DNA from: Bacteriovoracaceae bacterium
Lineage (GTDB): Bacteria; Bdellovibrionota; Bacteriovoracia; Bacteriovoracales; Bacteriovoracaceae
Assembly (NCBI GenBank): GCA_947446575.1
Contig: CANFHC010000029.1
Coordinates: forward strand, 1 to 38,831
Reading direction: 5' to 3'
DNA length: 38,831 nucleotides
Position numbers and translations under genes: made by a program. The notes beneath the pieces are model-generated. The model made no database searches and was not told the origin of the DNA. It saw only the letters and a program-made list of their open reading frames with translations. The first letter of the stretch is position 1. Each line of letters begins with the position of its first letter. This document shows, in pieces, positions 1 through 38,831 of this stretch.

Positions 1-969
1 GAAAATATCCAACAACAAGAGGCCATTGGTCTCTTAGGTGTAAATTTGGTTTTTGCTGTTTACCATGACGTTCAAGACCGAGAAAACTTTATAAAAGGTT
101 TAATGGATGGGCTAACAACTTCCAGAGTTCAAATCGACATGATACGAGTTTCAGGTGAAGCGTTTAAAGGTGTCGACTCGAGACTTTTGTGTCTTGAGCT
201 TGTCAAAATGAAATTATGTGAAGCTGTTATTTTTGATGTTGATGGAGAAGTTCTTCAGGCATCTGATATTTTATATAAAAAAAACGTGCTCGTTCTTCGC
301 GGAGGATACCGTCCACCAACTAATTTGAGTTTAGATATGTTGGAATGTGGACTTCATAAATTTAAAGATTCCCTCGAGGGTAGGGAAAAAGACAATACGA
401 TTGTTATCCCCGAAATAAGTATGTCACTTTTATTAGATCGTGGAAAAGTAGACAATGAAGATTTTCTCGCCAGAGTTGATTTACTTGCGGCCTTGGGCCT
501 TAGAGTTCTCATTTCTAATTCAGAATCTTACAGCGACTTGAATATGTTTTTTACCAAGTACGCCAAGAAAAATATTGCCTTTGTCATGGCCTCATACAAT
601 CTTGAAGAGATTCTGAATCAAACAAAATACGAACAAGGGCGTTTTGGTTTAATTGGTTCACTCGGCACTCTTTTCGAACCACACACAAAGTTGTATATTT
701 ATCCTGCTTGCGATGACGATACCAGTGAGATTAAAACCATCGAGACCATGAACATCGCTGACGAGCTTTCATTTCTGCTTTTATTTCTTAAAGAGAATCA
801 TTTTATTGAAAACATCACGGATTATAATCCACAAGTTGTTTCAATTTGGTCTCGAAGAGTTTTAAAAATGATTCAAGATGGATCAGAGGGATGGGAGAAA
901 TTCGTTCCTGATTCTGTAGCTAAAACTGTTAAAAAGAAATGTTTATTTGGAGCAAAGTGCGATTTATGA
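1..969 (+). CDS. Conserved protein of uncertain function, C-terminal part (5' end outside window)
   Basis: The reading frame is open from the first base of the window, so the true start lies upstream; a TTG at 46 is only an internal codon. About 322 residues are visible, with no signal peptide or membrane segment. Conserved-looking blocks are GVNLVFAVYH, VDSRLLCLELV, ILYKKNVLVLRGGYRP, LDMLECG, LLAALGLRVLISN, DYNPQ and a C-terminal CLFGAKCDL. From memory these resemble a large uncharacterised family in proteobacteria and cyanobacteria that some databases label NMN adenylyltransferase, but I see no nucleotidyltransferase signature here and assign no activity. The stop overlaps the next start (ATGA, 966-969), so the two genes are probably translationally coupled. 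Confidence 0.75.
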   Translation, partial: ENIQQQEAIGLLGVNLVFAVYHDVQDRENFIKGLMDGLTTSRVQIDMIRVSGEAFKGVDSRLLCLELVKMKLCEAVIFDVDGEVLQASDILYKKNVLVLRGGYRPPTNLSLDMLECGLHKFKDSLEGREKDNTIVIPEISMSLLLDRGKVDNEDFLARVDLLAALGLRVLISNSESYSDLNMFFTKYAKKNIAFVMASYNLEEILNQTKYEQGRFGLIGSLGTLFEPHTKLYIYPACDDDTSEIKTIETMNIADELSFLLLFLKENHFIENITDYNPQVVSIWSRRVLKMIQDGSEGWEKFVPDSVAKTVKKKCLFGAKCDL

Positions 970-1790
970 AAAAATTATTATTATGTTCTCTCTTAGTTAT
1001 TGCTTACACTCCGAACGCTTTTTCATGGGGAAAAACGGGACACAGAATAGTTGGTGAGATTGCTCAAAGAAATCTTTCTGCTAAAACGCTTAAAGCAATT
1101 CATGAACTTGCTGGTGAGGAAGACCTCTCTCGTCTTTCTACTTGGTCAGATGAAATTAGATCTGATCCTAAAATGGGATTCACGACTCCTTGGCACTATG
1201 TAAGTATTCCAACAGGGAAAACTTATTTTGAGCAAAAAAGAAGTAAAGAAGGTGACATTATCGAAGCTCTGTATAGATTTCAAGATACGCTTCTTGATCC
1301 AAAAGAGACTAAAGAGCATAAATTAGATGCCCTTCGATTCATGATTCATATGACAGGTGATTTACATCAGCCACTGCACGTTGGTTTAGCTGAAGACCGC
1401 GGTGGAAATTCTATCCGAGTAAAATGGTTTAAAACAGAAACAAATCTTCATACTATTTGGGACGAAGAATTAATTGATTTTGAAAAACTATCTTTTACTG
1501 AATACGCTAATTATTTAAATCATTTTTCAAAAGATGATAAAAAAGATTGGGAAAAGGGAACTTTCATGAATTGGGCCCAAGAATCTCAAGACCTACGCCC
1601 TAAAGTTTATGATCTTCCAGAAGGCGGAAGCCTTAGCTATGAGTATAGCTATAAAGTAAAACCAGTTATAGAACAGAGACTTAAGCAAGCAGGTTTACGC
1701 TTAGCTTACGTTCTTAATAAAATCTTTAATCAAGAAAAATTACCAAAAGACGAAATTGATCTTATAAAAAAAATTAAAGAAAATATCTAA
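966..1790 (+). CDS. Exported S1/P1-type zinc nuclease
   Basis: 274 residues. S1/P1 nucleases are tri-zinc phosphodiesterases that cut single-stranded DNA and RNA and remove 3' phosphates. A Sec signal peptide (about 1-20) ends before W21, and the mature protein would begin WGKTGH. In P1 the mature Trp1 and His6 bind zinc, and W21/H26 keep that spacing. Further ligands are visible as STWSDEIR, TPWHYVSIP, the H-x3-D block HMTGDLHQPLHVGLAEDRGG and LHTIWDEEL, so the site looks complete. The start is placed at 966, with GGAG at 949-952 inside the upstream gene, because the longer frame adds residues before the signal peptide. It should act in the periplasm or outside the cell. In a predator it could degrade prey nucleic acid, which is inference. 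Confidence 0.92.
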   Translation: MKKLLLCSLLVIAYTPNAFSWGKTGHRIVGEIAQRNLSAKTLKAIHELAGEEDLSRLSTWSDEIRSDPKMGFTTPWHYVSIPTGKTYFEQKRSKEGDIIEALYRFQDTLLDPKETKEHKLDALRFMIHMTGDLHQPLHVGLAEDRGGNSIRVKWFKTETNLHTIWDEELIDFEKLSFTEYANYLNHFSKDDKKDWEKGTFMNWAQESQDLRPKVYDLPEGGSLSYEYSYKVKPVIEQRLKQAGLRLAYVLNKIFNQEKLPKDEIDLIKKIKENI

Positions 1791-1802
1791 GGTTTAATTG
1801 AT

Positions 1803-2213
1803 ATGATATTAGATAAAAAAATTCAAAGAGATGTTTTAATTGTAGATGACGACAAGAATATCTGTGAAATTTTAAGAGAATATTGCCATAATATGGGTTG
1901 CTTTAAAAACATAGTGTTTGCTCACGATGGAATTATGGCAACTCAAAAATTACGGAATCAAAAATTCTCCTTAATCCTTCTTGACATGAATATGCCTAAA
2001 AAATCGGGATATGACCTATTGGGAGAGTTTGACGGAAGTGCTCTCAATCAAAAAATGAATATTTTAATTGTCTCTGGTACCCTTGAGAAGGATCTAATTG
2101 CAAAAGTCTTAGGTCGTGGTGTTAAAACTTTTTTAGTCAAGCCCTTCGATGAGCCAACTTTTCAAGAAAGAGTCTTAAAAATATTAAGCCTTCAAGCTCC
2201 ACCAAAAGCTTGA
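1803..2213 (+). CDS. Single-domain (CheY-like) response regulator
   Basis: 136 residues forming one receiver domain with no output domain. The acidic pocket is D15-D17 (LIVDDDKN), the phosphoacceptor is D61 (LILLDMNMP), the switch Ser is S91 (LIVSGT) and the conserved Lys is K113 (LVKPFD). It would be phosphorylated by a histidine kinase not present in the window and signal by protein-protein contact. It starts 12 bases after the nuclease stop with only a weak AAGG upstream, so it may be read through from that gene. Its stop codon overlaps the -35 of the following heat-shock-like promoter. Confidence 0.88.
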   Translation: MILDKKIQRDVLIVDDDKNICEILREYCHNMGCFKNIVFAHDGIMATQKLRNQKFSLILLDMNMPKKSGYDLLGEFDGSALNQKMNILIVSGTLEKDLIAKVLGRGVKTFLVKPFDEPTFQERVLKILSLQAPPKA

Positions 2214-2236
2214 CATAAATTCATTTGATCCCATCT
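2209..2236 (+). promoter_or_regulatory. Sigma32 (heat-shock)-like promoter of the ClpB-like gene
   Basis: CTTGAC (2209-2214), 14-base spacer, TCCCATCT (2229-2236). The sigma32 consensus is about CTTGAA, 13-17 bases, CCCCATNT. No sigma70 -10 lies at a usable distance from the TTGACA that overlaps the -35. The next gene encodes an HSP100 chaperone, which fits. Confidence 0.6.
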
Positions 2237-2285
2237 TCTCCTATGGATAGAGATGTTTAAACACATTGATATAAAGGAGATTAAG

Positions 2286-4658
2286 ATGAACAAATTTGAT
2301 TCAATCACTGAAGGCTCCATCGCAATTGCTCAAGGTGAAGCTCTAAAGAGAAAAAATACCGAAATTTTTCCCGAACATTTAATTTATGGTCTGATGAATA
2401 ATCCACAAACATTTTCAGCGCGTGCTTTGAAGAAATATTCTAAAGAGCTCGAGCGAATTTTAGGATTACTACCGACCGTTAAAACAAAAATGGAAATGGA
2501 TCAACTTCGTGCCTCCTCGAAATTATCGGAGTGGTTAACCTATGCTGGCTCTCATGCCATACAGTCAGGGCGGCAAGAAACGACCGAGAAAGATTTGTTA
2601 AAATATATGCAACAAATCGTCCCACAATTTCAAATTGATTATAATTCTCTCTCAACTGAAAATGCAGATGAAGTTATTGAGAAGCCAGCCTTTTTAACTA
2701 ATTTAAATGAGCTCGCTGAAAGTGGAAAGCTAGATCCAGTGATTGGTCGCTCAAAAGAAATTCGTGCAGTGATGGAAATCTTAGGTCGTCGTGGAAAAAA
2801 TAATCCCGTTTTAGTTGGTCCTGCTGGTGTTGGTAAAACAGCAATCGTTGAAGGACTTGCTGATGCCATCGTCAAAGGAAAAGTTCCAGATGTTTTGGAA
2901 GGAAAGATTGTTTATTCGCTAGATCTTGGGTCCTTGATGGCCGGTACAAAATACCGAGGAGAATTTGAAGAGCGACTACAAGCTTTATTAAAATTTATTA
3001 AAGCACAAAATGGTCAGTCGATTCTCTTTATAGACGAACTTCATCAATTAGTTGGAGCAGGGCGGACTGATGGAGCAATGGATGCGGCCAATTTACTAAA
3101 GCCTGCTCTCGCTCGCGGAGAACTTCACTGTATAGGAGCGACGACACCAGAGGAGTATCAAAAATATATTTTGAATGACTCTGCTTTAGATCGCCGTTTT
3201 AGATCGGTTCCAGTTGATGAACCATCACAAGAAGATGCTATAGAAATTTTAATGGGAATTAGAGAAAAATTGGAGATTCATCATGGAATTAAAATATCTG
3301 ACGACGCTATTTACAATGCTGTCTTTTTGTCTTCTCAATATATCACTGATAAAAATTTACCAGACAAAGCAATTGACCTTGTCGATGAAGCGTCTTCTGC
3401 ACTGAAATTATCAGCGGAAGCAATGCCTGCTAATTTAGTTGAGCTTGAAGCTGAAATACGAACTAAAAAAATCTTTTCTAAATCTCAAAGCAAAAATAAA
3501 GAGATTGAATCAGAAATTAAAGTTTTAGAAACAGAGTTCGGTAAATTAAAAGCTGATTGGGAGCGCGATGTATTAAGTTTAAAACAAGTAACTGAAAATA
3601 AGCACCAATTAGAGCGAGCAAAATTTGAACTTGAACAAGCACAGAGAAATCAAGATTATGAGGCAGCTTCAAAGCTTAAGTATTCTTTGATTCCTGAATT
3701 AGAACAAAAATTAGAATCAGCATCTTACTCATGGATTTTATCAACTAAGGATATTGCTAATATTATTTCGCGCCAAAAAGGGATCCCGGTTGAGAAAATT
3801 TTAAAATCAAAACAGGAAAATATTTTAGGACTAGAAAAATTCTTAAAAAGTAAAGTTTACGGACAAGATGAATCCTTGCATGAGATCGCGGAAGTTTTAG
3901 TTACTGCTCATGCTGGGTTATCAGATCCTTCGAGACCGTTGGGATCATTTTTACTTCGAGGACCATCGGGGGTTGGGAAAACAGAAACAGCAAAAGCATT
4001 AGCTGAATTTATTTTTGGAACTCAAGAAAATCTTATTCGCTTTGACCTGTCAGAATTTTCTGAAAAACATTCCGTCGCAAAACTTATCGGAGCTCCTGCA
4101 GGTTATGTTGGATATGAAGAAGGTGGAGTTTTAACTGAAGCGATTAGAAGAAAGCCTTATTCTATTATTCTTTTTGATGAAGTTGAAAAGGCCCACCATG
4201 ATTTTTCTGATATTTTACTGCAAATTTTAGATGACGGAAGGCTAACTGATAATAAGGGACGCACGATCGATTTTAAAAATACGGTCATTATGATTACGAC
4301 TAACTCGAAAAATATTGAAGAAGATTTTAAGCCGGAAGTATTAGGTAGACTGGATGCTCTTTTAACTTACAAATCTCTTGATCAATCCATTATGAGAAAC
4401 TTAATTGATAAACAAGTGATGCTTTTAAATCAACGATTAGAAAGCAAACATTTACGAATCGATCTTGACGATCAAGTGTATAAAGAACTTGCCATTCGCG
4501 GTTATGATCCTCGATTTGGAGCTAGACCACTTCAGTCGGTTTTTGGGCAAATCATCACTAGACCTTTATCAAGAAAACTTCTTCAAGGTGATCTTGCTTC
4601 TGGCGAATTACATGCTCATTGGACTGAAGATCAGAACAACCACGTAATGTTTCAATAA
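2286..4658 (+). CDS. HSP100/Clp AAA+ ATPase, ClpB-like with shortened middle domain
   Basis: 790 residues. Order: Clp N-domain (about 1-140); AAA1 with Walker A GPAGVGKT (178-185), Walker B ILFIDELH (246-253) and pore loop [10 protein letters not shown]; a coiled-coil segment (about 385-490); AAA2 with Walker A GPSGVGKT (559-566), Walker [11 protein letters not shown] and a GAR sensor-2 motif. The coiled coil includes [19 protein letters not shown], matching the last M-domain motif of ClpB, but the M-domain is shorter than usual (ClpB is about 860 residues). The AAA2 loop that in ClpA/ClpC/ClpX carries the IGF/IGL tripeptide for ClpP is absent ([18 protein letters not shown]). This favours a disaggregase over a ClpP partner. 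Start 2286 is chosen for AAAGGAGA at 2273-2280. Databases may label it ClpA or ClpC. Confidence 0.9.
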
Positions 4659-4676
4659 ATTTGAAAATACATAAGA

Positions 4677-4699
4677 AAGAGTGACTTGTGGTCACTCTT
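4677..4699. terminator. Hairpin after the ClpB-like gene
   Basis: A 9-bp stem (AAGAGTGAC / GTCACTCTT) encloses a 5-base loop, about 20 bases after the stop. It is followed by TACTTATG rather than a clean T-run, so it is a weak or assisted terminator. Confidence 0.5.
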
Positions 4700-4741
4700 A
4701 CTTATGTTAAACTAAAAATAAATTTATAAGGATGGTTGCCC

Positions 4742-5089
4742 ATGTCTGAAACAGTCCGATTAATGCCTAATGAATATCTTATGCGTGAAGGTGAAGAAAG
4801 TTCGGAAATGTATTATCTTCAAAGTGGAACCCTTGCCGTTTTTAAGAGAAAAGGCGATCAAGAGCATCAAATCGGGAGTATTATTTCTGGTGAGCTTGTT
4901 GGTGAAATGTCTTTTTTAGATAAACAACCGAGATCTGCTTCAGTTAAGGCCATGTCTGAGAGCATTCTTATTGTGATCCCACGAGAAACTCTAGAGCACA
5001 CATTAGAAACAATGCCAAAGTGGTTCAGTGCTTTACTGCACACCCTTGCAGACCGCCTTAGAAAGGCCAATGCTCGTATTAGAATTTAA
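4742..5089 (+). CDS. Stand-alone cyclic nucleotide-binding domain protein
   Basis: 115 residues consisting only of a cNMP-binding (CRP-type) beta-roll plus a short C-helix; no DNA-binding or kinase domain. The phosphate-binding cassette reads GELVGEMSFLDKQPRSAS, with the Gly-Glu and Arg-Ser-Ala that contact the cyclic nucleotide phosphate. It probably senses cAMP or cGMP and acts through a partner protein. Start ATG 4742 has AAGGATGG upstream; an in-frame TTG at 4736 is less likely. Its 3' end overlaps the convergent LRR gene by 11 bases. The partner is unknown. Confidence 0.85.
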   Translation: MSETVRLMPNEYLMREGEESSEMYYLQSGTLAVFKRKGDQEHQIGSIISGELVGEMSFLDKQPRSASVKAMSESILIVIPRETLEHTLETMPKWFSALLHTLADRLRKANARIRI

Positions 5090-5654
5090 TTCCCATCAAG
5101 CGCTCGATGCGCTCTTTTTCGTCTGCGGGAAAGGGGTTTTTCTCCAGAGAAAGATGAGTTAGAGAAGACATTTCTTTGAGCGTCTTAGGAATTGTTTTTA
5201 ATTTATTGGCATCCATATTCAATCGTTGCAAATTATCTAACAATGCAAGTTCTTCGGGAATTTCACCGATTAAATTACTGTTTAAATCTAAGGTTTGAAG
5301 CTTGGGAAGATAGGGCAGGATTTTTTCAATAGTCGTTAAATAGTTTCGCCCAAGTATAAGGGTCGTAAGGTTAGTTTTTGTAAGCAAAAAAGGTAGTTCA
5401 CTAATTCTATTATTTTTTAAATTTAAGTAAGTAAGGTTTGGAAGTTCAAATATTTCTTTTGGAATACTCGAAATCTTTGTTGATACAATTGTAAGTCTTC
5501 TTAGGTCTTTTAAAATAGAAATATCTTCAGGAAAATAAGAAAAATTGCCACCAATAATTTCAAGATCTGTGATATCCCACATATTTAATACTTCTATGGG
5601 AAATTGTTCTTGATCATTATCAAATTTTAAAACAATCTTTTTTTCATACCACAT
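5079..5654 (-). CDS. Leucine-rich-repeat protein
   Basis: 191 residues, with about six LRRs of roughly 23 residues (for example LRRLTIVSTKISSIPKEI, LTYLNLKNNRISELP, LQTLDLNSNLIGEIPEEL, LQRLNMDANKLKTIP, LTHLSLEKNPFP). No signal peptide or membrane segment, so it is probably cytoplasmic and binds proteins. It is the last gene of a minus-strand operon and begins 4 bases after the panD stop. There is nothing to tie it functionally to pantothenate or serine synthesis. The last repeat is followed by a short cap (DEKERIERLMGIKF). Confidence 0.85.
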   Translation of the reverse strand: MWYEKKIVLKFDNDQEQFPIEVLNMWDITDLEIIGGNFSYFPEDISILKDLRRLTIVSTKISSIPKEIFELPNLTYLNLKNNRISELPFLLTKTNLTTLILGRNYLTTIEKILPYLPKLQTLDLNSNLIGEIPEELALLDNLQRLNMDANKLKTIPKTLKEMSSLTHLSLEKNPFPADEKERIERLMGIKF

Positions 5655-5658
5655 TCAA

Positions 5659-6003
5659 TTATAAATCCTGAATATATTTATTTTGAGCGTCTACCAAAAT
5701 GCACTTAGGTACTATAAGTCTATCACTATAAGCGTAACTGAAAATAATAACTTCATCACCTTTTTTTATTAAATGTGCTGCTGCTCCATTCATGCAAATA
5801 CACCCAGTGCCTCGGGCCCCGGCAATGACATATGTTTCTAGTCTATGACCGCTGGTATTGCTCACAACTGTGACTTTTTGACCAGGCCAAAGATCGATTC
5901 GATCTAGAAGATCTTGATCGATTGTGATGCTTCCAATATAGGCTATATCGGCCTCAGTTATGGTCGCTTTATGAATTTTGCTTTGTAGTAACTCTCTTAA
6001 CAT
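5659..6003 (-). CDS. panD: Aspartate 1-decarboxylase
   Basis: 114 residues. The pyruvoyl enzyme makes beta-alanine from aspartate for pantothenate and coenzyme A. The proenzyme cleaves itself between G24 and S25 (YIGSIT), and Ser25 becomes the pyruvoyl group, exactly as numbered in E. coli. Substrate-site residues R54 and Y58 (GHRLETY) and the GARGTGCICMNGAAAHL block are present. Length is slightly short of the 126-residue E. coli protein. It lies in the operon pgsA-serB-panD-LRR, 19 bases after serB. Other pantothenate genes are not in the window. Confidence 0.95.
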   Translation of the reverse strand: MLRELLQSKIHKATITEADIAYIGSITIDQDLLDRIDLWPGQKVTVVSNTSGHRLETYVIAGARGTGCICMNGAAAHLIKKGDEVIIFSYAYSDRLIVPKCILVDAQNKYIQDL

Positions 6004-6022
6004 ATAACACTCTTATAAAATT

Positions 6023-7222
6023 TTATAAATTGGTAGGCCCCGGAATTCCTAAAAAATAAAGAATAGAAGTCATAGGTCCATGACTTAAATGTTGTTGGGC
6101 CTCTTTTCTAACAACATCTTTAGCGTGGAAAGCTATACCTAAGCCTGCCGTAGCAAGCATCGGTAAATCATTAGCACCATCACCAATGGCAACGACTTGT
6201 TCCAAAGAAATATTTTCTTGTTGAGCAATTAACTTAACTAAAATTGCTTTTTGGTTAGCATTGACGATTGTTCCAGTCACATGGCCAGTCAATTTTCCGT
6301 CTTCAATTTGCAGCTCATTAGCGAATGAGTAATCAAGTCCAAGTTTAATTTTTAGTGCGTCTGCAAAAAAATTAAATCCCCCAGAAATAAGTGCGACTTT
6401 ATAACCTAGTCCTTTGATGGTTTTTATAAATTCTTCAACCCCTTGAGTGAGTGGAAGTTTTTCTAGTATCTCTTGCATGCGAGCAGTTTCTAAGCCTTTA
6501 AGTTTTGAAACGCGAAGTTTAAGGGACTCATCAAAATCAATTTCTCCATTCATTGCTCGATGAGTGATTTTTCTAACTTCTTCACCTACGCCACAAAGGT
6601 CTGCTAGTTCGTCGATAACTTCTGTCTGAATAAGAGTTGAATCCATATCGAAAACTATTAAGCGTTTATTTCTTCTAAAAACATTATCTTTTAAGAAAGC
6701 GACATCAATTTTATGTTTGGTAGAAACGTTCATTAAATGTTCTTTTAGTTTTTTAGTTTCTAAGTTTTTAGGAATAGATGTTGAGATTTCCATTGACGAA
6801 AATTCTCTAGGAGAAACTTTATCAATGCGTTCAATGTTGATTTTAAAATTAGCTAAAATTTGTGAAAGATCTGCTACGAAACTAGCAGTTACTTTTGTGG
6901 GAGATACGCAAGTAACAATAAATTTTTCACCTTCCATTTCTGGAGTTGAAATATTTTTTTCTACTACTTTATAACTGAGAGTTAATCCCATTAAGTTGGC
7001 GTCAAATAGTAAATCTTTTAAAACATTTCCATTCGTTGTTTTTTCATCTGCGTTTAAGCCCAAAACAAAACTTAGAGAAAGTAGACCGTGAGTAACGGCT
7101 TGTCCCATATCTAAAACATCGACAGAGTATTCGCTGATAATTTTCATTAATCGAGCTGTGATACCAGGACAGTCGGGCCCAGAGACAGTGACGAGAATAA
7201 TTTTACCACTTAAGCTATTCAC
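6023..7222 (-). CDS. serB: Phosphoserine phosphatase with N-terminal ACT domains
   Basis: 399 residues. Catalyses the last step of serine synthesis, phosphoserine to serine. The N-terminal 180 residues form a tandem ACT-like regulatory region (VTVSGPDCPGITARL; second unit from about residue 98). The HAD phosphatase core follows: motif I D192-x-D194 (VFDMDSTLIQTEVIDELA), motif II Ser in ALISGGFNFFAD, and motif IV GDGANDLPML. This long architecture is known in mycobacterial and delta-type SerB. The start codon is GTG at 7222, with AAAGGAAA upstream inside the end of pgsA. The 3-base gap to pgsA shows cotranscription. Confidence 0.95.
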   Translation of the reverse strand: MNSLSGKIILVTVSGPDCPGITARLMKIISEYSVDVLDMGQAVTHGLLSLSFVLGLNADEKTTNGNVLKDLLFDANLMGLTLSYKVVEKNISTPEMEGEKFIVTCVSPTKVTASFVADLSQILANFKINIERIDKVSPREFSSMEISTSIPKNLETKKLKEHLMNVSTKHKIDVAFLKDNVFRRNKRLIVFDMDSTLIQTEVIDELADLCGVGEEVRKITHRAMNGEIDFDESLKLRVSKLKGLETARMQEILEKLPLTQGVEEFIKTIKGLGYKVALISGGFNFFADALKIKLGLDYSFANELQIEDGKLTGHVTGTIVNANQKAILVKLIAQQENISLEQVVAIGDGANDLPMLATAGLGIAFHAKDVVRKEAQQHLSHGPMTSILYFLGIPGPTNL

Positions 7223-7225
7223 TTT

Positions 7226-7897
7226 TTATTTCCTTTGAGCTTTTGCAGCTTTTCTTTTGAGTTTATTTTCTTTTCTTAATTTTTGAATTTTTCTAGTTAG
7301 ACCAACTGAATATTCAAGAGCTGAGTAGAGTGAAAATAGCGAAGCTAAATAAATAAGAATAATTCCCAAGAGTGGCATATTTAGGCCCCAAGGAATATCA
7401 TTGGCCATCAAAAAGGGAATACCAACCATCTGTGATGCTGTCTTCCATTTTCCCAGAGTTCCCACTGGAACTGTTAATCCTTTTTCCATGGCCAGTAATC
7501 TTAGAGCAGTGATGTACATTTCCCTCAGAGTTAAGACTAAAACAATGAGCACATGAACGCGGCCCAATGCCAAAAGCATAATAAGGGTTGAGATGACTAA
7601 AAATTTATCTGCAATAGGATCTAAAAAAGAGCCGAAAACAGTAACAATATTTTTTTTTCTGGCGATATAGCCATCAAGAAAATCGGTGATAGAGGCAGCA
7701 ACAAAGGTCCAAGCAGCAATATAGTTGAGCAGCTTAGTGTGATCGATGGCCCATGTATACGATGTAGTGGTGAAAAAAAGTGAAAGCAAAATGATCGGAA
7801 TTAAAATAACCCGCAACATGGTCAATCGATTGGGAAGATTATCTATTTCCCATTCGTTAGGGTGATGAGTTCGGGGTTCGTTTGGCCCATGATCCAT
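7226..7897 (-). CDS. pgsA: CDP-diacylglycerol-glycerol-3-phosphate 3-phosphatidyltransferase
   Basis: 223 residues, inner-membrane enzyme for the committed step to phosphatidylglycerol. The CDP-alcohol phosphotransferase signature is complete: D72-x2-D75G76-x2-A79R80-x8-G89-x3-D93-x3-D97. About five hydrophobic helices, a polar N-terminal extension of about 20 residues and a Lys/Arg-rich tail (RKENKLKRKAAKAQRK). Start ATG 7897 is preceded by AAGAAGGA. First gene of a minus-strand operon, diverging from the PilZ gene. The PgsA assignment rather than another CDP-alcohol transferase rests on overall resemblance (LPNRLTMLR near the N-terminus). Confidence 0.92.
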   Translation of the reverse strand: MDHGPNEPRTHHPNEWEIDNLPNRLTMLRVILIPIILLSLFFTTTSYTWAIDHTKLLNYIAAWTFVAASITDFLDGYIARKKNIVTVFGSFLDPIADKFLVISTLIMLLALGRVHVLIVLVLTLREMYITALRLLAMEKGLTVPVGTLGKWKTASQMVGIPFLMANDIPWGLNMPLLGIILIYLASLFSLYSALEYSVGLTRKIQKLRKENKLKRKAAKAQRK

Positions 7898-8001
7898 TTT
7901 TTTCCTTCTTATATAAAATTCAATCCTATTTTAACCTATTAAGAGACAGCTTTCAAAATAAATGCAAAAAATCTGGTCAAATACTTATTGAGGAGACGCA
8001 A

Positions 8002-8736
8002 ATGGAGAGGCACTTAAGTTTAATTAAAACTGATTATCAAGAACTAGAAAAAAGAGTGTTCCCGCGCTTTCCATTTGGTTTCATGATTTTTCGAGAAGAA
8101 AGTTCAACTGGTGAAACGGGAAAAATGGCTTTTGAAGTTAAAGATATTTCTCTTTCCGGAATGCAAATATCTTTCAAAGATGGAACGCACTCTTATGCGC
8201 AGGGAACTAACATTATTGGCAATCTTCAATGGCGTGGAGCTACGGTAAAAGTTAAAGGCAAAGTACAATGGATTAGAGAAGCATGCATTGGCCTCTCATT
8301 TGATTCGAGCATTAGCTTTGAAGAAAAAATGCGCACATTTTTATCATTTGATAATATTGTTTCGCATATTAAAGCACTTCATAATAATGAATTAACTCTC
8401 GACCTGCCTAATAATTTAAAATACTGGCTTAAATCAGATGGGGTTCTTGAAATTTTTGTTTGGGAACATACTTCAAGTGGGATTTCTCGCTTTCAAATTC
8501 TTATGATGGAGCATTTCATCGAATGGGAAGAAGGTGTGGGTCTGCGAACTGGTAAAATAATGACTCAAAGAGATTTAGATACTCCATTGGCCCTAGAAGA
8601 TGAATTTGTTTTTCATATCGATGAAGGTGCCGTGGAAGAAAAAATTGAAATGGCCTTAGGCGTTGTTAGAAAAATTTCATCAGAGCATCTGCCTCTGGAA
8701 GCGCGAGATTTTTTAGTTTATAAGCTAGGCGGATAA
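8002..8736 (+). CDS. PilZ-domain (c-di-GMP receptor) protein with unknown C-terminal domain
   Basis: 244 residues. The N-terminal PilZ domain (about 12-115) has both c-di-GMP motifs: R18-x3-R22 (KRVFPRFP) and D48-x-S50-x2-G53 (DISLSGMQI). Residues 115-244 form a soluble domain I do not recognise (LPNNLKYWLKSDGVLE, ISRFQILMMEHFIEWEEG). Start ATG 8002 has GAGGAG at 7990-7995; the frame stays open upstream into pgsA but has no better start. It probably turns c-di-GMP level into a protein contact in motility or predation. It is followed by an intrinsic terminator interlocked with the glpX promoter. Confidence 0.88.
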   Translation: MERHLSLIKTDYQELEKRVFPRFPFGFMIFREESSTGETGKMAFEVKDISLSGMQISFKDGTHSYAQGTNIIGNLQWRGATVKVKGKVQWIREACIGLSFDSSISFEEKMRTFLSFDNIVSHIKALHNNELTLDLPNNLKYWLKSDGVLEIFVWEHTSSGISRFQILMMEHFIEWEEGVGLRTGKIMTQRDLDTPLALEDEFVFHIDEGAVEEKIEMALGVVRKISSEHLPLEARDFLVYKLGG

Positions 8737-8737
8737 A

Positions 8738-8768
8738 GCTTAACACTTATTGATTTACCTTTTATAAT
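8738..8768 (+). promoter_or_regulatory. Sigma70-type promoter of glpX
   Basis: TTAACA (8738-8743), 19-base spacer, perfect -10 TATAAT (8763-8768). Predicted start near 8775, inside the 5' arm of the following terminator hairpin, so the glpX transcript would not form that hairpin. Confidence 0.6.
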
Positions 8769-8769
8769 T

Positions 8770-8812
8770 AGTGGCGGCTCATAAATTTTTTTTTGGGACG
8801 CCACTTTTTTTT
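8770..8812 (+). terminator. Rho-independent terminator after the PilZ gene
   Basis: Stem AGTGGCG (8770-8776) with CGCCACT (8799-8805), extendable across one mismatch to CTC/GGG, loop 8781-8794, then eight T (8805-8812). It sits immediately before the glpX ribosome site (GGAGAG, 8813-8818). Confidence 0.8.
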
Positions 8813-8825
8813 GGAGAGATTTACT

Positions 8826-9779
8826 ATGAACCGCAACCTAGCCTTAGAATTTGTTCGCGTTACTGAAATGGCCGCTATCGCTTCTGCAAGACTCATGGGA
8901 AGAGGAGATGAAAAAGCAGCTGATCAGGCAGCAGTCGATGCAATGAGAGCAATGTTGGACTCAGTTGATTGCGACGCTACAGTTGTTATCGGTGAAGGTG
9001 AGCGCGATGAAGCTCCTATGCTTTATATCGGGGAAAAAGTAGGAACTGGAAAAGGTGCAGAGTTAGAAATCGCCTTAGATCCGCTTGAAGGAACAACTGT
9101 GTGTGCGACCGGTGGATACAATTCTATTTCGGTTATGGCGATTGCAGAGAAAGGAAATTTCTTGCATGCACCAGACACATATATGAAAAAAATTGCTTGT
9201 GGTCGCGAAGGACGTGGATTGATCGATATAAACGAAACACCAAAAGAGAATTTAAGAAGATTAGCTGAAGCAAAAAAATGCCGAATTGCCGATTTAACGG
9301 CAATCGTTTTAGATCGGCCAAGACATAAAGAACTTATTCAAGAAATTAGAGATGCAGGTGCTCGTATTCAGCTCATCGGTGACGGAGACGTGTCTGCTGC
9401 CATCGCTTGTTGTGAACCTAATTCAGGTGTGGATATTTTATTTGGCATCGGAGGAGCTCCAGAAGGAGTTCTAGCAGCAGCGGCGATGAGATGTATGGGA
9501 GGAGACTTCCAGGGAATTCTTCAGTGGAGACACGATGAGGAAATTGCTCGGGCCAAGAGCATGGGGATTACAGATCTTAAAAAAGTTTTTAAACTCGATG
9601 ACCTTGCTCGCGGAAATGTTATGTTCGTGGCAACTGGCGTGACGACTGGAAATTTTCTTCGTGGAGTAAGATTTAAGCCATGGGGAGCAATTACTCATTC
9701 AATCGTTATGCGCTCAAGCTCTGGAACAGTTAGACATATCGAAGCGGAACATCACTTCGATACAAAACCACGTTACTAA
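8826..9779 (+). CDS. glpX: Fructose-1,6-bisphosphatase class II
   Basis: 317 residues. Gluconeogenic hydrolysis of fructose-1,6-bisphosphate. Metal and catalytic residues fall at the same numbers as in E. coli GlpX: D33, E57 (GEGERDEAPML), D85 and E88 (DPLEGT). The GIGGAPEGVLAAAAMRCMGG block is also typical. Start ATG 8826 follows GGAGAG at 8813-8818; the longer frame would begin inside the terminator. It is cytosolic and probably monocistronic or leads into the SRPBCC/yggS cluster. Confidence 0.96.
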   Translation: MNRNLALEFVRVTEMAAIASARLMGRGDEKAADQAAVDAMRAMLDSVDCDATVVIGEGERDEAPMLYIGEKVGTGKGAELEIALDPLEGTTVCATGGYNSISVMAIAEKGNFLHAPDTYMKKIACGREGRGLIDINETPKENLRRLAEAKKCRIADLTAIVLDRPRHKELIQEIRDAGARIQLIGDGDVSAAIACCEPNSGVDILFGIGGAPEGVLAAAAMRCMGGDFQGILQWRHDEEIARAKSMGITDLKKVFKLDDLARGNVMFVATGVTTGNFLRGVRFKPWGAITHSIVMRSSSGTVRHIEAEHHFDTKPRY

Positions 9780-9833
9780 AAATTGAAATTTTTATTTTTG
9801 ATATTATCTTTAATATTTTATGGAGAAAATGTT

Positions 9834-10256
9834 ATGGCAAATGCTACAAGAACTGAAGTGGTCGATGTGGATATCAATAAACTTTATGCTACAATCGTCG
9901 ACTACGCAAAGTACCCAGAGTTTGTGGATGGAGTGAGTGGAATAAAAGTTCTCTCGCAAAACGATACTTCGGCCAAAGTTGAATACAGTCTTAATATGAT
10001 TAAGAGTTTTAAATACATCATCAATACAAAACAAGAAAAGCCTACGAGAGTTTCATGGACACTTGATTCAGGTGATCTTTTTAAAAAAAATGATGGAGAG
10101 TGGAAACTTAAAGATCTTGGCAATGGAAAAACAGAAGTGACATATAGCCTAGACATCGATTTTAAAATGTTTGCTCCTAGTTCAATCTTGTCAGCACTTA
10201 CTGAAAAAAATCTTCCTGTTATGATGAACTCTTTTTTTAAGAGAGCTAAAATATGA
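9834..10256 (+). CDS. SRPBCC/START-like (Coq10/RatA-type) lipid-binding-fold protein
   Basis: 140 residues of the polyketide cyclase/Coq10 superfamily: N-terminal beta strand (TRTEVVDVDINKLYATI), then DYAKYPEFVDGVSGIKVL, YSLNMIKSFKYIINT and a long C-terminal helix. This fold binds a hydrophobic ligand or acts like RatA; the ligand is not predictable. Start ATG 9834 has GGAGA at 9822-9826. An in-frame TTG at 9783 would add a hydrophobic, signal-like stretch (KFLFLILSLIFYGENVMA); I reject it because it lacks a ribosome site, though a secreted form is not excluded. The stop overlaps the next start (ATGA). Confidence 0.82.
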   Translation: MANATRTEVVDVDINKLYATIVDYAKYPEFVDGVSGIKVLSQNDTSAKVEYSLNMIKSFKYIINTKQEKPTRVSWTLDSGDLFKKNDGEWKLKDLGNGKTEVTYSLDIDFKMFAPSSILSALTEKNLPVMMNSFFKRAKI

Positions 10257-10567
10257 GTGAAAAAGAAAAAAAAGATTCTCATATCGGAGACATCATTAAA
10301 AAAGTAGTTTCGGTTGGAGTGGGCGCTGCTTTCATGACGGAAGAATCAGTAAAAAAGATTTTAGAAGATCTTCCTCTTCCTAAAGATATAGTTTCGGGCC
10401 TAGTTCAAAATGCTAAAGGCGCTAAAGAAGATTTTACTAATGGTATTAGAGAAGAAATCAAAAGTTATCTCTCCAAAGTTGACGCCGCTAAAATAGCGAC
10501 AGAAATTTTGGATCGTTATGATCTAGAAGTTGAAGCGAAATTTAAGTTTAAAAAGAAACACGAATAA
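10253..10567 (+). CDS. Small conserved helical protein, function unknown
   Basis: 104 residues, highly charged, no signal peptide. Blocks such as GVGAAFMTEESVKKIL, LPLPKDIVSGLVQNAKGAKEDF, IREEIKSYLSKVD and a C-terminal VEAKFKFKKK recall small phasin-like proteins conserved in myxobacteria and other delta-type bacteria that have no assigned function. The start overlaps the SRPBCC stop by 4 bases, so the two proteins are probably made together and may act together, for example at a membrane or lipid surface (inference). Confidence 0.75.
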   Translation: MSEKEKKDSHIGDIIKKVVSVGVGAAFMTEESVKKILEDLPLPKDIVSGLVQNAKGAKEDFTNGIREEIKSYLSKVDAAKIATEILDRYDLEVEAKFKFKKKHE

Positions 10568-10571
10568 AAAA

Positions 10572-11258
10572 ATGAAAAAGGACCTAATTGCTAAAAATTT
10601 AAGCACCCTTAAAAAAGAGATCTTGGGTGCTCACTTAGTTGCAGTAACAAAGTATTCACCCGTTGAAGATGTTGTCATGGCCTATGAAGCTCACCAATAC
10701 GATTTCGGTGAAAACCGCGTTCAAGATTTAAGCGAAAAAGCCCAGGTCTTTAATGATCTTGGTTTAAATAAAGTGAAATGGCATTTTATTGGTCACTTGC
10801 AATCAAATAAAGTTTCGGCGCTTTTAAAAATTCCACACCTATACGCCATTCATTCCGTGGATTCTTTGAAGCTGCTTGAAGAGCTGATTAAAAGAGAAAG
10901 TGATTTTACTGGATCTGAGCTAAAACTTTTTTTCCAAGTAAAAACTTCTAAAGAAGAAGAAAAAACCGGCTTTGAATCAGCCGAAGAACTCGATTTGGCC
11001 ATTAATCTGATCCAGGGAAGAGCTCATACCAAATTAAAATTTTTTGGACTCATGACTATGGGAACGATAAGAACAACTGAATTTGAAGCAGAGGCTTCAC
11101 GGTGTTTTAAAGACCTGGCCAACATTGCTCAAAACATAGAAAAGAAATACAATCTTAAAACTCGCTTGAAGCTATCTATGGGGATGAGTCAGGATTATAA
11201 ACTGGCACTTGCGGCAGGGGCGGATTATATCCGTGTTGGTTCAGCAATCTTTAAGTAA
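10572..11258 (+). CDS. yggS: YggS/PLPBP-type pyridoxal phosphate homeostasis protein
   Basis: 228 residues with an alanine-racemase-like fold. PLP would bind K27 (LVAVTKYS). Family motifs are GENRVQDL, WHFIGHLQSNK, IHSVDSLKLLEEL, FFGLMTMG, SMGMSQDYKLALAAGADYIRVGSAIF. These proteins control cellular PLP and amino-acid balance rather than catalysing a known reaction. Start ATG 10572 gives the usual length, but no clear ribosome site precedes it; the gene starts 4 bases after its neighbour and is probably coupled to it. Often found beside cell-division genes elsewhere; not so here. Confidence 0.93.
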   Translation: MKKDLIAKNLSTLKKEILGAHLVAVTKYSPVEDVVMAYEAHQYDFGENRVQDLSEKAQVFNDLGLNKVKWHFIGHLQSNKVSALLKIPHLYAIHSVDSLKLLEELIKRESDFTGSELKLFFQVKTSKEEEKTGFESAEELDLAINLIQGRAHTKLKFFGLMTMGTIRTTEFEAEASRCFKDLANIAQNIEKKYNLKTRLKLSMGMSQDYKLALAAGADYIRVGSAIFK

Positions 11259-11302
11259 GATCCTATAAATTTTTCATAGCATAAAACAGCTTTTTTTGAA
11301 TC

Positions 11303-11311
11303 TGCTATAGT
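11303..11311 (+). promoter_or_regulatory. Extended -10 promoter, possibly giving a leaderless mRNA
   Basis: TGCTATAGT, an extended -10 (TG-n-TATAGT), ends 7 bases before the ATG at 11319. Transcription would start at or next to the ATG. No ribosome site is present. No good -35 is seen. Confidence 0.4.
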
Positions 11312-11318
11312 GCGCGCT

Positions 11319-12011
11319 ATGAAAACAACAAAACTAATAGTTTTTATCTTTATTTCACTAACAGCAGCTGCTGAAGTTCCAAAGACTCCAGTTGTAAAAT
11401 TCTCTGATGACCAACGAGTTTGCGAAAGTATCTCTTCGAGCGAAATAGCAACTTATACAAGACTAATTAAAAAATTTGGTGGAACAAGCTCGCCGAGCGA
11501 AAAACTCGCTCGCAACGAAGAAGGACTTCAATCTTTTATCGATAAATCTGGTATCCGTTATTTCAGCGCTTCAGAAATCATGACTCCTAATCATGAAGCT
11601 GATGCCATTAAATGTGGAATAGAAAACTTAATCCCACCTCAATGTATCTGGTCCAATGGGGCAGCACTCATGAGCATTTTTGAGCGCATTAGAGAGCAAA
11701 TCGCAGGACCTATAATGTTCCGCAATTGGTGGAGACCAACTTGTTATAATTCGCAAGTTGATGGAGCTAAGGCCTCTGATCACTTGCTTGCTAAGTCTTT
11801 TGATATCGATTTTAGAAAGCCTCATGACCGTGCGGTGGCCGCAAAATTTCTTTGTGACGAGCTTTGGAAAAAAGGTGAAAACTTGCAAGTGGGTATAGGT
11901 TGCAATAGTTTACATGTGGGGCTGGCCTCTCCAAAAGGGAAGAGATTTTGGGTTTACTCTTCTATGGAGAATTGCCCGGTGAAAAATATCGATAGCTGCT
12001 GGCAGCTGTAA
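11319..12011 (+). CDS. Exported M15-like (D-Ala-D-Ala carboxypeptidase-fold) peptidase
   Basis: 230 residues with a signal peptide (about 1-19, ending TAAAE). The zinc-site pattern of peptidase family M15 is visible: S-x-H155-x6-D162 (ASDHLLAKSFDID) and H199 (SLHVGL). The preceding MFRNWWRPTCYN corresponds to the GYRP-xx-N substrate block. Six cysteines in the mature part suggest disulphides. It probably trims peptidoglycan peptides in the periplasm, of self or of prey. Start at ATG 11319; an in-frame GTG three codons upstream is unlikely. The catalytic Glu/His positions of well-studied M15 enzymes cannot all be assigned by eye. Confidence 0.72.
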   Translation: MKTTKLIVFIFISLTAAAEVPKTPVVKFSDDQRVCESISSSEIATYTRLIKKFGGTSSPSEKLARNEEGLQSFIDKSGIRYFSASEIMTPNHEADAIKCGIENLIPPQCIWSNGAALMSIFERIREQIAGPIMFRNWWRPTCYNSQVDGAKASDHLLAKSFDIDFRKPHDRAVAAKFLCDELWKKGENLQVGIGCNSLHVGLASPKGKRFWVYSSMENCPVKNIDSCWQL

Positions 12012-12107
12012 ATATCGATTTATTAGATAGATGGCGTCTGCATTTTCTATGAGGATAAAGAGCGGCCTTAAGCTATATTGTGTCAAAACAAATCAAGTGA
12101 GGATCAT

Positions 12108-13064
12108 ATGAGTGTACAAAATAAAGGCATTAGAAAAGTTCCAGAACTAAGTTTACTAAGTTACGTAAATGGAACATCAGCTGATCAGATTAAATTTGTT
12201 GATGATATCTTTTTAGGTCTTAAAGATTACGGATTTATTATTTTAAAAGAGCATACGATTGAGCAACAAAAAATTGATCGCGCTTATGAATTAGTTAAAA
12301 CATTTTTTAATCTTCCACTTGAAACAAAATTAAAATACAAAATGGATAATGGCGGTCAACGCGGTTACACTCCGTTTAAAACAGAACACGCTAAAGATAA
12401 TAAAAATCCTGACCTGAAAGAATTTTGGCATGTTGGTCGCGAGCTCCTTGCATCTTCTCAGTATCTTGGTGTTTATCCTGAAAATGCATGGCCTACGGAA
12501 ATCGCTGAATTCAAAAATATCTTCATGGAGCTCTACGAAGCAATGGATACAACTTCTCAAATTCTTCTTGAGGCCATAGGTCGTGGATTAGATCTTCCTG
12601 CTACATATTTTAACGATATGATTGCTGATGGAAATTCTATTATTAGAACAATTCATTACCCGCCTACTAAAGGTGAAGATACAAAAAATTCAATCAGAGC
12701 AGCTGCCCACGAAGATATCAACCTTATCACTATGCTAGTTGGAGCAACTGATTCAGGCCTGCAGTTATTAGAGCGCGATGGAACTTGGTTAGATGTTAAT
12801 TCTCGCCCAGGTGAAATCGTTGTTGATACAGGGGATATGATGTCGAGAATTACAAACAATATTCTTCCATCGACAACTCACAGAGTAATTAATCCAAGCA
12901 GTGATGCTAGTGCTCGATACTCAATGCCGTTTTTTGTTCACCCGCATTCAAAAGCAATACTCTCTTGTATTCCATCTTGTGTTGGAGAAAAAGCATTGTT
13001 CCCAGATATTACTGCTGGAGATTTTTTAACTCAGAGATTAAAAGAAATTGGATTGTATAAGTAA
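12108..13064 (+). CDS. Isopenicillin-N-synthase-like 2-oxoglutarate/Fe(II) oxygenase
   Basis: 318 residues. The C-terminal Fe2OG domain has the iron triad H201-x-D203 (AAHEDINLITML) and H258 (TTHRVIN), and the R270-x-S272 pair (ARYSMPFF) that binds the co-substrate carboxylate. The N-terminal DIOX_N part (LKDYGFIILKEH, RAYELVKTFFNLPLETKLKY) is typical. Bacterial members of this family act on many substrates, so the reaction is open. Start ATG 12108 has GTGAGGA at 12098-12104. No biosynthetic cluster surrounds it. A strong terminator follows. Confidence 0.9.
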   Translation: MSVQNKGIRKVPELSLLSYVNGTSADQIKFVDDIFLGLKDYGFIILKEHTIEQQKIDRAYELVKTFFNLPLETKLKYKMDNGGQRGYTPFKTEHAKDNKNPDLKEFWHVGRELLASSQYLGVYPENAWPTEIAEFKNIFMELYEAMDTTSQILLEAIGRGLDLPATYFNDMIADGNSIIRTIHYPPTKGEDTKNSIRAAAHEDINLITMLVGATDSGLQLLERDGTWLDVNSRPGEIVVDTGDMMSRITNNILPSTTHRVINPSSDASARYSMPFFVHPHSKAILSCIPSCVGEKALFPDITAGDFLTQRLKEIGLYK

Positions 13065-13070
13065 AATAGA

Positions 13071-13095
13071 AGGCTGCTTGATGCAGCCTTTTTTT
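13071..13095 (+). terminator. Rho-independent terminator of the oxygenase gene
   Basis: AGGCTGC (13071-13077), loop TTGAT, GCAGCCT (13083-13089), seven T (13089-13095). It ends just before the convergent barrel gene stop. Confidence 0.9.
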
Positions 13096-13097
13096 AT

Positions 13098-14018
13098 CTA
13101 AAATCGAAGACCGATTGTAAATTTCAAATTGAGCATATTTGTTACTTGTTCACTGGAATCAGAAAAATTTTCGTGGGCGCTTAATGATTCAACTGAACCT
13201 TCAAAAATCATCGCTACAGATGGAGTAAAAGGCATCAAATATCCAATGCGAGCTTCCGGAAGAAGTGTAACTGTTCCTGAACTTATCTCTCCATTTACTG
13301 TTGTTTCAGACTTTCCAATTCCAGCAGCCAGTGTGAGGTAAATATTATTTTTATCAGTTGAAAAATTTAATAAGTGATAAGTTGTTGCAACGGTTAACAT
13401 TGTTCTATGAGTTGGAATATCGAGTTGTACACCTGATAGTCGATAAACTTCATTATCAATTCTTCCACCAACAGTCATTTCAAATTCTGGCATAAAACGA
13501 TAGTTATAATCAATTGCAAAAGTATAACCTGTGCGATTTGTATTTTTATCAGTGCTTACATCAGACGACGACTGAGAAAGACCACGATTTAAACTGGCCC
13601 GCATTGAAAAATTATTGCTGCTTCTAAATTTTCTAAAAACTTCATAATAATTAACAGCAGGAGTGAGGTTATTAACGTCTCCCACAATATCAAGCGCCAC
13701 ATTTCCATAGGCGTGGGAGTTGTAACTTATAATTTCTTCTTTATTAAATGGAATATTCACATTGGGATCAATAGGAACCCAGAGAGAATAATTGCGGTTA
13801 ACTTCTTGCGCCTTACAAAGAATACTGACATTATCGTTAGCATAAATAATTTCTTGTCCCTTTAGCACTCCATCTTTTACTCCACGAGCAACAACAAAAG
13901 AGTGACGATCTTTTGAGACGGTTTGCACGACCATTAATTCTTCACGCGGAGGCTTTTCAGCTCCAAAAAGTGAATAACTCAAGAAAAGCAAACTCAAGAT
14001 GAAGGTTAAATTTTTCAT
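13098..14018 (-). CDS. Outer-membrane beta-barrel protein
   Basis: 306 residues. Signal peptide about 1-19 (MKNLTFILSLLFLSYSLFGA). Residues 25-105 form a soluble N-terminal part (VVARGVKDGVLKGQEIIY). From about 110 there are alternating amphipathic strands (FSMRASLNRGL, YTFAIDYNYRFMPEFEMTVGG, TMLTVATTYHLL, IYLTLAAGIGKSE, VTLLPEARIGYLMP). The last strand ends LNLKFTIGLRF, with the terminal Phe recognised by the Bam machinery. Probably a 10- to 12-strand barrel. No ribosome site lies upstream of the ATG. No family recognised. Confidence 0.82.
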   Translation of the reverse strand: MKNLTFILSLLFLSYSLFGAEKPPREELMVVQTVSKDRHSFVVARGVKDGVLKGQEIIYANDNVSILCKAQEVNRNYSLWVPIDPNVNIPFNKEEIISYNSHAYGNVALDIVGDVNNLTPAVNYYEVFRKFRSSNNFSMRASLNRGLSQSSSDVSTDKNTNRTGYTFAIDYNYRFMPEFEMTVGGRIDNEVYRLSGVQLDIPTHRTMLTVATTYHLLNFSTDKNNIYLTLAAGIGKSETTVNGEISSGTVTLLPEARIGYLMPFTPSVAMIFEGSVESLSAHENFSDSSEQVTNMLNLKFTIGLRF

Positions 14019-14201
14019 AATATAAGTAGTCTACCAGAAGCATTGCCAATAAAAAGACTCATATTTTCTACCTAGTTGAAAATGCAATTTACAGGCATAA
14101 GGACGTAACTTATGGCAAATTTTAGGCTTTTTTAGGAAGAGAAAAAGATGCGGTCATTTATACCAGACAATAGTAGTAGGGGATAAACTATTAATGTTCC
14201 T

Positions 14202-14228
14202 TAAAGATTGTCTCTAAGACTTCGATAA
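14202..14228 (+). promoter_or_regulatory. FliA (sigma28)-type promoter of the giant lipoprotein gene
   Basis: TAAAGATT (14202-14209), 11-base spacer, TTCGATAA (14221-14228). The consensus is TAAAGTTT, 11 bases, GCCGATAA: 7/8 and 6/8 matches with exact spacing. It lies 29 bases before the start codon. Confidence 0.65.
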
Positions 14229-14257
14229 GAAAGATAAGGAGTACCACAATCAACTAT

Positions 14258-17200
14258 ATGATAAAGACGGGTAAGTTTATTCATATTCTTTTTTTCTGCG
14301 CCATCACGCTTGTGATGAGTGCGTGTGTACCTAAGGCCACAGAGACTAAAGCTGTTTGTGGAACGAACCAAGCTTTTAATAGTGTGACTCGCAGTTGTTA
14401 TAACACAATTGAATTGAGAACGAAGCCGGTTGCGACTTCATCTGCATTTAATCTTACTCAAGAAACAGCAAGCACATTGACTCTTTTATATACTGATACA
14501 AATAAAGACTCTGCAATCTCTTGCAGAATTACAACTTTTGATTCAAGTAAAATTGAAATTATTTCTCCACAAGTTTTAAATGGAAATATTTTTGCACAAA
14601 CAGATCTTATATTCGATTCGGCCCAAGAGATAAGAAACGCTTTGAATGCTGGGGTCGATAAAATGACTGCCGATGGATATGTAACTGCAATGCAAACAGC
14701 TATGGCGAAGGCCAAAGCAACTTTTACTTATTCCACTTTAACTACTCAACTTGGATTATTTGAAACTGCTGCCAATAATCTTTTAACTTTAGTCTCTAAT
14801 AATGGTTACGTAGCATCAATTACACTGGTGAAATATTACTATGATCTAACACTCACGAGACAAATTAATTACAATTTAGCTAAAACCTCTGTGCTCAATC
14901 GATGTAGTTGTAGTGGAGGAATATGTACAACTACGGTAGTGCCGAGAATGCGGATAAATGGAGCTGCAGGTTTTACTTATGCGATAACAGATATCGATGG
15001 TGAAGGAGATGCAAGACCTGTTGCCCTTACTATTGCTGCCACATCTTCATCTTCAAATTATTTAAAACCAGCTGTTGAATCTAGTTATATTTCGACATTT
15101 GTTGAGAGCGCGACTCCATATCCTTCTTCTTATTCTTTTAGTCTGCCAACACCCAGTGATTATTTTACGGCCTCGGCATTTACTTATTCTTTTACAAAAC
15201 CAGTTGCCTCTTTTTATTTTCCAACATTAGCAATGACTAAAACTTATGTTCCTACTGATTCAGGGTTAGGAAAAGTGACAGATTGTTTAGGGCTTGGCGG
15301 ATCAGCATTAACAGATACGAGTTGTATTTTTATTCCCAATAGTGGTGATTCTAACGATTCTATTACTCCTGCCTTGGCCCAAACACCACTGATTAATGAT
15401 TTAGTTTTTAAAGCAAAAGCAGAAGGGACATTTGCTAATAATTATACAGTTCAGTATTTTTCTCTTACAAATCTTCCAGAAAATTTTGGATTAGTCTCAA
15501 TGTCTTATCCAGATACTTTCGTTCGAGTTAATGGAAACGCGATCCAAATTTATCTAGTAAAAGGAATTACATCTTCAACTGATATTAAAAATTTAATTAA
15601 TGCTGACATGAAGGCAAAAGCATTAGTTGCAGTTACTGGTGGTGCATTAACAACATTTCCAGATCCGGCAGTTTCAACACCCTCAGCAGTAAGTCTGTCT
15701 GGAGGAACTGATGCTTTTGATACTGTGTCTTTTTCAGTAAACAATGGTTTTGCTAGTTCAACAAATGCTGCAACAGTAATGTTTAAAATGACTCCAGTTG
15801 AAGACGCTCCACTATTTAATTCTGTCGCAAGTACGAGTGTAACAGCAGCAGAAGATTCGGGTCAAATCACAATTAATTTAACGGCTACATATTCAGATGC
15901 AGAAAATAATGTTGATTCATGTGATGTGGATCCAATATCATCAGCGTTGTTTTTAACAAACTTCACAGTGGACTCTTGTTCATGTACCGCAAGTCCGTAT
16001 CAATGTATTCTCAAAGTTACTCCGGCCACAGATGTCTCGAGTACAACTCCTTATACACTTTATTATCGAGTTGGAAGTGTTGGTCAGTTTACTGGCTATA
16101 AAGCCTATAGCGTGAATGTGACTCCCGTTAATGATGCTCCAACGATTAGTGCTCCAGGACTACAAACAATTCCAGAAAATACTTCGACAGTTCCATCATC
16201 AAGCTTTGCAACTGTTACAGTAAGTCCCGGCGGTGGAGGTTTCGAAACGTCTCAAAGTTTAGCCCTTACTGTAACAAGCGATCGTCCTACTCTAATTCCT
16301 AATACTCCATGCCAAGGCTATACTCCTGGAGCTGGAACACCAATTGGAAGTTTTACTCCAGGAGCTATTGGAGATTACTATTTTGATACGACTAATAAAA
16401 AATGTTACAAATCGACAGGGACAACAAATACTGCATGGGGTTTATATCCATCATTAACAGCCTTTCCAAAATGTCTGTATGAATCTTTCGGCCAAGGAAC
16501 ACCAAGTGTGACTCCTACGGCCGCTGGTAAATATTATTTAGATACGTTTAATAACATTTGTTACGTCTCAACGGCGGCTACTGCCAGTTCGTGGATAAAG
16601 GACAATACGTTGACAAATTTTTATGTCGCCTTTGTTCCAGTTTTAAATCAATCGAGTGCTCCTGTAACAAATATTACTATGTCACTAAAAGATACTGGTG
16701 GTGGAACTGATACAACTGCGGGAGCTTTTACCATTTCAGTAACTCCTGTTGATGATCCTCCAGTTTTTACTGCAAGTATACCGAGAGTTGATACAAACGA
16801 AGGCGGTATGGTTGTCGCTGGCCCATTTAAAGTGGATGAAGATTTAGGCAGTACGGCTGATGAAGATATTCAAAACATTCATATAAGTGCGATCACTTCT
16901 GATAATACAAGCGTTCTTGCCAATGCGACGAATTCTTACTTAACTAGCTCTATAAAAGTCTTCTATGATTTAAATGATAATGGTGTTCAAGATTCTGGAG
17001 AAGAAAGAAACTTGAGTGACTCTCTTGATATACCAAGTGCTGATGCAAAACTGCATGCGTTTTATTTAAAAATTTATCCAATCGCAGGTGTTTCTGGCAA
17101 CTCGAATATTACAATTACTGTTAATGATGATGGAGGTGCTCTTGCAACTCACTCAATTACGAAAACATTTTCATTAATAGTTCACTCAGTGGCAGCTCTT

Positions 17201-19426
17201 CATGGTGGTTGGGCCAATATTTCTGCAACAGGTTTAAAGACAGATAAAAATGGTGCACCTGCCTCTGATTTAGATGTCGTTTGTAATTTTAATTTATCAG
17301 GTGAAACACAAAAATGTAATTCGAATCAAGATTGTACTGGATCGGGAAGTCCCGCTGCCTCAGTTCTTCCATCTGCGGCCAATATATTGTATTGGGATAG
17401 CGGAAATAAAAAATGTTATCGCAGTACTGGAACAACTGTTTATTCTTGGTTAGATTTAAAAACGACTTGTCCGATAACTAGAGTGGCCGGTGTGAATTGG
17501 ATTAGTTCAACTCCATATACACCATCAGCGGTAGGACAATATTATTTTGATCCATCAGATAACACTTGTTATGTCAGTACGGGAACAACTGTGACTGATT
17601 GGATTGCTTACGTTCCTGCAAAAATAACACTCGCATGGAATTCATTTAATATTACTGGCTCAGGTGCAGACGCTACTGTAACTCAATCAGGTTGGAATGT
17701 TTACAGAAGAGAAGCAGGTAGAGATTATGATTTTGTTAACGGATACTTAAAAAATGCAGACAAAAGTATTACTGGAATGACGTTAACGAATGCATCGATT
17801 AGAACTTTTACAGATACAACCGCTGTTGCTGGAAAAGTTTATTATTATTTAGTCCGCCCGGTTGATAGTCGTACTTCACCGACCTCTGCTGCTCACTTAA
17901 CGATTAGCACTTCAGAAATATTTTCTGAAGTACGAATTTTGGCGCCCACTGAAAATTATACTTTTGTTCATCGATGGATGGTTAACCAAGAAATTTGTAA
18001 TAATATGCATATGACAACTTCAACGTCATTACCTAACCAAGTTGATCCAACTCACAATTATAGATGCCCTTATAAAGGTCCAGGAGAGTCGGCAACATAT
18101 CCAGGATATTATGATATTGGAAAAGATTTATTAGTTGATATTGCTGAAAGTGGATGCCCTTATACAGCGTCTCCATCTTGTACAACAAATGGATGCATAG
18201 GTATTGGAGCTCCAAGTTCAATGTCTGCTGATGCTGCTGGGAATATTTATTATGACCGCAGCTCTGGAGTTTGTTATTTAGCTAACTCAGTTACTTCTGG
18301 GGATTGGACAGAATTTAATACGGCCACTCAGACTGTTGCGAGTGTCACCAAATTAAATACATCTCTCAATGCTCCTTTGGTTAATATCACTGAGGCAAGT
18401 GCAGCCGCGATTTGTACGAATCGTAAGGTGGGAACAAAATTAGCGACAGCACTTGCTGGTCCTACTCCGCTTGTTGCGGCTTCAACATTAGCGCTTCCAA
18501 GTAAAAAAGAATACATCGCTTATTCAGCTGCCCCATTTGCAATGACCGATGCTCTTGTAACAGATTTAGAGCAAGGCTTTTCATTAAATGTTCAATCTCG
18601 TTGTAACTCTGCCAACGCTAACGGAATAGATACGGCCTTTAATGATTCACCAATTCCTTCGACGAGTTTTATCTATTCATTACCGGGAACTGCTTCATCC
18701 GGAATACGATCGATTTATACCGGTTCTGTAAAATGGGCCAATAATTTCTCGACTGAAACTTGTAGTTCTCGATATGGTATTCAAGATGTGTACGGTAACG
18801 TTGCTGAATGGGTTAAGGATAAAATGACTTGTAATGCAGCCAATTATATTTGCACTTCTGTAGCAGGTGCTTCTGGAACTGAATTGGGGCGATATGATTT
18901 TTCTTCGGGAACTTATACCAACACTCCATCAAATCCTTACGCATTTGATAATGTAGTTGGTCCTTTTAATGACATAAGTGCTAATTCGATTCCTGATGCT
19001 GGTGATGGATTTTTAGATAATTGGGATTTTAGAAATGAGCTTTATGGCGCCGGTAAATTCAGTTTCCCGATGGGAATGCCAATCTTTGTAGATATTAATT
19101 CAGGTGTGCTTGCTAGCTCTGTTGCTTTACCATTTTTATTGGATATTGGACCCACGGCCGGTATCACAACTTCACAACTGCATGAAGACGGATTGATAGT
19201 CAATGGTGCTGCGATCAATAATAGCGGATCTAACCCAACTCAAATTGGAACGTTTGCTCAGGGGGGAAGTTATTTATCTGGTAATCGTTCAGGTCGATAT
19301 TCATCTGAATTAGTTCCCGATGCTACTGCATTATCAAAACGTCCAGACATTGGCTTTAGATGTATTCTTCCAATTGCTCCGGCCAATTTTCCAGCTGATA
19401 GTATTCATCCGTATTCAGCCTACTAA
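14258..19426 (+). CDS. Giant surface lipoprotein with Ig/cadherin-like repeats, five YYFD-C-STGTT-W motifs and a C-terminal FGE-like domain
   Basis: 1722 residues. A lipoprotein signal (VMSAC, Cys about 22) is followed by a long array of beta-sandwich repeats ending VTPVNDAP or VTPVDDPP, as in tandem cadherin-like proteins. A fibronectin-III-like segment lies at about 1118-1220 (ITLAWNSFNI, GWNVYRREAG, YYYLVRPVD). From about 1230 to the end is a formylglycine-generating-enzyme/SUMF1-like (C-type-lectin-related) domain with YGNVAEWV (1512-1519), GGSYLSG near 1669 and a closing GFRCI. Five copies of a 28-residue motif interrupt these domains. The ATG is 16 bases after AAGGAG (14236-14241). Driven by a FliA-type promoter. 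Likely an attack-phase adhesin or prey-contact protein (inference). The family as a whole is not one I know. Confidence 0.88.
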   Translation: MIKTGKFIHILFFCAITLVMSACVPKATETKAVCGTNQAFNSVTRSCYNTIELRTKPVATSSAFNLTQETASTLTLLYTDTNKDSAISCRITTFDSSKIEIISPQVLNGNIFAQTDLIFDSAQEIRNALNAGVDKMTADGYVTAMQTAMAKAKATFTYSTLTTQLGLFETAANNLLTLVSNNGYVASITLVKYYYDLTLTRQINYNLAKTSVLNRCSCSGGICTTTVVPRMRINGAAGFTYAITDIDGEGDARPVALTIAATSSSSNYLKPAVESSYISTFVESATPYPSSYSFSLPTPSDYFTASAFTYSFTKPVASFYFPTLAMTKTYVPTDSGLGKVTDCLGLGGSALTDTSCIFIPNSGDSNDSITPALAQTPLINDLVFKAKAEGTFANNYTVQYFSLTNLPENFGLVSMSYPDTFVRVNGNAIQIYLVKGITSSTDIKNLINADMKAKALVAVTGGALTTFPDPAVSTPSAVSLSGGTDAFDTVSFSVNNGFASSTNAATVMFKMTPVEDAPLFNSVASTSVTAAEDSGQITINLTATYSDAENNVDSCDVDPISSALFLTNFTVDSCSCTASPYQCILKVTPATDVSSTTPYTLYYRVGSVGQFTGYKAYSVNVTPVNDAPTISAPGLQTIPENTSTVPSSSFATVTVSPGGGGFETSQSLALTVTSDRPTLIPNTPCQGYTPGAGTPIGSFTPGAIGDYYFDTTNKKCYKSTGTTNTAWGLYPSLTAFPKCLYESFGQGTPSVTPTAAGKYYLDTFNNICYVSTAATASSWIKDNTLTNFYVAFVPVLNQSSAPVTNITMSLKDTGGGTDTTAGAFTISVTPVDDPPVFTASIPRVDTNEGGMVVAGPFKVDEDLGSTADEDIQNIHISAITSDNTSVLANATNSYLTSSIKVFYDLNDNGVQDSGEERNLSDSLDIPSADAKLHAFYLKIYPIAGVSGNSNITITVNDDGGALATHSITKTFSLIVHSVAALHGGWANISATGLKTDKNGAPASDLDVVCNFNLSGETQKCNSNQDCTGSGSPAASVLPSAANILYWDSGNKKCYRSTGTTVYSWLDLKTTCPITRVAGVNWISSTPYTPSAVGQYYFDPSDNTCYVSTGTTVTDWIAYVPAKITLAWNSFNITGSGADATVTQSGWNVYRREAGRDYDFVNGYLKNADKSITGMTLTNASIRTFTDTTAVAGKVYYYLVRPVDSRTSPTSAAHLTISTSEIFSEVRILAPTENYTFVHRWMVNQEICNNMHMTTSTSLPNQVDPTHNYRCPYKGPGESATYPGYYDIGKDLLVDIAESGCPYTASPSCTTNGCIGIGAPSSMSADAAGNIYYDRSSGVCYLANSVTSGDWTEFNTATQTVASVTKLNTSLNAPLVNITEASAAAICTNRKVGTKLATALAGPTPLVAASTLALPSKKEYIAYSAAPFAMTDALVTDLEQGFSLNVQSRCNSANANGIDTAFNDSPIPSTSFIYSLPGTASSGIRSIYTGSVKWANNFSTETCSSRYGIQDVYGNVAEWVKDKMTCNAANYICTSVAGASGTELGRYDFSSGTYTNTPSNPYAFDNVVGPFNDISANSIPDAGDGFLDNWDFRNELYGAGKFSFPMGMPIFVDINSGVLASSVALPFLLDIGPTAGITTSQLHEDGLIVNGAAINNSGSNPTQIGTFAQGGSYLSGNRSGRYSSELVPDATALSKRPDIGFRCILPIAPANFPADSIHPYSAY
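16355..18307 (+). repeat. Five dispersed copies of a 28-residue protein motif
   Basis: Copies at residues 700-727, 752-779, 1037-1064, 1088-1115 and 1323-1350 (bases 16355-16438, 16511-16594, 17366-17449, 17519-17602, 18224-18307). Consensus: xPxAxGxYYFDxxNxxCYxSTGTTxxxW. Each is preceded 9-16 residues upstream by another Cys (685, 739, 1026, 1071, 1313), giving a two-Cys unit of about 40-45 residues. Two tight pairs (spacing 52 and 51) and one single. Confidence 0.9.
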
Positions 19427-19625
19427 CGTTTAATATTTGAATTCCTCTAAAACTCGCGTTACCATTTTAGTATGTTTTCATTACGATGACTTTTTTTTGG
19501 TGATTTTGCTATTGTTTATATGAAAGTTCCACTGACAAGAAATTTTCTCTATGCCAGTGTTTGTTTGTTTGTTACTTGCTGCTTTTTTTATTTTTAAATA
19601 ACGACTTAATACATAGGGAGTTTTT

Positions 19626-20441
19626 ATGGGGAAGGTCATAAGCTTCATTAATCAAAAAGGTGGTGTCGGTAAAACGACCATGGCCTTTAATGCGGCCCAC
19701 GCGCTCGCTAAAAATGGACATAAGGTGCTAGCAATAGACCTCGATCCACAGGCCAATCTTACACTTTTATTTAAAGCTGAAAATGATCCCAATATTTATC
19801 AATTACTGGTTAATTCAGTTAAAGAATTAAAAATGCTTCACGCCCCAGCAATGCTGAGCTCAGTTTTAAAACGAGGTTCTGTGGATTTACTGCCGGCAGG
19901 CCAAGAGCTTTCTGGTTTTGATTTAACTGTTGCTGGTATCAATGCTCCAAGACAACTTGTTCTTCGTAAATTTATGGAAGTGAATGATCTGCGTGATCGA
20001 TACGATTTTATTATCATTGATTGCCCACCAACGCTGGGGCTTTTAGTAATCAACGCACTTTGTGCGAGTGATGGAGTCATCGTTCCTTTTAGACCTGATG
20101 ATTTTTCTCTTAAAGGGCTTGAGCATTTTTATCAAGTGATTGAAGATATCGCAGATATGGGAATAGTCAAAGCTCCAGAAGTATTCTTGCATGTCCCTAA
20201 TTTAGTAGATCTACGCCGCAAACAAGAAAGTGATGATTTGGCAAAAATTATTACGTCTATAGATTCAGAATTAGGTGAGGGAAAAGTATTCTCTCCTTTT
20301 CTTAATAAGGCCGGTCTCGTAAAATCACTTTCAAGTAGAAAATCAGTTTTTGATTTTAAAACGCAAGAATTTAGCGAACTTCAGGAGAAATTCAGTGGAG
20401 TCGCAAAAAAAATTGAGGAATGGTCATATGAGCACATCTAA
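19626..20441 (+). CDS. ParA-family (Walker-type) positioning ATPase
   Basis: 271 residues. Deviant Walker A KGGVGKTT (residues 11-18), Walker A' IDLDPQANLT and Walker B FIIIDCPPTLG, then VIVPFRPDDFSLKGL. Such ATPases dimerise on the nucleoid with ATP and position plasmids, chromosomes or protein clusters. No N-terminal HTH, no ParB gene and no parS-like repeats nearby. ATG 19626 follows AGGGAG. The last 14 bases overlap a 93-residue ORF. This makes it an orphan ParA whose cargo may be specified by that small partner. Confidence 0.92.
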   Translation: MGKVISFINQKGGVGKTTMAFNAAHALAKNGHKVLAIDLDPQANLTLLFKAENDPNIYQLLVNSVKELKMLHAPAMLSSVLKRGSVDLLPAGQELSGFDLTVAGINAPRQLVLRKFMEVNDLRDRYDFIIIDCPPTLGLLVINALCASDGVIVPFRPDDFSLKGLEHFYQVIEDIADMGIVKAPEVFLHVPNLVDLRRKQESDDLAKIITSIDSELGEGKVFSPFLNKAGLVKSLSSRKSVFDFKTQEFSELQEKFSGVAKKIEEWSYEHI

Positions 20442-20709
20442 TCCTAAAAAAAGTACGAACCCATTATACGTTGTCAGAAGTAACGGAGTAGACGTGGAAG
20501 AAGCTAACGGTATCTTAGAATTAATTCTCAAAAAAACGGGCCTGGATAAAATGATTCCAGTGCTTGAATCGTTTATGCAAATCATACTCTCACAAGTTCA
20601 AACCTATGCCGTTTTTATTGAAGTGAAAAAAATGTTTGATAAAGTTTTTGAAAAGGTTATTGAACTTCTGTTTCAAATTCAACAAATGACGGCGAAGAAA
20701 AAAATTTAA
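20428..20709 (+). CDS. Small protein overlapping and probably partnering the ParA ATPase
   Basis: 93 residues. A flexible, basic N-terminus (MSTSNPKKSTNPLYVVRS) is followed by amphipathic helices (DVEEANGILELILKKTGLDKMI, IILSQVQTYAVFIEVKKMFDKVFEKVIELLFQIQQM). Basic N-terminal tails of ParB-like or adaptor proteins stimulate ParA ATPases, so an activator or cargo adaptor is possible; no family recognised. ATG 20428 has GAGGA at 20415-20419 and lies inside the parA end, so the two are translationally coupled. Its end overlaps the convergent barrel gene by 4 bases. Confidence 0.75.
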   Translation: MSTSNPKKSTNPLYVVRSNGVDVEEANGILELILKKTGLDKMIPVLESFMQIILSQVQTYAVFIEVKKMFDKVFEKVIELLFQIQQMTAKKKI

Positions 20710-21956
20710 AAAGCTCCAAAGAGTGGAATTCCAAATGAGAGTCCCCACATTTTGATCTCGCTTTTGTCATGGCCCCATTTAATATAATTGAGTTCTAAAA
20801 AATTAGATTTTCCATAACGAAGCCAGGCATTCGTATAGCTTTCCGAATTTGTCGAAAGAAACATTCCATAAATCAAATTATAGTTTTCGATAAATGCATG
20901 TTTATAGATAACTTCAAAACCCTGAGGATAAATCAAACGAAAGACGGTTGGATCAGATTTTGAATATCTGTAGTGCAGACCTTGAAATCCTAGAAGAGCG
21001 TTGATAAAAACTCGTCCATCTAAAGCTGAAGCCAGATCGTAAGAAAAATACAATCCAGAGTTATTAAAAAATGTTTTGGAGTATAAAAGCGCATCGAAAG
21101 CTCTAAAAGAAGCTGTGTCATTAAGATCGTATTTACCATAAATCATCAAGCTCGGAGCTATATTTGCGTTTTGAGTAGCAGAAGATTGTTTGCTTTCATA
21201 GATGTAGGGGCCAAATCCAAAAGATGTTTTTAATCGGTATAGGCGATCGGGAATAAGTGCCTGGAGTTTTATTGTTTTTTCATCTTCATTAATCCCTTTA
21301 ACTTTCATTTCCACCAAAGAATTGTCTTCTAGATAAACCGTGAAGGGAGGTTTCGTGTCGTTTACGGTGCGAATGTTTGTCGAGCTAAAAGTGATTTCAA
21401 GGCGGGGAGTTTCACTACCCAATGTTCCTAGGCGATTCATCTTGCACCCCACTGAGAGGTATTCGTTATCTAGGCCCATAAGTTTTAAATTATAAGGAAG
21501 GCAAGAGTAGTCGATTAATTGTTTTGAGAGAGCATCTTTAGGAGCGTGGGCCTCTACAACTATTTTATCCAGAAGAGTTTTTCCTTCAAAGACAAAAATT
21601 GTTTCGGGGTTAAAAAGATCAACATAGATTTCTGTCTCTACATAATTCTTTTTTTTAACTGGAATAATGGCTTTATTTTGATAGTTGAGATGAACAAGCG
21701 CTTGATTTTTATTAATGTAGATTTTTAAAAGTGCTCTTGGAACTAATAAATTATTTTCATTTCGTATCCATTGAACAGAAGATGGATTCCAGCGAGAAGT
21801 AACCAAAGGGCTATCGTGGTGAATAAAAAAATCTTCGAGCTTTACTTGTACGCGCGATTCACCGATGGAAAATCGACCTAAGTTAAATGTTTGAGCGAAA
21901 ATGCTATCAACGATCAAACAGTAAAAAATAAAAACTAATACTCTTGATTTAATCAT
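20706..21956 (-). CDS. Exported protein with outer-membrane barrel-like C-terminal half
   Basis: 416 residues with a signal peptide (about 1-21, ending IFAQ). The N-terminal half (25-225) is soluble beta-rich (VQVKLEDFFIHHD, VYLEDNSLVEMKVKG). The C-terminal half has membrane-strand-like segments (YRLKTSFGFGPYIYE, GLYFSYDLASALDGRVFINALLGFQ, LIYGMFLSTNSE, KMWGLSFGIPLFGAF) and a terminal Phe, as expected for Bam-dependent insertion. It is read after a small exported protein, 3 bases downstream, so the two form an operon. Family not recognised. Confidence 0.78.
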   Translation of the reverse strand: MIKSRVLVFIFYCLIVDSIFAQTFNLGRFSIGESRVQVKLEDFFIHHDSPLVTSRWNPSSVQWIRNENNLLVPRALLKIYINKNQALVHLNYQNKAIIPVKKKNYVETEIYVDLFNPETIFVFEGKTLLDKIVVEAHAPKDALSKQLIDYSCLPYNLKLMGLDNEYLSVGCKMNRLGTLGSETPRLEITFSSTNIRTVNDTKPPFTVYLEDNSLVEMKVKGINEDEKTIKLQALIPDRLYRLKTSFGFGPYIYESKQSSATQNANIAPSLMIYGKYDLNDTASFRAFDALLYSKTFFNNSGLYFSYDLASALDGRVFINALLGFQGLHYRYSKSDPTVFRLIYPQGFEVIYKHAFIENYNLIYGMFLSTNSESYTNAWLRYGKSNFLELNYIKWGHDKSEIKMWGLSFGIPLFGAF

Positions 21957-21959
21957 TTT

Positions 21960-22271
21960 TTATCGTGAACGAATGCGACGGTTACTAGCTTGTTTTTCAG
22001 ACTTTACAGGGACTAGAATTTCTGGATTTGTAATAGGTCTTTCAGTAGCTGAGTTTTTAACTCCTACCGCATCGTAAACGAAATCATCGTTTTGCGCTGA
22101 GGCCGATTCTTGATTTGTGATTTGCTCAGCACGGTTAAAAGTAGCTTCGTCTTTCGCTTCAAGTAATCTAAGTTCTGCTTCAAATGCATTATCTCTTGTG
22201 TTGTCCAAAGCTGCTCTGGAGTATTGGGGGGCAAAAGTCAGAAGAAGAGCACTAAATAAGTATTTTTTCAT
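21960..22271 (-). CDS. Small exported protein, companion of the barrel gene
   Basis: 103 residues: signal peptide about 1-20 (MKKYLFSALLLTFAPQYSRA), then a charged, low-complexity mature part with one helix (AFEAELRLLEAKDEATFNRAEQI) and a basic C-terminus (ASNRRIRSR). No Cys, no known domain. The next gene follows after 3 bases. It may be a periplasmic subunit or chaperone for the barrel protein (inference). No clear ribosome site at ATG 22271. Confidence 0.7.
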   Translation of the reverse strand: MKKYLFSALLLTFAPQYSRAALDNTRDNAFEAELRLLEAKDEATFNRAEQITNQESASAQNDDFVYDAVGVKNSATERPITNPEILVPVKSEKQASNRRIRSR

Positions 22272-22340
22272 GGGTTAAGTTTTTCACAAAAATTCCTTTT
22301 TTAAAAGGGCCTATTTGCTGGGGCCATGCTAAAAAACAGT

Positions 22341-23378
22341 ATGAATTCCAAAGATTTACTACTTTCCTCTTATCACTTCGATTTGCCAGACAACTTGATT
22401 GCTCAACGCCCAGCTGAGTCCTCGCGTCTTTTAGTTTATAAAGCTTCAACCAACGAAATATTTCACGACACCTTTTCGAATATAGATTTCTATCTTTCAC
22501 CGGAAAGTTTATTGGTTTTTAACCGCACAAAAGTTTTTCCTTCGAGGCTGCTCGGAAATAAAGAATCTGGAGGGAAAGCAGAGTTTTTTGTACTGGCAAC
22601 AGAAAAAAATGCTGATGGATTCTATCCTGCACTTATAAAAACCAGATCTAAAAAAAAAATAGGGGACCGCTTTTTGTTTCCAGGTCAGATGCATGCAACA
22701 GTAAATTTTATCAATACGGATGGAACTTTTGGTGTGAGTTTTGATATAGAAAATGTAAAAGAATACTTAGATGCCCATGCGAAAATTCCAATACCGCCCT
22801 ATATTAGAAATGGTGAGAGCGATGAAGATGATATTTTAGCCTATCAAACAGTTTACGCTAAAGAAGTTGGTTCAGTGGCAGCACCTACTGCCGGATTACA
22901 TTTTAAAAATAATTTGCTTTTAAGTTTAAAACAAAAAAAGATTGATACGGCCTTTGTTACTTTGCATGTAGGTCTTGGAACTTTTAAGCCCGTCGTTGTG
23001 GAAAATTTAAAAGATCATCAAATGCACTCGGAAAACTTTTTTTTTGATCGTGAAAATAATGAAATTATTAATAATGCCAGAGCAGAAAAAAAGAAAATCT
23101 TTGCGGTAGGAACCACTACTTTGAGAGTTTTAGAATCAAGTTTTCAAAAAAATTTAAACCCGGATGAAATTTACAGCACAAATATTTTTCTTCATCCAGG
23201 TATAGATATTAAAAGTGTCGATGGATTAATAACAAATTTTCATCTCCCAGAATCGACCCTATTGATGCTTGTCTCAACAATGATAGGCAGAGAAAAAACA
23301 TTAGAACTCTATGACATAGCCATTAAAGAGCGTTACCGTTTTTTTTCTTACGGTGATGGAATGCTTATAATTAGGTAG
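22341..23378 (+). CDS. queA: S-adenosylmethionine:tRNA ribosyltransferase-isomerase
   Basis: About 345 residues. Transfers the ribosyl part of SAM to preQ1 in tRNA to form epoxyqueuosine. Family blocks: FDLPDNLIAQRPAESSRLLV, LLVFNRTKVFPSRLLG, VAAPTAGLHF, FVTLHVGLGTFKPV, VGTTTLRVLES, NFHLPESTLLMLVS, YRFFSYGDGMLI. Two in-frame ATGs, 22326 and 22341, lack ribosome sites. I prefer 22341 because the conserved part begins soon after; the other adds five residues. It is 7 bases ahead of tgt, the enzyme that acts just before it in the queuosine pathway. Confidence 0.95.
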   Translation: MNSKDLLLSSYHFDLPDNLIAQRPAESSRLLVYKASTNEIFHDTFSNIDFYLSPESLLVFNRTKVFPSRLLGNKESGGKAEFFVLATEKNADGFYPALIKTRSKKKIGDRFLFPGQMHATVNFINTDGTFGVSFDIENVKEYLDAHAKIPIPPYIRNGESDEDDILAYQTVYAKEVGSVAAPTAGLHFKNNLLLSLKQKKIDTAFVTLHVGLGTFKPVVVENLKDHQMHSENFFFDRENNEIINNARAEKKKIFAVGTTTLRVLESSFQKNLNPDEIYSTNIFLHPGIDIKSVDGLITNFHLPESTLLMLVSTMIGREKTLELYDIAIKERYRFFSYGDGMLIIR

Positions 23379-23385
23379 TATTTAT

Positions 23386-24510
23386 ATGACAGTTAAAAAC
23401 ATTTATAAAAAAATTGCTCAATCCAAAAAGGCCCGTGCTGGTGTCATCACCACTGCACACGGAGAGATTCAAACACCCATATTCATGCCAGTGGGAACTC
23501 GCGCTAGTGTTAAAACAATGTGGCAAGAAGACCTAGAAGAGATGAATGCTCAAATTATTTTAGGTAATACCTATCACCTTTATTTGCGACCAGGGCACGA
23601 GCTGATCGAAAAGGTCGGCGGTGGTTTACACGGATTTATGAAATGGGATCGCGCGATTTTAACGGACAGTGGGGGCTATCAAGTTTTCTCTCTCTCTTCA
23701 ATGAATAAAGTCACTGAAATCGGAGTGACATTTCAGTCGCATTTAGATGGATCAAAACATTTAATTTCTCCTGAAAAATCGATGGAAATCCAAAGGGCGC
23801 TGGGCTCCGATATTGTTATGAACTTTGATGAATGTCCGGCGTTACCGGCCACTAAAGATCGACTAAGAGAGAGCATGGAGCTCACGCTTCGTTGGGCAAA
23901 ACGATGTCGCGACTACCAACTTAAAGATCACCAAAATCTTTTTGGAATTATACAAGGTGGACTTCACCATGATTTGCGCACTGAATGTATGGAGCGCTTA
24001 AAAGAGATGAACTTTGAAGGATTCGCTCTTGGTGGATTATCTGTTGGTGAAAAAAATGAAGAGATGGTGAGTTTCCTCGATAATTTCGTGCACACTATGC
24101 CGGATGATAAACCGCGCTATCTAATGGGCGTAGGTAAGCCGCTCGATATATTAAATGGTATCCGAGCAGGGATTGATATGTTTGATTGTGTATTGCCCAC
24201 ACGAAACGCGCGCAATGGACAATTCTTAACCGCTCAAGGTCCGCTCAATATTAAAAAAGAGCGTTTTAAAGAAGATTTACTCCCGCCGGATCCGCAATGC
24301 TCTTGTAAGGTTTGCAAAAAATATTCGCGTTCGTATATTCGCCATTTATATACAGTCGGAGAATATTTGGCGGGAAATATGATTACATATCACAACCTTT
24401 ATTTTTATTTGCAGATGACTCGGGATGCAAGGAACGCGATTATTAACGATCAGTTTGACGAGTTTTACACTAAGTTCTATAACTCTTATCAGTCAAATAT
24501 TTGGAATTAA
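23386..24510 (+). CDS. tgt: tRNA-guanine transglycosylase (queuine tRNA-ribosyltransferase)
   Basis: 374 residues, the usual length. Exchanges G34 for preQ1 in tRNAs for Asp, Asn, His and Tyr. Catalytic Asp in TDSGGYQVFSL; nucleophile Asp in FDCVLPTRNARNGQ; substrate-loop Gly in LGGLSVGE; zinc site CSCKVCKKYSRSYIRHL. It is cotranscribed with queA and leads into yajC, an arrangement conserved in many proteobacteria. Confidence 0.97.
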   Translation: MTVKNIYKKIAQSKKARAGVITTAHGEIQTPIFMPVGTRASVKTMWQEDLEEMNAQIILGNTYHLYLRPGHELIEKVGGGLHGFMKWDRAILTDSGGYQVFSLSSMNKVTEIGVTFQSHLDGSKHLISPEKSMEIQRALGSDIVMNFDECPALPATKDRLRESMELTLRWAKRCRDYQLKDHQNLFGIIQGGLHHDLRTECMERLKEMNFEGFALGGLSVGEKNEEMVSFLDNFVHTMPDDKPRYLMGVGKPLDILNGIRAGIDMFDCVLPTRNARNGQFLTAQGPLNIKKERFKEDLLPPDPQCSCKVCKKYSRSYIRHLYTVGEYLAGNMITYHNLYFYLQMTRDARNAIINDQFDEFYTKFYNSYQSNIWN

Positions 24511-24535
24511 TATTTTTTTTAGAAGGAACAATCAC

Positions 24536-24889
24536 ATGCTAAACTCTCTTATCTTAAAAGTTTTATCAAGTACTGCTCATGCCGAAGCTGCTGCTGGAGC
24601 TCCTCAAAACCCTTATATGCAATTTCTTCCTTTAGTAGTTGTCTTTGTTATTTTTTATTTTCTAATGATCAGACCTCAAAAGAAAAAATTTGAAGAAGAG
24701 CAAGCTCTCTTAGGTAAATTGGCAAAAGGTGATGAAGTTTATACAAAATCAGGATTCATTGGTACTATCGTTGGAATGAATGACACTGTAGTAACTCTTG
24801 AAGCTTTTGAAGGCGTGCGTTTTAAGGTTTTAAAAGGCCAGATCGCGGGCCTTGCTAAATCGGTTCTTGAAGTTGCAGAAAAAAAATAA
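24536..24889 (+). CDS. yajC: Preprotein translocase accessory subunit
   Basis: 117 residues: a hydrophobic segment (LPLVVVFVIFYFLMI, about 31-45) followed by RPQKKKFEEEQALL and a small KGDEVYTKSGFIGTIVGM beta domain, the family signature. It binds SecDF in the inner membrane. ATG 24536 follows AGAAGGA (24521-24527), 25 bases after tgt. An N-terminal stretch before the membrane helix (AHAEAAAGAPQNP) is longer than in E. coli. Confidence 0.93.
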   Translation: MLNSLILKVLSSTAHAEAAAGAPQNPYMQFLPLVVVFVIFYFLMIRPQKKKFEEEQALLGKLAKGDEVYTKSGFIGTIVGMNDTVVTLEAFEGVRFKVLKGQIAGLAKSVLEVAEKK

Positions 24890-24905
24890 TTAGTGAGGAT
24901 TTTTT

Positions 24906-25193
24906 ATGTTTGGATTAGGTGCGGGCGAACTCTTTCTTATCTTTATTATAGCACTTTTATTTTTAGGCCCAAAAAAATTGCCTGAATTAGCAAAAGGTCT
25001 AGGACAAGCTGTTCGTGAATTTCAAAAAGCTCGCGACGAGATGATGAATGAAATGAATAAGCCTCATTCTTCTACAACGACTCCAACAGATGCTAAAAAA
25101 GATGTTGAAGTAACAGCAGTAAAAGTTGAAACAAGTGAACCAACCGTAGCTGTAGCAACCGAAGCTCACCCAGAATCTCCTAAGCATTCTTAA
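24906..25193 (+). CDS. tatA: Twin-arginine translocase TatA/E-type subunit
   Basis: 95 residues. N-terminal membrane helix (about 6-20) with the FG hinge (LFLGPKKLPELAKGLGQAVREFQKA), the amphipathic helix and a polar Ala/Thr/Glu-rich tail. The polar residue at position 8 is Glu (GLGAGELF); TatA usually has Gln and TatB Glu, so a TatB role is possible. The short length and single amphipathic helix favour TatA. No tatC in the window. It starts 16 bases after yajC with GTGAGGA upstream. Confidence 0.87.
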   Translation: MFGLGAGELFLIFIIALLFLGPKKLPELAKGLGQAVREFQKARDEMMNEMNKPHSSTTTPTDAKKDVEVTAVKVETSEPTVAVATEAHPESPKHS

Positions 25194-25200
25194 TTCAGCC

Positions 25201-25230
25201 TTGCAAATCTATAATTTTATCAACTATACT
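25201..25230 (+). promoter_or_regulatory. Possible secD promoter
   Basis: TTGCAA (25201-25206), 18-base spacer, TATACT (25225-25230). The -10 lies in the 5' arm of a hairpin and the predicted start (about 25237) in its loop. Confidence 0.4.
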
Positions 25231-25257
25231 TTTTGGGTTAACCAATTAGTATAGTTG
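25221..25257. terminator. Perfect 10-bp inverted repeat between tatA and secD
   Basis: CAACTATACT (25221-25230) and AGTATAGTTG (25248-25257) with a 17-base loop containing GGTTAACC. Followed by TATTTTGACG, a weak T-tract. Either a terminator/attenuator for tatA transcripts or an operator. Confidence 0.5.
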
Positions 25258-25288
25258 TATTTTGACGTCTATAAAAGGGAGTTTTTTG

Positions 25289-26998
25289 ATGAAAACCAGC
25301 TGGTGGGTACGCTTTAGCGCGCTACTTGTCTTTGTCGTTCTTGCCGTTCTTGTTCTACTTCCAACCGTGATGCATTTTGATGAGAATGGACATTATCCAA
25401 TCAAATCAAAAATCAATCTAGGTCTCGACCTTCAAGGCGGGCTCTATATGATCATGGGGATTGATTTTAAGAAAGTTTATAAAGACGAAGTGAAAACTTA
25501 CGCTCGTAAAATTGAAACTGTTCTAAAAGATCAAGACATCGCTTCAACTCCAGGAGCAATGGATGAATCAGATCAAATGGACCCAAAACAAACTTTAGTT
25601 TTATCTAAAGCTACTGACATGGAAGTTGCTAAGAAAAAAATTAAAGAATTTTTCGCTGGTAACGTTCGTATTACTAAAGAAGATGGCGATAAATTAGAAA
25701 TCGCTATGGCCGGAGTCATAAAAAAACAAATTGAAGAACAATCTGTTGGTAAATCAATCGAAGTTATCAGAAACCGCATCGATGAATTCGGTGTTACTGA
25801 ACCAGAAATCTTAGCACAAGGTAACGATCGTATTGTTGTTCAACTTCCAGGTGTTCGTGACATTGAAAGAGCGAAAGAACTAATCGGAAAAACAGCTAAA
25901 CTAGAATTCAAAATGGTTAACGATACAATCGCACAACAAGTTTCTATGGGGTGGTTAGATAAAGCCTCTAAAGCGGGAATCACTTATAAAAAAGGCGACC
26001 GTTTTTCTGATTACTTAAAAAAGATGAATGAATTTTTAAAAGCAGACATTCCAGAAGGACATGAGCTTGCATTTGAAAAGAAATCAAATAAGTCTACAGG
26101 TGAAGAAGTTAATATTCCTTACGTTGTTGAATCAATCGCTAAAATCACCGGGGATGACCTTGCTGATGCTCGCGTTCAAATCGATCCTCAAAAAAATGAT
26201 CCATACGTTTCTATGGATTTTAAAACTGCTGGAGCAAAAAGATTTGAAGAAGCTACTGGTGCTAACATTGGTAGAAGAATGGCCGTTATCTTAGATGGTA
26301 ACGTTTACTCAGCTCCTGTTATTCAAGCTAAAATTGGTGGAGGCCATGCTCAAATCACTCTTGGTGGTGGTGGAGTTAACTTCAACAAAACAATGTCAGA
26401 AGCAAAGGACTTAGCTCTTGTACTTCGAGCAGGTGCTCTTCCAGTTCAATTAGATTTCTTAGAGCAAAGAACTGTTGGTCCAAACCTTGGATCGGATTCA
26501 ATCCATAAAGCTAAAATCGCTTCAATCATTGGTTGTACTCTCGTGTTTATCTTCGCGATTATGTACTACCGTTTTTCAGGTGTTATTGCCGTTGTTACTC
26601 TTTTATTAAACGTGCTTTTTACTATTGCTATCTTAGTTGCATTAGATGCTACTTTAACTCTTCCAGGCCTAGCAGGTATTGCTCTGACAGTTGGTATGGC
26701 GGTCGATGCGAACATTATTATCTTTGAGAAAATTAGAGATGAGCTTCGTAAAGGAATAAGTAACTACAAATCTTACGAACTCGGATTTGCATCAGCACTT
26801 TGGACTGTATTAGACGCGCACGTTACGGCGGCTGCAGCAGGATTTTGTCTTCTTAATTTCGGAACAGGTCCAATTAGAGGATTCGCTGTTACATTATTAA
26901 TCGGTATAGTTGTTACAGTTTATACTGCTTATTATGTTTCAAACCTTTTGTTCGAACTTTATATGGATAAGACAGAAGGCCAAGTACTAAGCATTTAA
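25289..26998 (+). CDS. secD: Protein translocase subunit SecD
   Basis: 569 residues. Uses the proton gradient to help pull proteins out of SecYEG. TM1 about 8-28; signature LGLDLQGGLYMIM; large periplasmic P1 region with IEVIRNRIDEFGVTEPEI and GNDRIVVQLPGV; C-terminal block of five helices with GMAVDANIIIFEKIRDEL. ATG 25289 follows GGGAG. The P1 head differs from E. coli and the N-terminal periplasmic part is Lys/Asp rich. 25 bases precede secF. Confidence 0.97.
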   Translation: MKTSWWVRFSALLVFVVLAVLVLLPTVMHFDENGHYPIKSKINLGLDLQGGLYMIMGIDFKKVYKDEVKTYARKIETVLKDQDIASTPGAMDESDQMDPKQTLVLSKATDMEVAKKKIKEFFAGNVRITKEDGDKLEIAMAGVIKKQIEEQSVGKSIEVIRNRIDEFGVTEPEILAQGNDRIVVQLPGVRDIERAKELIGKTAKLEFKMVNDTIAQQVSMGWLDKASKAGITYKKGDRFSDYLKKMNEFLKADIPEGHELAFEKKSNKSTGEEVNIPYVVESIAKITGDDLADARVQIDPQKNDPYVSMDFKTAGAKRFEEATGANIGRRMAVILDGNVYSAPVIQAKIGGGHAQITLGGGGVNFNKTMSEAKDLALVLRAGALPVQLDFLEQRTVGPNLGSDSIHKAKIASIIGCTLVFIFAIMYYRFSGVIAVVTLLLNVLFTIAILVALDATLTLPGLAGIALTVGMAVDANIIIFEKIRDELRKGISNYKSYELGFASALWTVLDAHVTAAAAGFCLLNFGTGPIRGFAVTLLIGIVVTVYTAYYVSNLLFELYMDKTEGQVLSI

Positions 26999-27023
26999 TA
27001 AAAAGTTTTAGGAGATTTACTAT

Positions 27024-27956
27024 ATGATCGAACTAATTAAACACGGAACAAAAATTGATTTCGTTGGCCTTGCAAAATACGTAGTTAGTGCTTCTGTACT
27101 GCTTACAATCGTAGCTCTTTACGGAATTTTTAATCATATGAATTACGGCGTCGACTTTAGAGGCGGAGCTGAAATTCAAACAAAATTTGATAAGCCAATT
27201 CACTTAGATCAGTTGCGTGAAGCTCTAGATAAAGGTGGTCTAAAAGGTGTAGCAGTTCAGACTATTGGTGAAGAAAAAGACAACGAAGTTTTAATTAAAG
27301 TTCAAGCCGAAGAAGGTTCACTAAACCTTATTACGCAAAAAATTACTGAAGATCTTCATAAAGAATTTGCTGACAATAAAGGAGATATTCAAAAAGTTGA
27401 TATCGTGGGTCCTAAGGCCGGAAAAGTTTTAAGACTCTCAGGTGTTAAAGCGATGTTTTGGGCAATCTTAGCGATTATGATTTATATCGCAATTCGTTTC
27501 GACTTTAGATACGCGCCAGGAGCGATGATTTCTCTTTTTCACGACGTTATCGTTGTTGCGGGAATCATTGCTTGGACTGGACATGAATTTTCTCTGCAAA
27601 CAGTAGCTGCCCTTCTTGCGATCATCGGTTATTCAATCAACGATACAGTTATCGTTTATGACAGAATCAGAGAGCATGAAGAAAGAGATAAGACTATTAC
27701 GTTAAGACAACACATCAATGATGCTGTTAACGATACTCTTTCACGCACGATCATCACTTCGCTTGCGACTTTATTAGTAACAATTTCGATGTACTTCTTC
27801 GGTGGAATTGCAATTAAAGACTTCTTCTTTGCAATGTCTCTAGGTATTATTTTTGGAACTTATTCTTCTGTTTATATTGCTGCAATCACAACCCTGTTTA
27901 CTGATACTCAATTAAAGAAGATGAACGCAAAAAAAACGAGTAACGCCGTTGCCTAA
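27024..27956 (+). CDS. secF: Protein translocase subunit SecF
   Basis: 310 residues, six membrane helices. Signatures: NYGVDFRGGAEIQTKF after TM1, VGPKAGKVLR before TM2, and IGYSINDTVIVYDRIREHEER with the functional Asp. Forms a heterodimer with SecD. ATG 27024 has AGGAGA upstream. The stop overlaps the TTG start of the next gene by 8 bases. Confidence 0.97.
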   Translation: MIELIKHGTKIDFVGLAKYVVSASVLLTIVALYGIFNHMNYGVDFRGGAEIQTKFDKPIHLDQLREALDKGGLKGVAVQTIGEEKDNEVLIKVQAEEGSLNLITQKITEDLHKEFADNKGDIQKVDIVGPKAGKVLRLSGVKAMFWAILAIMIYIAIRFDFRYAPGAMISLFHDVIVVAGIIAWTGHEFSLQTVAALLAIIGYSINDTVIVYDRIREHEERDKTITLRQHINDAVNDTLSRTIITSLATLLVTISMYFFGGIAIKDFFFAMSLGIIFGTYSSVYIAAITTLFTDTQLKKMNAKKTSNAVA

Positions 27957-28764
27957 AAAAATACTTACTTTAACTTTTATTTTTATTGTGGGCCTGATTT
28001 TTTCAGGCCCATTTTCATTGGCACAAACAAATGTTAGTCCGAATCCAACTGACACGAGTGTAAAAAATCCCGAACCAGCAAAACCAGCGATAGAAGAAGA
28101 TCACGACACAAAAAATCTCAATAAGCTTTTACAGGATTACAATAAAGACTCTGAAAAAGTCATTAAAGATGCTGCCACAATTAAAGATATGGAAGCCACG
28201 GGTGAAGTTTCCGATAAAGATTTGGGGAACGGTGCTGTAATCAATCCTGATAATGAAAATGCACTCGACGAAGCTCATAAAGTAGTCTTTGAAAAAGCTA
28301 ATTTTAAAAAACGATTAGAAGTACCCAAAGCGAATGGAAAATATTCTGATCAGGTTCGCATTGCTCTCACAGCGTTGCAGTCTCTGCCAGAAGCTGAGCT
28401 TTTAGAGAAGTTAAAAGAAACCATTAAAGGCACGAGCACTGAAGTCTATTTTACTCGTAATCCAAAGTTCACCGTTTTTATGGTGAGGCTTATAAAGAGT
28501 CCTGATGCCATTCCTAAGATTGTGAGTATCGCTGATGATCAAGATAAACTCATCCGTTTTATTGGTATTATGGTTTCCACCATTTTAGTTGGGTTCTTTT
28601 TAAAACGTTTTTTCAAAAAAGAGGGACGATCTGTTTTGGCTGCACTAGGATTTTGGTTTCTTCGATTTTTGATTTTATCCGCTTTGAGATTTGCAATAAT
28701 TCTTTATTTCTATGGAGCAGAAATTACTCCAACCTTAAATATTGCCGCTAAAACGTTCTTTTAA
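27949..28764 (+). CDS. Membrane protein of unknown function coupled to secF
   Basis: 271 residues from a TTG start at 27949; no other start retains the signal-like N-terminus (KKILTLTFIFIVGLIFSGPFSLA). Then an acidic linker (about 30-110), a small soluble part (SDQVRIALTALQSLPEAELLEKL) and two or three C-terminal membrane helices (LIRFIGIMVSTILVGFFLKRF, AALGFWFLRFLILSALRFAIILYF). The 8-base overlap with secF suggests coupled expression and possibly a role in export. No family recognised. It meets the convergent lipoprotein gene with a 4-base overlap. Confidence 0.72.
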   Translation: MPKKILTLTFIFIVGLIFSGPFSLAQTNVSPNPTDTSVKNPEPAKPAIEEDHDTKNLNKLLQDYNKDSEKVIKDAATIKDMEATGEVSDKDLGNGAVINPDNENALDEAHKVVFEKANFKKRLEVPKANGKYSDQVRIALTALQSLPEAELLEKLKETIKGTSTEVYFTRNPKFTVFMVRLIKSPDAIPKIVSIADDQDKLIRFIGIMVSTILVGFFLKRFFKKEGRSVLAALGFWFLRFLILSALRFAIILYFYGAEITPTLNIAAKTFF

Positions 28765-30446
28765 TTTGATTTAGGAACGCAGCCAATACGCTTATCACTT
28801 GTTCTAGTTGAAGTCGCTTGTCCGGTTGGGACGTTTCCGTTAAGTGAATCTGGAGATCTTACAGTAAAGAGTTTTCTATTACCTTGAAGAAGTGGATCCA
28901 TCGTATCGTTTGTAGGCCAGTAGTAGTAAATTGTTTTTGTATTCATTGAAGACTGATTTGCTTTTATTTTGACTCCATTTTCAATATAGAAGCCATATTT
29001 TTTAACAACTGATTCTGTAATAAACATTGTTCCATAAATTGTTTTATAATTTGTTCCATCTTGAATTGTCTCAGCTTCTTTTTCTGCTAAATACAATCCT
29101 TCAGTCGAGTCCATATAATCTTTCAGAATATTAAAGAGTGGATCTGTTCCATTAAATTCTGTTTGAGTTGGACAGAATGTGTTACCCGTTTTGGTGTCAA
29201 TAAATGGAATCATCATGTAGCCCAACGAAATATTGGCAGAAGAAGTTGAAGTTGTTGTTGGACGGTTGGGGTAGTTGATCAATTTAAAAAGATCGATGTT
29301 ATTAACCGTCGCATTGTATTCGGATAAAAGGCGAGCAGTGATTGTTTTATTAATTGTGAGTCCGGTATTGCTTTCATTAACAAATCTTGGATCGGCCTTA
29401 TCCCACATCGTAAATAATTGAGGAATCATTTCAAGGCGAGGATATTCAGCACTATCGTTCCCAGGATGCAACTGTTCATCATGACAAACTACTTGTGATT
29501 GGTTTGATCCTCCGGCCGCAGGAATTGGTGGAGGAGTTTCATTAGAGGCAAAATAATAAAATACGCGAGCGTAAGAAGTTCTCATGATCGATCCAGTAGC
29601 TGTTACTGTCCCGCCATAAGTCATACATGTGTATTGATTTATAGGAGTAATTTTAAGCGCTCCTAGCAGCGATGTATCTGTAGTCGGTTGCGTTTGTCTT
29701 CTTAATTGAAATGATTTTGAAGTGGCGTTTGATCCTGTTTTTCCTTCAACGATTTTTACAATATAAGTTTTATCTAAAGCAAGCTGTTGAATATTCGCCG
29801 ATAGAGTATTTGATCCGCTTGCAATTGTAACAGGAATATTTGAAATAGTATTAGTTCCATCCGTAGCAGTTAAAAAGCATTGTGGAGGAGTGGTATCGCC
29901 ATCTAATTGAACAGTACACCAGTTATAAAGATTTCCAAGTTTGGTATTGAGCGCGATATCCGTTCCTATAATTGTATTTAAATAAAGAGTGGGAGCGGTT
30001 GTACTCGTTGTAGCAGCACAAAAAGAACTACAGTCACTAATTAAATCAGATTTACCATTAATACATGAACAGAAATCACTTTTAATATCTATTTGATTTG
30101 TAGGCCTGCTGACTACAACAGCATCGTCGATGCAAACGCCTGCTGAAGCATTAATTTTTGCAAGTAATGTCGCACTGGCCGCTGTCTTTGCTGCCGCTAA
30201 TTCTGTCGAGGTCGCAATATGTGTTTTAGTTCCATCTATAACGGAAGTACCACAAGCAGTTGTGCAGATATCTGGTTGAGAAGCTATGAGGTATTGAGTT
30301 CCACAACCAACAGATGTGTCTGTGATAGAGAAGTCTTTAACTAATCCACGTTTTTTAGAAACTCCTGGATCACTAATACATCCAGCAACAAGAATTAAAC
30401 TTGTAAAAAGAGTAAGCGTTAATGACTTCGTCGTTAAAAAACTCAT
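28761..30446 (-). CDS. Cysteine-rich lipoprotein, function unknown
   Basis: 561 residues from ATG 30446, which has AGGAGAAC at 30457-30464. Lipobox LILVAGC (Cys 23). The N-terminal part is rich in Cys (GCGTQYLI, DICTTACG, DFCSCINGKSDLISDCSSFC), followed by an Ig-like segment (about 165-255) and a long C-terminal domain with few known marks (YARVFYYFASNETPPPIP, LEMIPQLFTMWDKADPRF, YGTMFITESVVKKYGFYI). An upstream in-frame TTG would add 16 residues before the signal and is unlikely. Same general build as the giant lipoprotein. Possibly FliA-dependent. Confidence 0.8.
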   Translation of the reverse strand: MSFLTTKSLTLTLFTSLILVAGCISDPGVSKKRGLVKDFSITDTSVGCGTQYLIASQPDICTTACGTSVIDGTKTHIATSTELAAAKTAASATLLAKINASAGVCIDDAVVVSRPTNQIDIKSDFCSCINGKSDLISDCSSFCAATTSTTAPTLYLNTIIGTDIALNTKLGNLYNWCTVQLDGDTTPPQCFLTATDGTNTISNIPVTIASGSNTLSANIQQLALDKTYIVKIVEGKTGSNATSKSFQLRRQTQPTTDTSLLGALKITPINQYTCMTYGGTVTATGSIMRTSYARVFYYFASNETPPPIPAAGGSNQSQVVCHDEQLHPGNDSAEYPRLEMIPQLFTMWDKADPRFVNESNTGLTINKTITARLLSEYNATVNNIDLFKLINYPNRPTTTSTSSANISLGYMMIPFIDTKTGNTFCPTQTEFNGTDPLFNILKDYMDSTEGLYLAEKEAETIQDGTNYKTIYGTMFITESVVKKYGFYIENGVKIKANQSSMNTKTIYYYWPTNDTMDPLLQGNRKLFTVRSPDSLNGNVPTGQATSTRTSDKRIGCVPKSN

Positions 30447-30471
30447 GGGATAACTTGTTCTCCTAGCAAAC

Positions 30472-30499
30472 GAATCGACTTTAAAAGAATACAACTTTA
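30472..30499 (-). promoter_or_regulatory. Weak FliA-like promoter of the lipoprotein gene
   Basis: Read on the minus strand: TAAAGTTG (30499-30492), 12-base spacer, GTCGATTC (30479-30472). The -35 matches 7/8 but the -10 only 5/8 and spacing is one base long. Confidence 0.3.
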
Positions 30500-30646
30500 G
30501 CCTTTTCTTTTTCTTTGATATGCCTATTTTACAATCTGTTGACGGGCGATTGACTGGTATTTACTAGTTATAAAGTAGCTTTAGTATTATTAATGACTTA
30601 GCATGAATTTCATTTAAAAGGCTTTGGTAGTGCAACTTTGGGATCT

Positions 30647-30662
30647 GCCATTATAAAATGGC
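30647..30662 (+). promoter_or_regulatory. Inverted repeat around a -10-like TATAAA upstream of the HU gene
   Basis: GCCATT (30647-30652) ATAA AATGGC (30657-30662). It encloses TATAAA, 70 bases before the HU start. Could be an operator over the promoter. No convincing -35. The rest of 30447-30730 (284 bases) shows nothing else beyond the elements listed. Confidence 0.35.
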
Positions 30663-30730
30663 GCCTAAAGTTTCCATGACTTCCGTCCGATATTGAACTT
30701 GTCCAAATAAAAGTTTTAAGGAGAATTTCC

Positions 30731-31036
30731 ATGACTAAGGCAGATTTGATCGCGGCCCTTGAAAAGCAAGCGAACCTTACTCACAAGCAAGCTGAGACCA
30801 TTATCAATATTACTTTCGACAGCATGATTAAAGCGCTCTATGAAGACGAGAGAATCGAAATCAGGGGCTTTGGTTCATTTGCTAACAGAAACTATAAAGC
30901 GTATGAAGGTCGCAATCCTAAGACCGGTAAAATCGTAAAAGTTCCGCCGAAGAAAGTTCCATTCTTTAAAGTTGGTAAAGAGTTAAAAGAAATGGTTGAT
31001 GACGGAAAAGATAAGTACGTGATCCGCGAAGCTTAA
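30731..31036 (+). CDS. HU/IHF-family DNA-bending protein
   Basis: 101 residues. N-terminal dimerisation helices (MTKADLIAALEKQANLTHKQAETII), then EIRGFGSFANRNYKAYEGRNPKTGKIVKVPPKKVPFFKVGKELKEMV, which includes the beta arm with RNPKTG and the intercalating Pro region. Slightly longer than HU (90). Length and the GRNPKTG arm are shared by HU and IHF, so I do not choose between hup and ihf. ATG 30731 follows AAGGAG. It lies directly upstream of tRNA-Cys, the integration site of the neighbouring element; host HU/IHF often assists such recombination, but this link is inference. Confidence 0.93.
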   Translation: MTKADLIAALEKQANLTHKQAETIINITFDSMIKALYEDERIEIRGFGSFANRNYKAYEGRNPKTGKIVKVPPKKVPFFKVGKELKEMVDDGKDKYVIREA

Positions 31037-31051
31037 TCGCCTAATTTTACA

Positions 31052-31080
31052 TTGACAATTAAGGGGGATTCTTGCAAAAT
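31052..31080 (+). promoter_or_regulatory. Promoter of tRNA-Cys
   Basis: Perfect -35 TTGACA (31052-31057), 17-base spacer, CAAAAT (31075-31080, 4/6). Predicted start about 31087, 15 bases before the tRNA and past most of the HU terminator hairpin. Confidence 0.55.
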
Positions 31081-31092
31081 CCCTTTTAGTTA
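31061..31092 (+). terminator. Terminator-like hairpin after the HU gene
   Basis: AAGGGGGATT (31061-31070) pairs with AATCCCTT (about 31079-31086) with two bulged G, followed by a T-rich stretch. It overlaps the tRNA promoter. Confidence 0.5.
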
Positions 31093-31101
31093 TTTTCATT
31101 T

Positions 31102-31179
31102 GGAGACGTGCCAGAGCAGTCCAATGGAACGGTTTGCAAAACCGTAAAGCCGGCGGTGCGAATCCGCCCGTCTCCTCCA
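31102..31179 (+). tRNA. tRNA-Cys (anticodon GCA), CCA encoded
   Basis: Cloverleaf: acceptor GGAGACG/CGTCTCC, D stem CCA/TGG, anticodon stem ACGGT/ACCGT with loop TTGCAAA (anticodon 31136-31138), six-base variable loop, T stem GGCGG/CCGCC, discriminator T31176 (U73, the main CysRS identity base), CCA 31177-31179. Two normally invariant elbow bases differ: the T loop is TGCGAAT (55 is G), and the D loop AGCAGTCC has A where G18 is expected. The last 20 bases form part of the element's attachment repeat, so integration left the tRNA intact. Confidence 0.88.
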
Positions 31180-31180
31180 A
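31160..31180 (+). repeat. attL core: 21-bp direct repeat at the tRNA-Cys 3' end
   Basis: Begins GAATCCGCCC and ends CTCCTCCAA. Identical to 36060-36080; flanking bases differ on both sides (C/A before, A/T after). Confidence 0.9.
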
Positions 31181-31201
31181 ATCTTTTTTAAATCAATTAT
31201 T

Positions 31202-32302
31202 TCATTCGTTTACTGCTAGTCTCAAATGATCGTGAGCTAAACGTGAGCTATTCGCCTCAAACGCAATTATCTGCACGGCCTTTTTCATGTGACTAGAATG
31301 AAGGTGAGCGTATCTCTTAGCTGTCATTTCGACCGTTGAGTGACCTAGAATTCTTGATAGGGTGTAAATGTCTCCACCATTCATACAAAAATTCGCAGCA
31401 AAAGTTGATCGTAGATTATGAAACTTAATTTTTGTAACATCAGCTCGTTTAATAGCATCTTTAAAAATTCTATCTGAGACATGTTCAAGATATAACTCTT
31501 CACCTTTGGCATTTACAAAAACAGTATCAAGCGATCTTTTTTCTTCCTTTAAACTTTTGAGCGTTTTTATAACGGTCTCATTCATTTGAACATAAACGAC
31601 CTTTCCTGTTTTGGTCGTCTCTTTAATTCCATAACGATCACGAGTCCTAGAAATCTCGATTTGCTCGTTTTTAAAGTCCACCTTATCCCACTTAAGACCT
31701 AACAACTCTCCACGTCTCATTCCAGTGTTTAGGGCCACTACATAGAGAGCATAGTTTTCATCATTCTGATTAGCATTTAAAAATTGGGAGATTTGATTGG
31801 GAAGCCAATACATTTCTTTTTTAGGAGGCTCTTTAAGTTTTTTAAGATTCTTAAGTGGATGATGAAGTAAATAATCCCATTTAATCGCATCGTTTAATAG
31901 TTGCTTGAAAAAACGAATGATAAAATTGATTCTAACTTCGCTGATATTATTTTCACTTAGTTTAACAATCAATCTTTGAGCATGATGAATTTTGATGTTT
32001 TTAAGTTTCTCATCCCCATACATTGGAAGTAGGTGAGTATTGAGAACTCCATAATAGGCATCTTTGCTCCTGATTGAGAGTCCTGATTGATTCTGTTTCC
32101 AAATTTTTGAAAATTCTTGGAGAGTGATGTTTTGAATGATTGGCATACCATAAGTTTCGATTTGCTCTTTTTCATTCAACTTCATACGCTTCCACTTTTC
32201 AGCATCGGCCTTGCGGTCAAATAGTTTGGAAGTTGGTTTGTGGTTTATATAAACCTTTGCACGGTATCTGATTGAACCGTTTTTTCTTTTTAATGTTTCC
32301 AT
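31202..32302 (-). CDS. Tyrosine recombinase (integrase)
   Basis: 366 residues. N-terminal arm-binding domain (SIRYRAKVYINHKPTSKLF), SAM-like core-binding domain (about 60-160) and the catalytic domain with Arg in NTGMRRGELLGLKW, H-x-x-R in FHNLRSTFA, His in RILGHSTVEMT and the nucleophile Tyr in KRYAHLH. All catalytic residues are present, so it is probably active. ATG 32302 has AAGGAG upstream. The stop lies 22 bases from attL, and the last codons (SSRLAHDH) are encoded by the repeated putative arm sites. Confidence 0.95.
   Translation of the reverse strand: METLKRKNGSIRYRAKVYINHKPTSKLFDRKADAEKWKRMKLNEKEQIETYGMPIIQNITLQEFSKIWKQNQSGLSIRSKDAYYGVLNTHLLPMYGDEKLKNIKIHHAQRLIVKLSENNISEVRINFIIRFFKQLLNDAIKWDYLLHHPLKNLKKLKEPPKKEMYWLPNQISQFLNANQNDENYALYVVALNTGMRRGELLGLKWDKVDFKNEQIEISRTRDRYGIKETTKTGKVVYVQMNETVIKTLKSLKEEKRSLDTVFVNAKGEELYLEHVSDRIFKDAIKRADVTKIKFHNLRSTFAANFCMNGGDIYTLSRILGHSTVEMTAKRYAHLHSSHMKKAVQIIAFEANSSRLAHDHLRLAVNE
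31231..31250 (+). repeat. Putative integrase arm sites, attL side (2 x TGAGCTA, 11-bp period)
   Basis: TGAGCTA at 31233-31239 and 31244-31250. Positions 31231-31254 match 35879-35902 in 21 of 24 bases. They lie inside the 3' end of the integrase gene. Confidence 0.6.
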
Positions 32303-32488
32303 TGATGTTTCTCCTTAAAGAAAATCAAGGAATTTATTTGTCTATCTTTTCTGATTGCTCTGGCACTGTATTTAAATGTTAAAGAACACAGTGGAGAGTT
32401 ATACATATATTTTAAGAGTAGTTTCAAGTTTTAATTCTCATAGTGAAAAACCTTCAAATGGATTGTTTTAAGACTGGTTTTAGTTTGA

Positions 32489-32917
32489 TTAAGGTTTCTT
32501 ATAGTTAAGCTCAATGCTGTGAATGAATTGCTCAATAGACTGAGGTCTAGAGACTTCAGGAGGGCTATAGCGGTCGATTAATATGTCTATACGTTTCCCA
32601 GTATCATGTAGAAGAGAAATGAGTTTATCAGTTGCAATGTCTTTTAAATCCCTTTCCTTGATTTCCTTATTTATACGATCTGAAAGATCCTTCAAAGCCT
32701 TTACTCGGTCGAAGATACTCAAGTCATATGTTTCAACGATTAAATCGAAATGGGACTTTTTAAGCATGTGAATGACTTCTTTAAATTGTTTTTCCCATGC
32801 GATTGAAGTGCTTTTAGAAATTCCAATCTCTTTACTAATAGTTTCTAAACTCATGCCCATGATGGCACGGTACTCGATAAACTGCTCTTGTTTTTCTTGT
32901 GACTCATGAGATTTCAT
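32489..32917 (-). CDS. HTH protein of the element (regulator or small-terminase-like)
   Basis: 142 residues. N-terminal helix-turn-helix (FIEYRAIMGMSLETISKEIG, ISKSTSIAWEKQF), then long charged helices (FDRVKALKDLSDRINKEIKERDLKDI, LISLLHDTGKRIDILIDRYS). HTH plus a helical oligomerisation region occurs in small terminase subunits and in transposon or plasmid regulators. I cannot decide between these. ATG overlaps the Rep-like stop (ATGA), with AGGAGA just upstream, so it is translated with it. If it is terminase-like, the element would be a phage satellite rather than a mobilisable element. Confidence 0.65.
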   Translation of the reverse strand: MKSHESQEKQEQFIEYRAIMGMSLETISKEIGISKSTSIAWEKQFKEVIHMLKKSHFDLIVETYDLSIFDRVKALKDLSDRINKEIKERDLKDIATDKLISLLHDTGKRIDILIDRYSPPEVSRPQSIEQFIHSIELNYKKP

Positions 32918-33753
32918 CGTGCGTCTCCTAAGAAATGACGTAAGTTCTCTATGTAGGAATGATTTAAAGTTTCTTGAAAATTGCTTGGAGTGAGATATTT
33001 TAAATAGTCTCGTTTGAAGTTATTTTTATCGTTTAGATTAAAATAGGCATTATGTAGTCCTTCTTTCTCTATAAAATTGTTTATTCGTTCTGCTCTAGCA
33101 GGATATTTTGCGTTTTCGTTAGGTTCATAAAATTCAATTTCTTTAAAAGGTGGTTCTTCAAGATAATTAAAAATTGTTTTTAATGACTTGTGCTTAATTT
33201 TATCTTTCGTTTGTCTAAGTTCTATTCTGGTTAAAGGCCCATCCTCTAAGTTTATCTGATTATATCTTTTCTTTTTTTTAAGTTCTGCAATTTTGTCATA
33301 GATGTTATAAAGTTCAGGCAATTTGCCAATATAGAATCCGGTTATTACTCCACGATTGTAATCGACGTAATTGCCATCATCATACATTGTGCTTTTTTGT
33401 TTAAATTTTATTCTCAATCTTCTGTATATGTAATCAATGTTACATTTTAAATCTACAGCGTGATCAAGTCTGGTGATTTCAAATTGATCGAGGTCGGAAA
33501 AATTAGCTAACGATGTTTTAAGAGCATCGAAATTTACCCAATTTTTAGGATTAACTATTATTTTCGTTTGGTAGTCGCTTCCCCAAATTGGATTTGTTTT
33601 TATCTTTATGATCTCAGTATTGTTTTTTTTTATTCTTAAACACAGTCCATAATGTAAATCATTCATTCTCGATAATTGAAAATCTGGAAAAGTAGATTGA
33701 AATATTTTCAAATCTATTAATTCTTTTGATCTCATTTCTATTTTATCTAACAC
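32914..33753 (-). CDS. Rep_trans/MOBT-like rolling-circle initiator or relaxase
   Basis: 279 residues from a GTG start (weak AGGCAG upstream; ATG 33735 is an alternative). Pattern matches replication initiation factors of the Rep_trans type (as in filamentous phages and Tn916/ICEBs1 relaxases): FEITRLDHAVDLKCN (compare RIDLAxD), GFYIGKLPELYNIYDKIAELKKKK (compare YIG...YDK) and TRIELRQTKDKI. These enzymes nick one strand at an origin through a Tyr. The nucleophile cannot be assigned by eye; several Tyr are near the C-terminus. It would start rolling-circle replication or mobilisation of the excised circle. Confidence 0.65.
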   Translation of the reverse strand: MLDKIEMRSKELIDLKIFQSTFPDFQLSRMNDLHYGLCLRIKKNNTEIIKIKTNPIWGSDYQTKIIVNPKNWVNFDALKTSLANFSDLDQFEITRLDHAVDLKCNIDYIYRRLRIKFKQKSTMYDDGNYVDYNRGVITGFYIGKLPELYNIYDKIAELKKKKRYNQINLEDGPLTRIELRQTKDKIKHKSLKTIFNYLEEPPFKEIEFYEPNENAKYPARAERINNFIEKEGLHNAYFNLNDKNNFKRDYLKYLTPSNFQETLNHSYIENLRHFLGDAR

Positions 33754-33848
33754 TTTGATTCTGCCTATATAAGTTAAGTCAATGACTAGAGGTTTACAGT
33801 TAATATTAGGGGAACTAAGAAGCTCCCCATTAATTTTTTGTATTATTC

Positions 33849-34031
33849 TTATTCAGGATTTACTTTGTTTTGATTAAGCCACTGTGCAAGATCGTCTTGG
33901 CTAACTCTGACAAGGCGCCCTATCTTAATGATTGGAATTTCCCTTCTGAAGATGGCACTTCTTAATTTCGACATTTTGATTCCAAGTAATTCACATACTT
34001 CTTGAGGTGTTAACAGTTTTTGATCTTTCAT
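33849..34031 (-). CDS. Excisionase/AlpA-like helix-turn-helix protein
   Basis: 60 residues forming one MerR-type winged HTH (HTH_17): LLTPQEVCELLGIKMSKLRSAI then IPIIKIGRLVRVSQDDLAQWL, the classic recognition-helix/wing pattern of recombination directionality factors. It would bend DNA at the att arms and favour excision, or act as an AlpA-like activator. ATG 34031 has AAGGAGA at 34036-34042. First gene of the element's leftward operon; a palindrome and a -10 lie upstream. Confidence 0.85.
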   Translation of the reverse strand: MKDQKLLTPQEVCELLGIKMSKLRSAIFRREIPIIKIGRLVRVSQDDLAQWLNQNKVNPE

Positions 34032-34092
34032 AGACTCTCCTTAAAATGATCTAGGTTGCTTTGTTAAGAACACAATAAGTAGATTGTTAGAG

Positions 34093-34121
34093 ATTATGAA
34101 TTGCTATTCGTAGTTACGAAT
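34093..34121 (-). promoter_or_regulatory. Operator-like palindrome and -10 upstream of the excisionase-like gene
   Basis: ATTCGTA-GT-TACGAAT (34106-34121), a perfect 7-bp dyad. On the minus strand a CATAAT -10 (34098-34093) follows it, so the dyad covers the spacer/-35 region. 34032-34292 is otherwise non-coding. Confidence 0.5.
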
Positions 34122-34292
34122 AAAAGATTTTTATGATTTACAATTAAAGTTTACCCACCGTGTATTGACCTCTAACGCGAGTCTCACTAATGTGTTTTGG
34201 GGGGCAGGAGAGCAGTTTATTTAATAATAAATTGCGATTGTTTTTGGCCTTAGAGTTTTTTGATTGCCTTTGATTCTCTTCGTTCTGAGCTA

Positions 34293-35279
34293 TTATTCAA
34301 GTAAATCTTCCTCTTCTTTTTTTGCATTAGAAGGTCGTTCGTTCTCAGGTAAAAGGGTACAAGCTTTAATGATTCCTTCTGTGCATGCTACTTTTAATGA
34401 TTTTTTTGAAGCTTCTAAATTCCCTTTCTTTTTTTCCAAAAGACCTAAAAGATAACAAGAGTTACCGTCATCTTTTTTACAGGAAATTTTATAAAGCTCA
34501 TTCGCTTTTTCGAAATTTCCGATTTTTTCTTCAATTTCCCCCCATTTTGTACAAGCCTTAAATTTAGTCTTATCACACTCGGATATTAACGTTGCGCATT
34601 TTCCGCCCTTATAATTTTCAAATTTTCCTGTCGTTATTTGTGAGTCTCTTTGTTTGCAAGTATCATAATAATCTGCTTCACAGTTTATTTGGTAATAAAT
34701 TTTTGCTTCCACTAATTTATTTCTTCTTGCTTCAAATTCACCAGCATAAAAGCAAGCATCGTAATATTTACCATCACATGCCTTTTTATAGAGTTTGATT
34801 TCATCTAATTCATTTATTCCTTTAGTCTCATCAAATGCTAATGACATGCAAGAAGCATAATCATTTTTATCGCATGCAATTTGTTCATACTTCTTAGACT
34901 CTGCTAAATTGTTTTTTTGTCTCTCAAGATAGCTGACCATACTGCATGCACTTGATATATTTTCTGCGCATTTTTGTTTATAAAACCCGATATAACTTGG
35001 ATCTTGTAGTGCTAAATATTCAGATCGATGGGGATTACGAGTGTGAAGATTTAATTCATCTAATTCGAAGCAAGCTTTGGCATTTTTTCCATTACAAGCT
35101 TTTTTTAAAAGCACTTGTTTATCTTGAGGAGATGATTTTCTTGCAAGTTCCAGACAAGCATCGAAATCGCTTTTATTACATTTTATTTCTAACTTAGCTA
35201 AAACTTCCTTAGTGTAATAACGTTCATTTGCATGAATATTTTGAAAAACTAAACTGACCAGTATTAGAGCAAGAATCAT
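34293..35279 (-). CDS. Exported Sel1/Hcp-like cysteine-rich repeat protein
   Basis: 328 residues: signal peptide (about 1-17), then about eight helix-pair repeats of roughly 36 residues, each with paired Cys (for example CNKSDFDACLELA, CNGKNAKACFELDE, CDKNDYASCMSLAF, CDGKYYDACFYAGEFEARR, CKKDDGNSCYLLGLLEKKKG, CTEGIIKACTLLPE). This is the pattern of Sel1-like repeats in Helicobacter Hcp proteins, where disulphides lock each repeat. Periplasmic or surface binding protein. Cargo of the element. ATG 35279 has AAAGGAA upstream. Confidence 0.8.
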   Translation of the reverse strand: MILALILVSLVFQNIHANERYYTKEVLAKLEIKCNKSDFDACLELARKSSPQDKQVLLKKACNGKNAKACFELDELNLHTRNPHRSEYLALQDPSYIGFYKQKCAENISSACSMVSYLERQKNNLAESKKYEQIACDKNDYASCMSLAFDETKGINELDEIKLYKKACDGKYYDACFYAGEFEARRNKLVEAKIYYQINCEADYYDTCKQRDSQITTGKFENYKGGKCATLISECDKTKFKACTKWGEIEEKIGNFEKANELYKISCKKDDGNSCYLLGLLEKKKGNLEASKKSLKVACTEGIIKACTLLPENERPSNAKKEEEDLLE

Positions 35280-35339
35280 TTTTAATTCCTTTAATTATGA
35301 ACATACAAATCTAATCTAAATAGTTTTGAGTAATAAATA

Positions 35340-35759
35340 TTATTTCTGAGGAGGAGTATTGAAAGATTTAGATCCAACTGTTCGAGGTGTACTTGATATA
35401 GCAAGAAAGATTAATGTTAAAAATACCATCCCGATGAACAAAATAATTCCCAATATACCACCTTTTATAAATGCTTTTTTGATATTTTTTCGATTAATTC
35501 CACAGTCTCTAATATTTATTACTTTACCATCTTTTCTTTTATATAATTGAATGCAAACTTTCTCTAAGTTTAAATTTAAGACTTTGGCAATTTCATTAGA
35601 TGACATGTTAGAAAAATTATAAACATGATGCTTACATTTTTTACATAGTCGCGCTTTCTCATCACCCTTCATATCGTCCCAAGAAATAGAGCATGGTGAA
35701 GGTATATCGAATTCAATTTTATCGACGTCTTCAGCTGACCAGTGCTTTTTAATGCTCAT
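35340..35759 (-). CDS. Membrane protein with CxxxW-M-C-x2-C motif
   Basis: 139 residues. The N-terminal cytoplasmic part carries PSPCSISWDDMKGDEKARLC, then KKCKHHVYNFSNMSSNEI and VCIQLYKRKDGKVINIRDC, a pattern I recall from small uncharacterised membrane proteins of delta-type bacteria and planctomycetes, probably a metal-binding knuckle. One TM helix follows (GILGIILFIGMVFLTLIFLA) and a short polar tail. No function known. Cargo of the element, next to the Sel1-like gene but separated by 60 bases. Confidence 0.7.
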   Translation of the reverse strand: MSIKKHWSAEDVDKIEFDIPSPCSISWDDMKGDEKARLCKKCKHHVYNFSNMSSNEIAKVLNLNLEKVCIQLYKRKDGKVINIRDCGINRKNIKKAFIKGGILGIILFIGMVFLTLIFLAISSTPRTVGSKSFNTPPQK

Positions 35760-35878
35760 GTTTATTTTCCCTATTAGTCACTAATCACATGAATAAAATA
35801 AATTTCCATGTCTCATTTTTCGGTAAGGGGCCAGATTACTTTATATCAAGATTTATTTACACAGTAACAGCACGGAAG

Positions 35879-35909
35879 CGTGAGCCAAACATGAGCCATT
35901 CGTGAGCCA
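35879..35909 (+). repeat. Putative integrase arm sites, attR side (3 x TGAGCCA, 11-bp period)
   Basis: TGAGCCA at 35881-35887, 35892-35898 and 35903-35909, about one helical turn apart. Same orientation and period as TGAGCTA on the attL side. Confidence 0.6.
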
Positions 35910-36009
35910 AAATAACTAATTATCTTCAATTCTCAATCATCAAAGATAACAAATAAATTCCTAAATTTTCAATTGTAACATGTTAATAATACTCTGTTTC
36001 TTAGTGATT

Positions 36010-36023
36010 AATTACTAGTAATT
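36010..36023. repeat. 14-bp perfect palindrome near attR
   Basis: AATTACTAGTAATT, between the arm repeats and the attR core. Possible site for an excision or accessory protein. Confidence 0.4.
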
Positions 36024-36059
36024 GATAACGACAGCGAAGTAGAGAATACCTGACTTAAA

Positions 36060-36080
36060 GAATCCGCCCGTCTCCTCCAA
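36060..36080 (+). repeat. attR core: second copy of the 21-bp tRNA-Cys repeat
   Basis: Identical to 31160-31180. No other part of a tRNA precedes it, so it is not a second tRNA gene. Confidence 0.9.
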
Positions 36081-36168
36081 TCGAATATTAAGAAAAATAG
36101 CACAAGTTCAATTTTTAGACCTGATTTACCCAAACATTTATCTTAATTAATCATTTTTATTTAATTTA

Positions 36169-36291
36169 TTATAAGCAACTTGCAACAGTTGAGACTATTT
36201 CATTTAGGACGCTTTTACTCTCGTTAGAAATATTGGTTCCTTCTTCAATTTTTTCGAACATAGGAACAATTAAAACATTATTTTTTCTTAA
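36169..36291 (-). pseudogene. Remnant of a methyl-accepting chemotaxis protein
   Basis: Forty codons between stops on the minus strand. FEKIEEGTNISNESKSVLNE aligns with [20 protein letters not shown] of the chemoreceptor fragment at 37986-38831: K, E, G, N, S, V, N, E are shared and most other positions are conservative. It has no signalling tip and no start of its own. Probably a decayed receptor copy just outside attR. The rest of 36081-36345 (non-coding, A+T-rich) shows nothing else. Confidence 0.4.
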
Positions 36292-36345
36292 TTAAGGCCG
36301 AGCGCTTTAGAAAACCAGCTTAAATAGTCTACTTGGATTTAATAC

Positions 36346-36372
36346 TAAAGCTTTTACTTTAAAAGCCGATAA
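36346..36372 (+). promoter_or_regulatory. Near-consensus FliA (sigma28) promoter
   Basis: TAAAGCTT (36346-36353), exactly 11 bases, GCCGATAA (36365-36372): 7/8 and 8/8 matches. It lies 39 bases before the next start codon. Confidence 0.8.
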
Positions 36373-36411
36373 TATGATTTTTTCAATATTGACCTTAAAA
36401 AGTGTGTTAAA

Positions 36412-37788
36412 ATGAAAATATTTAAATTGTTATCAAAAAAAATTTTAACTTCAATATCTTTTCCTTTTGCAATTTTTTTCTTAGTTTCAATGTTATACAA
36501 CACTACTGCATCTGCTATTTCTCTAGCAGAATTAAGTTATCAATTGGCTATTGGGAGTTGCCCAACCCAAAAGGTAATAGGTGAAGAAGATTTAGTTAAA
36601 TGCGGAGTTAATAAAACTATTCAGCAAAATAAATCAAATATAATGTCACAAATCTCTGATGATGCTTATTTAGCAGGACTAGCAAATATTCGTTATAATT
36701 CAATTGGTTGTGCGCAAACTCAAATTGATGGATTAGAAGCTAACCCAAAGAAGCTCGAGAAGTTTATTACTATCTACACTCTTAGTGTGATCGAAATCGG
36801 GCTAGAAAAAAGAATGATGAGCGCACGTTCACCATTTATAAATACTGATAAAAAAGCAAAAGAAGATTACACAAATGCTCGATTAAGGGCCGAGGCAATT
36901 TTAGCATCACTACCGTTTACTCAAATTCCTTCATTGCGCCTTACAATTAACCACATAGTCTCTCAAATTGATTATTCCATTGATCCATTCTCCCCTGAAA
37001 TTGAAAAAGATTTCGAAAAATTAGTTAAATATGCGTTACAGCAGTCTAAGAAAGAAATTATAGAAAATAAAGAGGTTATGAGAATTGGTGTTCGTTCAAT
37101 TGGTAAATCATTGTCGAATACAGTTAGAGAATCCTTAGCTCAAGACACTGACTTGATTGAAGAGTTTAAACAAAATTCGGGAATGAGTAATGCTCAACTG
37201 GCTCCCTCCGCTTGTAGTGTAGATGCAAAATATGGGCGTGGGGCGAGTTATCGAGATGATGCTCTTTTAATTGCAACCATACTTGGTCCAGAAATAGCAA
37301 TAGGTTTAGAGCAACTAGGTAAAGCAGGTATTGCTCTTAAAAGTTCAATTACCGGAGCTGCTGCCATGGGGACTTTTAGCATACGAACCGCTGGTGTTCT
37401 CCGTTTATTGAGCACTATGGGACATGGTTTGGATATCTTAAAACAAATAGAGAAATCATGTTTTGCTGAAGTAACATTAAAAAGTGATCATTATGATCAA
37501 AAATGTGAGAAAAATATTATAAAATCCCTCGGAAATGATACCTGTGCTTTGGATATATTTCTAGGCGCACTAGGCGCCAAGTCAATACTTGGACATTTCA
37601 AGTTAGATAGTGATGAAATCATACATCCAATTGACATTCATGAATATTTTCACGAAAAAGCAAAACAATTAAGTTTGTATAATGCGAATATCTTAATGCA
37701 CGATCCATCAGAAGTAGTTGATGATAAAAAAAATACGAATCCTCCCAATCCGAATCCTTCACCAACTCCTGCTCCATTGAAAAAATAG
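36412..37788 (+). CDS. Secreted protein of unknown function, FliA-controlled
   Basis: 458 residues. Long signal peptide (about 1-35, ending TTASA). The mature part is mostly helical with Cys at intervals (SYQLAIGSCPTQ, LVKCGVN, NSIGCAQTQ, APSACSVDAKYGRG, KSCFAEVTLK, DQKCEKNI, NDTCALDIF). A glycine/alanine-rich hydrophobic stretch (LIATILGPEIAIGLEQLG, ITGAAAMGTFSIR) lies near 280-320, and the C-terminus is Pro/Asn-rich (NPPNPNPSPTPAPLKK). No family recognised. No ribosome site precedes the ATG. The FliA promoter suggests it is made in the motile phase. Confidence 0.8.
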   Translation: MKIFKLLSKKILTSISFPFAIFFLVSMLYNTTASAISLAELSYQLAIGSCPTQKVIGEEDLVKCGVNKTIQQNKSNIMSQISDDAYLAGLANIRYNSIGCAQTQIDGLEANPKKLEKFITIYTLSVIEIGLEKRMMSARSPFINTDKKAKEDYTNARLRAEAILASLPFTQIPSLRLTINHIVSQIDYSIDPFSPEIEKDFEKLVKYALQQSKKEIIENKEVMRIGVRSIGKSLSNTVRESLAQDTDLIEEFKQNSGMSNAQLAPSACSVDAKYGRGASYRDDALLIATILGPEIAIGLEQLGKAGIALKSSITGAAAMGTFSIRTAGVLRLLSTMGHGLDILKQIEKSCFAEVTLKSDHYDQKCEKNIIKSLGNDTCALDIFLGALGAKSILGHFKLDSDEIIHPIDIHEYFHEKAKQLSLYNANILMHDPSEVVDDKKNTNPPNPNPSPTPAPLKK

Positions 37789-37848
37789 CAATATTTAGTT
37801 TTGCAATCTTGATCAATAAGAAAATTAAAACAAAGTTAATCCAAAAAA

Positions 37849-37977
37849 ATGGAGAATATTATTTCTTTGGAACAACAAGTTGAGGAAGTGAAATGTGCAA
37901 TGAGTATGGTGTCTATACCAATGCTCTATTTTACAAAGCATGGATTGATCAAACTACTCGAACTCTCTAAAAATTAA
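37849..37977 (+). CDS. Possible 42-residue protein
   Basis: ATG GAG AAT ... TAA encodes a short helical peptide: MENIISLEQQVEEVKCAMSM, then VSIPMLYFTKHGLIKLLELS. It has a coiled-coil-like start and a mildly hydrophobic end. No ribosome site and no recognised family. It fills most of the gap between the secreted-protein gene and the convergent chemoreceptor. May be a real small gene or a remnant. Confidence 0.35.
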   Translation: MENIISLEQQVEEVKCAMSMVSIPMLYFTKHGLIKLLELSKN

Positions 37978-37985
37978 TTTTAAAC

Positions 37986-38831
37986 TTAAGAATTTTTTGT
38001 TGCCGAAACAATATAATGAAGATCATTAATGATTACATTTAGATCCTTAGCTTGAGCAGAGAGTGTTTCGGCCGTAACATTAAACGTTGATGTCGTTTCC
38101 GTATTTTGCTGTGTAACTAAATCTAACTGCATAACAGCTTTATTAATTTCAACGATCCCCTGACTTTGTTCTAAACTTGAGTTAGAAATATCAGAAATCA
38201 TTCTTGAAATATTAGAAGCATTCTGCAAGACCTCGTTAAAAACTGCTTCGCATTTTGAACTTACATTTATGCCATGTTCAACTTTTAACTTACTTTCATT
38301 TAATAATATCTGGATTTTATTTTTTGAATTTTCTACAATTGAAGTAACTGACTTAACACTTTCATCTAGCATGGAAGCTATTTCTTGAGATGCGTTTCCG
38401 CTCATTGCGGCTAAATTGCCAACCTCTTCGGCAACAACTGCAAACCCTTTACCAGACTCTCCTGCACGGGCAGCTTCGACCGAAGCATTAAAAGATAAAA
38501 GCTTTGTTTGAAATACAATATCATTGATAACTTTTGTTTTTTGACCGATCTCAATAATGATGCCAACAACCTTTTGAATTTCTTGATTTGTTTGATCAAT
38601 CTGGTTTGCAATATCATTTGTGCCAACACTAATTGAGTTAATGGCCTTTACTAAATCAGAAACAACTTCAGTTCCCACCTGTGCCGACTTTAAACTTTTT
38701 GAAGAGATAAGATTCGCATCTTTAGCTTGGTCTGAGTTTTTGTTTACAATAGAACTAATTTCTTCAATTGTGGCTGAAGTTTCTTGAAGTGAAGCAGCTT
38801 GTTGATTAATGGCCAATGACAATTGACCTGA
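37986..38831 (-). CDS. Methyl-accepting chemotaxis protein, C-terminal signalling domain (5' end outside window)
   Basis: The frame is open to the end of the window, so the start lies beyond it. About 281 residues show the long MCP coiled coil with the conserved tip [20 protein letters not shown], which binds CheA and CheW, flanked by methylation-helix heptads ([34 protein letters not shown]). The sensor part is not visible. It ends without a CheR-docking pentapeptide (IVSATKNS). Confidence 0.93.

Follow-up and report, generated by a model that had tools for sequence, protein, structure and literature searches.

The locus lies in a 3.39-Mb draft assembly of a Bacteriovoracaceae bacterium and within the window, by which we mean the whole 38,831-nucleotide stretch of DNA analysed here. 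It comprises the gene of a giant lipoprotein, a sigma28-type promoter in front of it, a divergently oriented gene for a probable outer-membrane beta-barrel protein and a downstream gene for a ParA-type ATPase (Table 1). The closest named relatives of the lipoprotein are found in Bacteriovorax sp. and in Bacteriovoracaceae metagenome-assembled genomes. The first-pass annotation gave the locus as 14202-19426; the open reading frame is indeed intact and ends there, but the first position is the start of the promoter and the gene itself starts at 14258. The N terminus, MIKTGKFIHILFFCAITLVMSAC, is a hydrophobic signal peptide followed by a lipobox (MIKTGKFIHILFFCAITLVMSA followed by CVPKATE), as in bacterial lipoproteins, and the lipobox is kept in every orthologue whose N terminus is readable, which bears out the lipid anchor proposed earlier. 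The protein contains 36 Cys residues, many of them invariant among the aligned heads, and this fits the expectation for an exported, disulfide-rich protein.

Orthologues are 1590-1960 aa long and usually present as a single copy, and the occurrence of one per genome over most of the family amounts to a core-gene pattern. The gene order is also conserved: the beta-barrel and lipoprotein genes are adjacent in all 12 genus loci and in 13/20 loci of other genera, and the parA-type gene is syntenic in all 12 genus loci that reach that far and in 11/20 others. Since the pairing with the beta-barrel gene is conserved, it suggests that the two proteins share a function or may be partners. The beta-barrel protein is small and has an N-terminal extension.

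Table 1. Features of the giant lipoprotein locus, with positions in the window
Feature	Position	Strand	Basis
Probable outer-membrane beta-barrel protein, 306 aa (divergent neighbour)	13098..14018	-	Signal peptide; C-terminal ...FTIGLRF
Sigma28 (FliA-type) promoter, TAAAGATT-N11-TTCGATAA	14202..14228	+	Pattern match; boxes conserved in 12/12 genus orthologues
Giant lipoprotein gene, 1722 aa	14258..19426	+	Intact ORF; orthologues in 13/14 genus genomes, 76/129 family genomes and 35/48 family genera
Lipoprotein signal peptide and lipobox (VMSA-C, Cys23)	14258..14326	+	Sequence; lipobox in orthologues
Cadherin/Ig-like stalk repeats, residues ~505-840	15770..16777	+	Pfam Cadherin_4; VTPV(E/N/D)D(A/P)P linkers
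Two-Cys module of ~45 aa, C..Y..G...YYFDTTNKKCYKSTGTT..W, four stalk copies	16310..17602	+	Sequence
Putative FN3-like domain, residues ~1122-1224	17621..17929	+	Weak support; relatively well conserved (0.54)
FGE-like (pseudo-enzyme) head, residues 1225-1703	17930..19366	+	PF03781 matches across the family; motif blocks
ParA-type ATPase (downstream neighbour)	19626..20441	+	AAA_31, 163 bits

The sigma28 promoter and its footprint

A relaxed sigma28 pattern matches the window at two sites, against 0.01 matches expected by chance. Scanned over the whole genome, the sigma28 pattern returned 20 sites as against 12 with a reversed control, which is weak by itself, and we thus relied on a phylogenetic footprint, which we regard as the strongest result of this analysis. 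First of all, every genus orthologue whose upstream DNA could be read (12/12) carries TAAAG-N14-(T/C)TCGATAAG at 98-127 bp 5' of the lipobox Cys codon, the boxes being 100% (TAAAG) and 98% (TTCGATAAG) identical, whereas the 14-bp spacer and the downstream flank, at 35% and 32%, are not conserved. Second, in a set of 32 orthologues from about 20 genera, TAAAG-N15-16-CGATA is found within 200 bp in 19, the background being 3/2104 windows from the same 32 loci, and allowing N17 as well raises the count to 22 of these family orthologues. Finally, the host genome encodes FliA (TIGR02479, 278 bits) and gives nine flagellin matches, and TAAAG-type sites lie upstream of two of the flagellin genes (TAAAGATA..ACGATTAG and TAAAGCTT..GCCGAAAA). 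The flagellar sigma28 promoter named in the first-pass annotation is thus strongly supported, both by boxes conserved in all 12 genus orthologues and by the presence of FliA and flagellins in the genome, and this regulatory claim appears firmer than could have been known at that stage; its conserved promoter makes the gene a probable member of the FliA (sigma28) regulon.

In Bdellovibrio bacteriovorus, FliA is a global attack-phase regulator that accounts for two thirds of attack-phase promoters, cell-surface proteins included (PMC3627812), and by analogy this role may extend to Bacteriovoracaceae. FliA itself was detected in 120/129 family genomes and flagellins in 6/6 of those tested; its near universality makes co-occurrence of FliA with the lipoprotein gene uninformative, and we set that line of evidence aside. 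One highly complete genome (G071) has the gene and no FliA match, probably owing to an assembly gap, because its flagellins are still there. The same wide occurrence of FliA and flagellins, taken with a promoter present in all the genus orthologues that could be read, would also suit an envelope lipoprotein associated with the flagellum or with motility, for example at the flagellar sheath or pole, which would be no adhesin and whose sigma28 control would reflect a direct flagellar function. However, no flagellar genes adjoin the locus, where the neighbours are the outer-membrane protein, parA, queA/tgt and secD; many family genomes have FliA and lack the gene, which argues against a universal flagellar part; and the general attack-phase role of FliA in Bdellovibrio (PMC3627812) weighs in the same direction. 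We consider this explanation unlikely.

A second conserved element, roughly CCGACAATnGnAGTnAGGGATAAAATAGTA, is seen in the genus orthologues at ~14165-14195, 5' of the sigma28 site, where the lipoprotein gene and the divergent beta-barrel gene share their intergenic DNA; it may be the site of a regulator or a further promoter. Elsewhere in the window, at 36346-36372, there is another and closer sigma28 match, TAAAGCTT-N11-GCCGATAA, followed after 40 bp by an ORF (36412-37788, + strand) whose product, exported and 458 aa long, matches no Pfam family.

Stalk repeats and the FGE-like head

The stalk had been described as many Ig/cadherin-like domains, of which the type stands and the number does not. 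Pfam Cadherin_4 scores 27.4 bits against its gathering cut-off of 25.1, which places the protein among bacterial cadherin-like proteins, and VTPV(E/N/D)D(A/P)P linkers between the repeats can be read straight from the protein sequence; "many", on the other hand, is an extrapolation from the three to four stretches that are detectable. The two-Cys module occurs in the stalk at residues 685-727, 739-780, 1026-1064 and 1071-1115 and once more inside the head (residues 1313-1350, window 18194-18307), and it looks like a mobile mini-module. As for the FN3-like domain that had been proposed between stalk and head, a Pfam fn3 match in 1/25 homologous segments (E 0.01) and an hhalign comparison with Pfam-verified FN3 domains of paralogues (P 2.5e-4) lend the assignment weak support. 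A second set of giant lipoproteins, FN3-rich or HYDIN/Ig-type and 1365-1727 aa long, was seen in L048, L049 and L050; those of L048 form a tandem cluster, and the C-terminal regions of the set partly match the head profile.

The head is made up of an N-block (FVHRWMVNQEICNNM) followed by APLVNIT...C...LPSKKEYIAYS, YGIQDVYGNVAEW and GGSYLSGNRSGRY...RPDIGFRC, and the three FGE signature blocks stand in it in the right order. Membership of the FGE-sulfatase superfamily (PF03781) is seen at the family level: the profile matches 21/25 orthologous heads, with a best E of 6.4e-8, and two of the ten heads listed individually exceed the cut-off of 23.3 bits (24.9 and 24.4), whereas the window protein taken alone scores 18.1 bits and is sub-threshold. 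The first-pass annotation had also pointed to the catalytic Cys pair of true FGE as a check on the C terminus, and none of the 25 aligned heads has a Cys at the active-site positions (the stretch in the window protein reads GGSYLSGNRSGRYSS). The head is therefore not a formylglycine-generating enzyme, and an active enzyme of this kind was rejected. The earlier FGE-like assignment thus stands as family relatedness, although the fold itself is not confirmed: AlphaFold models of residues 1118-1722 and 1225-1722, built from only four sequences each, had a mean pLDDT of 30, and a profile search of PDB sequences with the head returned PorK/GldK-type lipoproteins, SUMF2 and FGE among its top matches at non-significant E values of 0.16-5. 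The sole above-threshold PF03781 match in the host genome is an OvoA-like enzyme domain (L051, G000:C6:76724-77515) in a fusion with a domain of the PLP-dependent decarboxylase type. When this OvoA-like FGE domain was compared with the head by hhalign, only the GNV.W block aligned, without significance.

The best of the solved-structure matches, at E 0.16-0.23 and likewise not significant, are of the PorK/GldK type, and FGE-fold lipoproteins of that type can be periplasmic scaffolds, the fold having been repurposed in the PorKN ring (PMC12421860). This counts against a contact head and, together with the conserved synteny with the beta-barrel gene, would fit a periplasm-facing scaffold that forms an envelope machine with its neighbour. 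Against such a scaffold stand the length of the protein, since 1722 aa, with a stalk of cadherin/Ig type, is long for part of a periplasmic ring, the lack of any other T9SS component among the adjoining genes, which were the only ones examined, and lineage-specific domain insertions in loops of the head, which fit an exposed surface better. We judge a periplasmic role quite unlikely.

FGE-related folds serve as variable binding domains in other systems, and the first-pass annotation had extended this to the present head; species comparison does not support it. Among genus orthologues, mean identity over the whole protein is 0.45; the stalk lies below this value at 0.42, and the FN3-like domain (0.54) and the head (0.52) lie above it. 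Conservation is thus higher in the head than in the stalk, and higher still in the GGS-to-GFR segment (0.60). By motif correspondence, this segment is the one that varies in TvpA, TaqVP and Mtd (PMC6328139). No RVT_1 match was found in the host genome, and in the 5/14 genus genomes that have one it never lies on the contig of the orthologue. At the species level, therefore, neither a nearby reverse transcriptase nor hypervariable GGS-GFR residues mark the protein as a variable protein of a diversity-generating retroelement (DGR), and a hypervariable, DGR-diversified head was rejected.

The head does change by insertion. Several orthologues carry 65-156 additional residues after residue 1528, beside the GNVAEW block, and in 12/32 orthologues (L088, L089, L090, L091, L092, L093, L094, L097, L099, L100, L101 and L102) some 95-250 residues are inserted after residue 1693, between GGS and GFR. 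Provided that the motifs are in register, the latter insertion would fall in the ligand-site segment. The domains inserted there look by eye like residues 375-470 of the window protein. As two loops of the head take lineage-specific insertions, head diversification through domain insertion is a possible hypothesis. The fuller proposal, of a conserved attack-phase prey-contact protein of Bacteriovoracaceae that would keep a constant FGE-type scaffold and change specificity through whole-domain inserts after residues 1528 and 1693, we regard as conceivable and doubtful.

A conserved head would, for its part, suggest a constant ligand, and a cadherin/Ig lipoprotein is a generic design for adhesion; a general surface or biofilm adhesin, acting in self-aggregation or particle attachment and unrelated to prey, could thus account for both. 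A motile-phase promoter would however be unusual for an adhesin of the sessile phase, and we hold this explanation to be as improbable as the periplasmic scaffold.

A candidate contact protein and its counterparts

We favour, with moderate confidence, a swimming- or attack-phase surface stalk that carries a pseudo-FGE contact head and is controlled by sigma28 (FliA). Under such a scheme, FliA would switch on an outer-envelope lipoprotein in the motile (attack) phase; a lipid at its N terminus would serve as anchor; the cadherin/Ig repeats and Cys-rich modules would build a long, disulfide-stiffened stalk; and the pseudo-FGE (C-type-lectin-type) head, at the tip of this stalk, would make contact with prey cells or surfaces or adhere to them, with the divergently encoded beta-barrel protein as a likely partner. 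The sequence itself shows the promoter, the lipobox, the cadherin repeats, the relatedness to FGE, the loss of the catalytic Cys and the synteny; the surface exposure of the head, its position at the tip, its ligand binding and prey as its target are the steps that we infer. Because it is conserved over most of the family, the giant lipoprotein is a good candidate surface contact protein, and prey recognition or binding by the head is a plausible candidate role. A conserved head is unusual for a specificity determinant that faces diverse prey, and it is compatible with a conserved ligand.

For experiment, the protein offers a concrete deletion target, being mostly single-copy and present in most genera, with a swimming-phase promoter that is strictly conserved and a beta-barrel gene linked to its own. 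It would also add predatory bacteria to the settings in which the FGE fold has been reused without catalysis, alongside T9SS rings and retroelement-diversified receptors. Our literature search found no paper combining SUMF1 with Bdellovibrio or Halobacteriovorax with cadherin, and no transcriptome for this lineage; the prey-recognition literature that it did find concerns Bdellovibrio (MAT fibres, Bd0875), with none describing a Bacteriovoracaceae receptor.

Among known systems, bacterial FGE/SUMF1 (PF03781) shares with the head the motifs LP..KE, GNV.EW and GGS...GFR in the same order and differs in its two active-site Cys, both of which are missing from 25/25 aligned heads. TvpA, which is a lipoprotein as well, and TaqVP are single-domain proteins, in contrast to the giant Ig/cadherin stalk found here. 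With these two and with Mtd, all DGR variable proteins, the head would share a CLec segment of the FGE subtype that stands at the C terminus and lacks FGE chemistry, the fold being read here from motifs; in such proteins, the ligand site lies between beta3 and beta5 at the C terminus (PMC6328139). Unlike them, the giant lipoprotein has no reverse transcriptase near its gene, and its GGS-GFR segment is conserved, not hypervariable. PorK and GldK of the T9SS ring are likewise outer-membrane lipoproteins with a non-catalytic FGE domain (PMC12421860); they are, on the other hand, proteins of Bacteroidota, short, part of a periplasmic ring and without an Ig/cadherin stalk, and no sigma28 promoter is known for them. 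The nearest precedent among predators is Bd2740 of B. bacteriovorus, a mosaic adhesive trimer (MAT) fibre whose CLec-fold tip lacks Ca binding (PMC10769870). The likeness would lie in a long fibre with a CLec-type tip in a bacterial predator, which for the present protein is a proposal, whereas MATs are trimeric fibres with a classic CLec head and ours combines a lipobox, Ig/cadherin repeats and an FGE-type head.
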